A DNA stretch of 64,000 nucleotides. It comes from Mermis nigrescens. Its lineage: Eukaryota > Nematoda > Enoplea > Mermithida > Mermithidae. The stretch covers positions 16,650,407 to 16,714,406 of the forward strand of contig JAVLUZ010000142.1 of the NCBI GenBank assembly GCA_036768485.1, in the 5' to 3' direction. The position numbers and the translations under genes are program-made. Below the pieces are notes generated by a model. That model had not been told where the DNA came from. It was given only the letters and a program-made list of their open reading frames with translations, and searched no databases. This document shows, in pieces, positions 1 through 64,000 of the stretch. Position 1 is the stretch's first letter. Every line of letters begins with the position of its first letter.

Positions 1-587
1 CCGTTTTGAGGCGATTATTAGTGATTTTTGCCCTCAGAAACCCAGAAATTGGCTTAAAACTTTACCAAAGGTCGAACAACTCTGATTTTGCCACACTAAA
101 ATCGCTACTGTACCATATTATAGTACCTTAAAAATTTGTGTGTACAAAATGTACAAACTTTTAGGGACCATCTTAGTACATGTACAAACGGACCTTGTAC
201 AAAAAAACACTTGGGCTTCCTAAACTACACGAGTGCCGATTTAATCTCATCTTCTGCATAGTGCCTGTGCTGAATGGAAGATGCGGAATACGCTTTAGGC
301 CGTATAAAGAGTAAAAGTGGAGTGTTTAAACCGTGCAATTGGAAATGAAAACACTCTAATTATAGTTGTGAAATCCGGCGCGAAGCGTCGGAAATTTTTT
401 GCGATTTTTTTAGCTGAAAAAGCGAAACAGGGAATGAAGGAAAAAATCATTCTTACGTTTCTTCCGGGAGCACGTGCCCCTGGATGGATAAGGGTCTGCG
501 TAGATGCAAAATATGCTTTAGCTTGCACAGAGATTGAATATGGAGTGTTTTAACCGCGTATTTGGGACTGAATGGATTTGGTACGAC
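1..587. other. Geneless repeat-bearing stretch
   Basis: No coding region is supported. The stretch holds a diverged copy of the GCGAAGC hairpin repeat near 375-395 and short inverted TGTACAAA motifs at about 140-210. Related TGTACAAA motifs recur near 58.1 and 58.75 kb. Short open frames here lack any family feature and overlap on both strands. Confidence 0.5.
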
Positions 588-941
588 CAGGCCCGGATCC
601 AGAATTCGGCCAAGGAAGGGGCGGACCCAACATAAATTGGTCTATAACTAAGGAAATTCGTTAAGATAGCTCGCAAAAACCATATTTTTCGACGATTATC
701 GACATGCTCCATGCATTAAGACCATAAAATTCTAACTTTTTTCAAAAAAATTGTTACTCAAAAAGTCTATAAAAAATTGTCATTTTTCGATCGCGTCTGG
801 GTAAAAATGATGGAAAATAAAGATTTTATGAGAAAAACATCCGATTTTTCTATCGCTCTATGCATTATCTTACCTTTCAAAAACTTTTTCTGGTTGAGTG
901 AAAGGTGAGCCGCTGCTCCCGCCCCCTTAAATACGGCCCTG
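588..941. mobile_element. hAT-like MITE (354 bp)
   Basis: The segment starts CAGGCCCGGATCCAG and ends in the inverse of CAGGGCCGTATTTAAG, an imperfect terminal inverted repeat of hAT type. The 8-bp flanks (GGTACGAC and GGTTCCTA) match only in part, so the target duplication is not convincing. There is no coding capacity. The call rests on the termini and on clear hAT MITEs elsewhere in the window. Confidence 0.4.
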
Positions 942-2865
942 GGTTCCTACAACTAATAATTATGAAATTTAGTACGAAGTGCTGGAAATAAGGAAAAAGT
1001 AAAATTCAGATATGGTGATGGAAACGGAAATGATTGAAAAAATCCGGAAACGGAAACATAAATGATTGTGCATCCCGTTTACGTCAGAGATTCCTCCATT
1101 CTGGCGATTTTTCAGAGTACCGGAAGCGGGCAAAATTTTTCACACTTAAGGGTGGTTTTGGGGCTCGTCAACGCCCCCCTCTCTTTGCTTTTTTAACCAG
1201 AAATCGCAAAAAATTTTGCCGAATTTCACAATAATATTTAGAGGCTAATTAATCACAGGAGCACGGTTTGAACACTTCATTTTTTGTCCTTATACAAGCT
1301 AAAGCGTATTCTGCATCTGTCTCCTGTTTTGCAAATGTTTTATGCAGAAAATGAGATTTTTCAAGAGGGCGTCCATCGAAATATGACCATATTTATGACA
1401 TCTGACTAGCAAAATTTACAAAGTGTACAGCTTTAGTGGTCAGAAAACGTCTTTTTTAATTAATCCTCTGGTCCCCTCTATTTTTTTAATTTATTGAGCC
1501 TCCGAAAACCAAATATTAAATATGGGCCTAGGTACCCCACTATTTTATGTCATGCTCACACTGGTTCCGTTGGGGGTTCCTCCTGTGTGTGAATATTGAT
1601 TTTACGTGAATCAAACTTTTCGACTATGGGAGTAGGTCAGGCTTCTCAAGATAGAAGAACAGAAAGTTGCAGTATGTTGGACTCGAACTGTGGACTAGTG
1701 ATCGACCGGGCCCTGGCCCCAGGCCCAGCCCCGGCTATCCCTGACCATATTTTGGCATCCCCCAGCCAGGGCAAGGTCAAAAAATGGCCGGGGTTGGGGA
1801 AAAATTTAGTATAATTCGTTTTTTGTACAGGATGTGATACTGCCAGTTATTTATCAATGGGCAAATGTTAATTTTGAGAACTGTACTGATTCGACCATAT
1901 GTATACTTAGTCCTTGTTATATCTTTGCTACTGTGTATAAATGAGCTTTTACTGCATAAATGTTCCGGACAATCTGCATGTTTTCGATTCCTTCACTAAA
2001 CTAATCAAACCATATGCTACTTTTATCTCATTGATTTGTAGCTAGTGGCTAAAAGATTTAGAGTTGACAAATACGTTCTATTTCTAGGTGGAAATTGTAC
2101 CTTTTCAAAAAAATATTTTCACAAAAAAACACTTTTACATTTAATTGAGTGGGAACCGCCTGCTTTAAAACGCGTTTCTTGTTTAATACTTATTAGGACA
2201 GAAGTTAATTATAGGCGAATGTAAACTGCGCTGCAGAATTGCATTCGATCCGATAAACTATATATGTCTCATTTATTACATCCAATACCTATTCAACCCA
2301 ATTGCTAGATCTCTGTGATTCCACTACTTCTGTTTCTGGTTTTATTAATAACGGTTATTACTTATGTTTTTCATTGGAGCTTTTTCATTTATATTCATGG
2401 TCTTTTTTCTTATTTTAACTTGCTTGGAAAATTTATGCTCTGTTAGGGCATTGACTGTGTGTCATCCTTTCTACTTGCTCCCAGGTGGGGAAGTGAGATC
2501 CGAAAAAATTTCAAAGTTCCTTTTTTTACTGTAAAAACGCTTGATATGCGTTTAGAACACGAGTTTTAAGCATTTCTGATGATGCGTTTTTTTTTCTAAA
2601 ACATAAAAACACGAAAAACTTTTGAAAAATTCCATTAAATCGACCAAAATATAGCCAAAAAGTGACTATAATTGACAATTAAAATTTGACAATTTTGAGC
2701 CATTTGAACGCTAAAAACGCTTAAATCTAGACTCTTCCTATGATTTTTCTAAAAAAAGCGTGAATTCTGAGGGGTGAAAAATTTTTTGCAGAAGGTGAAA
2801 TTTTTTTGGGGGGAGGTGAAAACCTCCTAACCCCCATAGTCATGTATGCTTGCTTTGAAGAGTTA
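942..2865. other. Geneless intergenic stretch
   Basis: No gene is supported. A GC-rich patch lies at 1705-1800. The segment 2484-2850 begins CAGGTGGGGAAG and ends in C-rich sequence, with a possible partial 8-bp flank match (CTTGCTCC/CTTGCTTT), and may be another decayed hAT MITE. The rest is AT-rich sequence with stops in all frames. Confidence 0.4.
1700..1800. repeat. GC-rich CCCCGG-type patch
   Basis: A short run of GGCCC/CCCCGG motifs stands out from AT-rich flanks and contains the phrase AGCCAGGGCAAGGTC. A related patch lies at 3330-3402, and stronger ones at 58.9, 59.7 and 62.46 kb. These look like copies of one short dispersed repeat. Its class is unknown. Confidence 0.5.
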
Positions 2866-3175
2866 GCTCTCAAAAAAATACGTCAGCCCGCCCATTAAAT
2901 CTGCGTCCAACGAACGCGAATTCAAGTCAGCTTGTGATTTAGCTAATGTTTCAAGAATTCGATTGGAGAATCTTCAGAAGCTCTTATTTCTAAAGCATAA
3001 TTCGCGAACAATTGGATTCAATACGTGGAAGCTCCCAAGCACTTAGGCAGATGAACATGTAGAATGTGGCGCAAGCAGCAGCAGTAGCGTAGTGAAGATT
3101 CAAATAATATTGAGTGTGATAATAGCAGCGACATAGACTTTATTGATGATTCGGACAATGAAACAATGAAAAACT
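2866..3175 (+). pseudogene. Possible decayed coding remnant, family unknown
   Basis: From about 2866 a frame of some 56 codons stays open to a TAG near 3040. It includes the protein-like stretch ACDLANVSRIRLENLQKLL. After a further frame change, another segment (about 3105-3175) reads as an acidic, serine-rich tail containing DIDFIDDSDNE and ends in TAA. The amino-acid usage looks more like protein than the surrounding DNA does. No family is recognised. It may be a fragment of a transposon or viral gene, or chance. Confidence 0.25.
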
Positions 3176-3329
3176 AAATGTTTCTTGATATAAATAGTGA
3201 TAAAACTTGATTTGAAAAGGCGCACCTAACTTTGCACTTGCCATTTACTACTGAATGGAGCAGTCGCTCATTATTTCTCTTTCTATGCCCACCCCAAGTA
3301 TGTGTCATGCAAAAATATTTTCCTTGTCT

Positions 3330-3402
3330 GACTCCAGCCCCAGCCCCGGCCAGGGCTGGGGGTTTTTCTTTCAGCCCCAATACCGCCCCGGCCCCGGCCA
3401 AA
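3330..3402. repeat. GC-rich CCCCGG-type patch
   Basis: The patch contains CCCCGGCC motifs followed by AAAAAAGTCCC, related to the patches at 1.7, 58.9, 59.7 and 62.46 kb. Proline- and arginine-rich frames across it are composition artefacts. Confidence 0.5.
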
Positions 3403-3568
3403 AAAGTCCCAGTTGGTCACTACTGTGGACCTCTGGATTTGAAATCCGACATCTTAATTACTCGATGACACCGATTCATTTCAAAATTATATGCAGCGAT
3501 TTGTTTTGTTTTTCAGCGAATTAGCAAGGAAAACAGAATTATTCTGATTCCTGTTACTAATGCGTCAT

Positions 3569-3753
3569 GCTTAGGCTTAGTAATGTGCATTCATAATGCT
3601 CCGCTCGCTTCGCTCTTGCTTGCGGATTCACATTGATGACAGGCATGGGCTAAGCATAAGGCATAAATGGAGCAAAACTTGCTCCATTAATCTCAGGCTT
3701 AGCCCATGCGCTGGCATCAATGTGAATGCACATAACTAAGCCTACGCCTAAGC
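3569..3753. repeat. Short inverted repeat
   Basis: The segment starts GCTTAGGCTTAGTAATGTGC and ends with a near-inverse (GCACATAACTAAGCCTACGC). An inner pair (GGCATGGGCTAAGC and GCTTAGCCCATGC) also folds back. The left arm carries about 45 extra bases. It could be a small fold-back element; no target duplication was found. Confidence 0.5.
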
Positions 3754-3954
3754 CATTGGTAACCCCGCTCAGTCACAGTAACCCGTTCGCTTTTATCACA
3801 TTTAAGGTAATTTCACTCGCTTATGTGTTGAAGATTGTGCTTTGAAAATGTCATAAACAGAACCAGCGCATGCAAAAACCTATAAAATCTGCAAACATGC
3901 GCTACTATTCGAAAGTTTGCTGCAAGCAAAGTAACCGCCCACACAAAAGGTAGG

Positions 3955-4080
3955 TGTGCACCACGCTCAGTAGTAACGGGCACATTAGGGTGAACACCAT
4001 GCTCAGTAGTACCGGGCACATTAGGGTGAACACCACGCTCAGTAGTATCGGGCACATTAGGGTGAACACCCTCCACAGGC
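3955..4080. repeat. 36-bp tandem repeat, about 3 copies
   Basis: The unit contains CTCAGTAGTA and GGGCACATTAGGGTGAACACC and recurs every 36 bases. On the minus strand it reads as a 12-residue repeat with core GVHPNVP, but flanking sequence gives no sign of a real gene. Stretches on either side are AT-rich. Confidence 0.65.
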
Positions 4081-4724
4081 GTAGCCAAAATTTTCGCCAG
4101 TGAGATCCAAAAAATTTTTTTATCTTTAAGAGACCCATAAAAACGGGCGGGGTCTGTTGAAAAACCTGTTTTTTGGGCTTTTCACATTGTCCTGCACTAT
4201 TAAAGCAATTTTTCTTGAATTTTTCCACGTTTTTGGCGAAAAAATGATTATAATGCGTGCGAAGTGCTAAATTTTTGACTTTTTCTGCATTGAAACGATA
4301 GAAACTGCCAAAAGGTAGAATTCGGCGCGAAGCACCGAATTTTCCGATTTCACATCGCAGAACAGCATCGTGCAACCAGATTGCTTAGCTCTTGAGCATG
4401 TCCAAATTTTCCAAAATTTTTTTCCACTTTTTCCGACCTTTTTCCACCTTTTTGGGAGGTCTAAAAACGTTAAAAATAGAGCGCCTGTGTTGAGAAATCT
4501 GTGTTTTTTGAGTAGAAAATTTTATGTACATATGCAATAGCGGTGTTTGATGCACTTTTTTGGAGTAACTTAAGAATATGGTACTTTTTGAATAATAACA
4601 AATAAACTTCAGAAGAGCGGATTTTTTCGCTCAGTACTTAGAACATGTTAAAAGAAAGCGCGGAAAAAAATTTCATCCGTCTATGATCAATATTACAAAA
4701 GCTATGGGTTTCTTTAATTAGCCT

Positions 4725-4990
4725 TTTCTCGACCTAAATAAGCATCTTCTCGACCTAAGTATTTGAAGATCCAAACAGCTGAATGCAGAATCACGTGTAG
4801 ATACCCAATTTACGTCGACCTAAGCATCTATGCATCAACCTAAGCATCTATACATTGACCTAAGCATCTATACATCGACCTAAGCATCTATACATCGACC
4901 TAAGCATCTATACATCGATCTGAGCATCTATACATCGACCTAAGCATCAATACATCGACCTGAGCGGGAGCGACCTCGACCTAAGCAGCT
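4725..4990. repeat. 20-bp tandem repeat
   Basis: The phrase CCTAAGCATCTATACATCGA recurs with a 20-base period in the central part (about 4800-4970), with degenerate copies on both sides. It is simple satellite DNA with no coding potential. Confidence 0.8.
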
Positions 4991-5254
4991 TGAAACACCT
5001 TTTAAATATACTAAGCCTAAGCCTGAGTATAATAGAAGCAAAAACTTAGATTTTCGAGTAAAACCGAAAAGACATGCAAAAAAATATGGAAATTTTTTAA
5101 AGTTTTTTTAAAATTTCAAACGACTTTCCGCGCCTTTTTTCCTTTTTCCCCTTCATTGCTATGCTTCCTTCCGTTATTTCAGTTCCATATTCGTTTTGCA
5201 CCTTTTCCGAAAGTACCATATTCTTAAGTTTAGCCCATTTTTTGTATAAAAATT

Positions 5255-5623
5255 TCGCGCTCCACAAGAAATATCACGATCAGTATACGTTATTTATGTT
5301 GAAACTTGAATTTCCTTCCTTCAGTAAAGCATTTTAGCGAATTCTGAAGTCGTTTTTGACAATTAAAACTATAATTTATCAAATGGCGCGAAGCACCAGA
5401 AAATTTTTGAAATTTTAGCTCTCTAAATCATTTTTGCATTACAAAAACTGTGCATAAGGTAAGGATTTTCAATCTAAGTGGAGTTCTAGGACCAGATTAT
5501 CAATAAAAATGCTGCAATTGGCGCCGCCATGGGTTTAAAGATTAATAACAAGTACGAATTAAATCAATTGAGAATTTTTGTAGTTTCGCCTCTCTAAGAC
5601 GCATTTTTGCACTACAACAACAA
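5255..5623. repeat. Copy of the GCGAAGC hairpin repeat family
   Basis: The sequence is close to 53290-53650: both share the phrases CGATCAGTATACGTTATTT and ATTTCCTTCCTTCAGTAAAG, a GCGCGAAGC or GCGTGAAGC core followed by AAAATTTT, the block CTCTCTAA, and the block ATTAATAA. It ends where the (CAA)n tail of the LINE copy begins, and related sequence resumes at about 14195. The LINE therefore appears to sit inside this repeat array. Confidence 0.65.
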
Positions 5624-6439
5624 CAACAACAACAACAACAATTTATTCGCTAAGTCAAAAGAAAATATTAACATACATGGATAGGACGAATGAACGAAAA
5701 TGAAAATACATGAAAGACAAAACAAATTAAGTATGACGAAGCAGGGTAAACATAAAGGCAATAGAAAAAACTGCTCTTACTTACGCCCCTTTAAGAAATT
5801 TAGAACGGTTTAATCTTTTAAGTTTAGTCAGAAAACGTGTCTATTTGGAGCACTTATAATCTGTTCAGGTAGAGAGTTCCAGATAGAATTATTCGATTAC
5901 AAAAATCAAATTTTCTGCAATTTTTATTTACATGATTGACGAGAAGTTTACAAGAATTTGCTGCTCGATTAGAATTTAAATTAATTGTGAAGAAATCCTT
6001 GAAAGGAAGAGATTTACATTTGATAATAGAAAAGGCTAATGTTAGGTCGTTATGGAGGCGTCTTAGCTCAAGAGTGTCCAGACCAAGTTCGTGTAATCTT
6101 TCAGCATATGTCAAATTTTTATCACTAAAAATTCGTCCCGCAAACCTTCTTTGAACCCGTTCGACGGAGGTGATATCACACAGCAGGTAAGGACTCCACA
6201 AAACACAGCAAAATTCAAGCACTGGTCGAACGTAAGTAATGAAGGCCTTAACAAGTAATAATCTATCTTTAGAAATAAAACTACGCAAGATCAGATTGCT
6301 TAACTGCATGCCTTTTTTCACAATATATTCACAATGAGATCTGGACGATAAATTAGAATTCAGAAAATGCACCCAAATCTTTTACACAAAGTGTGTCAAT
6401 AGAAAGATAGAAATCATTTATGTGATAAGAATGCCTAGG
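5624..6439 (-). pseudogene. CR1-like LINE, 3' part of reverse transcriptase ORF2 (split copy)
   Basis: Reading leftward, the minus strand encodes the C-terminal part of a CR1/Jockey-type LINE ORF2. Recognisable pieces are a KDLG motif, then TYVRPVLEF with a W.P..L pattern, then VERVQRRF and LELRRLHNDL, the conserved tail of these reverse transcriptases. A frame change near 6365 separates the first piece from the long open block 5854-6372. The 3' end carries a (TTG)n tail, seen as CAA repeats at 5618-5643, preceded by CGAATAAATT, which also ends the LINE at 20.3 kb. The 5' continuation of this copy is at 14096-14195, beyond the palindromic element that split it. It is truncated and dead. Confidence 0.88.
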
Positions 6440-6448
6440 GTTTGAACT
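6440..6448. repeat. 9-bp target-site duplication, left copy
   Basis: GTTTGAACT lies directly left of the palindromic element and is repeated exactly at 14087-14095. Removing the element and one copy restores a continuous LINE frame across the site, which supports it as the true insertion point. Confidence 0.92.
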
Positions 6449-6480
6449 GGTAGTAATTATTTGCAGTCAACTGCAGGTAA

Positions 6481-6868
6481 TATAGCACACAATGTAAAAT
6501 TATATGCAGTCAAAAACCAGCGGCCTAGACTGCAGGCAATATAGCACACAATGTAAAATTATATGCAGTCAAAAACCAGCGGCCTAGACTGCAGGCAATA
6601 TAGCACACAATGTAAAATTATATGCAGTCAAAAACCAGCGGCCTAGACTGCAGGCAATATAGCACACAATGTAAAATTATATGCAGTCAAAAACCAGCGG
6701 CCTAGACTGCAGGCAATATAGCACACAATGTAAAATTATATGCAGTCAAAAACCAGCGGCCTAGACTGCAGGCAATATAGCACACAATGTAAAATTATAT
6801 GCAGTCAAAAACCAGTGGCTCAGACTGCAGGCAATATAGCACACAATGTGATATTATATGCAGTCAAG
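6481..6868. repeat. 59-bp subterminal tandem array, left arm
   Basis: The phrase TATAGCACACAATGTAAAAT recurs at 6481 and then every 59 bases for about seven units. Each unit also contains AGCGGCCTAGACTGCAGGC. GCAGTC and GACTGC within each unit are inverse, so every unit can fold. The array is mirrored at 13620-14060. Confidence 0.93.
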
Positions 6869-7439
6869 TTGGAAGCTTATCGATATGGGAAGCTGGCGCT
6901 TTGCTTGCATTTCAACCTGTAGTAGATGGTTTTAGAAGGCACTTTTATTTGAGATGGTCTGGCAGATTTGCTTCCTCATTAGAAAATATTTTTTGCGCTG
7001 CATGGGTAGCACATTCAATAGCTGCCCAGTCACCCATTAGTGCATGTTGATGGGCCAGCTTAAGCTCTGGGGCATACATACATACACACATATTTGATCA
7101 ATCCGGAATAAATTTACAACTACATACATACACAGACTAGCACTATCACGGCCAATTAATCTTATGATGTCAGTTGTATACCCTGTCTCCCTAGGGGGCA
7201 AAGCTATAACATCGCCTATGTTATAGCATAGGCGGAGGGGCTCAGAATCTGCTCCCTGGCTTTTCTCAGGGAGCAATGCTGCAGCATAGGTTGTGTTGTA
7301 GCATAGGGGCCTGCACGGACCTGCCCGGGGAGGGGGCGCACACAAGCCCAGGGCCAAGGGAGGGGCAAATTTCCAGGGGGAATTTCCCTGGGGGATAAAT
7401 TGAAAGAGCTATAATTCAAGAACCAGCAGCCAGATCGGA

Positions 7440-8600
7440 TTAAAAATTTCAGAGTCTGTTAAGTATATGTTCGGTATGCTACGTACAAAATTTTAGCGCG
7501 CAACCTACAGTATACCAGCATTACTTTACACTTTTGCATAATTCAAGAACCAATCGCCGGATTTTGTTCAAATATTCATGACATGATGTATATAGTCGAG
7601 TCATGCTATGCACAGAATTTCAGTGCGCAGCCTACAGTATACCAGATTACTTTACACTTTCTCATTTGGTAGTATAACTTTAGAAATAGAGGGCGGATAG
7701 GGTTCAAATTTTCATAGTAGGGTGGGTTTATGTTGCATGTGTTATCTCATTGTAATCAACATGAAATCTACAGTATGCCGATTTTAGTTTACACTTCCTC
7801 ATATAGGAACGTAAATCAAGAACCAATGGCTGGATTTTGTTCAGATTTCTAGGATATGATGTATATAGGCGAGGCATGCTATGCATAGAATTTTAGCGCG
7901 CAGCCTACAGTATACCAAATTACTTTACACTTGCTCAAATAGTGATATAACTTCAGAAATAGAGGGCGGATTGGGTTAAAATTTTCATAGTAAGGTGGGT
8001 TTATGTTGCATGTGTTATCCTATTGTTATCAGCATGTAATCTACAGTATGCCGATTTTAGTTTACACTTCATCATATAGCACCATATTTCAAGAACCAAT
8101 GCTTGGATTTTGTTCAGATTTTCAGGATATGATGTATAGAGGCGAGGCATGCTATGCATAGAATTTTAGCGCGCAGCCTACAGTATACCAATTTACTTTA
8201 CACTTGCTCAAATAGTACTATAACCTTAGAAATAGAGGGCGGATTGGAATAAAATTTTCATAGTAGGGTGGGTTTATGTTGCATGTATCATCTTATTGTT
8301 AACAGCACGTGATCTACAGTATGCGGATTTTATTTTACACTTCCTCATATAGCACCATATTTAAATAACCAATGCTGTGATTTTGTTCAAATTGTTAGGA
8401 TATGATGTATATAGGCAAGGCATGCTACATATGGAATTTCAGCGCGCAGCCTACAGTACACCAGTTTACTTTACACTTTCTCATATAGCACTATATTTCA
8501 AGAACTAGAGGGCAGATTTGGCTCAAATTTTCAAAGTACGTTAGGTTTACGTAGGTATGCTTTGTACAAAATTTTAGCGCACAACCTACAGTATGCTGAT
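7440..8600. repeat. ~138-bp degenerate tandem repeats, left arm
   Basis: About nine units each end in a variant of CCTACAGTATACCA followed by TTTACACTT, spaced 130-145 bases. Two alternating types make a larger ~276-bp period. Several units contain TGTATATAGG, a TATA-like string. The right arm (11580-13040) has the same array inverted. Confidence 0.85.
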
Positions 8601-8880
8601 TTTTTTTACACTGTCTTTACAATGCTTAATTTTTTACCAGTACTTGTCTAATGATGCCATTATGGGTTATTTTTGCCCAAAAATACGCAACCAGTATAGG
8701 CGAACATTGCTCAAATTTAATTATCATGCAATTTTGAGCTTCTCAAAGTTTATCAGAAAATGCCTGAAAAAGGGCGATCTTTGCCTGCTGTTCAACTTGT
8801 GGAAATTTTTAAGCCCTGAAGCTAGGTTTTACTTTACAAACTTCCACACAAAATTAATTAATTAAAACATAACTTCATCC
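8593..8880 (+). CDS. Unknown ~95-codon frame conserved in both arms (left copy)
   Basis: The frame reads through SNDAIMGYFCPKIRNQYRR, a basic middle with LKKGDLCLLF, and SPEARFYF. The mirrored copy at 11208-11552 keeps nearly the same protein, and there the frame stays open longer because the left copy meets a stop after a local change near 8860. No ATG is conserved between the copies at the start. Some changes between the arms alter residues, for example a C/Y and a W/R difference. No family is recognised. It could be a small structural or regulatory gene of the element, or part of a longer decayed gene. Confidence 0.4.
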
Positions 8881-8899
8881 ATGTAATTAGTATTGATCT

Positions 8900-9136
8900 A
8901 AAAATTTGCAAAGTTTGGAATATTTTTTGTAAAGCCTAAAAAACTTTTTTTTGTAAAATTTGGAATATTTTTTGTGAAGCTTAAAATTTTTTTTTGTAAA
9001 ATTAGGAATATTTTTTGTAAAGTTTGGAATATTTTTTGTAAAGTTTGGAAATTTTTTTGTAAAATTTGGAATATTTCTTGTAAAGTTTGGAATATTTTTT
9101 GTAAAATTTGGAAAATTTTTTGTAAAGTTTGAAATA
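8900..9136. repeat. AT-rich ~19-bp tandem repeats, left arm
   Basis: Variants of TTTTTTGTAAAGTTTGGAA recur about every 19-20 bases. They lie directly downstream of the TBP-like gene stop and are mirrored at 11035-11295. Frames through them are artefacts of the period. Confidence 0.8.
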
Positions 9137-9589
9137 TTATGTATCTAATCTGCATTTCTCAAGCATTGTTGAAACTATTTCATATGCTCTGTGCAACTCA
9201 TGCTCCTGTTTTGCACCTTTAAGGATCAATTTTCCGCTGGTGAACGGCAAAAATGTTATATTTCTGAATTTGTATAATAAGCCAGGGAACAGTTCTACTT
9301 CATACATGCATTTTCTTTTCACCAGCTCATAAAATTTGCAAAGATTAATGCGGAACCCTGAATTTGCCGAACCTGCAAACATATGGGGTTTCACCTTTAA
9401 ATCATCACTTCTAGCATTTAATGCATCTACAGCTGATTTTATAGCACTTTCATCATCTTTCACTGTTTTAGCTCCAACACATACAATTTTACCCGATTCG
9501 AAAATCACTAATGTTGCCTGAGGTAGTCAAAATACAATTCCTGGAAATCTCAAATAATTGTATTGTGCAGTCTTTGCTTTGCTTGTATT
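9137..9589 (-). pseudogene. TATA-binding-protein (TBP) homologue, decayed, in the palindromic element
   Basis: The minus-strand frame from 9589 down to the TAA at 9137-9139 shows both halves of the TBP saddle. The first half has YNYLRFPGIVF, an in-frame TGA at 9527-9529, then VIFESGKIVCVGAK. The second has YEVELFPGLLYKF and FTSGKLILKGAK. The two SGK motifs are 86 residues apart, close to the roughly 90 of cellular TBPs. The four phenylalanine positions that intercalate into TATA DNA in known TBPs (FPG and F.SGK in each half) are all present. The first strand and helix of the first half are missing: the frame meets TAA at 9590-9592 next to low-complexity DNA. It is strongly diverged from cellular TBP, which is normally highly conserved. 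It is divergently oriented to the ATPase 75 bp away. The C-terminus ends about where TBP normally ends. Confidence 0.83.
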
Positions 9590-9661
9590 TTATGTATTTT
9601 GTATTTTATATTGTGTTTTGTATTTTATTTTTTATTGTATTTTTTTTTATTTTTGTTTGTT
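9590..9661. repeat. Low-complexity divergent intergenic segment
   Basis: TATTTTGTATTTTA-like sequence separates the divergent TBP-like and ATPase genes. Both genes appear to lack their first ~15-30 codons exactly at its edges. An internal deletion followed by filler sequence is therefore more likely than a natural promoter. A TTTGTTTCAG string at its right end resembles a splice acceptor, so a lost upstream exon is another possibility. Confidence 0.45.
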
Positions 9662-10286
9662 TCAGGACCAACAAAGTCAGGTAAAACAACATTTGTCAAG
9701 CGATTAATTGAGAATAGAGCATGCCTGATTGATACTGAAATCAAAAAGATTTGGTGGTGCTTCATGGAAAACCAGCCTCTTTATAGAAAATTAAATGATG
9801 TTTTATTCATAGAAGGGCTTCCTGATTTTAATTACCTAAACCAGTTTAGTCATATGCCTCAACTTTTGATTCTCGATGATCTTATGCAACAGAGCAAGGG
9901 TAATGCCCAGATTGTGCAACTTTTTACAAGTTGTCATCATTGAAACATTAGCATTATACACATTGTTCAAAACGTTTTCTTTGATGATCTGAGAACTTCA
10001 CGCATCAACTCTGATTACATAGTTTTATTCAAACACCCTGCTGATCAGCTACAGGCACAAATGCTTTCCAGACAGCTCTATCCTGCCAACGCTAAATATT
10101 TTCCACAAGCTTATTCTGATGCTACTTCTCAGTCACATGGTTACCTTGTAATTGATTTAACTCAAAATGCTAAGAGATGAGATCAGGCTTAAAACAAATA
10201 TTTTTAGCAGGCATCCAACTGTTTATATGCAGAAATCTATAAATACTAGTAGAGATATTGTGACAAAAAAGGGAAAAAATGGGTAA
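9662..10286 (+). pseudogene. FtsK/HerA-type DNA-packaging ATPase of Polinton/adintovirus kind, decayed
   Basis: The frame opens with a Walker A motif GPTKSGKT (9665-9688), continues with KIWWCFMENQPLY, and has a Walker B block LLILDDLM near 9862-9885. After SCHH an in-frame TGA (9941-9943) interrupts it. The same frame then continues with NISIIHIVQN, SDYIVLFKHP and DATSQSHGYLVIDL, the conserved order of packaging ATPases of Polintons and relatives. A single-base frame change near 10178 precedes the tail, which ends at TAA 10284-10286. In the family this enzyme pumps the genome into a capsid. The usual short leader before Walker A is missing or replaced by T-rich sequence. One stop and one frameshift make it nonfunctional. 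Confidence 0.9.
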
Positions 10287-10698
10287 AGAACGATTAACAC
10301 GCAATATTGGTTGTTTACATCTCCTAAGTCGGGCTAAAAAAACCTCAAAGAACCGCTATTATAAATACTGCAAGCAAAGATCAAATCCTTTGTCTCTGTG
10401 ACTGTGCAAACAACTTTCTGAATTGTAATATCCCTTTTGATAAAAAGGATATAAATAAACTTCACTTCAAAGATATAAGAATCAAATAAGATACCTGGCA
10501 AACAAAAAGCAGGCGACTACAAAACAAAAGAAAGATATTATAATACGGCAAGGTGGTTTTCTTCCTCTTTTACTTACTCCCATACTTACAATAGGTTTAG
10601 TCCGCTCGCTGATTTCAGCAGGTATACAAATAATTTTTTCAGTATGTTTCATTTACTACCAACTATTGCATCAGCTAGCAAACTACCAGCTATTGTAA
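10279..10698 (+). pseudogene. Small basic/hydrophobic virion-type protein (pX-like), decayed
   Basis: An ATG at 10279 overlaps the ATPase stop in the string ATGGGTAA, a compact viral arrangement. The first block is basic (MGKERLTRNIGCLHLLSRA). The reading frame then shifts near 10400 into LCLCDCANNFLNCNIPFDKK, and shifts again near 10485 into KKQATTKQKKD followed by RQGGFLPLLLTPIL, ending at TAA 10696-10698. A lysine-rich stretch followed by a QGGFLP-type hydrophobic segment is characteristic of the adenovirus pX-like proteins reported next to the ATPase in adintoviruses and Polintons, where they are thought to condense DNA or act on membranes. Two frameshifts disable it. A partial inverted second copy is at 10693-10955. 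Confidence 0.62.
10592..10692. other. Centre of the palindrome (about 100-bp spacer)
   Basis: Left of this segment the pX-like gene runs rightward. Right of it the same sequence runs leftward, beginning with the inverse of CATACTTACAATA. The spacer has no inverse partner, so it marks the axis of symmetry of the whole element. Confidence 0.75.
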
Positions 10699-10955
10699 GT
10701 ATGTGAGTAAGTGAAAGAGGAAGAAAACCACCTTCCTGTATTATAATATATTTCTTTTGTTTTGTCACGTGCTTTTTGTTTGCCAGGTATCTTATTTGAT
10801 TCTGATATCTTCAAAGTTTATTCATATCCTTTTTATCAAAAGGAATATTACAATTCAGAAAGTTGTTTGCACAGTCACAGAGACAAAGGATTTGATCCTT
10901 GCTAGCAGTATTTAAAATCGCGCTTCTTTGAGGTTTTTTTTTGCTTGACTTAGGA
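10693..10955 (-). pseudogene. Inverted partial copy of the pX-like gene (right arm)
   Basis: This is the mirror of about 10310-10592, including the inverses of GGTGGTTTTCTTCCTC and CCTTTTGATAAAAAGGATAT. At about 10954 it jumps directly to the mirror of the TBP-like gene's 3' end (9203 leftward), skipping the ATPase and most of the TBP-like gene. GGAG occurs on both sides of the junction and may have mediated the deletion. Confidence 0.8.
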
Positions 10956-11034
10956 GGGAGCATGAGTTGTACAGAGCATATAAAATAGTTTCAACAATGC
11001 TTGAGAAATGCAAATTAGATACATAATATTTCAA
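10956..11034 (+). pseudogene. Mirrored 3' end of the TBP-like gene (right arm)
   Basis: The inverse of 9129-9203 is present, including TTGAGAAATGCAAATTAGAT. Only the last ~25 codons of the gene remain in this arm. This shows that the right arm once carried the gene too. Confidence 0.75.
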
Positions 11035-11295
11035 ACTTTACAGAAAATTTCCCGAATTTTACAAAAAATCTTCCAAATTTTACTAGAAATATTCCAAATT
11101 TTATAAAAAATATTCCAAACTTTACAAAAAATATTCCAAACTTTGCAAAAGTACTATGCTTAAGCATGTAAAATTAATTCCAAGTTTTACAGAAAAATTT
11201 CCAAACTTTACAAAAATATTCCAAACTTTACATTCCAAATTTTACAAAAAAAAATTCTAAGCTTAACAAAAAATATTCCAAACTTTGCAAATTTT
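11035..11295. repeat. AT-rich ~19-bp tandem repeats, right arm
   Basis: This is the mirror of 8900-9136, with TTTACAAAAAATATTCCAAA variants. The arms have diverged by small insertions and deletions. Confidence 0.75.
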
Positions 11296-11552
11296 TCGAT
11301 CAATACTGATGACATGGATGAAGTTATGTTTTCATTAATGAATTTTGTGTGAAGGTTTGTAAAGTAAAACCTAGCTTCAGGGCTTAAAAATTTCCGCAAG
11401 TTGAACAGCAGGCAAAGATCGCCCTTTTTCAGGTATTTTCTGATAAACTTTGAGAAGCTCAAAATTGCATGATAATTAAATTTGAGCAATGTTCGCCTAT
11501 ACTGGTTGCTTATTTTTGGGCAAAAATAACTCCTAATAGCATCATTAGACAA
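11208..11552 (-). CDS. Unknown ~110-codon frame conserved in both arms (right copy)
   Basis: This is the mirror of the frame at 8593-8880: SNDAIRSYFCPKISNQYRR, LKKGDLCLLF and SPEARFYFTNLHTKF are shared, and the frame runs on for about 30 codons past the point where the left copy stops. The first codon of this open frame is TTG, so the true start is unknown. Function is unknown. Confidence 0.4.
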   Translation of the reverse strand: MSNDAIRSYFCPKISNQYRRTLLKFNYHAILSFSKFIRKYLKKGDLCLLFNLRKFLSPEARFYFTNLHTKFINENITSSMSSVLIEKFAKFGIFFVKLRIFFCKIWNVKFGIFL

Positions 11553-11579
11553 GTACTAGTAAAAAATTAAGCATTGTAA

Positions 11580-13040
11580 AGACAGTGTAAAAAAAATCAG
11601 CATACTGTAGGTTGTGCGCTAAAATTTTGTACATAGCATACCTAAGTAAACCTAACGTACTTTGAAAATTTGAGCCAAATCTGCCCTCTAGTTCTTGAAA
11701 TATAGTGCTATATGAGAAAGTGTAAAGTAAACTGGTGTACTATAAGCTTCGATGCTGAAATTCCATATATAGTATGCCTTGCTGACATACATCATATCCT
11801 AACAATTTAAACAAAATCACAGCATTGGTTCTTTAAATATGGTGCTATATGAGGAAGTGTAAACTAAAATCCGCACACTGTAGATCACATGCTGAAACAA
11901 TAAGATGATACATGCAACATAAACCCACCCTACTATGAAAATTTTATTCCAATCCGCCCTCTATTTCTAAGGTTATAGTACTATTTGAGCAAGTGTAAAG
12001 TAAATTGGTATACTGTAGGCTGCGCGCTAAAATTCTATGCATAGCATGCCCTGCCTCTATACGTCATATCCTGAAAATCTGAACAAAATCCAAGCATTGG
12101 TTCTTGAAATATGGTGCTATATGATTAAGTGTAAACTAAAATCGGCATACTGTAGATTACATGCTGATAACAATAGGATAACACATGCAACATAAACCCA
12201 CCCTACTATGAAAATTTAAACCCAATCTGCCCTCTATTTCTGAAGTTATATCACTATTTGAGCAAGTGTAAAGTAATTTGGTATACTGTAGGCTGCGCGC
12301 TAAAATTCTATGCATAGCATGCCTCGCCTATATACATCATATCCTAAAAATCTGAACAAAATCCAGCCATTGGTTCTCAATTTACGTTCCTATATGAGAA
12401 AGTGTAAACTAAAATTGGCATACTGTAGATTACATGTTGATAACAATAATATAAGACATGCAACATAAACCCATCCTACTATGAAAATTTGAGTCCAATC
12501 CGCCCTCTATTTCCAAAATTATAGTACCAAATGAGAGTGTAAAGTAATCTGGTAAACTGTAGGCTGCGCACTGACATTCTGTGCATAGCCTGACCATATG
12601 TGGGCAGCAAGAAAATTCTGGGGGGGGGTGCAAGATTTTTTGAAGGTCGAAAAATGGCCTTAAAAATGGTGGTATGGCGATAAAAACACCATTTTTCGAC
12701 GTTTCTCATCAAGCACTATCCATTGGCATCAAAAAATTGCGAAAAAAACGAAAAAAATTTTCAAAAATTGAATTCTGGGGGGTATTTTGATTTCTGGCGG
12801 GTATTTTTGGTTTCTGGGGGGTGCATACCCCCAAACCCCCCCCCCCCCACGCCCAGGTGTGAGCCTGACTCGCCTATATACATCATGTCATGAAAATTTG
12901 AACAAAATCCGGCCATTGGTTCTTGAATTATGCAAAAGTGTAAAGTAATGCTGGTATACTGTAGGTTGCGCGCTAAAATTTTGTACGTAGCATACCTAAC
13001 ATATACTTAACACTCTGAAATTTTTAGTCCGATCTGGCTG
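11580..13040. repeat. ~138-bp degenerate tandem repeats, right arm
   Basis: This is the inverse of 7440-8600, with repeated AAGTGTAAAGTAA and ACTGTAGGCTGCGCGC phrases. It is interrupted at 12595-12861 by a hAT MITE that the left arm lacks. Confidence 0.85.
12595..12861. mobile_element. hAT MITE in the right arm (267 bp)
   Basis: The segment starts CATATGTGGGCAGCAAG and ends with the inverse of CACACCTGGGCGTGGGGG, an imperfect inverted repeat. It is flanked by the exact 8-bp duplication AGCCTGAC (12587-12594 and 12862-12869). The left arm shows the uninterrupted empty site near 7580-7600. It has no coding capacity. Confidence 0.93.
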
Positions 13041-13619
13041 CTGGTTCTTGAATTATAGCTCTTTCAATTTCCCCCCCCCCCAGGGAAATTCCCCCCCTGG
13101 AAATTTGCCCCTCCCTTGGCCCTGGGCTTGCGTGCGCCCCCTCCCCGGGCAGGTTCGTGCAGGCCCCTATGCTACAACACAACCTATGCTGCAGCATTGC
13201 TCCCTGAGAAAAGCCAGGGAGCAGATTCTGAGCCCCTCCGCCTATGCTATAACATAGGCGATGTTATAGCTTTGCCCCCTAGGGAGACACGGTATACAAC
13301 TGACATCATAAGATTAATTGGCTGTGATAATGCTAGTCTGTGTATGTATGTAGTTATAAATTTATTCCGGATTGATCAAATATGTGTGTAGGTATATATG
13401 TATTCCCCAGAGCTTAAGCTGGCCCGTCAACATGCGCTAATGGGTGACTGGGCAGCTATTGAATGTGCTACCCATGCAGCGCAAAAAAAAATTTCCTAAT
13501 GAGGAAGCAAATCTGCCAGACCATCTCAAATAAAAGTGCCTTCTAAAACCATCTACTACAGGTTGATATGCGAGCAAAGCGCCAGCTTCCCATATTGATG
13601 TTTCCAACTTGACTGCATA

Positions 13620-14060
13620 TAATATCACATTGTGTGCTATATTGCCTGCAGTCTAGGCCGCTGGTTTTTGACTGCATATAATTTTACATTGTGTGCTATA
13701 TTGCCTGCAGTCTAGGCCGCTGGTTTTTGACTGCATATAATTTAACATTGTGTGCTATATTGCCTGCAGTCTAGGCCGCTGGCTTTTGACTGCATATAAT
13801 TTTACATTGTGTGCTATATTGCCTGCAGTCTAGGCCGCTGGTTTTTGACTGCATATAATTTTACATTGTGTGCTATATTGCCTGCAGTCTAGGCCACTGG
13901 TTTTTGACTGCATATAATTTAACATTGTGTGCTATATTGCCTGCAGTCTAGGCCGCTGGTTTTTGACTGCATATAATTTTACATTGTGTGCTATATTGCC
14001 TGCAGTCTAGGCTGCTGGTTTTTGACTGCATATAATTTTACATTGTGTGCTATATTACCT
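13620..14060. repeat. 59-bp subterminal tandem array, right arm
   Basis: ATTGTGTGCTATATTGCCTG recurs every 59 bases for about seven units, inverse to the array at 6481-6868. Confidence 0.93.
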
Positions 14061-14086
14061 GCAGTTGACTGCAAATAATTACTGCC

Positions 14087-14095
14087 GTTTGAACT
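14087..14095. repeat. 9-bp target-site duplication, right copy
   Basis: GTTTGAACT lies directly right of the element, identical to 6440-6448. Confidence 0.92.
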
Positions 14096-14195
14096 ACCCA
14101 GATATAGAACTAAACATTTATTAACTGATATTTTTAATTGCCATGTATTGGCCCACTCATGCACATAATTTATGTCAGCTTGATGCTGCATTTGG
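14096..14195 (-). pseudogene. CR1-like LINE, continuation of the split reverse transcriptase
   Basis: The minus strand reads QADINYVHEWANTWQLKISV and then KCLVLYLG, the segment that in CR1-like reverse transcriptases precedes the block found at 6365-6439. The frame meets the other half of the LINE across the 9-bp duplication. The 5' part of the LINE upstream of this is absent (5' truncation), and the hairpin repeat resumes at about 14195. Confidence 0.85.
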
Positions 14196-14420
14196 CGCGG
14201 CGCGGCCTAAAGATTAATAATAAGTAAGAATTAAATCAATTCGGCGCGAAGCGCCGAAAAATTTTTGAAGTTCTAATTCTATAAAACGCATTTTTAACAT
14301 AACAAAAAATTTTCCACAAACGCCAACCAAGCCCAAAAATTTTTTCCATTTCGCAAAATTTTGGTTGACAAATAGACCAAAAAGTGGAAAAAAACGGTGT
14401 ATCTAACCCGTTTCCGACAT
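14196..14420. repeat. GCGAAGC hairpin repeat copy
   Basis: It contains TTCGGCGCGAAGCGCCGAA (an 8-bp stem with a GAA loop) followed by AAAATTTTTGAAG. The tail CAACCAAGCCCAAAAA and GGTTGACAAATAGACC is shared with 53690-53790. Confidence 0.8.
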
Positions 14421-14546
14421 AACCTCTTTAGTCGACGGAGAAAACGGATTTGATTACCATGACTACAGTATTTTCAGAAAAATGACAGTTTCATGCTATT
14501 TAAGCTCCAATAAGTACGTTTGAATTACTTTGATAAGGATACAACA

Positions 14547-14722
14547 GATAATAATAGCCTGTTTCACAGAAGTTTGGGCATAAATTTAAATATAAACTAT
14601 GCGACAATAAGCCGAAATATTGCGATTCTAGCATTGATTTGATATAATTGTATCATTCGTAATGCGCAGCTTTCTTCCGGAAAATTCTTAAAATTTGCGC
14701 CCAAACTTTGGTGAAATGAGCT
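14547..14722. mobile_element. TA-flanked MITE, TATAGTCTGTTTCAC family
   Basis: One end reads ATAGCCTGTTTCACAGAAGT and the other the near-inverse CCAAACTTTGGTGAAATGAGCTAT. Related copies lie at 41411-41574, 41723-42112 and 44670-44841. The length is about 165-180 bp without insertions. TA target use suggests Tc1/mariner-type mobilisation. Confidence 0.6.
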
Positions 14723-15585
14723 ATACTTTGTCAGTCTTTAATATTACTTGTTTTTATGTTGTATTCGCTTATTAGCATTGCATAGATCTAAGTTTGAATT
14801 AAGTAAGAGGAAGAAAGAAACCAGCCGGTCGATCTATTGTCTCTTTAATTCACGAAACCTTGTGCATGGATCACAATTCGTGAGTCATTGTAGATGGATT
14901 TTCCAAGAAAATGGATTAAACTGAAGCAGCAATCTGTAGTTTGCGTAGCAAATGATAAACCGTGAACTTTACTACAAAGAATTGTACTACATTAAACTGC
15001 TTAAAAACCACCTATCACTGCATCCTCGCTATAGTCTTTCTATTCCAAAGGGCACATTTTCGCTTTACGGCTTATTTCTGAAGTGAAATATTTTGCAGTA
15101 TATGCATATATGGTTGTGGCAGTTTGTTAGAAGCGCCACATGTTGAAGAAAGCACAAAAGAATAATTGAAGAGAGAATAAGAGAGAATAATTGAAGAAGT
15201 CGATTGTGTTCAAGCAAAACTAAATCAGAACAAGACTTTAGCGAAAATAGGCCGTTTGGAATGAAATAGACTAGACAGCTGAAAATTGATTTCCATGCGC
15301 AAGGTTTTTTTCACGTAGAGTCTACATATTTCACGAAACCTTGTGCATGGAAATCAATTTTAAGCGATCGAACGAGCAGCTACAAAAGTGGTTTCGAGGT
15401 TTATTGACTGTAACACGATTCTGCATAGTAAAACGTCATATGCTTATTCTTGCTATGCACAATATCGTACTTGCTGCTTCAGTTTGAACCACTTTTGTAA
15501 TTGGTTAACTTTGACTCATGAATTGTGAAACATACGCAAGGTTTCGTGAGACGGACTATAAGTACTTACCTAGTTGATAAAATCA
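14723..15585. repeat. Decayed MITE-like repeats, no gene
   Basis: Repeated inverted phrases include CACGAAACCTTGTGCATGGA (14855 and 15332, with inverses near 15290 and 15525). An outer pair is ATAGTCTTTCTATTCCAAA near 15041 and the near-inverse GTTTCGTGAGACGGACTATA near 15541. Parts of this sequence recur at 46165-46376. This is a cluster of nested nonautonomous elements that cannot be fully resolved by eye. Confidence 0.45.
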
Positions 15586-18500
15586 TAGGTAGCGCGTTAG
15601 CGCGTATACCTATAATATACATACTTGGGTACCCCCATCATATGTCCCCCCCCTCACAGCTATGACGGCACACATTTGGGAGGTGCGGTATTTTTTAAAA
15701 GGTAGATAATAAAAAACCTTAGGACCCCCATTTTTTCATGTTTACACTCAATACCGAGCTAGTCGTGAGTATGTAAAGTTTACACCAAAAATTCAAATGA
15801 TCGGCGGAGGGCCAATTGTTTTTTAAAAAATGATTTCCTGATTAGTAGGTTACGAATCTGGTCTTAAAATTTCTTTACACTCAATATTTGTTGCACAGGA
15901 ATGTAAAATAGACGATTTTTAACTGTTTATGTGCAGAAGCATTTCAAAAGGTAGACAGTTATAAAATCTAGGGGAGTATTTTTTTATTTTTTTAGAAAAA
16001 GTAATATTTTCAAATTTAGAGGCGGATTATTGTAAAGAGTCTTGGACAAAAAAATATTCTTTTCCTGCTATATTTTTCACTTAGTAGACAGAACGTGGTA
16101 ATTATCTTTAAAATGTGCCTCGTCCTAAGCGCTACACGTCAAAATTTATTTTGTTTCTTTACAATCAATATTGCGTTATTAGTGCAGGAGTAAACTTTAC
16201 ACTGAAAAAATTATTTCCCGCCCAAAGCGTCGTGGATTGAATTTTTAAAAAATTGTTCTCCTTAAAGTCAGAATAACGAATCTGACCTTGAAACTTTTCT
16301 ACAGCCAGTGTTTGTTGAGATATGAAGAGGTGAACTTTGAATTATACATCTATTTTCAAATGCAGATAGATAACTCCGTATTGCATATTGTTTGATCAGA
16401 TTTTTCTTATTCCAGGGGTTTTTGACTCGTAATAAATAATTATATTTTTTATCATAAATGCACTATTCTTAAACTTCAGTAGAATAATTAATGTTTTTCA
16501 AAATAGTATAATCAAGCTAAAATCTTTGCTGTCAGATAACGTGCATTGTGTTGATAGACAGGCACCTAATCATATGTTCCCATATGTCGCCATGTTAAAA
16601 AACTTGCAGCGTAATAAGTATAGGATGTTGTTCGAAAGTAGGGAAACGATTTCAGATTTTTACCATTGTCCACAATACAGCGAAATCATGAGTGACTAAA
16701 TTTTAAAATCCACCTATATGTTGAGCTCGTGCAAGTGGCTGACGTTTCCGTTCTCGCATGTGGATTTAAAAAGAATAATGGGTTCAAAAATAAGGGTTCA
16801 GAATAACGAATCTGACCTTCAAACTTTCTTACAGCCAGTGTTTGTTGAGGTATGAAGAGGTGAACTTTGAATTATACATCTATTTTCTAATGCAGATAGA
16901 TAACTCCGTATTGCATACTGTTTGATCAGATTTTTCTTATTTCAGAGGTTTTTGACTCGTCTTTAATAAATAATTATTTTTATTATCATAAATGCACTAT
17001 TCTTCAACTTTAGTAGAAGGATGAATATTTTTCAGATAGTATAATCAAACTAAAATCTTCGCTGCGAGACTCAGTTAACGTGCATTGTGTTGATAGACAG
17101 GCACCTAATCATATGTTCCTATATGTCGCCATATTGAAAAACCGGCAGCGTAATAGTAAGTATAGAATGTTGTTTGAAAGTAGGGAAATGATTTCAGATT
17201 TTTACTGTAGACCACAATACAGCGAAATGATGAGTGACTATGTAATAAAATCCGCCGAACTAAGTTCGTGCAAGTGGCTGACGTATGTGGATTTAAAAAA
17301 GAATAATGGGTTCAAATCTTCTGAATACTGACTTTTTCATTTTTTTAATTCTTTTGGCAGAACCATGCACTTCATTTGACTTATTCATCTATTTAGGTTA
17401 AGTGATCCGCTGGCTTCTTCATTTATCGTTTTGTAAAACTCCAAATTTATGTTTACTATTTTATTTTCGGGTCAGTATTTAATCATAGATAGCGCGTTAG
17501 TAAGCGTCTATAATATACTTGGGTACCCCAACACATGTGCCCCCCTACAGCTATAACGGGACACATCTGGGAGGTGCGGTTTTTTTCAAGGAAGATAATA
17601 AAAAAATTCGCTGCCTGTTTTATTTTGTTTTTCTTTACACTCAAAACTGACTGTGTAAAGAAGGTGTAAAGTTTTGGCGTAATGTTATACCATATAGCTA
17701 ATTTTGGGGTTTTTTTTACCGGGCTTGTGGATAACTCAGTACTGAGTCTTCAAACAATTTAATGGCATAGATTTGTAGAAGAAGAAATTCTGCAGATGAC
17801 AGTTTTTTGTTTTTGAATTTCGACTTAGTTCTCGAATGGGAGTGTAAAGAGTGCGAAAATCTGGGGGTGAAAAAACACATTTTGGTAGAGTTTTCGACTT
17901 GTTTATGTCTGCCAACAACTCCGGTTATGAGTTTTAAGAAATTTTTCTAATAGAAATGTACTACGGGTCAAGGGCTATCTTGTGCTTACCAGCAAACTTT
18001 TCTATAATCGATACGCAGTTATTATCAGGGGTTTAAACTTTACACTCTAGTGGATAAGTGAAAAACAGATTTTGTCTAGGATTTCTCTGCCAAACGAATT
18101 AAATAGAAATAAAGCAACTTCTAAGGGCGACACGTCGAAGCAAGCCGTGTTCAAAAAAACATATTATCGAGTTGTTTATGGGGGTCTAAAATTCGAAATC
18201 TGAGGTGCAAAATGGGCGAAAAAACAGGTTTTTTTCGTATTTTGATTGGTAAATCATATCAAATATTCTGCGAAACATAAGTTTGGCACATGCAAACGTA
18301 CTACAATCAAAGGGCTACAAGCTGGCCCAAACCGGATTTATTTACACTTAATGGGGCGTTAGGTTCAGATTTTGAAAGTTTACAATGTGGTGGACAGATG
18401 AAAATACGTGTTTGTCCATTTTTTGTTCGCCACTTTCTCTGTTCAGAAGTCGGGCGAGGTCGAATAGGATAAAAATAAAGTACTTTCTAAGGGGTAGGCG

Positions 18501-19506
18501 TCACGGCGAATTGCGTTTGTTTACATCAATATTTAGCTTTTCCGGGAGGTGTAAAGTCAAAAAATGGAGAGTTAAACGTGTTTCTATCTTGTTTTTTTCT
18601 GCCAAGTTCTGGGTTATGAGTCTGGACATAATCTCAAGTCTAAAAATGGACCAGAAACCAAATTTTGTACGCCTGTTTGTTTTCACTTAACAATGGTGTA
18701 ACGTGGTTCACATCTGATATTCATTTGTCCTCGGGCCATTGCGGAGACTTAATTTTTTCATAAGTGTTGATCGTAATATCAGAGTAATATCAGAATTACG
18801 AATCCGACTGAAATTTTCTTTACACTCGGAGGTTGTGTAAAGTTTACACTGCATATTAACTTTAGTTCTAGAGCCTTACAGAAGCTTGATTTTTTCTAAA
18901 GTCTAAAAATGTACCAGGAATCAAATGTGAAACGCCAGTTGAGCGCGTTTGCTTACACTCAACAGTGGTGCAAAGTAATTTACAACTGATGTTTATTTGT
19001 TCTCGGGTTATTGTGGTGACTCATTTTTTTCATAAATGTTTATCGTAATATGTGAGTAATATTAGAATTACGAATCACGACTAAAATCTTCTTCACACTC
19101 TGTGTTGTGTAAAGTTTTCACCGCATATTAACTTTAGTTCTAGAGCCTTGCGGAAGCTAAATTTTTTTCAAAATGTTCTACGTAAAATGAGAATTGGGAA
19201 TCTGACTGTTAGTTTTCTCTACACCTAGTAGTTGTGTAAAGTTTGCACTATTCATTTGTTGTTAATATGTAGTTTATACTGCAAATTTATTTAACTTCCA
19301 AATCTGAGCGTTAGTGTTCCTTACACTTGATATTTGCGTAAAGTTTATGCTGAAAAGCTTTGATCTGTTGTCCTGTGTAGAAAGGATAATGCTGATGTTC
19401 AAAACAATATTGTTTTCCGCGTTCTTGGACTACTGTCATTATTGTGGCATGTTACTGTATGTGTTTACTGACTGATGTACTCAAATCATGCTAATTAAAA
19501 GTGGGG
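15586..19506. repeat. Left arm of a long inverted repeat, TTTACAC-rich units
   Basis: The arm begins with the palindromic string ATCATAGGTAGCGCG...GCGC and consists of two units (15586-17480 and 17481-19506), each starting with an ATCATAG(G/A)TAGCGCG phrase. Inside are many copies of TTTACACTCAAT and GTGTAAAGTTTACAC. The inverse is found at 42890-48978. No protein family is recognised; the 83-codon frame at 17080-17331 lies in a duplicated part and looks fortuitous. Confidence 0.8.
16270..17335. repeat. ~530-bp tandem duplication inside the left arm
   Basis: AGAATAACGAATCTGACCTT occurs at 16270 and again at 16800, and the sequence after each runs parallel through GTGCATTGTGTTGATAGACA to a degraded tRNA-like 3' box (GGGTTCAAA). 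The second copy has small deletions. The right arm has a single copy. Confidence 0.8.
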
Positions 19507-19508
19507 TA

Positions 19509-20287
19509 CTAGCAAAGAAAAATGCTCCGATGGAACAAAAAAGATGAATATACTTGGAATTGCGGATTATTAAGGATGTAAAAGGAGGGGACTAGGAAAA
19601 AGCTACCTAAAGTCGCAAAATCTGCTAGAAATCATATTTTCTCTAAGCAACGCAAAAAAATCGAAGTATATTCTGCGGCCTCTAAAAAAGTGTCTCTTTT
19701 AAATAATGTTCAAAGTTTCAGATAAGAGTGTATTAACGAAATCTATAATGTTTATTTTTTGTATATTGCTGGCAAGTAGGAACGCTGACTAGCTTCGTAT
19801 CCTGATTGATAGAAAACTAAGTGGTATTGTATTAAAAGTTGTTTTATTTTGTTATGAGCATTATAGCAAGCAAAGCAGGGGCCGATTGATTAGTGCACAC
19901 AATCGTTACGGGCATGCTAGTGTACCTACATTTAGTCTTCCTACTGTTTTGAACCAACAATTTATTCAATTGTCTTGGATGCATCGATGTTTGCTATTTC
20001 ATTCAAATGGATTAGAAAGACTGTTAGACTACTCAATATCATTTCCCATAGCTACTGCATAGCAAACGTGCTGCTTTTTCAATCATTTTTATGGTTAAAT
20101 ATTTCTTTTAATCTGTTGACCGCAGAATATACTTTGATTTTTGCGTTGCTTAGAGAAAGTATGATTTTTAGCAGATTTTGCGACTTAAGGTATCTTTATT
20201 CCAGTCCCCTCCTTTTACATCCTTTATAATCCACAATTCCGAGTATATTCATCTTTTTTGTTCAATCGGAGCATTTTTCTTTGCTAG
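19509..20287. mobile_element. TA-flanked MITE with ~180-bp inverted ends (copy 1)
   Basis: The segment starts CTAGCAAAGAAAAATGCTCC and ends in its inverse, with TA on both sides. The inverted ends extend through TACTTGGAATTG and AAGGAGGGGACTAG to about 180 bases. Copy 2 at 42134-42889 is the inverse, including the unique centre. The 84-codon frame inside (19975-20229) is not conserved as a protein. Confidence 0.85.
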
Positions 20288-20564
20288 TAATACCAACAGG
20301 GAATTTATTTTCAATTAAATCAATCAAATCAATCAAAATTTATTCGTCATCAATATAAGTGAACAAATTAATGAAATGTTGCATAAGAAATATAGTATAA
20401 TTGCTTAAATAATATTACGATAATATTTGATGGACGCGGACGCGTAAAGACAAACGAAAAATGAGCTTAATTACGGCCCTTAAGAAAATCTTATCATAAA
20501 CACTTTCGAGTTAGGAGCTTGTATAACTTGCTCAGGCAAAGAATTCCACAAAGAAACCACACGA

Positions 20565-22136
20565 TTACAAAAATCGTATTTTCTCTGATTTATTAATTAT
20601 TAGTTTACGAGAGTTTACTGCACGATTTGACAGCGTGTTGAAGGTAAAAAATTCTTCAAAAGGCATAGTCTGAAAATTGATGATGGAATAGACCAAGCTT
20701 AAATCAAAGTGAAGCCGCCGGAGTTCTAAGCGTTCAAGACACAATTCTTTCAATCTAAAATCATAAGATAACGTTTTATCACTAAATAACCGTTTGGTAA
20801 ACTTTCGTTGTACATTTTCGACTAAATTAATGTGCTTAATGAGATAGGGGTTCCAAACCACTGAACTATATTCAAGAATGGGTCTGACATAAGTTTTGAA
20901 AGCCTTGATCAGCATGGCTTTATTTCTTGAAATAAAAGTCCGAAAAATCAAGTTCGAAATTCTCATCGATTTTTTACTATATATTCACAATGCACTCTAG
21001 ATTTAAAATTTTTTGATATCAAAACACCAAGATCCTTCATCTCAGTCACATCTTGTGGTATCTGGAAATCATCAATTTTGTAACAAACATTTACTCAATG
21101 AAATCTCCAGCTGCCAGTTATCTGCCAAACTTTTGATGTACATCAAATCATTTTGTAAATCAGTAAAGTTCAAGGCAAGGTTCGAAATCTTAGCTTCATC
21201 AGCAAAAGGGAGATAGAACTGGTAGTTTGGCGGTCACACAAATCATTTATGTAAAGCAAAAACATTGCAGGGCCTAAAACACTGCCTTGGGGGACCCCAC
21301 TCACAACCGGAAGTGAATCAGAATAAGAATCTCCCACTTTAAGTTTTTGCGATCTACCGCTCAAGAAAGCTTTCAACCAGTTCAAGCAAAAACCATCAAT
21401 ACCATATGCGCCCAGCTTCAATAGAAGTTTCTTATGTGATACTGTATCAAAAGCTTTACAAAAATCTATGTAAATTACATCAATCGGCAATTTTTCATTC
21501 AGGTTTTTCGACCATTCATTTTCACACTTTAGGAGCTGTAAAGCACATGGACTGTTTTTCCTGAATCCAAACTAGCAATCACTAAGTAAACTATTTTTAT
21601 TGAGATGGGTCATTATGTTTTCATTTACTATTGACTCCATAATTTTGCATGGGACGCAGCAGAGGGATAAAGGTCTGTAGTTTTCAGGAGATGGCATGTC
21701 ACCTTTTTGTGTATAGGTACTACAATGGCTTTGCACCAGAGATTTGGCAGGCTTCTTGTCCAATAAGAGACTTTAAAAGTTGTGTCTAGCAGCGGTTGTG
21801 CCAAAAATAATTTTAGCTTCTCAACAAAAAAGGCGCATAGCCCATCGGGGCCAATTGACAGTGATGGCTTGAGACGGTTTAAAGCACCTAAAACAGAAGA
21901 AAGATCAAATTTAATAGTGAAATTTTTTTGAACACAATTCTACTAGGAAAATCTGACAAAACATTATCATCATACACAAAAGTTGATGCAAAAAATTTCT
22001 TCAAAATGTCAGCTTTGTCAACGTCTTCAACAATAAGATCGCTGTCAAGGTTTCTAAGTAACGGTATTTTCTTTTTACTACTCAGACGCTTATTAACAAA
22101 AGAGTAAAAATTCTTTAAGTTATTTGATTTCATCAA
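20565..22136 (-). pseudogene. LINE ORF2, reverse transcriptase region
   Basis: In order along the minus strand: ADILKKFFASTF, then NYRPLSLCCVPCKIMESIV, then IDFCKAFDTVSHKKLL, GVPQGSVLGPAMFLLYIN, the catalytic block, and the C-terminal domain with TYVRPILEYSSVVWNP and RRLHFDLSL. These are the standard motifs of CR1-type reverse transcriptase. The catalytic block reads F-A-D-E (21195-21206), with Glu where the second catalytic Asp of the FADD box is expected. It is also out of frame with the preceding GVPQGS block because of a frameshift near 21225. Further frame changes separate 22136-21888, 21763-21572 and 21490-21170. It is nonfunctional. Confidence 0.88.
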
Positions 22137-22377
22137 ATTACTCTCCTCATCAGTGAAAAATTGCTTAGTTGCTATATTGATCTCTTTGCTTGAGGTTTTT
22201 CACTTTTCCAAGACTTCAGCGTTAAGGTCAATTTCGTACTTCCTCAAAGTCTCCGTTTACGACCTTTGCAACTTGTAAATAATCGTAGGCAGAACTTCTC
22301 TACGGGCTTTACCTCTTTTTGGGACAAATTCTGAAATAACAAAATCTATTACAGACAAAAAACTTTCGTAAAAATCA

Positions 22378-23170
22378 TTAATGATTATGCAAGAAGAAAA
22401 AGACAACCTTCCATTGAACTGATGCTAAACAAGTCTCAATGGCTTCAAAATTAGCTTTCCGAAAATCTGGTATAAACGTGCAAGATTTATTTTCATTTTC
22501 AGCTGCTGAAGTAAAAGAAATCAATTCATGATCACTGTTAGAAAAAGGTTCGATAATATTTAGGCTATACACTAAATCATAAGAAGTGCACAAAACTATG
22601 CCCAGAAAATTGTTATTTCTACTAGGCTCATTTGTCACTAAGACTAAACCCAGGTTTACAAAGCTATCATAAAATAACCGAGTCCGAGGGTTTCGAAGTA
22701 CAGAATTCATGTTTAAGTTTAAATCAGGCAGATTAAGATCTCCGAGTACAATGCAATTTTTCGTATTTTCTATGTTAGGTTTCAAAAAGTAAGCAAAGTT
22801 GCTGTGCATGATCAAGATCATACTTTAGTGGCCTATAACACAGGACAAATCGGATGTTTTCGTTTGAATTCATGCAAAAATCACGAACAAGAGTTTCAGG
22901 AAAATCAGCGAAAAAATCCTTTAGTTCAATTTTGCAAAATTTTAACGGAGTATTGTACAATATAGCAACACCAGCCCCCTACGATCTAACTTATCACACC
23001 GATACACATCAAAACCAGATAAGGTACAAAGCAGGCCATCAGTTATGGCTTCTGTAAGCCAGGGCTCGGGAACTAACACAAAATCGTAGATAGCAGAAGT
23101 AAGCATTGCCTGAAGTTCACTGAGCTTATTAACAAGACTCCTAGCATTAAAAAGATTACATTTTAAACCA
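22378..23170 (-). pseudogene. LINE ORF2, APE-type endonuclease region
   Basis: The minus strand contains NARSLVNKLSEL, an acidic P-E-P-W-L box, GAGVAILYNTPLKF, RFVLCYRP, LGDLNLPDLNL and SNSDHELISF. This is the ordered motif set of the apurinic/apyrimidinic endonuclease domain that nicks target DNA in non-LTR retrotransposition. The frame is broken near 22800 and upstream of 22960. Confidence 0.85.
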
Positions 23171-23410
23171 TGTTGGTCATTTGTAGCCTGAAAAACGGAT
23201 TTCGTAGGGGCCGTAAAACCCTATGCTCGAGGTAAATACGGTTTACGCAAAAACTTTTTCAATTCATACGAATTACGGTCAATAAACCAATCTTGGTCTC
23301 CAGCATTTCATTTTTCAGCTAGTTCAGAGTTCAAACGTCTCAATGCTTCCCTTTGTTGCCTAGAACGATCCGGGACGGGCGTAGACCTCTGACTTACGTC
23401 CGCGATCGGC

Positions 23411-24096
23411 CTATCTGCTCACTGCCTTTATCAATTCCATTTTCGACGTTTCTGAGTCGCACTCGATCTTAACAATGCGTGGCAAGTCGGCGCCATCACG
23501 ACGTGCTTTAACAATCGGACCAGATCGTCGAACGTTGACGATTTTTGAGTCGTTAAAACCGGCCTGGGCGGCAAATTCTTTGACGTCATCTTCCAGACGA
23601 GCGTCGTCGTTCTTAGAGGAAAAATCTTCCAGCACAGCAGTACTCTTTTTCGAATCTGCTTATAACGCATCCTTAACCGCAGCATTAACTATTTTATTCA
23701 CTGTCCAGGCTACCAGGTGAAACGCGACGAGTTTTTGGCGCGAACAGACGCCACCGAATCCATGCTTTCCGCCAAAAAATCCAGTTTGTCATTCACCGAT
23801 GTCTGGAAGCTATCGAGTCGTTTTTCAACTGCAGCTAATTGATGTTCGACGGCGAAAAAACGTTTGCCGTCTGGTAGACAACATGGGCAAAAAAATAACT
23901 GATCCAGTTTCGAGATAAAGTTGTAGGCTTCATCGCTCAGTTTTAGACAATTCGAATGCAACCAACGTTGGCAGAAGTGGCAATGAATAGCCGTAGAATT
24001 TTCGTCGACTTCGGATTTACACTCCGGACACAAATGTTTGTCGAACGTATTATCAGCCGACGTGGAACTGGCGACGCGTTTACTTTTGCCGACCAT
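23411..24096 (-). pseudogene. LINE ORF1 with PHD finger and coiled coil
   Basis: It starts at ATG 24096. Residues 21-60 form a C4HC3-type PHD finger: CPECKSEVDENSTAIHCHFC, then W-L-H-S-N-C and F-F-C-P-C-C. A heptad-like stretch (VEHQLAAVEKRLDSFQTSV) follows, predicted coiled coil. The first frame ends at 23710, and a second block (23635-23411, with AQAGFNDSKIVNVRRSGPIV) continues in another frame and resembles the RRM-like half of CR1 ORF1 proteins. PHD-bearing ORF1 proteins are known in CR1-clade LINEs, where they bind RNA or chromatin. Confidence 0.82.
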
Positions 24097-24235
24097 CGTA
24101 GCAAGTATATGGCTTTAATTCGTGGGGTAGTACGTTAGGGGTTCGCCCAACAGAAAGCCGCTACTGTATTGTCTATAATAAATTCAAGCTTTGTCAAAAC
24201 GAATGATTTTCAATCGGCTACTCACAACGGCAAGC

Positions 24236-24720
24236 CAGGAGGCTCAAATGATTAAAAACGTTAAACAATAGGAGAACAACGTAATTTTTCAAATTAAAGA
24301 AAGTTAACAACGTATTTTTCAAACTTGAATCTTCATCAACGTATTTTTCCAAAGAGAGATCGACGTAAATTTTCAAAAAATAAGCCTCCTGGCTTGACAA
24401 AAAGCGTTAAACAACTTCCAGTATATTCACTTTATTCAGCAGATAATTGTCGATAAAGACGTAAAAATTCAAATATTCGTATATCTTAACAGTAAAACTC
24501 TTGAAAAAGAAAACTTAAACATTTCAATATAGTGATCCTCTTGGTTTGAAATTTTGGGTCGTTATACTCAACTGTTTGAATTTTTACGTTAAACAAACGT
24601 ATGAAAAAGAACATCGTCCTTTACAATGCAAAATGTTTTTAATCATTTGAGCCCTGACAGTAACAACACATCTCATACAACATTAACGTAATGTTTTCAA
24701 AACTCGTTTGATTCACGTAC
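24236..24720. repeat. Terminal inverted segment, left
   Basis: This is inverse to about 36575-37012. Both contain TTGGTTTGAAATTTTGGGTC, TTCAGCAGATAATTGTCG (or inverses), and a second internal copy of the TTTAATCATTTGAGCC end motif. Degenerate versions of the minisatellite phrase AACGTATTTTTCAAA already occur here, which suggests the array grew from the terminal sequence. Confidence 0.88.
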
Positions 24721-24744
24721 AGTTTATCAACAACTCTTTTTCAC

Positions 24745-25200
24745 AACATCGTTGATTAACGTAATTTTTCAAAACTCGTTGATTAACGTAACTTTATCAA
24801 AACTCGTTGATTTGCAATTTTCAAAACTCGTTGATTAACGTAATTTTTCAAAACTCGTTGATTAACGTAACTTTTCAAAACTCGTTGATTTGTAATTTTT
24901 CAAAACTCGTTGATTAACGTAACTTTTCAAAACTCGTTGATTTGTAATTTTTCAAAACTCGTTGATTAACGTAACTTTTCAAAACTCGTTGATTTGTAAT
25001 TTTTCAAAACTCGTTGATTAACGTAACTTTTCAAAACTTGTTGATTAATGTAATTTTTCAAAACTCGTTGATTATCGTAATTTTTCAAAACTCGTTGATT
25101 AACGTTATTTTTCAAAACTCGTTGATTAACGTAATTTTTCAAAACTCGTTGATTAACGTAATTTTTCAAAACTCGTTGATTAACGTATTTTTTCAAAGGA
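24745..25200. repeat. 27-bp minisatellite, left array (~16 units)
   Basis: AAAACTCGTTGATTAACGTA variants recur, mostly every 27 bases, in inverse orientation to the right array. Some units are shortened. Confidence 0.92.
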
Positions 25201-25790
25201 CTTTGAAGCGAAAACACTGTCGTAGACACTAATATGCAATCTATTTGCCTGTGTGTCCAGGACATTTCGCATTTTATTTTATTTTCCTTGCGACTTTTGT
25301 TTTACCCTTGTGTTTTTTTCCGAATAAAGTATTAGTATTAGACCTGCTTTCCGATTGTATTATATACTGTAGCTGCTCAAAAAAGCGCAATCGCTTTTGC
25401 AGATTTTGCAGCGCTGTATATGGCACTACGTAACACTAACAGCATGCAGAGATCGTAGGGAAACGCTGATTTAGGGTAACGGTAACCTGTGGTGAGACAG
25501 GGGTGACCCTGAATGGGGGGTGATCCAATTATGCAACTAAAACTAAAATATTTTAGGACCCAGCGGACTGATTGAGTTGAAAAATTTGGGTATGGAACGG
25601 ATATGCACTAGCCACACGCGTATGGTACCTGCATATCTCTAGGATGATTGACTCCAGATAGGTGCTTCCTGAGAAGGGTTGACCCTGAATAAACTAAAAA
25701 TCAAAATGTTTTACGAAACCAGTGTTTGTACCAACTGAGCCGAATCCCGGATTTAGAACGAATATTTTCCAGTCATACGGTAGGTAGATA
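25200..25790. repeat. Inner inverted segment, left
   Basis: This is inverse to about 30330-30870. Shared phrases include AAACGCTGATTTAGGGTAAC and GGGGTGACCCTGAATGGGGG. No gene is seen. Confidence 0.85.
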
Positions 25791-26450
25791 CTCAATTAGG
25801 AGTCCCTTCTAGCCAGCCAGCTTTTTGAAATTTTGTTTGACCGACCATGCCACATCACCGACTGTCCCACCTGGCCGACTAGACCCAATTTTATGTAACA
25901 GAAAGCCTATAACTGGTATAGTCCCCCTATAGCCAACCAGATTTTTGAAATTTTGTTTGACCGACCATACCATATCACCGACCGTCCCACCTGGCCGACT
26001 AGATTCGAATTTTTCTAATAAAAAATTAATGAGTAGTGGGAATCCCTCTAAGCCGACCAGATTTCTGAAATTTTGTACGATGAAGCCACCACATCACCGA
26101 CCGTCCCATCTGGCCGGCTAGATCCAAATTTTTGTGACAGAAGATTTTTGAGCAGTAGGAATCCCTCTAAGCTGACCAGATTTTCGAAATTTTTTAGAAT
26201 GACATCAACAAATCGCCGACCGTCCCGTCTGGCCGACTAGACCCAATTTTATATAAAGGTAAGCCTATAACTGGTATAGTCACTTTAAGCCAGCCAGATT
26301 TTTGAAATTTTGTTTGACCCAACTATACCACATCACCGACCGTCCCATCTTGCCGACTAGAGTCAAATTTTTCTAATTAGAAAATTCATTAGGAGTGGGA
26401 ATCCCTCTAAGCCGACCAGTTCCTTTAAGCCGACCTTGAGTGTCAGCCTA
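25790..26450. repeat. ~118-bp tandem array, left (about 6 units)
   Basis: GGCCGACTAGA and CACCGACCGTCCCA recur about every 118 bases, inverse to the longer array at 28685-30330. Confidence 0.88.
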
Positions 26451-28684
26451 GCTCAATTATTGTTCAAGATTTACAAAATTGAACAGAACCATAACAAACA
26501 AATATAATCAATTAACCCTCCTGTTACCGAGGGGTCACGCAACCTAGAATTACCAAGGTAAAGATCGAAAATCTAGTCATTGGTGAGATAACAAAAATGA
26601 ATAAAAATACATATTTCTGGTAGCCAAGAGCATAAGAATTTCAAAAATGTCATTAAGTTTGCACAAAACTGAAAACCAATTGATAAAAACGTATTTAAAC
26701 TTTCAAAAATGTGTAAGAAATTCGATCTGCGACACGCGTAACACATCTTATAAAATCATGAAATCAAGCTTTTCTAATAAAATATAGGTCAATACGTTTT
26801 CTTTTGCTCAATAAAACATGTGTTGCAGTAAAAAAGAGGGTACTGAGAAGCTTGCCACATAAGAATTTATGGTCTTACAGTAAACTGCAAAAAACAGGCA
26901 ACTAGATCACGAATCTAGAGCTCGGTAAAAGTAGGGTTAAGAGTCAACAAAAAATAATCGACTTAAAGGAAATCCGATAGCCATTAGCTTGAATTAATGC
27001 TTGTATACAAAGTGTTAACGAATTGATCAATTTGACGCTTTTTTCTTTGGGGTTGAACCCCAGATTTCCTTCATTTTTCAGTCATTTTTGCTCGTAAAAT
27101 GCACTTGGGAATTATGTTTCTAAAGTCTCTCTTTCATAATTCGTCAAAAATATTTTTAACTGGATTGAGTTCCTATGACTGTAGTGGTCAGAATAATAAA
27201 GGCTATCCCTTCCCCACAAAATATGCTACAGTGGTTTTCGCCTTGTGTTTTGGATCATCACCCTTCTGGAAAAAAATGTCTTGGATGTTTTTTGAGGCAG
27301 TCACCAAAGAAGGAACCAAGTGCTCCTTAATTAAACAAATATTTGAAATGGTTGTAAATTTTGGGTTGGAAGGTAATAAAACCAAATCACAACATCATGG
27401 CTCCAAATAGACTCCAGACCAAAGCGCTGCATTCTCTTCTGTGTTTGACGTTTCCGGCCATGCATTTGACATTTTATTTCTTGTCTGAATGTCTGCGGAC
27501 TAAACCCCTTTATTTCGAAGTCAAATAATCAAATATGACTCCCCGAGAAAAAGAAACCTTTGAATAATCGAGAAAAGTCCAGCGAATGAAATTTCGAGCA
27601 AAAATCAATACGTTTTCTTTCTGTTAAACTCGATCGCAGAAAGACTTTTTATGACGATCCAATTATACGGCAAAGATGCCGACCGATTGTCTGCCTCAAA
27701 AGCAATGATCCACCATTAATAGACAATTCACCCTGCATGTCAGGAGCGGTCAGACGCCAATTTTTAAAGTTTGTTTTAGACCACACAGTTCCTTAGTGGC
27801 CAATTTAGAGGACCGCCCAGGGTCGAGGAAGATCAGAAGATCAAAGAAGGAATCGAACTGCTTGTGTTTCTTATCTTTGTTTTGTATAACATATTAACTT
27901 ATCTTGAAATATCCGGCTATCACTCTTTGGAATAGTTTAGTATTCTTAAACATAGACGCGATTTTTGATCAAAAGACCAGCAAAATAGAGCGGAATTAAC
28001 CCGTAATAAATCAGCCAGTAGTGAACAAAATTGAAAATGACTAAACATACTGAAATTAGCTGAGAAAACTAATCTAGAAACTTGTTCGAATTGAAATTTA
28101 GGCCTTTTAATTTCACAGTTTTAAGCGATTTTGAAACCCAGTCGATTTTGGAGTAATCAATCAGAGTGGCCTTAAACTTTTGAGCGGCACTGTATATCAT
28201 ATGTGTAATTCATTCTGATAACGCGGGCATCCCTCCATGTTGGGAATGTAGCCCTACTTTTGCAAGTATTCCGGTGCCTGAGAATGGCCTCTTATGTATC
28301 TTATACACAAGGAAAGTTCTATATAGTTAATGTTATTATTTTATTCATAGTAGATTGAAAGCATAGGTTTTTATTTGGCAAATATGACTTGAAGCGTGAG
28401 TTGATCCCAATTGTTTCTGGTCTCCATTTACAGTTTGAGTCACTTTGGCTCTGTACGTCGCAATTAGAGAAAAGTTGTTAGTTTTCAATTGATAGGAATT
28501 TTTGGGAATAAGAAAAGTGGAATAAGACGTGCTTTAAACAACGGTACATAAAATTGCATGCTTACTCTTAATGTCAAAATTAAGAAATATTTCTAAAGAC
28601 TCATAAGCACGAAATTTCATAATTATTTATAAAAAGATTGCCAATCAATTAAAAATCGACCTTTGAAGAAAAGCATTTAAGAAT
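26450..28684. other. Unique centre of the 12.8-kb element
   Basis: No inverse partner was found for most of this segment. It holds the dead Tc1/mariner transposase at about 27040-27790. The flanks (26450-27040 and 27790-28684) are AT-rich with no gene seen. Confidence 0.55.
27040..27790 (-). pseudogene. Tc1/mariner-type transposase remnant
   Basis: The minus strand contains FFQKGDDPKHKAKTTVAYF followed, through two stops, by ELNPVKNIFDEL, the spacing and order of the second and third catalytic blocks of Tc1-type DD(34)E transposases. Upstream, QTIGRHLCRIIG and RIDFCSKFHSLDF resemble the end of the DNA-binding region and the segment before the first Asp. Where the family has catalytic Asp the sequence has Gly (QKGDDP), and where it has Glu it has Lys (NPVKN). 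Many stops confirm that it is dead. It may be the element's own enzyme or a nested insertion. Confidence 0.65.
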
Positions 28685-30330
28685 CCGGTCGGCTTAAAGG
28701 GCTCTCTTTTAAAAATTTGGGTCTAATCGGACAGATGGTACGGTCAGTGATGTGGTGTTGACGGTTCAACGACAAATTTAAAAATATGATATTTGGCATG
28801 GCCAGTCAAACTAAAATTTTAAAAATCTGGACGGCTTAAAGGGATTCCCATTGTTCATTAATTTTCTGTTGCAAAAATTTGAATTTAGTCGGCCAGATGG
28901 GACGGTCAGTGATGTGGTATGGTCGGTCAAACAGAATTTAAAAAATCTGGTTGGCTAAAAGGGGACTATAACAGTTATAGGCTTTCTGTTATATAAAATT
29001 GGGTCTAGTCGGCCAGGTGGGACGACCGGTGAAATGGTAAACTCCATCGAACAAAATTTCAGAAATCTGGTCGGCTTAGAGGGATTCCCACTGCTCATTA
29101 ATTTTTTATTAGGAAAATTTGAATCCAGTCGGCCAGATGGGACGTTCGGTGATGTGGTATGGTCGGTCAAACAAAATTTCAAAAATTTGGCTGGCTAAAA
29201 GGAGACTATACCAGTTATAGGCTTTCTGTTATATGAAATTGGTTCTAGTCGGCCAGATTGGATGGTCGGTGATGTGGTAAACTCCATCGAACAAAATTTC
29301 AGAAATCTGGTCGGCTTAGAGCGATTCCCACTCCTCATTCATTTTTTATTAGAAAAATTTGAATCTAGTCGGCCAGATGGAACGGTCGTTGATGTGGTAT
29401 GGTCGGTCGAACAAAATTTCAAAAAGCTGGCTGGCTAAAAGGGGACTATACCAGTTATAGGCTTGCTGTTATATAACATTGGGTCTAGTTGGCCAGGCAG
29501 GACGGTCGGCGATGCGGCGACGTCATTCTAAAAAACTTTCGAAAATCTGGTCTGCGTAGAGGGATTCCAACTGCTCATAGATCTTCTATTATAAAGATTT
29601 GGATCTAGTCGGCCAGGTGGGACGGTCGGCGATGTGGTGATGTCATTCTGAAAAATTTCGAAAATCTGGTCAGCTTAGAGGGATTCCTACTGCTCATAAA
29701 TCTTCTGCTACAAAAATTTGGATCTAGTCAGCCAGATGGGACGATCGGTGATGTCGTGGGCTTCATCAAACAAAATTTCAGGAATCTGGTTGGCTTAGAG
29801 GGATTCCCACTGCTCATTAATTTTCTATTAGAAAAATTTGACTCTAGTCGGCAAGATGGGACGGTCGGTGATGTGGTATAGTCGGTCAAACAAAATTTCA
29901 AAGAGCTGGCTGGCTGAAAGGGGACTATACCAGTTATAGGCTTTCTGTTGTATAACATCGGGTCTAGTCGGCCAGGCGGGACGGTCGGCGATGCAGCGAT
30001 GTAATTCTGAAAAATTTCGAAAATCTGATATGCTTAGAGGGATTCCTACTGTTCATAAATCTTCTCTTACAAATATTTGTATCTAGTCGGCCAGGTGGGA
30101 TGGTCGGCGATGTGGTGATGTCAGTCTGGAAAAATTTCGAAAATCTGATCGGCTTAAAGGATTCCTACTATAGTCTATTCCTTTCTAAATGGCCCATTTT
30201 CGATAAAAGTCTTATTGCTGTTATCAGGTTTTCACTGCACAAATGGCTTCTTCAATGATTCCAGTTGGCCAAATGACACGGTCGGTCGGTGCTGGGGCGT
30301 GATCTGGTCGCCAGACAGAATTAAATGAAG
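28685..30330. repeat. ~118-bp tandem array, right (about 13 units)
   Basis: TCTAGTCGGCCAG followed by GGGACGGTCGGTGATGTGG recurs about every 118-119 bases. Alternating units carry TATACCAGTTATAGGCTTTC or AGGGATTCCCACTGCTCAT, so the higher-order unit is near 236 bp. Open frames across it reflect the repeat. Confidence 0.9.
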
Positions 30331-30870
30331 CTGCTCGGCTCAAAGGGACTCCTAATTGAGTCTCTACCATACCGTATGACAGGAAAATATTCGTTCTAAA
30401 TCCGGAATTCGGCTCAGTTCGTACAAACACTGGTTTCGTAAAACATTTTGATTTTTAGTTTATTCAGGGTCACCTCTTCTCAGGAAGCACCCATCTAGAG
30501 TCAATCATCCTAGAGATATGCAGGTACCATACGCGTGTGGCTAGTACATATCCGTTCCATACCAAAATTTTTCAACTCAATCAGTCCGCTGGTTCCTAAA
30601 ATATTTTAGTTTTAGTGGCATAACTGGATCACCCCCCATTCAGGGTCACCCCTGTCTCACCAACAGGTACCGTTACCCTAAATCAGCGTTTCCCTAAGAC
30701 CACTGCATGCTGTTAGTGTTGCGTAGTGCCCTATACAGCGCTGCAAAATCTGCATAAGTGATGTAGCGCTTATGTTTTCATTGATTGCGCTTTTTTGAGC
30801 AGCTACAGTATATAATTCAATCCGGAAGCGGGTTATATTGGTGTCTACGACAGTGTTTTCGCATCAAAGT
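30330..30870. repeat. Inner inverted segment, right
   Basis: Inverse of 25200-25790, including GGATCACCCCCCATTCAGGG. No gene is seen. Confidence 0.85.
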
Positions 30871-33800
30871 CCTTTGAAAAAATACGTTAATCAACGAGTA
30901 TTGAAAAATTACGTTAATCAATCAACGTGTTTTGAAAAACTACGTTAATCAACGAGTTTTGAAAAATTACGTTAATCAACGAGTTTTGAAAAGTTACGTT
31001 AATCAACGAGTTTTGAAAAATTACGTTAATCAACGAGTTTTGAAAAATTACGTTAATCAACGTGTTTTGAAAAATTACGTTAATCAACGAGTTTTGAAAA
31101 CTTGCGTTAATCAACGTGTTTTGAAAAATTACGTTAATCACCGAGTTTTGAAAAATTACGTTAATCAACGTGTTTTGAAAAATTAAGTTAATCAACGAGT
31201 TTTGGAAAATTACGTTAATCAACGTGTTTTAAAAAATTACATTAATCAACGACTTTTAAAAACTTACGCTAATCACCGAGTTTTGAAAAATTATGTTAAT
31301 CAACGTGTTTTGAAAAATTACGTTAATCAACGAGTTTTGAAAACTTACGTTAATCACCGAGTTTTGAAAAATTACGTTAATCAACGAGTTTTGAAAAATT
31401 ACGTTAATCAACGTGTTTTGAAAAATTAAGTTAATCAACGAGTTTTGAAAAATTACGTTAATCAACGTGTTTTAAAAAATTACATTAATCAACGACTTTT
31501 AAAAACTTACGCTAATCACCGAGTTTTGAAAAATTATGTTAATCAACGTGTTTTGAAAAATTACGTTAATCACCGAGTTTTGAAAAATTACGTTAATCAA
31601 CGTGTTTTGAAAAATTACGTTAATCAACGAGTTTTGAAAAATTACGTTAATCAACGTGTTTTGAAAAATTAAGTTAATCAACGAGTTTTGAAAAATTACG
31701 TTAATCAACGTGTTTTGAAAAATTAAGTTAATCAACGAGTTTTGGAAAATTACGTTAATCAACGTGTTTTGAAAAATTAAGTTAATCAACGAGTTTTGAA
31801 AAATTACGTTAATCAACGTGTTTTAAAAAATTACATTAATCAACGACTTTTAAAAACTTACGCTAATCACCGAGTTTTGAAAAATTATGTTAATCAACGT
31901 GTTTTGAAAAATTACGTTAATCACCGAGTTTTGATAAATTACGTTAATCAACGTGTTTTGAAAAATTACGTTAATCAACGAGTTTTGAAAAATTACGTTA
32001 ATCAACGTGTTTTGAAAAATTAAGTTAATCAACGAGTTTTGAAAAATTACGTTAATCAACGTGTTTTGAAAAATTACGTTAATCAACGTGTTTTGAAAAA
32101 TTAAGTTAATCAACGAGTTTTGGAAAATTACGTTAATCAACGTGTTTTGAAAAATTAAGTTAATCAACGAGTTTTGAAAAATTACGTTAATCAACCTGTT
32201 TTGAAAAATTAAGTTAATCAACGAGTTTTGGAAAATTACGTTAATCAACGTGTTTTGAAAAATTAAGTTAATCAACGAGTTTTGAAAAATTACGTTAATC
32301 AACCTGTTTTGAAAAATTACGTTAATCAACGTGTTTTGAAAAATTAAGTTAATCAACGAGTTTTGGAAAATTACGTTAATCAACGTGTTTTGAAAAATTA
32401 AGTTAATCAACGAGTTTTGAAAAATTACGTTAATCAACGTGTTTTAAAAAATTACATTAATCAACGACTTTTAAAAACTTACGCTAATCACCGAGTTTTG
32501 AAAAATTATGTTAATCAACGTGTTTTGAAAAATTACGTTAATCACCGAGTTTTGAAAAATTACGTTAATCAACGTGTTTTGAAAAATTACGTTAATCAAC
32601 GAGTTTTGAAAAATTACGTTAATCAACGTGTTTTGAAAAATTAAGTTAATCAACGAGTTTTGAAAAATTACGTTAATCAACCTGTTTTGAAAAATTACGT
32701 TAATCAACGAGTTTTGAAAACTTGCGTTAATCAACGTGTTTTGAAAAATTACGTTAATCACCGAGTTTTGAAAAATTACGTTAATCAACGTGTTTTGAAA
32801 AATTAAGTTAATCAACGAGTTTTGGAAAATTACGTTAATCAACGTGTTTTAAAAAATTACATTAATCAACGACTTTTAAAAACTTACGCTAATCACCGAG
32901 TTTTGAAAAATTATGTTAATCAACGTGTTTTGAAAAATTACGTTAATCACCGAGTTTTGAAAAATTACGTTAATCAACGTGTTTTGAAAAATTACGTTAA
33001 TCAACGAGTTTTGAAAAATTACGTTAATCAACGTGTTTTGATAAATTAAGTTAATCAACGAGTTTTGAAAAATTACGTTAATCAACGTGTTTTGAAAAAT
33101 TACATTAATCAACGACTTTTAAAAACTTACGCTAATCACCGAGTTTTGAAAAATTATGTTAATCAACGTGTTTTGAAAAATTACGTTAATCACCGAGTTT
33201 TGAAAAATTACGTTAATCAACGTGTTTTGAAAAATTACGTTAATCAACGAGTTTTGAAAAATTACGTTAATCAACGTGTTTTGAAAAATTAAGTTAATCA
33301 ACGAGTTTTGAAAAATTACGTTAATCAACGTGTTTTGAAAAATTAAGTTAATCAACGAGTTTTGGAAAATTACGTTAATCAACGTGTTTTGAAAAATTAA
33401 GTTAATCAACGAGTTTTGAAAAATTACGTTAATCAACGTGTTTTAAAAAATTACATTAATCAACGACTTTTGAAAAACTTACGCTAATCACCGAGTTTTG
33501 AAAAATTATGTTAATCAACGTGTTTTGAAAAATTACGTTAATCACCGAGTTTTGAAAAATTACGTTAATCAACGTGTTTTGAAAAATTACGTTAATCAAC
33601 GAGTTTTGAAAAATTACGTTAATCAACGTGTTTTGAAAAATTAAGTTAATCAACGAGTTTTGAAAAATTACGTTAATCAACGTGTTTTGAAAAATTACGT
33701 TAATCAACGTGTTTTGAAAAATTAAGTTAATCAACGAGTTTTGGAAAATTACGTTAATCAACGTGTTTTGAAAAATTAAGTTAATCAACGAGTTTTGAAA

Positions 33801-36572
33801 AATTACGTTAATCAACCTGTTTTGAAAAATTAAGTTAATCAACGAGTTTTGGAAAATTACGTTAATCAACGTGTTTTGAAAAATTAAGTTAATCAACGAG
33901 TTTTGAAAAATTACGTTAATCAACCTGTTTTGAAAAATTACGTTAATCAACGTGTTTTGAAAAATTAAGTTAATCAACGAGTTTTGGAAAATTACGTTAA
34001 TCAACGTGTTTTTGAAAAATTAAGTTAATCAACGAGTTTTGAAAAATTACGTTAATCAACGTGTTTTGAAAAATTAAGTTAATCAACGAGTTTTTGAAAA
34101 ATTACGTTAATCAACGTGTTTTGAAAAATTAAGTTAATCAACGAGTTTTGGAAAATTACGTTAATCAACGTGTTTTGAAAAATTAAGTTAATCAACGAGT
34201 TTTGAAAAATTACGTTAATCAACCTGTTTTGAAAAATTAAGTTAATCAACGAGTTTTGGAAAATTACGTTAATCAACGTGTTTTGAAAAATTAAGTTAAT
34301 CAACGAGTTTTGAAAAATTACGTTAATCAACCTGTTTTGAAAAATTACGTTAATCAACGTGTTTTGAAAAATTAAGTTAATCAACGAGTTTTGGAAAATT
34401 ACGTTAATCAACGTGTTTTGAAAAATTAAGTTAATCAACGAGTTTTGAAAAATTACGTTAATCAACGTGTTTTGAAAAATTAAGTTAATCAACGAGTTTT
34501 GAAAAATTACGTTAATCAACGTGTTTTGAAAAATTACGTTAATCAACGAGTTTTGAAAAAATTACGTTAATCAACGAGTTTTGAAAAATTACGTTAATCA
34601 ACGTGTTTTGAAAAATTAAGTTAATCAACGAGTTTTGAAAAATTACGTTAATCAACGTGTTTTGAAAAATTACGTTAATCAACGTGTTTTGAAAAATTAA
34701 GTTAATCAACGAGTTTTGGAAAATTACGTTAATCAACGTGTTTTAAAAAATTACATTAATCAACGACTTTTAAAAAACTTACGCTAATCACCGAGTTTTG
34801 AAAAATTATGTTAATCAACGTGTTTTTGAAAAATTACGTTAATCAACGAGTTTTGAAAAATTACGTTAATCAACGTGTTTTGAAAAATTAAGTTAATCAA
34901 CGAGTTTTGGAAAATTACGTTAATCAACGTGTTTTAAAAAATTACATTAATCAACGACTTTTAAAAACTTACGCTAATCACCGAGTTTTGAAAAATTATG
35001 TTAATCAACGTGTTTTGAAAAATTACGTTAATCACCGAGTTTTGAAAAATTACGTTAATCAACGTGTTTTGAAAAATTACGTTAATCAACGAGTTTTGAA
35101 AAATTACGTTAATCAACGTGTTTTGAAAAATTAAGTTAATCAACGAGTTTTGAAAAATTACGTTAATCAACGTGTTTTGAAAAATTACATTAATCAACGA
35201 GTTTTAAAAACTTACGCTAATCACCGAGTTTTGAAAAATTATGTTAATCAACGTGTTTTGAAAAATTTCGTTAATCAACGAGTTTTGAAAACTTATGTTA
35301 ATCATCGACTTTTGAAAAATTACGTTAATCGACGAGTTTTGAAAAATTACGTTAATCAACGAGTTTTGAAAAATTACGTTAATCAACCTGTTTTGAAAAA
35401 TTAAGTTAATCAACGAGTTTTGGAAAATTACGTTAATCAACGTGTTTTGAAAAATTAAGTTAATCAACGAGTTTTGAAAAATTACGTTAATCAACCTGTT
35501 TTGAAAAATTACGTTAATCAACGTGTTTTGAAAAATTAAGTTAATCAACGAGTTTTGGAAAATTACGTTAATCAACGTGTTTTGAAAAATTAAGTTAATC
35601 AACGAGTTTTGAAAAAATTACGTTAATCAACGTGTTTTGAAAAATTAAGTTAATCAACGAGTTTTGAAAAATTACGTTAATCAACGTGTTTTGAAAAATT
35701 AAGTTAATCAACGAGTTTTGAAAAATTACGTTAATCAACGAGTTTTGAAAAATTACGTTAATCAACGTGTTTTGAAAAATTAAGTTAATCAACGAGTTTT
35801 GAAAAATTACGTTAATCAACGTGTTTTGAAAAATTACGTTAATCAACGTGTTTTGAAAAATTAAGTTAATCAACGAGTTTTGGAAAATTACGTTAATCAA
35901 CGTGTTTTAAAAATTACATTAATCAACGACTTTTAAAAACTTACGCTAATCACCGAGTTTTGAAAAATTATGTTAATCAACGTGTTTTGAAAAATTACGT
36001 TAATCAACGAGTTTTGAAAAATTACGTTAATCAACGTGTTTTGAAAAATTAAGTTAATCAACGAGTTTTGGAAAATTACGTTAATCAACGTGTTTTAAAA
36101 AATTACATTAATCAACGACTTTTAAAAACTTACGCTAATCACCGAGTTTTGAAAAATTATGTTAATCAACGTGTTTTGAAAAATTACGTTAATCACCGAG
36201 TTTTGAAAAATTACGTTAATCAACGTGTTTTGAAAAATTACGTTAATCAACGAGTTTTGAAAAATTACGTTAATCAACGTGTTTTGAAAAATTAAGTTAA
36301 TCAACGAGTTTTGAAAAATTACGTTAATCAACGTGTTTTGAAAAATTACATTAATCAACGAGTTTTAAAAACTTACGCTAATCACCGAGTTTTGAAAAAT
36401 TATGTTAATCAACGTGTTTTGAAAAATTTCGTTAATCAACGAGTTTTGAAAACTTATGTTAATCATCGACTTTTGAAAAATTACGTTAATCGACGAGTTT
36501 TGAAAAATTACGTTAATCAACGAGTTTTGAAAAATTACGTTAATCAACGAGTTTTGAAAAATTATGTTAATG
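30870..36572. repeat. 27-bp minisatellite, right array (~210 units) with higher-order structure
   Basis: Units are variants of GAAAAATTACGTTAATCAAC. Because 27 is a multiple of three, one frame on each strand stays open for long stretches (NYVNQRVLK on plus, INVIFQNSL on minus), which is not evidence of a gene. A marker variant (AACTTACGCTAATCACC) recurs at 31261, 31504, 31855, 32476, 32881 and 33124, at spacings of 243, 351, 621, 405 and 243 bases, all multiples of 27. Confidence 0.95.
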
Positions 36573-37012
36573 TTGTTTGAATTGTTGTTACTGTCGGGGC
36601 TCAAATGATTAAAAACATTTTGCATTGTAAAGGACGATGTTTTTTCATACCTTTGTTTAACGCAAAAATTCAAACAGTTGAGTATAACGACCCAAAATTT
36701 CAAACCAAGAGTATCACTATAATGAAATGTTTAAGATTTCTTTTTCAAGAGTTTTACTGTTAAGATACACGAATATTTGAATTTTTACGTCGTTATCGAC
36801 AATTATCTGCTGAATAAAGCGAAAATACTGGAAGTTGTTTAACGCTTTTTTCAAACGAGGAGGCTCATTTTTTTGAAATTTACGTTGATCTTTCTTTGAA
36901 AAAATACGTTACTGAAGATTCAAGTTTGAAAAAATACGTCGTTAATTTTCTTTAATTGAAAAATCACGTTGTTCTCCTATTGTTTAAGGTTTTTAATCAT
37001 TTGAGCCTCCTG
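36573..37012. repeat. Terminal inverted segment, right
   Basis: Inverse of 24236-24690, ending CATTTGAGCCTCCTG. Confidence 0.88.
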
Positions 37013-38540
37013 ACTCACAGCTACAAAGCGCCACCGGACTAAGTCAACGAAGGGAATCAATTTTCAGCACTCAAAAAATGACCACAATACTTATATGTAT
37101 ATAGATATGAACGCAATCTTGCGGCAAATGTTGCATTTCTTGTTCATTGTGTGAAATATCATGATTGTCGCATACCCCTGTTGTAGTCAATCGGTTAAAA
37201 CTTTGTATGCTATGCACAAGGCTTTCCTGAAACAGCCTGCGGCCGTATTGATGCAATTCATGCCTGTGATTACGCAAATGACGAAGCTTTTGGTATTTTT
37301 TTATAATAGCATAAAGTGCATGTTAGCAAGGATTGTGATTACACAAGCAAGGAAACTTTTAGTAGTAGTGTAGACTACAAATTAACAAGGATTGTGATTA
37401 CACAAACGAGGAAACTATCTGTAGAAGTGTAAACTAATTGTTAGTAAGAATTATGATTACACAAAGGAGGAAATGGTAGAAGCGTAAAAGGTATGTTAGC
37501 AAGGATTTCTGTCCACTTCTACAGGTTAAACATAAAATAAAAATGTTTACAAAGAAATTCTGCTCTGTGGTTGGCTGAACGGTTACGCTCGTTTCGGATC
37601 GGTTAAGTAAATTTTGCTTGGCTTACGCTTCATTCGCGTCCTTCCTTTTGCCATCGTATCGTTCGTTTCCAGCCTTATTAGGTATATCAAACTTGTTTCT
37701 CAAATATTCATCCATACTTTCAAGTTTTCACTCAGACAAGAAAAATTAGCGAATGCTACATAGCTAACGTAGTGTACTTTCCAATATAATAATTTTTTTA
37801 TACTAGGAAATCAATTACCGGGGATGGACTTTTTAAATCTTTCATTGGTACGAGGTGCAATTTGCAATCCGCTCTTAGCTCCGCGGTTTCATTATAATAA
37901 ATGAATTATGAAAGTCAATCGCTCTGAATCTAAAATTTCACACAACCAACATGCACCAACTTTTTTATAGACTTCTAGAAGGCAAAGTACAGAACACGGG
38001 TTTTCTACAAGGCATACACATCTGTGAACAAAAAATGTGATTCGCGTCTTCGTTTCCAGATCATGTACTTACAGGCACAAGATGACCTGACGTTAGGTTT
38101 GGACCTCTCATCAGTACAGCATGGAAATTCTGGGGGGTCAAGCCAGACCATAAAATTGTTTAAAAAGTGCCTATTTGGGCTTAGCAATAATGGGTTAACG
38201 TCAAAAACACCGTTTTTTGACGTCCCGGACAATGCTCGTTCTTTTTCACACATAAAACATAAAATTTATTGAAAAAAAATTCAAAAAATCGGATGAGTTG
38301 GATAAAAATATAGTCGAAAATGGGCATGCATTGCCCTAAGCGCCAAAAATTCAAGACCTCTGAGCCAAAAAGCTGAACGCGCTTACAAGTACATCCTTTT
38401 TTTTGCAATTTCTACGAAAAATTGACAATTGGGAGAGGGTGTTGCTGCTATTTTGCAAAAAAAGAGTTATTATTCTGGGGATCAAAGTCTCCCAAACCTG
38501 CCCCATGAACACGTATGCCCTTCCACAATTCAAAAATCAC
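37013..38540. other. Geneless stretch with a short tandem repeat
   Basis: At about 37265-37510 the phrase GATTGTGATTACACAA recurs roughly every 60 bases, about four times, with GAGGAAA and GAAGTGTAAA between. The part before 37060 may continue the LINE leader. No gene is supported in the rest. Some of it could hold upstream sequence of the SURF4-like gene. Confidence 0.45.
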
Positions 38541-38547
38541 CTCATAC

Positions 38548-38803
38548 CATACGTGGGCAGCAAGAAAATTCTGGGGGGGTGCAAGATTTTTTGAAGGTCA
38601 AAAAATGGCCTTAAAAATGGTGGTATAGCGATAAAAACACCATTTTTCGACGTTTCTCATCAAGCACTATCCATTGACATCAAAAAATTGCGAAAAAACG
38701 GAAAAATTTTCAAAAATTGAATTCTGGGGGTATTGTGATTTCTGGGGGTATTTCGGTTTCTGGGGGTGCATACCCCCCAAACTCCCTCCCACGCCCAGGT
38801 GTG
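38548..38803. mobile_element. hAT MITE (256 bp)
   Basis: Starts CATACGTGGGCAGCAAG and ends CACGCCCAGGTGTG, flanked by the exact 8-bp duplication CCTCATAC (38540-38547 and 38804-38811). Same family as 12595-12861. Confidence 0.93.
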
Positions 38804-38976
38804 CCTCATACCCTACAAGCTAATTTTTAAAATTTTCCCTTTTATGCTATTTTTTGTTGCCAGCGAATGTAGTATGTACGTAGCTCAATGAGAAACATCA
38901 GATAGCTTTCCGCCCTGCCTCTGACATTCGGAGAATTTTCGATCCCCTGTCATAAATATCGAGATTTGATGCTGTC

Positions 38977-39250
38977 CATACGTGGGCAGCACCAAAATTC
39001 TGGGAAAAGGTATGCAAGATTTTTCAAAAGGTCAAAAAATAGTCTTAAAAATAGTGGTATGGCGAAGAAAACACCATTTTCAAGGTTTCTCATCTAGCAC
39101 TATCCATTAGCGTAACAAATTGCGAAAAAACAAAAAACTTTAAAAAAAATTGAATTCTGGGGGATATTTTGGTTTCTGGGGGATAGGAGGTATTCGGCCT
39201 TCTGGGGGTGCACATCCCCCAAACCCCCCCCTCCCAAACGCACGAGTGTG
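38977..39250. mobile_element. hAT MITE (274 bp)
   Basis: Starts CATACGTGGGCAGCACC and ends GCACGAGTGTG. The 8-bp flanks ATGCTGTC and GTGATGTC match at 6 of 8 positions, so this copy is older. Confidence 0.82.
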
Positions 39251-39388
39251 GTGATGTCGTACGGTGTTATGTCACTTTCGAATGAATTTCCTTGAAGATA
39301 TTTTTCTCACAGGATTGACTAGTGGGGATAGTTTTATAATCGGAGTCTTTTGTTCGAAAATGCTTCTTTGGAATTTTCATATTTTCAG

Positions 39389-41069
39389 ATGGCTAGCTTG
39401 ATCACTCATCAGCAGGACCTGGAATCTGGAAACAAGAAATATAGTGCACTATCTCAAATGGCTCGTCGTTGTGTGATGTCCGCATTCATTGTGCACGCAC
39501 TACAAGTATTTATTAAGTGGACATTCTATTGCCCGCTTTTCACAACGGGATGGAGCGCATTTCAATTTTACCTCATGCTTGTTTCTATTGTGGTTTCGTT
39601 AGGACAACTTTCGGCTTGCGCCAGAATTATGGAGCGCTTAGAGGCGACCCTGTGTTGTGCAAGCGTTGGATTTATATTTTTATGGTATCAAACGTTTGAT
39701 CGGACGATTATTGACGAAAGTTGGCTGTCATTTCGATTTTTAGCTTAGTAAGCATTTTGCTTTAATTTTCGGCAGTTTGGTATTTCAAATTTATCTCGTT
39801 TTTATGCAATATGATTTTTCGTCCTTCAAGTTCTCTTTTTTACTAGTTCGATTGCCTTTTTCGCAATCGATTAGTTGAGAATTCCAGTGATACATATGTA
39901 CATCACATGCCATACTAGACACACCCTTGGAGAACGCTCAAATCAGCCAGGCAGGAGCTATTTCGCCTGTCTATTTAAATATGCTTTGTGGTCAGATCAC
40001 TAAAGTTTATTACGTTAATGGGTACAATAATATTGGTTGTTACAATTCTTTGATTTTTAAAAATTTATCGATGTCTGTTCTCCTGAATCGATATTGTCGT
40101 CAGCTGAGATATTCCTACCTTTTAGTAAGTAAAGTCCTCGTCCATAAGAGCCTAAATCCATGACGGTGTCATTTTAAACTCCCGAGTCTGAGCAGTAGCG
40201 AATGGCCTCAGTCTCATTATTTGACTTGCCGTGGCTTCATTTTATCATTTCCTCATTATTTTTCAGTGGTTTCGGGACTTAATGTGAATGTTATTAATAA
40301 TATATAATATATTAATAATATATCTTAATATTATTAATAATATAGAACATATTAATGATATATCTCAATTTTAATAATATTAAATTAAAACTTAATGTGC
40401 TTCTTGTCATATTAATTTCCGCTAACGCACCATTCCATGTCCGGAAAAATGTGCTTCCCATCAGGCGGTTGGATTTACAGTTTTTAGCGGTTTCAAATAG
40501 AACGATTAAATACGAAAAAATAATTTCGAATATTCCATTGAGAAATTTGTTTTTTTATCCGTTTTTTATCAATTTTTTCATAGTCGCGATATTTTTGTCC
40601 CAGTGGTAAGCTTTTTATCTATAGCAACTTTGCCATGTACGGAAGTCTGGTTCTTTTGGCTGCTGAAACGATAGATGATTGCGGTCCCTTATTTCATGGC
40701 AGTTCTCTGCAGCATAAACGTTGCCAGTCGATTATGCTACTGGTAGGCCGCATTCTATTGTGCTTTTGGGCCGCCCCGTTATTCCGGCTCAATTTCGGTT
40801 CAATCCCGTGGATACTACTCCTGATTTCTGGAATATCCATGGTCTCAGTGTTGATTGGCTTCAAAGCGAAATCGTCAGCTTTACTATTGGTCGCTTTAAT
40901 GTCTCTTTTCAACATCATTCAGAATCCTTGGCGTCCCTTATTCTGCGACCCCTTGCTGAATGATTTGATGACGCATGCCTTTTTCCCGACTATCTCAGTC
41001 ATTGGCGGCCTTTTGATGATCATTCTATTGGGACCGGGCGCTTTCAGTTTGGATGAACTTAAGAAATGA
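39389..41069 (+). CDS. SURF4-like (ERV29 family) ER cargo-receptor homologue, two coding exons
   Basis: Exon 1 is 39389-39747 and exon 2 is 40625-41069, joined by a GT-AG intron (donor GTAAGC at 39748, acceptor CTATAG ending at 40624) that splits a codon. The coding length is 804 nt, 267 residues, matching the ~269 of SURF4. Exon 1 carries an arginine-containing amphipathic start and membrane segments including VSLGQLSACARIMERLE. Exon 2 has SLVLLAAETID, VLIGFKAKSSALLLVALMSL and the family-typical end SVIGGLLMIILLGPGAFSLD. SURF4 proteins are multi-pass membrane receptors that load soluble cargo into COPII vesicles at the ER. The ATG at 39389 follows an acceptor-like TATTTTCAG, so an upstream noncoding exon is possible. 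The C-terminus DELKK lacks the usual dilysine position. It is diverged, but the frame is intact. Confidence 0.85.
39748..40624 (+). other. Intron of the SURF4-like gene
   Basis: An 877-base GT-AG intron, AT-rich, with a run of TATTAATAATATA at about 40290-40375. The 84-codon frame at 40355-40609 lies wholly inside it and has no family feature. Confidence 0.8.
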
Positions 41070-41210
41070 TATCAATTTGATGGCATCAGTTGATTTGCCC
41101 AATGTCTTGTAGATGCAATAGGCGCATTTGTTTTGTCCTCGTGATTCTGTTTTGTAACTCATACTGATTAATTGGATCAAGACGACTGGTATCCGTACGT
41201 TCTTTGCTCT

Positions 41211-41216
41211 AATAAA
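41211..41216 (+). terminator. Poly(A) signal of the SURF4-like gene
   Basis: AATAAA stands 142 bases after the stop codon, a normal spacing for an animal 3' UTR. Another AATAAA is not seen closer to the stop. Confidence 0.55.
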
Positions 41217-41410
41217 TATTAAATCTGGATCCGATATGCCCAATGTGTATATATTGAGAACTTTAGAAAATTTTAACCACTTTTGATTACACCTGTGCCT
41301 AGCTGCAGATTAAGTCGAACAAAAAAATCGCTGGCTTATGGGTTTAAACTGCTTTTGTAATCTATTGTAGAGGTAGGTATGAACATATATAGGAATAAGA
41401 GGTACCTAAA

Positions 41411-41574
41411 TACCTTTATGGTTTGTTTCAAAAAACTTGAGTCATAAATTTTAAAATTATTTCCGATAATAAGCTGACACATTGATCTAATATATAATTG
41501 TAACCCTCGGCTTACTGTCGTTGAAAATTCTTGGAATTTATGCACGAAGTTATGTGAAACAGACTATAGTCTGC
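41411..41574. mobile_element. TA-flanked MITE, TATAGTCTGTTTCAC family
   Basis: One end is TGGTTTGTTTCAAAAAACTT and the other AGTTATGTGAAACAGACTATA. The interior (TAACCCTCGGCTTACTG) matches 41723-42112. The left end is diverged. Confidence 0.7.
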
Positions 41575-41722
41575 TTAGCATTGCACCTTGTGCTTTTCTA
41601 TTTAAGAATTTCCGCCGACATATGAAAGCGTAAAATACCTTTATATCTTTACATTTAAGTGCATTACGAAAAATTATTGGTTTACAACTGCTAAAAATTA
41701 TTACATACCTACACCTACATAT

Positions 41723-42112
41723 GAGTCTGTTTCACACAAGTTCGGTCATAAATTTTAAAACTACTTCCGACCATACCTGAGCGTTGGGGGTTTGGGGGTA
41801 TGCCTCCCAGAAACCAAAATAACCCCAGAATTCAATTTTCGAAATTTTTTATATTTTTTCGCAATTTTTTTATGCCAATGGAAAGTGTTCGATGAGAAAC
41901 GTTGAAAAATGGTGTTTTTCGCCATACAACCATTTTTAAGGCCATTTTTTGACTTTTGAAAAATCTTGCACCCCCAGAATTTTGGTGCCGCCCATCTATG
42001 CTTCCGACAATAAGCCGACAGATTACGATTAGAGCATTGATCTGATATCGTAACCCTCGGCTTATCGCTGATGAAAATTCTAAGAATAAGTTGTGTGAAA
42101 CAGACTATATAA
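41723..42112. mobile_element. TA-flanked MITE with a nested hAT MITE
   Basis: Ends are TGAGTCTGTTTCACACAAGT and GTTGTGTGAAACAGACTATA. The two halves are joined once 41772-42000 and one 8-bp duplication are taken out, and then match the copy at 41411-41574. Confidence 0.85.
41772..42000. mobile_element. hAT MITE nested in a TA MITE (229 bp)
   Basis: Starts CATACCTGAGCGTTGGGGG and ends GCCGCCCATCTATG, in inverse orientation to 12595-12861. It is flanked by the exact 8-bp duplication CTTCCGAC (41764-41771 and 42001-42008). Confidence 0.94.
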
Positions 42113-42133
42113 AGCATGATATTTATGTTCATA

Positions 42134-42889
42134 CTAGCAAAGAAAAATGCTCCGATGGAACAAAAAAGATGAATATACTTGGAATTGTGGATTATTAAGG
42201 ATGTAAAAGGAGGGGACTAGGAATAATCTACCTAAAGTCGCAAAATCTGCTAAAAATCACACTTTCTCTAAGCAACGCAAAAAATCAAAGTATATTCTGC
42301 GGCCAACAGATTAAAATAAATATTTAACCATAAAATGATTGAAAAAGCAGCACATTAGCTACGCAGTAGCTATGGGAAATGATGTTGAGTAAACTAACTG
42401 TCTTTCTAAGCAAATTGAATGAATGGTTTAAAACAGTAGGAAACACTTAAGTTGACTTGAAACAGACTAGATGTAAGTACACTAGCATGCCCATAAGGAT
42501 TGTGTGCACTAATCAATCGGCCGCTGCTTTGCTTGCTTTAATGCTCATAACAAAATAAAATAACTTCAAATGTAATACCACTTAGTTTTCTATCAATCAG
42601 GATACGAAGCTAGTCAGCGTTGCTACTTGCCATTAATTTAAAAAATAAACATTACAGATTTCGTTTATACACTCTTATCTGAAACTTTGAACATTATTTA
42701 AAAAAGACACTTTTTAGAGGCTGCAGAATATACTTCGATTTTTTGCGTTGCTTAGAGAAAGTGTGATTTTTAGCAGATTTTGCGACTTTAGGTAGATTAT
42801 TCCTAGTCCCCTCCTTTTACATCCTTAATAATCCACAATTCCAAGTATATTCATCTTTTTTGTTCCATCGGAGCATTTTTCTTTGCTAG
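42134..42889. mobile_element. TA-flanked MITE with ~180-bp inverted ends (copy 2)
   Basis: Inverse of 19509-20287, with the same CTAGCAAAGAAAAATGCTCC ends, TA on each side and an inverse unique centre. Its outer flank continues the inverted repeat; its inner flank does not match copy 1. Confidence 0.85.
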
Positions 42890-44669
42890 TACCCCACTTT
42901 TAATTAGCATGATTTCAGTGCACCAGTCAGCAAACACATACAGTAACATACCACAATAATGACAGCAGTCCAAGAACGCGGAAAACAATATTGTTCTTAA
43001 CATAAATTAATTGCCTGTAAATTTGAAAAATGTTGTTTTATAAAAGAGACTCCAACCGTCTACATTTTGAAATCAATCAGACTGCATAGTGTAGCAGGAG
43101 TGCTACTACACGGCTAGAAATGCCTACTTTGAAGTTTAACCCGTGACGTTGATGTTTCATTGTTTCTCGATATTATTCAATACTTTGCGCAGTTGTGAGC
43201 AAGAGCCCGAGTAGTCGATTAGTACTACACACGCGAATCAGAGCGGAAGATCCGGGAAACCGGTGCGGGTAAAATTTTGCTCACGTAACGGTGGGAGGCG
43301 GCGCCCCCGTTACAATAGAATTTAAAACTGAGTTAGATATGCTCTTGATTGTCGGAAGTATAAAGTTTACTATTTTTTATTAGCTATAGTAAATATATGT
43401 TACATTCTAAACAGTCCTGCAAGTTATAGAGGTCGTTCCACATTTAAATTAACTTGGAAACGACATATAACGTACCCACGGGACTTAATTAAGTACCTGG
43501 CTACACTTAGCGCTGGTCAAGTTGCTAGGGCGAAACGCCGGACTCAACCACACGACCCTCAATAACTACGGTCTCAAACTCCTCGGACCTAAATTCGTCC
43601 ATACCTACGGAGCTATTGGCAGCTATGCCCTAAAAACCTAACGCAGTAGTAATTAAGTAGCCCCGGAATTTTGCCCTAGGTCAGTTGACCTATTTTGGAC
43701 CAAAATAATAATTAACGCAAAAAGCTTTTTAAGTTGTTTTCGCCATAGAATACCTATGGCGAAAAACTATTTCTTTTCTGGTTCCTACGAGCACAACGAA
43801 CAGTGAAAACAACAAAAAAGAGCTCTAAACCAGCCAGTCATCTTACATAAAAATTATGAAATAATTTTTATGATTTTTAAATTGAAATTTGGGTGTTTGA
43901 ATTTGCGATAAAGAAAATAATCAAAAGACAGTCACTTGGATTATTTAAGCCGAGTAATAAAATAAGGGCCGTCCACCAATTCCGAACTAAACGCGATTGA
44001 TCAACAAATGAATTGTGCAAACTTTACAAAACTACTAAGTGTAGAGAATACTAATAGTCAGATTCTCAATTCTGATTTTACGTGGAAAAAAAACTAGAAT
44101 TTTACTTTATTTTTATCCTATTCGACCTCGCCCGACTTCTGAACAGAGAAAGTGGCGAACAAAAAAATGTACAAACACGAATTTTCCACTGTCCACCACA
44201 TTGTAAACTTTAAAAATCTGAACCTAACGCCCATTGAATGTAAATAATTTCGGTTCGGGCCAGTTTGTTGCCCTTTGATTGTAGTAGGTTTGTATGTGCC
44301 AAACTTATGTTCCGCAAAATATATGATATGATTTATCAATCAAAATACGAAAAAACTTGTTTTTTTCGCCCATTTTACACCTCAGATTTCGAACTTTACA
44401 CCCCATAAACAACTCAATATAACGTTTTTTAGAACGCGGCTCGCTTCGACGTGTAGCCATTAGAAGTTACTTTATTTCTATTTTATTTAATTAACCCCAA
44501 CTTTTGGCACAGAAATCTTGGACAAAATCTGTTTTTTTACTCATCCACTAGAGAGTAAAGTTCAAAGCCCTGGTACTAACTGCGTATTGATTGTAGAAAA
44601 GCTTGCTGGTAAGCACAAGATAGCCCTTGATCCGAAGTACATTTCTGCCAGAAAAAATTTCCTAAAACT

Positions 44670-44841
44670 ATAACTATAGTCTGTTTCACATAAGTTTGTG
44701 CTTTTATGTTCACGATTCTTTGATGTTGTAAACCAGAATTTCTGCAATTGCGTTGAATTGATCTATACTTATCGTAGACTATCGGTTTACATATAGAAAA
44801 ATTCTTAAAATTCATGCACCAAGTTATGTGAAACAGACTAT
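44670..44841. mobile_element. TA-flanked MITE, TATAGTCTGTTTCAC family
   Basis: Ends are CTATAGTCTGTTTCACATAA and TTATGTGAAACAGACTATAG, nearly perfect inverses. It interrupts the right arm; the left arm lacks it. Confidence 0.85.
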
Positions 44842-45054
44842 AGAGTTGTTGGCAGACATAAACATGTCGAAAACTCGGTTAAAATGTGTCTTTTCGAACC
44901 CAGATTTTCGCACTTTTTACACTCCCATTCGAGAACTGAGGCGAAATTCAAAAAACGAAAAAAGTGTTATCTGCAGAACCTAAATAGATATATGAGTCAA
45001 ATGAAGTACATGGTTTTGCCAAAAGAATTTGGAAAATGAAAAAAGTCAGCATTC

Positions 45055-45128
45055 AGAAGATTCGAACCCATCATTCTTTGTTTAATACCGCATCCGAGAA
45101 CGGAGTTGTCAATCACTGCGCCAACTCG
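45055..45128 (-). ncRNA. tRNA-like RNA polymerase III promoter (possible SINE head)
   Basis: On the minus strand TGGCGCAGTGATTGAC (A-box-like, 45108-45123) precedes GGTTCGAATCT (B-box-like, 45058-45068) by about 40 bases, the arrangement of tRNA-derived promoters. The outer strands do not pair as an acceptor stem, so it is not a functional tRNA. Degraded counterparts are at about 16740-16795 and 17270-17320 in the left arm. Confidence 0.4.
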
Positions 45129-46145
45129 ACATATCAGCAGATTTCAGCTTGATTATCCTATTTTGAAAGATATTCATCATTCTACTGAAGTTTAAGAATA
45201 GTGCATTTATGATGATAAAAATAATTATTTATTTAAGACGAGTCAAAAACCTCTGAAATACGAAAAATCTGATCAAAAATATGCAATACGGAGTTATCTA
45301 TCGGCATTAGAAAATAGATATAGGTATAATTCAAAGTTCACCTCTTTTACCTCAACAAACACTGGCTGTAGAAAAGTTTAAAGGTCAGATTAGTTATTCT
45401 GACCTTACGGAGAACATTTAAAAAAATTCATCATCCACGACGCTCTGGGCGCAAAAATGCTTCTCGGTGTAAACTTTACACTTGTGCTAATACCGCAATA
45501 TTGGGTGTATAAAAGAAAATAAACTGTGATCTGTAACGCTAAGGTCAGGGCACCTTTTAAGCATAATTAGCATGTTCTGCCTACTTAGCGGATTAGTTGA
45601 AGAGATATCGTTTTTCGTCTCGAACCCTTTACACTAAAACGATCACAGATCAAGAAATATTGCGTTATAAGAAAGAAAAAGAATTGATTTGAGATTTTGC
45701 AACCCTCTACATTAAAGAACCGATTGGACTGCACAGAAACCAAAATTGAGTTAGATAAGCTGAAGGACACGCAAAGAGTAAAAACACGTATACTTTACAC
45801 TTTTGTGCAACAACCATTGAGTGTAAAGTAATTTTAAGGTCAGATTCGTAATCTACAGCTGGGGGGCAACATTTTTAAAAAAACATTGGCCCTCCGCAGA
45901 TTATTTAATTTTTGTTTTACACTTTGCTCGCTCATTGCTAACTCAGTATTGAGTGTAAAACAAAAGAAAAAAACACGGGCATCGAATTTTTTAATCATCC
46001 ATCGATTAAAAAAACTGCACCTCCCAGGTGTGTGCCGTTGTTGCTGTGAGGGGGGACACAAATTTCGCACTCGCTGTGATAAACATATAAGAAAAAGGAT
46101 GGCCAAGTATATTATAGGTAGCGCTATCGCGCTACCTATTATAAT

Positions 46146-46389
46146 AAGTTTAACATATGTATTCATTAACTGTAGTCTTTTCCATTCCAAATGGTGTATT
46201 TCCGATTTACGGCTTATTAATGTACATGATTACAATAAAGCTGCATATCTTTGTCGACTTCTGTGCACATTAGTGTGATTGCTGGTTCATTTTAAACCAC
46301 TTTTGCTGGCAATTTACATCGATTAAACGTTTGCTCTCCATGTGCAAGATTTTGTGAAACATATTATAAACACGGCTAAGAAGGATTTA
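46146..46389. repeat. Decayed MITE-like insert between repeat units
   Basis: TAGTCTTTTCCATTCCAAATGG and TTTTGTGAAACATATTATA flank about 210 bases related to the cluster at 15035-15563. It separates two copies of the arm. Confidence 0.4.
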
Positions 46390-48978
46390 ACTTTAATGCA
46401 ACCCATTTTAGACAAAATTACATCTCTTCAATGATCTAAGGACACTTGAACATAATTTTTAAATCACTTCAGATTACTTTTGAGGGTTAACAAACTCACT
46501 TAATTGATGTCTCACATATGAATCCTTGAAAATTTCTTGACTTCAGTTACATAGTCTCTGCAAGTCTATCGAATTAAGGTTAACACGTAATGTAAACTTT
46601 ACACAAACACATAGCGTAAAGAATATTTTAGTCGGATTCGTAATTTTGATATTGCTCCGATATTACTTTCAATATTTATGGAAAAATGAGTCTCCATAAT
46701 GTTTTGAAGACAAATAAACATTAGGTTTAAACCACTTTGCAATACTGCTGAGTGTAAGCAAGAGCGCCCAACTGACGTATATATTTCATTCCTGTAAATT
46801 TTAAGATCTCAGGGAAAAAAATTTCGCTTTTTGCAATGCTCTAGAACAAAGGCTAACATGCAGTGTAAAAATTACTCGGATATTATGATCAACATTCATG
46901 AAAAAATTATGTCTCTACAATGGTCTGAGGACAAATAAACAATGAATGTAAACTACTTTACATCACTGTTGGATGTAAACAAACGCGCCTACGTGACGTC
47001 TCACATTTGATCCTTTGAAAATTTTTAGACTCCAGGGAAAAATTAGGTTTCTGGAATGCTCAAAAACCAAGATAAATACATATATAGTGTAAACTTCATG
47101 TAAACACCTATTGTAAAGAAAATTTTGGTCAGATTCGTAATTTTGATATTGTTCCGATATTCCGATTAATATTTATGAAAAAAATTAAGTCTCCATAATG
47201 TTCTATGTGCAAACTAACAATTGGTGTAAACCACTTTACAACACTGTAGAGTAAAAACATATGCGCCAGACTGGCATATCAAATTCGGTTCCTGGTCCAT
47301 TTCTAGACTTGATAATCGTGTCCCTGACTCATAACCAGAGAAGCAGGCAGAAAAAACAAGACAGAAACGCATTTTAAACACCAAATTTTTGACTTTACAC
47401 TCGCTGAATATTAATGTATAGACAATTTGCTTTGACATGCACCCGATATAAAGCACTTTATTCTTATTCTATTAGACTTATCCCGACTTCTGGACGGAGA
47501 AAGTGGAACAAAAAACGCAACAAAAACGTTTTTTTCCATCATTTAGAACACTGTAAACTTTAAAATTCCGTACCGAACTCCCCATTGAGTTTAAAGAAAT
47601 TCGGTTTGGTACAATTTGTAGCTTTTAAATCGTAGTACATTCCGGTGTGCCAAAATTCTCTTGCAAAAATTATTTGGTATGATTTATTAATCAAAATTCG
47701 GAAAAAACGTGTTTTTTCGCCCATTTTTTACCTCTAACTTCGAACTTTACAGCCCCATAAATAACTCAATATTGCGTTTTTTTAAATGCAGTTTGCTGCG
47801 ATGTGTAGCCCCTGAGAGGCACTTTATTACTGCTATATTCAATTCACCCTTACTCATAAGCGGGAAAATTTGGCAGAGAAATCTTAGTTAAAATCCGTTT
47901 TTTTATACCATCCACTAGAGTGTAAACTTTAAACCCCAGGATCTAACTCACCATTAAGCATAGAAGACTTTGCTTATATACAGAATGTAGCCCTTGATCC
48001 GCTCTACATTTCTGTCAAAAAACATTTCGAAAAACTCATAACCGGACTTAGTATCGGACATAAGCAGTTTGAAAACTCGACCAAAAAGTGCTATTTTACC
48101 CCCAGATTTTCGCACTCTTTACACTGCCATTCGATAACTAATGCGAATTTCTAAAAACAAAAGAAGTGCCATCTGTAGAATTCATCCCTCTATAATCCTA
48201 TGCCGTTTAATTCTTCGAGTCATCAATACTCAGTTGTCCATATGCCGCATTATAAATGTCCCAAAATTTGTCCCATGTTACACAAAAACTTTACACCTTC
48301 TTTACACAGTCAGTTTTGCGTTTCAAGAAAAACAAAAAAACAAGGGCAGCGAATTTTTTTATTTTCTTTCTTTTAAAAAACCGCACCTTCCAGAAGTGTC
48401 CCGTTATAGCTGTAGGGGGGTGCACAGGTGTTAGAGGTACCCAAGTATATTATAGGTACGCGCTAACAATAAACCGCCTCTAAATGCGAGAATATTGCTT
48501 TAAAAAAAATAAAAAAAGTCTCCCCTAGATTTTTTAACCGTCTACATTTTGAAACCAACCAGACTGCATAGAATGTAAAACTGAGTTAGATATGCTTGGC
48601 CACATGAAAACTGTAAAAAAACCGTCTAATTTACACTCCTGTGCAACAACCAATGAGCGTAAAGAAATTTTAAGACCAGATTCGTAATCTACTAATTAGG
48701 GGAAACATTTTTTAAAAAAAATTGGCCCTCCGCAAATTATTTGAATTTTTGGTGTAAACTTTATACACTCACGACGCGCTCGGTGTTGAGTGTAAACAAA
48801 GAAAAAATGGGGGCACTAAGTTTTTTTATTATCTACCATTTAAAAAAACCGCACCTCTCAGATGTTTGCCGTTATAGCTGCGAGGGAGGACACAAATTTC
48901 GCACTCGCTGTTAAAAACATATAAGAAAAATGGATGGCCAAGTATATTATAGGTAGCGCTATCGCGCTACCTATGATA

Positions 48979-49394
48979 CCTATGTACCTATGTACATACC
49001 TATTGTGCATGTAGGTAGTTACATACCTACCTATTAACTATAGTCTGTTTCATTTAACTTTGCAGTTTTCTTCTGAATTTTCCAACAAGAATCCGGCTAC
49101 AAAAGCGGTTTAAACTTTTGATGCAGTAATGCGGTTTAACACAAGCATTGTACGTCTCTAAACGATTCGATATACTTGTCACGCCCGGTAGTGGTCAATT
49201 TATAATAACCAGGACATATTCATTATAGTATCTAACTTTGGAAATTTTAATGCTTTTTGACCTAAGTAATCGAATATATAATAATACATATACGTAGGTA
49301 TTCTTAATGGGTCACTACGCGTGTCTCTGTGCACGTCAGTCGAGTCAAAGGTTAATACCTCCTCAATCAATAATCATAATCCATTTGACTGCCT
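48979..49394. other. Geneless stretch
   Basis: ACCTATGTACCTATGTACAT-type short repeats lie at 48975-49030, and a truncated TATAGTCTGTTTCA MITE end at about 49038. Nothing else is recognised. Confidence 0.4.
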
Positions 49395-49736
49395 GGGCTC
49401 CGTTGCATAAAATTTACAAGCTACGAGCTACAAGCTACAAGTTACAAATGGAAATAGCTACAAGTCCTACAAGCATGCATTGCATAAACATTTACAAGCT
49501 ACAAGCTACAAGTTACAAGTCCAGACAGCCAATTTACAAGTCCTACAAGCTAGTTACAAGTCCTACATGTGTAGCCTTACAAGTCCTACAAGTTCTACAA
49601 GTGCATGCTATAAAATACGTGTGCTCAAAATTACGTGTCCTACAAGTGGACTACTAGTCGTACAAGTTGGCGTTGCATAAAACATTGTCAGCACCTTGTT
49701 AGTAAAAAGGTCACCGATTTTTTTCGAGTTGCTAAA

Positions 49737-49812
49737 ATGCCGTTATCGGAAGAAGAAAAATTGGCCTTATTGTCCTTCATCAATGATTCCAAGAAAGTTA
49801 GGATCACTGGAA
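49737..49812 (+). pseudogene. Possible start of a second Harbinger gene
   Basis: The plus strand reads MPLSEEEKLALLSFINDSKK from an ATG, then runs into proline-rich low-complexity sequence. Harbinger elements often carry a second gene for a DNA-binding protein. No Myb or MADF motif can be confirmed in this short remnant. Confidence 0.25.
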
Positions 49813-50062
49813 CTTCTCAACCCCCTTCCCCAGCCAGGCCCATACACTGCCCACCCTTCCCAACTCTCCCCCTAGCCCCAGAAAATTGATTTTTTTGCTC
49901 CAAAATCAACCATTTTTGCCCCATAATCTCAAAAATTTTTGGCACTTCGCGCCGATTTTCAAAAAAATTTATATATTTCCCCAAAAAAAGTGAAAAATTT
50001 TCCCCTCCAAAGATGGTTCATGGGTAGGCTGACCTCCCCTAGCCACCCGCCATGGACAGGAC

Positions 50063-50341
50063 CACACCTGGGCGTGGGGGGTGGGGGTTTGAGGGGAGAG
50101 ATATGCACCCCTCGAAAAACCAAAATACCCCCCCCCCAGGAATCAAAATCCCCCCCCCCAAGAATTCAATTTTTGAAAATTTTTTCGTTTTTTTCGCAAT
50201 TTTTGATGCCAATGGATAGTGCTTGGTGAGAAAATTCGAAAAATGGTGTTTTTACGCCATACCACCATTTTTAAGGCCATTTTTTTACCTTTGAAAAATC
50301 TCGCACCCCTCCCCCTAGAATTTTCTTGATGCCCACGTATG
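50063..50341. mobile_element. hAT MITE (279 bp)
   Basis: Starts CACACCTGGGCGTGGGGGG and ends TTGATGCCCACGTATG, flanked by the exact 8-bp duplication GACAGGAC (50055-50062 and 50342-50349). Confidence 0.94.
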
Positions 50342-50604
50342 GACAGGACCCCCCAAAAATACCCTAGCCCCCCTTGAAAATTTACCTGTTGTTACAATTC
50401 ACAATTCATACCCACATAGCTAAATCCTCCTGAGGCCAATCAACTATCTTGAATGGCTGTGCGTTTACACAGCATCAACAAATCGGGACAAAGTTCGACA
50501 AACTGAGGATTTATGCACACCATGTGTATCTCCAATCACATTAAAAAATCGAGGAACTTGCCAAAAATCTTAAACTTAGGCGAATTTGCTGATCGGGTGA
50601 GAGC

Positions 50605-50873
50605 CACACGTGGGCGTGGGGAGGTTTGGGGGTATGCAACCCCCAGAAGTTGGAATACCCCCCAGAAATCAAAATACCCCCTCCCCGCCCCAGAATTCAA
50701 TTTTTGAATTTTTTGCTTTTTCAGCTCGATGAGAAACGTCGAAAAATGGTGTTTTTTCACCAAACTACCACTTTTAAGACCATTTTTAACCTTTAAAAAT
50801 TTTTTCCACCCCCCCCCCCAGATACTTTTTCACCCCCACCCCCTCCCCAGAATTTCGGTGCTGCCCACCTATG
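50605..50873. mobile_element. hAT MITE inside the Harbinger transposase (269 bp)
   Basis: Starts CACACGTGGGCGTGGGGAG and ends GTGCTGCCCACCTATG. The flanks GTGAGAGC and ATGAGAAC match at 6 of 8 positions. Confidence 0.82.
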
Positions 50874-51033
50874 ATGAGAACGCAAAATTTTGAGAAGTCT
50901 CGTGTGCAATATCGGACCAATAATTTCACACAACATATTAATATCATCGTCACTCAATCTAAATCGTTCCATATTTTCACTTATCAATCTATCCAAATTT
51001 ATACGTGGTCTAAAAGTCCTTTTAGGATGATCG

Positions 51034-51210
51034 CAGGGGGATTTAGGGGGTAGGGCGGGGGGGGGGGCGCTCCCACCATTAGCCTAAAGTAGTGCGCAAA
51101 ATTAAGCATTTTTGAGCGATTTTTAGCGATTTTCGGGTTAAAACGGCTAATTTTTCCGCCCAAGTCAGGGTTCCGCCCCTCCCCTTCGGAAAATCGTAGA
51201 TCCGCCACTG
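51034..51210. mobile_element. hAT MITE inside the Harbinger transposase (177 bp)
   Basis: Starts CAGGGGGATTTAGGGGG and ends ATCGTAGATCCGCCACTG. Flanked by the exact 8-bp duplication GATGATCG (51026-51033 and 51211-51218). A different hAT family from 50605-50873. Confidence 0.93.
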
Positions 51211-51706
51211 GATGATCGTGAACTATTACATCATTGAAGTCATCGTCAATATCGGAAAAATGCATAATTGTTAATAGAACAAGAAAAAATTTCCGATTTA
51301 CAAGTCAAAAACGACTTGTAAAAAAATGCATTACGAGATACAAGTCTCCGACCTACAATTGTAGCACTAATAATTTTATGCAACGCATTACTAATACGAC
51401 TTGTAATTTCCATTTTTGTCTTATGATATATGCATGCCCCAGACTTGTAGCTTGTAGGTTCTATCTAGTAGTTTTATGCAATATACACTTGTAGCTACCA
51501 GTCTTATACGACCTTGTAGCGATTACAAGTGATTTTATGCAACGCAGACTTGTAGCTACAAGACTTGTAGAACTTGTAGTTTTGCACTTGTAGGACTTGT
51601 AGCTTGTAACTTATAGCTAATAGTTTTATGCAACGTAATTCACTTGTAACTTGTAGCTTGTAGGACTTGTAGCGACTACAAGTCTTTTATGCAACGAGCG
51701 AGCCCC

Positions 51707-52734
51707 TGTAGATTCTTTTTTTGCCTATTATGCTTGTAAAATTTTACAAAAATCTTAATTTTTTGTTATTTTAACGCTCTCCTTACATAAAGAATGTTCG
51801 TTTTCAAGAAAAATGGTTTGCACCATTGAACTCAGCGTTTAGAGGAGGTTGACTTTTGACTTGACCAATCTTGTGTCGAATCTTGCAGAAAGTGACTCGT
51901 ACTTCTGACCACCAAACTAAATTTTGCGCCCATTATGTGAAGCGATAGCTTAAGTATCCAGGCCAATTTAAGATGATTGAGGTAGAAAAAAATACTCTTT
52001 CTCATGGTGTCGAAAAGGAAAATTCGAAAAATAAGTTAATTTGAGAAAAATTCAACTGAAAAAATTAAAAATTAGCATATTACAGATTTCTTTGAAATTT
52101 TGCTCTATTATATCTTTATACTGCGGATATCTAATAATCTACTACCTGGTAATTAGACAGAGCACGGTGTGCTTGTTTTACTTAAGCAAAAGGGAATGAA
52201 AAATTTTCTCATTTGGTAGTGACAAATGGTTAAAGTTTAAAATATGTATGTTCGATTTTTTTGCGTCAAATTTAAACGACATCCAACGGAAGAGCAAATA
52301 ATAAATATACTCGTTTTATTACAGCTAAAAAGAGGGCAAAAAAGCTGTTCATCGTTTCAAATTTCCAGCTGATAAGATCGTCTGGCTCGGCTACAATGCA
52401 TTTCAAAGTTGCGGGTTGTTTCGCGCAATCAATTCGTAACATTTAAGCAAGAAGTTATGTGAAACAGGCTATAAGTTTTCGGAGCTATAAGGAAACATTT
52501 GGCAGAAGCTCGTTTGAGACCCCAGGGTACATATACGTAAAATGTTGTTGAAATCTCAGATGGTCGAGCTAGGATCTCTGGACTGCTCGACATGGAATGA
52601 CTAGTATTTAAAGCTGTTAAAAAAAATATGCATAATTTTTTTCATTTTATGCTTTGTATAAAGGATCTAATGTTTACAGAATTATGTTCTTCAAAAATTA
52701 TTACTGTTGGACTAATAAGCGAAGTGATCAGTGT
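51707..52734. other. Geneless stretch
   Basis: AT-rich, stops in all frames. One end of the TATAGTCTGTTTCAC MITE family (GTTATGTGAAACAGGCTATA) is near 52454. Nothing else is recognised. Confidence 0.45.
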
Positions 52735-52870
52735 TGTCAGGTTGGTAGTTTTCCTACCATTTTGGTAGTTTTTTAAGGCCCTTGGTATGTTTTTTGTAGT
52801 TTTTACTTTTGGTAGTTTTTAATGGTAGTTTTTGAACGGCTTGGTAGTTTTTTTGGTAGTTTTTATTCAC
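52735..52870. repeat. TTGGTAGTTTTT short repeat cluster
   Basis: GGTAGTTTTT recurs about nine times at irregular spacing. It is a low-order simple repeat. Confidence 0.75.
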
Positions 52871-52954
52871 AAGTTTTAGAGCAGCTTTTAACTGCTTAAT
52901 AGCATAATTACTGTAGCTATGCCTTTTTTATGATCGTCTGCTCAGCCGCCGTTT

Positions 52955-53800
52955 TTTCCACTTTCTGTTCTATTTGTCAACCAAAATTTTTGGGCTAGGT
53001 TGGCATTTGTGGAAAATTTTTGTAATGTTAAAAATGCGTTTCAGAGAGGTAAAACTTCAAAAATTGTTCTGCGCGGCGCTTCGCGCCGAATTGATTTAAT
53101 TCTTACTTGTTAATAATCCTTAAGCCGCGCCGCGCCAATTGCAGCATTTTAATCTACAATCTGGTCTAGAACTTCACTACGATTGAAAATCCTTATAGTA
53201 TGCGTTAAAAATAGAGCACATTTGTAAAAAAATCACTGTTTTTTAATTAAAAAAATCCGATGTACACATGCAATAGCAGTGTTTGATGCACTTTTTGTGC
53301 GAAAATTTCGCGCTCTACAAGAAATATCACGATCAGTATACGTTATTTCTGTTGAAACTTGAATTTCCTTCCTTCAGTAAAGCATTTTAGCCAATTCTGA
53401 AGTCGCTTTTGACAAGAAAAACTATAATTTATCAAATCGCGTGAAGCGCCAGAAAATTTTCAAGTTTTACCTCTCTAAAACGCATTTTTGCATTACAAAA
53501 ACTAATCAAATCCGTGCAGAAGATGAGGATTTTCAATCGTAGTGAAGTTCTAGACCAGATTGTCGATAAAGATGTTGCGATTGGCGCGGTGCAGCTTAAA
53601 ATTAATAATAAGTAAGAATTAAATCTATCCGGCGCGAGGCGCCGAAAAATTTTTGAAGTTTTACCTCTCTAAAACGCATTTTAACATTACAAAAATTTTC
53701 CATAAATGCCAACCAAGCCCAAAAATTTTTTTCATTTCCCAAAATTTTGGTTGACAAATACCTAGACCAAAAAGTGGAAAAAAATAAAACGATAATCGTA
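52955..53800. repeat. GCGAAGC hairpin repeat family, two opposed copies
   Basis: The left copy has CGGCGCTTCGCGCCG (53081-53096), and the right has GCGTGAAGCGCC near 53438 and CGGCGCGAGGCGCCG near 53630. The outer tails (CAACCAAAATTTTTGGGC near 52978 and its inverse near 53740) face each other, so the block is an inverted pair. There is no coding potential. Confidence 0.8.
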
Positions 53801-54175
53801 ATGACAGACAAACTTCATAGACGGCCACAAAATTTAATATACATATTTTAAAGTGTAAAAATGAAAGTTTTTTCCAATTTTACACATTAGAAATCATATT
53901 TAATTTTAAAAGAAATAATGGGCCTAGGTATTACAAACTGCGGGATGGACGCTGCAAAGATAAATTTGGCATTTGTGTAGCTGGTTTTACATTATGTATT
54001 AAGGTAGTGCTCGGATTGTTTTTGTTAAGGTTCTGGGCTTTGGGGCAAGAGGTCCACGTTTCGAATCCGGTTAGCATCGACATTTTTCCGCTTTACAGCT
54101 TTATAAGAGCATACAATAGAAACCGAATGAAAGTTGATAGATTTGAAGCGAAGCGGCTGAAATTATTGGCATCTA
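53801..54175. other. Geneless stretch
   Basis: No gene or clear repeat was seen. A 71-codon frame at 54007-54222 runs into the next element and has no recognisable feature. Confidence 0.4.
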
Positions 54176-54299
54176 GGCATAATTGTTGTACCGGGACTCG
54201 CACTTTTACAGGGTATATATAATATGTATATACCATATTGAGGTAAGACGAGTGGTGTATTAATTAGTAAGACAAGGGGTCAAATTAAAGCAATAAAGG

Positions 54300-54700
54300 T
54301 ATAAAATGAATAAGAGGTCGCTCTTCAATGGTGGTAGCTCAGTTCAAAATGCATCAAAACATACATATCTATACCCCATTCTGTTGCAAGAACTTTTTTC
54401 TGATCAATGAGAAGCTATTCAATACTAGTGTTAGTAAGATAAGAGGTCGAATTAGAGTAATAAAGTGATAAAATGAATAAGAGATCACTCGTCAATGGTA
54501 GTTCAGTTCAAAATGCATCAAAACATATATACATATCTATACCGCATTCTGTTGCAAGAACTTTTTTCTGATCAATGAGAAGCTATTCAATACTAGTGTT
54601 AGTAAGATAGGAGGTCGAATTAGAGTAATAAAGTGACAAAATGAATAAGAGATCACTCGTCAATGGTAGTTCAGTTCAAAATGCATCAAAACATACATAT
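54300..54700. repeat. ~172-bp tandem repeat inside the 1.2-kb element
   Basis: ATGGTAGTTCAGTTCAAAAT, GCAAGAACTTTTTTCTGATC and GAAGCTATTCAATACTAGTG recur at intervals of about 172 bases. The units correspond to the 5' part of the frame at 54663-55115, so that part was copied two or three times. Confidence 0.8.
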
Positions 54701-55115
54701 ATCGCATTATTTGCGTATCCAAACTCGATTTCTTTCGAAAATCAATATTTTCATGATGCAAGAACTTTTTTCCGATCAAAGGCGAGCTATTCAATACTTT
54801 AGCGAAAAGTATATTATTCTTGACAGAGTTTATTGTGTCAGCTCCATGCGCGATTTTACCCTAATTGAGGAGAAGTCGAAAATTAATGGATACTGTTCTG
54901 GTTTCCGCACTAAACAGTCGGTTTACACTGAGTTATTTTGCCAACCCGCATCCTTTTTTGACCAAAATCGGCTATTTATCTTGGATGAATTAATGTGGCG
55001 AGAAAGATATGGCAGCTCTTTTGATTTGGCTTTAGAGAAATTTAATGCTACACATTCGCAAAAAACCCGTGTTAAAAACGGTTTGCATAGGTACGCGCTT
55101 ATCTTCGTATTGTAA
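54663..55115 (+). CDS. Unknown 150-residue frame in the 1.2-kb transposon
   Basis: ATG at 54663 to the stop at 55113-55115 is intact. The protein contains MMQELFSDQRRAIQYFSEK, YCVSSMRDFTLIEEKSKI, and FDQNRLFILDELMWRERYG, with mixed, protein-like composition and no low complexity. No family is recognised, and it has no transposase DDE block. It may be a host exon captured by the element, a fragment of its transposase, or chance. No promoter or splice signal was identified. Confidence 0.35.
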   Translation: MVVQFKMHQNIHISHYLRIQTRFLSKINIFMMQELFSDQRRAIQYFSEKYIILDRVYCVSSMRDFTLIEEKSKINGYCSGFRTKQSVYTELFCQPASFFDQNRLFILDELMWRERYGSSFDLALEKFNATHSQKTRVKNGLHRYALIFVL

Positions 55116-55348
55116 TTTTGTAATGATACGTTTTTGTAATATGATTTATGACTTAGTGTTAAAAACGTTTCACTGCATATGCGAGCATATTTTCGCATTG
55201 CGACACTGTTTTATTACTTTATTGCTTTAATTTGACCCCCTTGACTTTCTAATACACTACTCGTCTTAATTCAATTTGGTACATACGAGTATAATGTATA
55301 TACCCTGTAAAAGTGCGGGTCCCGGCACTACAATTATGCCGGCATCTA

Positions 55349-55690
55349 TCACCAGTGCCCGCCAGATTTTACTTGTGAATAATTTTATCTGCCGGGAAAT
55401 TTCGGCTTTTTCTCTAATTTTCAACTAAAATTTAGTGTTTTTTTCGTATTGTAATTTTGTAATGATACGTTTAGTAGGTAATTACTTATGTACTCTAATT
55501 TAAATACAGTGCTAAAATGTTGAAAAAATACTTTAGTTGAAGGAAATACATAAGATCGAGTGCTCGTATCGTAACTGAGTCATTTTCAGGCACTTTTGCG
55601 GGTAAAAATAAAATTTTGAAATCTAAAAATTTAGTTCCTAATCCGACTGAAAAATCTTAACTTGAACCCCTTAAGCTGTGACTCGAGGAG
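55349..55690. other. Geneless stretch
   Basis: AT-rich. GTATTGTAATTTTGTAATGAT at 55448 repeats the phrase at 55107, so part of the transposon tail is duplicated here. Confidence 0.4.
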
Positions 55691-56720
55691 TTTTCAGGTC
55701 GGTTGGGTTGTCGGGTCCCGAACTTTCATCAAAGTGGGAACATCGTTTTCCCCCATTTAGGGATTTTTGTGAACCAAAATTTCGAAATGTGGAAAAAATT
55801 TGGGTTTGGTTAGCATTGAGGAAAATTTTCGTAATGCTAAAATGCGTTCTAGAAGGGTCAAATTACAAAATTTACTGAAGTTTTGCTGCCGCTTTGATTT
55901 ATTTTTAATGTTTTTTATGGATGTTTCCGGCGCACCACGCCAATTGCAGTACTTTTATCGACAACTAGCTCTAAAACTTCACTATAATCTGAAAACCTCA
56001 TGTACTGAGATGATTTGGCCATATTTTGTAATACAAAAATGCGTGTTAGAGAGCCAAAATGTCAAAATTATAATAGCGCTTCCGCGCTGGATCGATTTAA
56101 TCTTATACTTGTTGTTGATGGTTAGGCCGCAATATGCCAATCGCAGCACTTTTATCGACAACTTGTTCTAGATTTTCACTAAGATTGAAAATGCTCATCT
56201 TCTGCCTTGAGTTTCGAACAGTTTTAGAAAGATAAAATGTCAAAGTTTCGGCGCTTCGCGCCGAATCAATTTAATTTTATTACTTGTCATTGATTCTAGG
56301 CTGCGCCGGATTCGGCCAATTTTTGTAGTGCAAAAATGCGTTTTAGAGAGCCAAAATATCGAAATTTTCTGTCGTTTCGCGCCGGATTGTTTTAATTTTA
56401 CATTTGTTATTCATGTTAAGGCAGAGCTGCGCCAATCACTGCAGTTTTATCGACAGCTTATTCTTGAACTTCAATATGATTGAAAATTTTTATCTTCTGC
56501 ACGGATGTTCGGACAATTTTGCAATGCGAAAATGCTTTTTAGAGATAAATTTCAGAGATTTTCCGGCGCTTCGCGCCGTATTGATTCAATTAAATTATTT
56601 GCTATTAAGGTATAGGCCGTGCAATGCCGATTTCAGCAATTTTATTGCAAAAATGCGTTTTAGAGGTAAAATTTCGAAATTTTCTGGCGCTTGCGCCATT
56701 TCGATATGTTATTGAATTAT
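55691..56720. repeat. GCGAAGC hairpin repeat family, tandem array
   Basis: About five diverged units (~110-300 bp) each contain AAAAATGCGTTTTAGAGAG-like sequence, then a hairpin (CGGCGCTTCGCGCCG at 56250 and 56562, TGGCGCTTGCGCCA at 56684), then TTTAAT, and CAATTGCAG...TTTTATCGACA. It matches 52955-53800 unit by unit. Confidence 0.82.
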
Positions 56721-58880
56721 CATTCGTTGATGAGACTTTGCAGTACACTAAATTTACAATAACAAAATGTTCAACAACTCGTTTTGGGTCTCGCCATTTA
56801 ATGTGGGATGAACTTCCTGCAAAAAACATCGGTTTTTCAGCATGAACACTCAATTTTTAAACGTTTTTAAACCAAAAATGTGAACTAAAATTTATGATGT
56901 TGAAAAAAATTTTGCGTATGGTTTACATTGTGAACAAAATCGCTAGGAAAAAAACGGTGAGTGGAATAAGCGCTGCTCTCTGTTGGCACCAGGCCCATAT
57001 CCAGCGGGGGGGGTAGAGGGGACACGTGCTTTTGAAACAAAATATGAGAATGATTTTTCCTTTTAGCCCCTCGGTCCCAAAGTCTTTGTACATCGTAAAA
57101 AATCTTTGCCGAATACAAAAAACCTTGGATTCAATCTAAGATACATAATTTCTAAGATGTCTCGTTTCTTTTGGCTTAATATAATCGGCTGAAGACAACT
57201 ACTGTATCCCCAATCCTGCTTTTCGCCACCTAACTTGACCAGCATAATACTGGCATCTTAATCTGCTAGCTTAATTATGCATATGTTGTCAGTCAAATAT
57301 GTCATAAAAATCAGCAGGGAAGGAACGACTTCTTGGAGTCATTTTCAGCTATGTTACGAGCCACATCCCCCCACCTACCTTCATACTGGCCAGCTAAGCT
57401 TCTATGGTTCTGATAAAATCAAAAATAAAATTCTCTGGATAAAATCGATATCAAATATAAAAATTCAACTGAGGAAAAGAGGTAAAAACAGAGCATAACG
57501 GACAAAAGGTTGGATGTTGTATATTTTCCCAAAAACAACGCAAAAGTGTACATAATTTACGAACCACGAGTACCCTCGCGCCATCATAGACTGATATCAT
57601 GCTTTGCAGGTCAGCCTAGAATTTTCTATGAAAAACGACGAACCAGATATTTTAGTCTCACACGTACTCCTTAAACGTCTTCTGCCGGGTCAGACATGCA
57701 CTTAAGGGGATCAGTGAACTGAACCTACGAGAATTAGAAGAATTCGAAATTTTCTGAAGAAAATGAGTTGAAATGAAGGTCGAAAATTGATGAAAATCAA
57801 ACATTTTCCATAAAAATACTTAAAATGATCAGAAACTTAGCATTACGCTATTTTAACAAAGATTTTTGAACCGTACCTGTCGGACTGTCTGTGCATTTAT
57901 ATAAGCTTTCGTCTAACTAGCGAAAAAACGAACTAATTAAAAAATTATCATTTCCTTTGTCCTGCAATCAACCGATTATATGTAATCCAAGTTTTACGCT
58001 TTCGCGAGATAATTAACGACAATTTACTACTATCTTGACCAGCAAATTTATACGTGTCATCACTGTTTTTTTTGTGCGAGACAAAGATTTTGAGGCTCGT
58101 ACAAAGATTTTCGGAGCCATCTTTGTACAATGTACAAAGACTTTTGGGGCAAAGTAATAGTAATTTTAACGTTTCTTGGAGCATTGTTCAGCAAAATTTC
58201 TAAAAATTTTCGGCGCTTCGCGCCGAGTATCATATCTACATTCTATTTAGCTCCAAGCGCGAGCATTTAACACTCCAAAATCTATCTGCAAGCATCTTTG
58301 TACAGATTGAAGCATCTTTTACATCTATTTCCACTGTTTTATAAAGATTTTATGCAGAAAAAAGAACTATTAAACAACTTTGCACTGTTTTCTGCCGTTT
58401 GAAGATAAAATTGACTCTTTTATCTTTGCGTTGCATTAAAGTCATAAGCAAATTGGTGTCTATTATGAGATTCACTCAGCATATTGCAATCGCTTTATTA
58501 TTTATAATCGTGTAACACAAGTCATTTTAACTTACTTAGTCGAATTTTATGTGTAATTTCAACCTAAGACTCATGAAAATTTTGGCGTTTCCGGCCGAAC
58601 TATAATAACCAGCTGAATTTAGGACAAAGTTACAGCTTTTGCAGAGGCGTGCGGGTCACAGATAACAATCTAGTAGTATGTTAAAATGTGTACATTCAAT
58701 AGCATATCTAAACCTTATATGTACAAAAAAATTTTCGCTCGTACAAAGACTTTTTCGGAGATCTTTGTACATGTACAAAAGAGGCTCGTACAAAAAAAAA
58801 GAGTGCCTGGAAGCCATTTCCTGTTCATGTAGGTTTCAAAACAATTTTAACAGCAGAAACAGCTATTTTTGCATAGTTTT
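56721..58880. other. Geneless stretch with small motifs
   Basis: A partial hAT-type end (CAGGCCCATATCCAGCGGGG) lies near 56989, a GCGAAGC hairpin (CGGCGCTTCGCGCCG) at 58211-58225, and inverted TTTGTACAATGTACAAAGA motifs at 58080-58140 and 58725-58795. No gene is supported. Confidence 0.45.
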
Positions 58881-58885
58881 TTCTA

Positions 58886-58990
58886 GAGCTGTGCCGGGGC
58901 CAGGCCTCGGCCCCGGCCCCGGCGCCGGGGCCTAGGCCTCGGCCCCGGGCCGAGGCCAGGCTGGCCCCGGCACCGGGGCCGGGGCCAATG
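58886..58990. repeat. GGGGCC-rich patch
   Basis: Begins CTAGAGCTGTGCCGGGGCC and contains many GGCCCC/CCCCGG runs. The inverse of its first 19 bases ends the patch at 59660-59798. Strong GC contrast with AT-rich flanks. Confidence 0.8.
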
Positions 58991-59290
58991 TTAGAGTTGA
59001 TTATAATGTAGAAAATTGATAATGTTTTGGGCAGATTTACCTTCAAACTCAATTTCAAGCAAACCACAGATCTTGCTAATTCAAATCTTTATTTCACTAT
59101 GTCAGATTGGTGCAAATTTCTAGTTAATAATCAAAATTGACATATTTTAAATTGCAATTCATATAGACGAGCATTTCCAGCTTGCTTGGTAGCAGACAGC
59201 TACGTCTATCAGAACAAATAGAATAATAAGCCTAAAAAAGTGCAAAGTAAAGCACATTGAAAAACGCATCCAAGTCAGAGGAGTTAAATC
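58991..59290. other. Geneless stretch
   Basis: No gene or repeat is recognised. AT-rich spacer between a GC patch and a MITE. Confidence 0.4.
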
Positions 59291-59537
59291 CATACATGGG
59301 CAGCTCAAAAATTCTAGGGGGTCCAACATTTTTCAAAGTCAAAAAGTGCCTGATAATATATGGTAGAGCGAAAAAAACACCGTTTTCTCGCGTCTCTCAA
59401 TGAGCTATCCATTAGCATCAAAAAACCGCAGAAAAACAAAAAATTCTGAAAATCAATTTTTGGGGGGTCTAGCGGATTTTTTTTGGGGGGGGGAAATGAG
59501 AATTCTGGGGGTCTGGATCCCCCGATGCCCATGTTCT
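59291..59537. mobile_element. hAT MITE (247 bp)
   Basis: Starts CATACATGGGCAGCTC, with the family interior (AAAAAACACCGTTTTC, CTATCCATTAGCATCAAAAA), and ends GGATCCCCCGATGCCC plus a few bases. The flanks GTTAAATC and GTTATATA match at 6 of 8. The right boundary is approximate. Confidence 0.72.
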
Positions 59538-59659
59538 GTTATATATTGTAATCCGATCAAATATTAACGCTTGACGTGCATATCTACAAGCAAGAATATA
59601 TGCATAGGTACATTACATATAAGGGGTAGGGCAGGGTCGTACTATGAGTATGGTAAAGC

Positions 59660-59798
59660 ACGCTATTATTGGCCCCGGCCAGGCCCGGCCCCGGCCCCGG
59701 CCCCGGCACCGGGCCGTAGGCCCGGCCGGCCCGGCACCGGGGCCTAGGCCCTCGCCCCGGCCCCGGCCCCGGCAAAAAAGGCGGCCCCGGCACAGCTC
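59660..59798. repeat. GGGGCC-rich patch, inverse orientation
   Basis: Contains GGCCCCGGCCCCGG runs and ends CGGCACAGCTCTAG, inverse to the start of 58886-58990. The internal AAAAAAGGCGG phrase links it to the patches at 3.4 and 62.46 kb. Confidence 0.8.
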
Positions 59799-60290
59799 TA
59801 GTTTTTTCTATTTTCAATCGAGAATTTCGATGTTTCACATTAAATGCTATAAATACAGGAAATCAAGCAGTAAACCATGCTTCCAGACGTCTATCCGCCT
59901 TAATTTCACAAATTTACCGGCGCTTGGCGCCAGATTTTTGCTAAAGTCAAACAAATTTAATGATTTTTTCGCACAAAACTGTTGAAAATTCTAAAATTTC
60001 AAGAAAAAATATTGCGTCAAAAGTGATTTTATGCTAAATTATACAATGTAAAACACCGAAAAAACGCTATTTCGCGCGTTAAGTGCAAATTTTTGGACCT
60101 GTTTTTGATTGTTTTTTTGGAAAAGCTGGGATCCCGCCTTTTTGGAAAATTCCAGATCCGCCACTGCTCGTCTGGGTAAAACCCTGTTTCTGCGTGTCCA
60201 CAGGACGGGGAGAACCAAAAGTCGGACGAGGAAATGGAGTCATTCGGACGGGGGATATTTTTTGTTCATCAAAACCTGAAAATCCCAACT
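59799..60290. other. Geneless stretch
   Basis: A diverged hairpin (CCGGCGCTTGGCGCCAG) lies at 59918-59934, and a fragment of a hAT end (CCAGATCCGCCACTG) near 60152. No gene is supported. Confidence 0.4.
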
Positions 60291-60295
60291 TTTGA

Positions 60296-60540
60296 CTCAT
60301 GCAACGACTTTTCTAAGTTTAAAACCAATTTTTTGGATGAGATAAATCCACTTTTGGACTCTGGCAATATGTTTTTGGGCCAAACCAATCACCTTTCAAA
60401 GCTGGATAATCATATTTTCGAACCAGGAAAGCCTATTTTCTAAGGCTGGACAGCCAATTTTCTAAGACTGGATAGCCAATTTTCAACTTATTGATTGAAC
60501 AACCAGTTTTTGAAGCAGGATAACCATCTTTGATTTATAA
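60296..60540. repeat. Short degenerate tandem repeat
   Basis: Phrases such as GCTGGATAACCATATTTTCG, GCTGGACAGCCAATTTTC and ACTGGATAGCCAATTTTC recur every 20-27 bases. Confidence 0.6.
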
Positions 60541-60833
60541 TGTTTGACGGGGAGAACCATTGCCCACTGCCCAGATGTTAGGCATATGTATTAAATTAAT
60601 TATGGTCTAGCAGGTTATTTCAATTATTTTCAAAATTTGATCAATTCGAATTTGATTCGCTGATCACAAAAAAGAATCCGTTTTTACACAGTCTGATAGG
60701 TTTTGTTTTTCAATTTTTGCAAATTCTCGTTTTTTTACATTTAATCCTAAACAGGTGTTTTCTCAAGTGTTGAGCCAGATTTCGCACTTTTATTCTAGTC
60801 GCCTGATAACCTTGCTGCCCGTTTTATCTGCTA

Positions 60834-61006
60834 CAGGCACGTAGCTGGCCGTCCAATTTTGGGCGGGGGGGGGGGACCAACACCAATTTTGGGGTCCGGG
60901 GTTCAAAAAGGCCAAAAATAGCACAAAAAAATAACGTCGTCCTTTTTTCCGGTTTTTTCTAAATGGGGGGGGTCCGACCGCTATTCCCCCCACAGCTATG
61001 TGCCTG
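60834..61006. mobile_element. hAT MITE (173 bp)
   Basis: Starts CAGGCACGTAGCTG and ends CAGCTATGTGCCTG, inverse ends. The 8-bp flanks ATCTGCTA and ATCAGCTA match at 7 of 8. Confidence 0.88.
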
Positions 61007-61423
61007 ATCAGCTAGGCTAACTGATCCAGTCAGCCTATGATTAATGCAGGAGGAATCCCTAGGAACATAGATATCAAACACTTTAGGTACTACAAAATTG
61101 AGACACCGGTCAAAATCTAGAGTGGTCGTTTCGAAAAACGATGAAAAAAGTTTGGATTCTCTGAATTTTTTGTATACACGTATTGTGCATGAAAAGAACG
61201 CAGAGAAGAAAGTTTTCTAAAAAACATTTTCTCTTTTTTATAGATTGGAAATATAATAATTCATCGAAAATTTTGACTTTTTATATCATTGCAATTCAAC
61301 TTTTTGCTGTACATTTGATAGGCAAATATTAATTTATTAATATTAATTAATTGTTAATCTTTATATACTACGTCATTAATGCCCGAAAATCGCGCGTATA
61401 GGAGGTTTGAGAGTAGGTATTAC
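61007..61423. other. Geneless stretch
   Basis: AT-rich, nothing recognised apart from the MITE flanks. Confidence 0.4.
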
Positions 61424-61587
61424 CACACATTGGCGTGGGGGTCTGGGGTATATGTGTACACCCCTCAGGAAGTTGAAAAATCCCCCGCAGATTATTGTGG
61501 ACCCCCTCCAGCATTCTTTTTTAGTAACATTTTTTGCGATTTTTTGGCGATTCAACCCTTCAAGAATTTTCTTGCTGCCCATGTATG
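61424..61587. mobile_element. hAT MITE (164 bp)
   Basis: Starts CACACATTGGCGTGGGGGT and ends TTGCTGCCCATGTATG. Flanks GGTATTAC and AGTATTAC match at 7 of 8. It is an internally shortened member of the 12595-12861 family. Confidence 0.88.
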
Positions 61588-61770
61588 AGTATTACCCACG
61601 CAGGGTCCAAAATATAGGTACTGTCGAGCAGTTTGAGTTAAAAATAGTGTATTTGAATGTGACTTCGACATAGAAATGATCAAAAACGCAATTTAACGTA
61701 AAAATCATGGGTTTTACCTCTCCCTGACCCCAAACTTCGATTAACCCCTCCCTGTCTCACCCGACCTTGT

Positions 61771-61920
61771 CAGGCACGTATCTCTTGTGGAGGGGTTCGA
61801 ACCCCCAAAATTCAGAAAAATCGGAAAAATAGGACTTTGTAAACGTTATTTTGTGCTATTTTTTGTCCTTTTTGGCTAAGTCCCCCAAAAATTGGTGTTG
61901 GCCCCCCAAAATAGGACCAC
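61771..61920. mobile_element. Partial hAT MITE related to 60834-61006
   Basis: Starts CAGGCACGTATCTCTTGTGG and ends in TTGGTGTTGGCCCCCCAAAAT, matching the interior of the other copy in inverse. The far terminus was not found. Confidence 0.55.
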
Positions 61921-61989
61921 TATCGAAATTTCGTATTTGAATCGAAAGTTTTTTTAAAGAAGTGCAACACTTTAAATGAGCAATGCACT

Positions 61990-62140
61990 GAAGAACAGCG
62001 TGCATTACGCAGGCCAAGAGGAACTGCAAGTAATGACGGACAGAGTTGATGGGTTTCCGGATGGCATCACGATTGCCGACAAAAGGAACTGGCTGGAAAT
62101 CTTTCGCAGGGTTAATATATTTTGATACTGTAGTGTTCAT
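61990..62140 (-). other. Possible coding remnant, unknown
   Basis: The minus strand from ATG 62140 reads STRAND-like protein text such as DFQPVPFVGNRDAIRKPINS and HYLQFLLACVMHAVLQCIAH before losing quality. The composition resembles a real exon more than neighbouring frames do. No family is recognised, and no clear splice donor is seen. Confidence 0.2.
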
Positions 62141-62449
62141 ACATGTAACCGCTCAAATACTAGGTGGGGATTTCGGTCATGTTTAGGTATGGGGAGGGGG
62201 TGAATGACGTTCGAATTTTGGTTAAAAAACACCTATGTATAAACGGCCAAAAACGCAAGTTTTCTTTGCCGAAAATAGGGGTTCAAAAATTTTCTGATCT
62301 TAAGGGGGTAGGAGGACGATTAACTATGGTTAGGGAGATCCATCCTCTGCCCCTCCCGTTACATGTATTGTAGTGTTTATGCCTTATACATGAGGTTGGT
62401 TGGTACTGAAATTAATGCACCTAATTTAGTCCTAAATAGGAATGTCCCG

Positions 62450-62512
62450 GGGCACATTTTTTGGCCGGGGCCGGGGCGTATTCCCCGGCACCGAGGCCGT
62501 GGCCGGGTCGAG
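62450..62512. repeat. GGGGCC-rich patch
   Basis: GGCCGGGGCCGGGGCG lies in a short insert that also contains TCCCGGGGCACATTTTTTGG, related to 58886-58990 and 59660-59798. Confidence 0.75.
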
Positions 62513-63230
62513 ATGTTATGTACAGGATGCATGCCGACCCTAACAGTGTACACTTATCATTGAGGATTTTTGGCTATATTACTTATTAATATAAGTGCAA
62601 AGAAGGGATTAATTAAAGAGTTCTTGTCTTATAAAAGCTTTAAATTAATAAATTAAAAACTGGAAGAAAATGATGCTTCCTATCCTGGAATCAGTCCAAT
62701 TAAATGATTAAAATTATTAGCGCAAAATCTTAAATGTGAACTTATCTTCAGAGTTACAAAAATTCATAACTTTGCAGCGATCTCCGATGAGGCCGAGAAT
62801 GGCAAGCAAATTTTTGAGTTTAAAATAGAATATTGAAGCCTAAAATAAAAGATATTAGCCATCACCACGTAAATAGCAATTTTTTGTGACGCTATGTGGT
62901 TTCGACATCTGTAAAAATCATTCAAAATTAATATTTCAGCTGACAGCATGCATTTTAACGTTTAAACAGGTCCGTTTTGTGCCAATTTTCCCTTTCTTAG
63001 AGCGGCATTCTTAAAAGTCCTGAGTTTATAGTAAAAAAACACATTAAATCTTCAAATAGCTCTCATCTTGCTCTGCTACGCTGTGAGAATGTTAATTTAA
63101 GAGTTTCAAGTATCCTTTCCTTTTTAAAATTGTGGCTACGGCCACTGGCAGATCTAGGAGAAAATTTTTGGGGGCGGTCCGATTTCTTATCTCCTGTCTT
63201 TGTATTTAATCATTGTGCTTTACAGAGAAA
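62513..63230. other. Geneless stretch
   Basis: AT-rich. A fragment with CACTGGCAGATCTAGGAG near 63140 resembles a hAT MITE end. Nothing else is recognised. Confidence 0.4.
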
Positions 63231-63239
63231 GATTATAAA

Positions 63240-63600
63240 TAATTCGGCGCGAAGCGCCGAAAAATTGACATATTCTGCAAGTCAAGCTCAAATTTAACCG
63301 GTTTTGTGCGGGCTGTAAGACAAGAAACATAGATAAACAATAAATCCGGGGCGAAGCGCCGGTAAAAATTTTATGTTCCCTATGTCTTAAGTCAAATTTG
63401 AGCTGGTTTGATTGAGCTTGAAAACAAAAACTATAGCAGAACAAAGAATCCAGCGCAGAGCGCTGGACAGAAATTGACATGCTATCTATGTCTAACTCAG
63501 ATTTGAGCGATTTTTCGCGTTTAGAATACAAAACCATACATAAACAATGAATCCGACGCGAAGCTGCGGAAAATTTTGAGTTTGCATAACTCAAAACAAC
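63240..63600. repeat. ~104-bp tandem repeat carrying hairpins (4 units)
   Basis: Hairpin cores stand at 63243, 63347, 63449 and 63553, about 103-104 bases apart, each followed by AAAAATT-like sequence and a diverged body with TCAAATTTGAGC. The first is TTCGGCGCGAAGCGCCGAA and the third TCCAGCGCAGAGCGCTGGA, both perfect 8-bp stems. Confidence 0.85.
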
Positions 63601-63767
63601 GCTAAAAACCTATTTTGGTGGTGTTTTAGACGTGCTTCACTAAATTTCCATTTTTCTTTTTGGGGACCCTTGGTAGAAACAAAATTTCTCTTTTCATTTC
63701 GGAGATGGGGCGGTCCTGCCCAGCCCAACGAGTCAGGTGCAGTGTTTTTTTTTGTTCAAGGTCCGTT

Positions 63768-63833
<66 letters not shown>

Positions 63834-63834
63834 T

Positions 63835-63926
<92 letters not shown>
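63768..63926. repeat. (TA)n microsatellite
   Basis: About 160 bases of alternating T and A with one break (ACATATATTACATA). The Ile-Tyr frames across it are artefacts. Confidence 0.98.
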
Positions 63927-63929
<3 letters not shown>

Positions 63930-64000
63930 GGGCGTAACCAGGATTTTATTTCGGGGGGGGGAGCCCAAAATTTTTGAAGTCCTATATCTCGGGAACCATT
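63927..64000. mobile_element. hAT-type MITE end, cut by the window edge
   Basis: CAGGGGCGTAACCAGGATTT followed by a G run is a typical hAT MITE start, inserted beside the TA microsatellite. The other end lies outside the window. Confidence 0.65.

What the first reader, a model, noticed from the sequence alone, without database searches (positions are those of the whole stretch)
9137..9589. A TATA-binding-protein homologue inside a Polinton-type mobile element
Both halves of the TBP saddle are readable on the minus strand: FPGIVF and F.SGKIVCVGAK, then ELFPGLLYKF and FTSGKLILKGAK, 86 residues apart. All four positions of the DNA-intercalating phenylalanines are kept. The gene sits 75 bp from, and divergent to, a Polinton/adintovirus packaging ATPase inside a bounded element. 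TBP homologues are known in some large DNA viruses; I know of no described TBP in Polintons or adintoviruses, though I cannot search for one. A private TBP could let an element direct transcription from its own promoters.
Basis: partly seen in the sequence, partly recalled or inferred. Interest (0 to 1): 0.92.

Follow-up and report, generated by a model that had tools for sequence, protein, structure and literature searches.

The report
Private TATA-binding protein in animal Polintons
Virus-like mobile elements (Polintons) in an animal genome carry their own version of TBP, the protein that marks where genes are switched on, and the family studied best here has matching TATA boxes before many of its genes, so these elements may partly run their own gene-starting machinery inside the host nucleus.

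Summary
Window 9137-9526 (-) is a real TBP (PF00352, E 3e-24), broken by one in-frame TGA and missing its start. Relics of a Polinton-type ATPase and its next gene lie beside it, inside a 7.6-kb foldback element (6449-14086) with a 9-bp flanking repeat: a dead, rearranged fragment. In 15 of 19 that I fetched, the TBP lies within 10 kb of PolB, integrase, protease, ATPase or capsid-like genes. The window lineage is not host TBP (AU p 7e-75) and is under purifying selection (dN/dS 0.10-0.28 in 15 pairs). The two TFIIB-contact glutamates are kept in 18 of 19 frames; the basic surface for TFIIA/TAF1/Mot1 is mostly lost. TFIIB itself has only 3 matches in the genome. TATAAATA is the commonest upstream 8-mer in the intact relative L030 (5 of 9 gene starts; 0 of 1000 shuffles). 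Inferred: the TBP reads the element's TATA boxes and recruits host TFIIB and Pol II. No test of expression or binding was possible. My literature searches found no TBP in a Polinton or adintovirus.

The parts
9137..9526 (-). TBP open frame, 129 aa, both saddle repeats (first repeat incomplete)
   Evidence: Pfam PF00352 E 3e-24; 92% to the intact TBP of L038
9527..9529 (-). in-frame TGA that breaks the TBP gene
9530..9574 (-). further TBP homology upstream of the stop, holds the first intercalating-Phe position
   Evidence: tblastn of L038 TBP residues 28-172 onto 9574-9140
9575..9661 (.). T-rich stretch where the start regions of TBP and ATPase would lie
   Evidence: no match to L030/L038 between the two blocks; T-rich tandem repeats 9583-9656
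9662..10294 (+). relic of an A32-type packaging ATPase (in-frame TGA at 9941-9943 and 10178-10180)
   Evidence: 78% to the 220-aa ATPase of L030 over residues 12-220; first piece 75% to P0001, which carries PF04665
10238..10245 (+). TATAAATA box before the next gene, kept in the relic
   Evidence: same box before u116 in L030
10279..10569 (+). relic of the next Polinton gene (u116)
   Evidence: tblastn with L030 u116, 53-67% in two frames
10590..10948 (-). inverted copies of the start of u188 (10590-10652) and of u116 (10652-10948): the turning point of the foldback
   Evidence: inverted repeats I1-I3
10952..11023 (+). inverted copy of the TBP tail (24 codons) in the right arm
   Evidence: 83% to L038 TBP residues 149-172
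6449..9206 (+). left arm of the foldback: 59-bp repeats 6470-6867, about 273-bp repeats 7537-8549, 21-bp repeats 8905-9138
10957..14086 (-). right arm of the foldback, inverted copy of the left (holds a dispersed insert at about 12595-12861)
6440..6448 (.). left copy of the 9-bp flanking repeat GTTTGAACT
14087..14095 (.). right copy of the 9-bp flanking repeat GTTTGAACT

Best explanation
The window holds a dead, foldback-rearranged fragment of a Polinton lineage whose standing gene set includes its own TBP. In intact relatives the TBP gene lies head to head with the packaging ATPase. SHOWN by sequence: the TBP fold and its DNA-intercalating residues, its place among Polinton genes, its long separate descent from host TBP, purifying selection, and TATA boxes before many genes of the element. 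INFERRED: the protein binds the element's TATA boxes, bends the DNA, and through its kept glutamate pair recruits the host's TFIIB and RNA polymerase II. The same host adapter and polymerase are used, but with a TBP that has lost most of the basic surface by which TFIIA, TAF1 and Mot1 hold cellular TBP. This would let the element start its own genes while partly outside host control of TBP.
For: TBP profile and fold; model of the L030 TBP with pLDDT 91.8, best PDB matches are TBPs, TM about 0.9. Element context: 15 of 19 fetched places. Descent: 16 element-type TBPs including the window on one branch 98/95, host TBP in the eukaryote clade 96/95; window subfamily + host TBP rejected, p 7e-75. 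Selection: dN/dS 0.100-0.283 in 15 pairs, one further pair saturated. Residues: F99, F116, F190 in 12 of 12 and F207 in 11 of 12 aligned element TBPs; E186 and E188 in 12 of 12 and in the window; the motif with both glutamates in 18 of 19 frames. Of five basic positions of helix H2, yeast has 5, elements 1-3, window 1. TFIIB: 3 matches from 10 candidates in the genome against 150 scored of 2553 candidates for TBP; 137 element-locus frames gave no TFIIB or RNA polymerase family at E 0.001. Promoters: TATAAATA at 5 of 9 L030 gene starts (shuffle mean 0.17) and 12 of 18 in the L030/L019/L024/L038 set (mean 0.57), 0 of 1000 shuffles as high in either.
Against: No expression, binding or occupancy data. 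TATAAATA is a good box for host TBP as well, so need for a private TBP is not shown. No TBP-less Polinton of this genome was examined as a control for the boxes. The 18 gene starts come from related loci and are not independent. Other lineages are weaker: L016+L017 2 of 7; L026 0 of 6 for TATAAATA (3 of 6 for TATAWAWR); L013 1 site (55 of 100 shuffles as high) and L027 2 sites (8 of 100). L020 has lost the glutamate motif. The base-contact residues N159 and T124 are changed in the window's family, so its DNA preference could differ from that of cellular TBP. Low dN/dS between copies partly reflects shared ancestry of the active lineages. The window copy itself is dead.
Confidence: 0.72

Rival explanations
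1. The element TBP is made to block or replace host TBP on host promoters (a host-shutoff or decoy factor) rather than to read the element's own promoters.
For: It keeps the DNA and TFIIB faces and has mostly lost the regulator face, so it could compete with host TBP. F-box genes lie near the TBP in several lineages, which could suit an attack on host proteins.
Against: The element's own genes are rich in TATA boxes, and TBP sits among structural and replication genes as a standing member.
Confidence: 0.12
2. TBP is a passenger: host or other TBP genes captured at random by Polintons or by the foldback element, with no function there.
For: The window copy is broken and lies in a foldback element. 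L021/L026 carry a different, eukaryote-like TBP, so capture may have happened more than once.
Against: dN/dS well under 1 in all 15 measurable pairs, the same gene neighbourhood in L029, L030, L038 and L039, and one branch for 16 element-type TBPs.
Confidence: 0.06
3. The TBP binds DNA for another task, such as marking the element's termini, replication origin or packaging site, with promoter use secondary.
For: N159 and T124, base-contact positions, are changed in the window's family, and the gene lies head to head with the packaging ATPase.
Against: The TFIIB-contact glutamates are kept, which only initiation would demand, and the commonest upstream word is a TATA box.
Confidence: 0.08

Closest known systems
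Polinton/Maverick elements and adintoviruses
   Same: The TBP-bearing loci carry rve(+chromo) integrase, DNA_pol_B_2, Peptidase_C5, A32-type ATPase and double-jelly-roll-like genes.
   Different: A TBP gene between integrase and ATPase. My searches found no TBP described for Polintons or adintoviruses; the founding adintovirus paper is not held.
TBPs of giant viruses (Nucleocytoviricota)
   Same: Virus-borne TBP fold; the BFVD matches with a name that I saw are mostly giant-virus TBPs and related factors.
   Different: Only 7-23% identical in that list. PMC7221094 (passages seen) reports that viral TBPs keep the TFIIB glutamate C.L3.2 in about 40% and that almost all viruses with a TBP have a TFIIB-like protein. 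Element TBPs keep both glutamates in 18 of 19 frames and no element TFIIB was found. CpV-BQ1 likewise has a TBP and two TFIIBs (PMC12085832, passages).
Mirusvirus TBPs
   Same: TBP is carried by many mirusviruses (59% in PMC10132985; passages) and sporadically by mirus-like elements in an algal genome (PMC10675990; passages).
   Different: Different virus realm and capsid. [quoted passage not shown] No mirusvirus TBP was put in my trees, so relation is untested.
Foldback (FB-like) transposons
   Same: Long inverted arms built of tandem repeats, a 9-bp flanking repeat; the 9-bp duplication of FB elements is recalled.
   Different: The arm core and interior derive from a Polinton; no transposase of its own was found in the window.

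Membership tests
TBP family | two TBP repeats at profile level | tested here: met
   window E 3e-24, two stretches; L030 TBP E 6.7e-43
TBP family | saddle fold | tested here: met
   L030 TBP model pLDDT 91.8, TM about 0.9 to TBP-DNA complexes; the window frame itself was not modelled
TBP family | four intercalating phenylalanines (positions recalled) | tested here: met
   12 of 12 at three positions, 11 of 12 at F207 (Y in L012); window keeps all four, one of them upstream of the stop
TBP family | TATA-box binding | not testable with these tools
   needs a binding assay
Host (cellular) TBP, recent copy | groups with the host's own TBP | tested here: not met
   AU p 7e-75; host TBP is a two-exon gene on C73 at 82% and 70% to yeast
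Polinton/Maverick (TBP-bearing relatives) | protein-primed-type DNA polymerase B | tested here: met
   PF03175 E 1e-19 in L015 and 4e-19 in L017; not found at E 1e-5 in L029-L032
Polinton/Maverick (TBP-bearing relatives) | retroviral-type integrase | tested here: met
   rve + Chromo in L030, rve in L016; 5 of 137 frames
Polinton/Maverick (TBP-bearing relatives) | adenovirus-type protease | tested here: met
   PF00770 E 1e-7 in L026; 7 of 137 frames
Polinton/Maverick (TBP-bearing relatives) | A32/FtsK-type packaging ATPase | tested here: met
   related proteins P0001-P0004, P0006 and P0008 bear PF04665; L030's own match is just under the cut-off (22.2 of 22.8 bits)
Polinton/Maverick (TBP-bearing relatives) | double-jelly-roll major capsid protein | tested here: inconclusive
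   PF21738 below cut-off (L026 20 of 27 bits; L030 13.2 bits); AlphaFold model failed, pLDDT 39; no PDB match
Polinton/Maverick (window element itself) | 6-bp target duplication (recalled) | tested here: not met
   flanking repeat is 9 bp
Polinton/Maverick (window element itself) | core gene set | tested here: not met
   only TBP, ATPase, u116 and u188 pieces found at E 1e-3
Foldback element | long inverted arms of tandem repeats | tested here: met
Foldback element | 9-bp target duplication (recalled) | tested here: met
   one element only; a shared 8-mer in two random 14-mers occurs in 0.7% of draws
Giant-virus TBP-TFIIB pair | virus-borne TFIIB beside TBP | tested here: not met
   PF00382: 3 matches in the whole genome; none in 137 element-locus frames; a very divergent TFIIB could be missed

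The most novel reading that the evidence does not exclude
Several lineages of animal Polintons run a half-private RNA polymerase II initiation system: a TBP of ancient, non-host descent reads the elements' own TATAAATA promoters and docks on the host's TFIIB and polymerase, while it has shed the surface by which host factors police TBP. TBP families and promoter words may have diverged together (TATAAATA with the N159/T124-altered TBPs of the window's relatives, TATAAAAG with the eukaryote-like TBP of L026).
Probability: 0.5. Interest if true: 0.92.

Novelty: new variant of a known kind. Interest (0 to 1): 0.82.

Why it matters
Polintons are thought to stand near the root of many eukaryotic DNA viruses, and how their genes are switched on is little known (recalled; my searches were narrow). 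A Polinton-borne TBP, kept by selection, without its own TFIIB or polymerase, would be a minimal viral take-over of Pol II initiation. It differs from the TBP-TFIIB pairs of giant viruses, and it makes the question 'which parts of TBP does a parasite need?' testable with one 172-aa protein and short promoters. It also offers a deep-branching outgroup to cellular TBPs. The TBP gene could serve as a marker to recognise such Polintons in other genomes: P0009, P0010, P0014 and P0039 from unnamed outside sources already group with them.

Tried and rejected
Recent copy of host TBP: rejected by tree and AU test. The 16 element TBPs as an offshoot of metazoan TBPs: AU p 0.024, weaker. All 17 element rows (with L026) as one clade: not rejected, p 0.229, so one or two acquisitions stay open.

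Window TBP alone against 5.8 billion proteins: 10 candidates, none passed. The query's length window barred relatives longer than 226 aa; a 12-row alignment then gave 2696 hits, 120 listed. IMG/VR: no relative of TBP or ATPase in five scans. INPHARED phages: none for TBP or the ATPase piece. MCP fold: unusable. A census of how many Polintons here lack TBP was not obtained: the whole-genome search for PF04665 or the L030 ATPase did not complete.

Rows dropped: the careful tree used 42 of the 66 rows then assembled, leaving out long, near-identical or redundant rows. The labels 'element' for P0009, P0010, P0014 and P0039 were given by me by eye before the trees. Gene starts counted are 31 chosen by me; L029, L039 (near copies of L030, L038) and the single or few starts of L012, L013, L022, L025, L027, L028 printed were not counted.

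Full report
Observation. The minus-strand frame at 9137-9526 is a TBP: PF00352 E 3e-24, 85 bits, two stretches; best solved relatives are archaeal and eukaryotic TBPs. It breaks at a TGA (9527-9529), upstream of which KTAQYNYLRFPGIVF continues the homology to 9574; the first 27 residues or so are gone and T-rich sequence lies in their place. The ATPase relic runs 9662-10294 (+) with TGAs at 9941-9943 and 10178-10180. Its first piece is 75% identical to P0001, a 201-aa protein with PF04665.

The element in the window. Self-comparison shows 6445-9206 inverted against 14089-10957 at 92-97%. The ends read GG(T/C)AGTAATTATTTGCAG, and GTTTGAACT flanks both (6440-6448, 14087-14095). The centre is a turning point: relics of u116 and of the u188 start recur inverted, and the right arm keeps 24 codons of the TBP tail. 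L040 is a similar copy (blocks at 94-97% DNA identity over most of the window element). In the search with the window TBP, several places come as inverted pairs about 2.6-3.7 kb apart, as expected of such a family. The outer 59-bp repeats gave no match in the intact relatives compared, but the arm core matches DNA downstream of the polymerase-side gene of L038, continued in L041. So this is a foldback element made largely from Polinton DNA, not a Polinton.

Relatives. The genome (523,963,438 bases, 860 contigs) gave 150 scored PF00352 places out of 2553 candidates, a lower bound, and 150 scored of 2175 with the window TBP, the best non-self at 99%. I fetched 19 places chosen to spread over the list, plus the host TBP. 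Nineteen TBP frames of 165-234 aa were read there without mending. Within these 9.9-kb stretches, 15 of 19 hold another Polinton core gene at E 1e-5 (L013, L015-L021, L023-L027, L029, L030); L012 and L014 hold only integrase fragments; L022 and L028 none. L030 and L029 show integrase (rve + chromo), TBP, then divergent ATPase, u116, u188, u135, a capsid-like gene and a further gene. L038 and L039, nearest to the window of those fetched (L038 TBP 92%), keep that order, with some genes broken. L026 and L021 carry TBP at the end of an array with C5 protease and capsid-like genes. L015-L018 and L013 carry TBP with an F-box gene and PolB, integrase being seen in L016. Among 137 frames of 115 aa or more from 21 loci, Pfam at E 0.001 found TBP in 22, Peptidase_C5 in 7, F-box in 6, rve in 5, Pox_A32 in 5, DNA_pol_B_2 in 4 and DJR-like in 2, and no TFIIB or RNA polymerase. 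The capsid assignment is weak: below cut-off, failed model, no PDB match. L029 and L030 showed no PolB catalytic match; that their 257-aa gene is a PolB N-terminus is recalled resemblance only.

Descent. Host TBP lies in two exons on C73, 82% and 70% to yeast, and groups with tardigrade TBP (P0124) and P0116 at 98/97; hence 'probably an invertebrate'. In a 42-row tree, 16 element-type TBPs, window included, form one branch (98/95), eukaryotic TBPs another (96/95), archaeal-type TBPs a third (99/97); L026 falls beside the eukaryotes (92/90) on a long branch. Window subfamily plus host TBP is rejected (p 7e-75). All 17 element rows together are not (p 0.229), and 16 plus metazoan TBPs gives p 0.024. 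Four proteins from outside sources (P0009, P0010, P0014, P0039), without known context, group with the element TBPs. Mirusvirus and giant-virus TBPs were not in the trees.

Selection. Of 16 pairs compared, 15 gave dN/dS from 0.100 to 0.283; L013-L025 was saturated. The values between subfamilies (L030-L038 0.158, L038-L019 0.142) show long-term constraint.

How it may work. Aligned to yeast TBP, 12 of 12 element TBPs keep N69, F99, F116, F190, E186 and E188; F207 is Y in L012; N159 is L or M in 5 of 12 and in the window; T124 is kept in 5 of 12 and is V in the window. In all 19 frames the glutamate motif is present in 18; L020 lost it. Of five basic H2 positions (yeast 5) elements keep 1-3 and the window 1. 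PMC7221094 (passages only) describes two C-lobe glutamates as the TFIIB contact and an N-lobe basic cluster as the shared contact of TFIIA, Mot1, Brf1/2 and TAF1; equating these with E186/E188 and the H2 positions is my recall. It also reports that viral TBPs often lose the glutamate and that almost all such viruses have a TFIIB of their own. Here the opposite: glutamates kept, and PF00382 gives 3 short matches from 10 candidates in the whole genome.

Promoters. Upstream 50-mers of 9 L030 gene starts hold TATAAATA in 5 (shuffle mean 0.17; 0 of 1000 as high), and it is the commonest 8-mer there. With L019, L024 and L038 it is 12 of 18 (mean 0.57; 0 of 1000); L016+L017 2 of 7; L026 0 of 6. Over element stretches TATAAATA occurs 9 times in L030 (shuffle mean 0.85) and L038 (0.68), but only 1 in L013 and 2 in L027, not above shuffles at 5%. 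L026 has 3 TATAAAAG (4 of 100 shuffles as high). Window DNA outside the element has 3 in 41 kb. Boxes lie 17 to 48 bp before the ATG, which would give very short leaders if starts lie about 30 bp below them (general knowledge). The window relic keeps one such box at 10238-10245.

Literature. Full-text searches: TATA-binding protein + Polinton, 3 papers; TBP + adintovirus, none; TBP + Polinton, 2; TATA-box + Polinton-like virus, 2; TATA-binding + Maverick + transposon, 1; TATA-binding protein + virophage, 5; two broader ones of which only listings were seen. Passages were opened in PMC10675990, PMC10132985, PMC11464507 and PMC12085832: their TBPs belong to mirus-like elements, mirusviruses or giant viruses. 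In PMC10120064 'TATA' has no occurrence; in PMC11071308 neither 'TATA' nor 'TBP'. The library holds open-licence papers only, and the founding adintovirus paper is not in it, so 'not described' is limited to these searches.

Verdict. The window copy is a broken fragment in a foldback element, but it leads to a family of TBP-bearing Polintons under selection, whose best-studied lineage has matching TATA boxes.

Noticed in passing
window 30873-36571: Satellite of about 210 copies of a 27-bp unit; a related array lies inverted at 24737-25197.
   Followed up: no
window 15648-48886: A second, nested set of large inverted repeats pairs 15.6-26.4 kb with 48.9-28.8 kb; it encloses the 27-bp satellite and a SURF4 exon.
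   Followed up: no
window 40584-41066: SURF4 C-terminal exon (PF02077, E 1.7e-30), a host gene piece.
   Followed up: no
window 12595-12861: A short dispersed element inside the right arm, with related copies at about 38.5 kb, 39.0 kb, 41.9 kb and 50.2 kb of the window and in L031/L032.
   Followed up: partly
L013:6164-6979, L015:5645-6511, L016:5678-6544, L017:2943-3779: F-box genes close to the TBP in these Polinton lineages; F-box-like hits also in L018 and L024.
   Followed up: partly
L021:4961-5503, L026:4656-5198: A second kind of TBP, closer to eukaryotic TBPs, in elements with TATAAAAG boxes: possibly a separate capture.
   Followed up: partly
L024:1692-2207 and L024:4530-4907: Two TBPs of different families within 3 kb of each other.
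   Followed up: no
L030:5754-6104, L030:6101-6667: Neighbouring element genes overlap by a few bases or more (ATPase/u116, u116/u188), with the TATA box of u116 inside the ATPase coding end.
   Followed up: no
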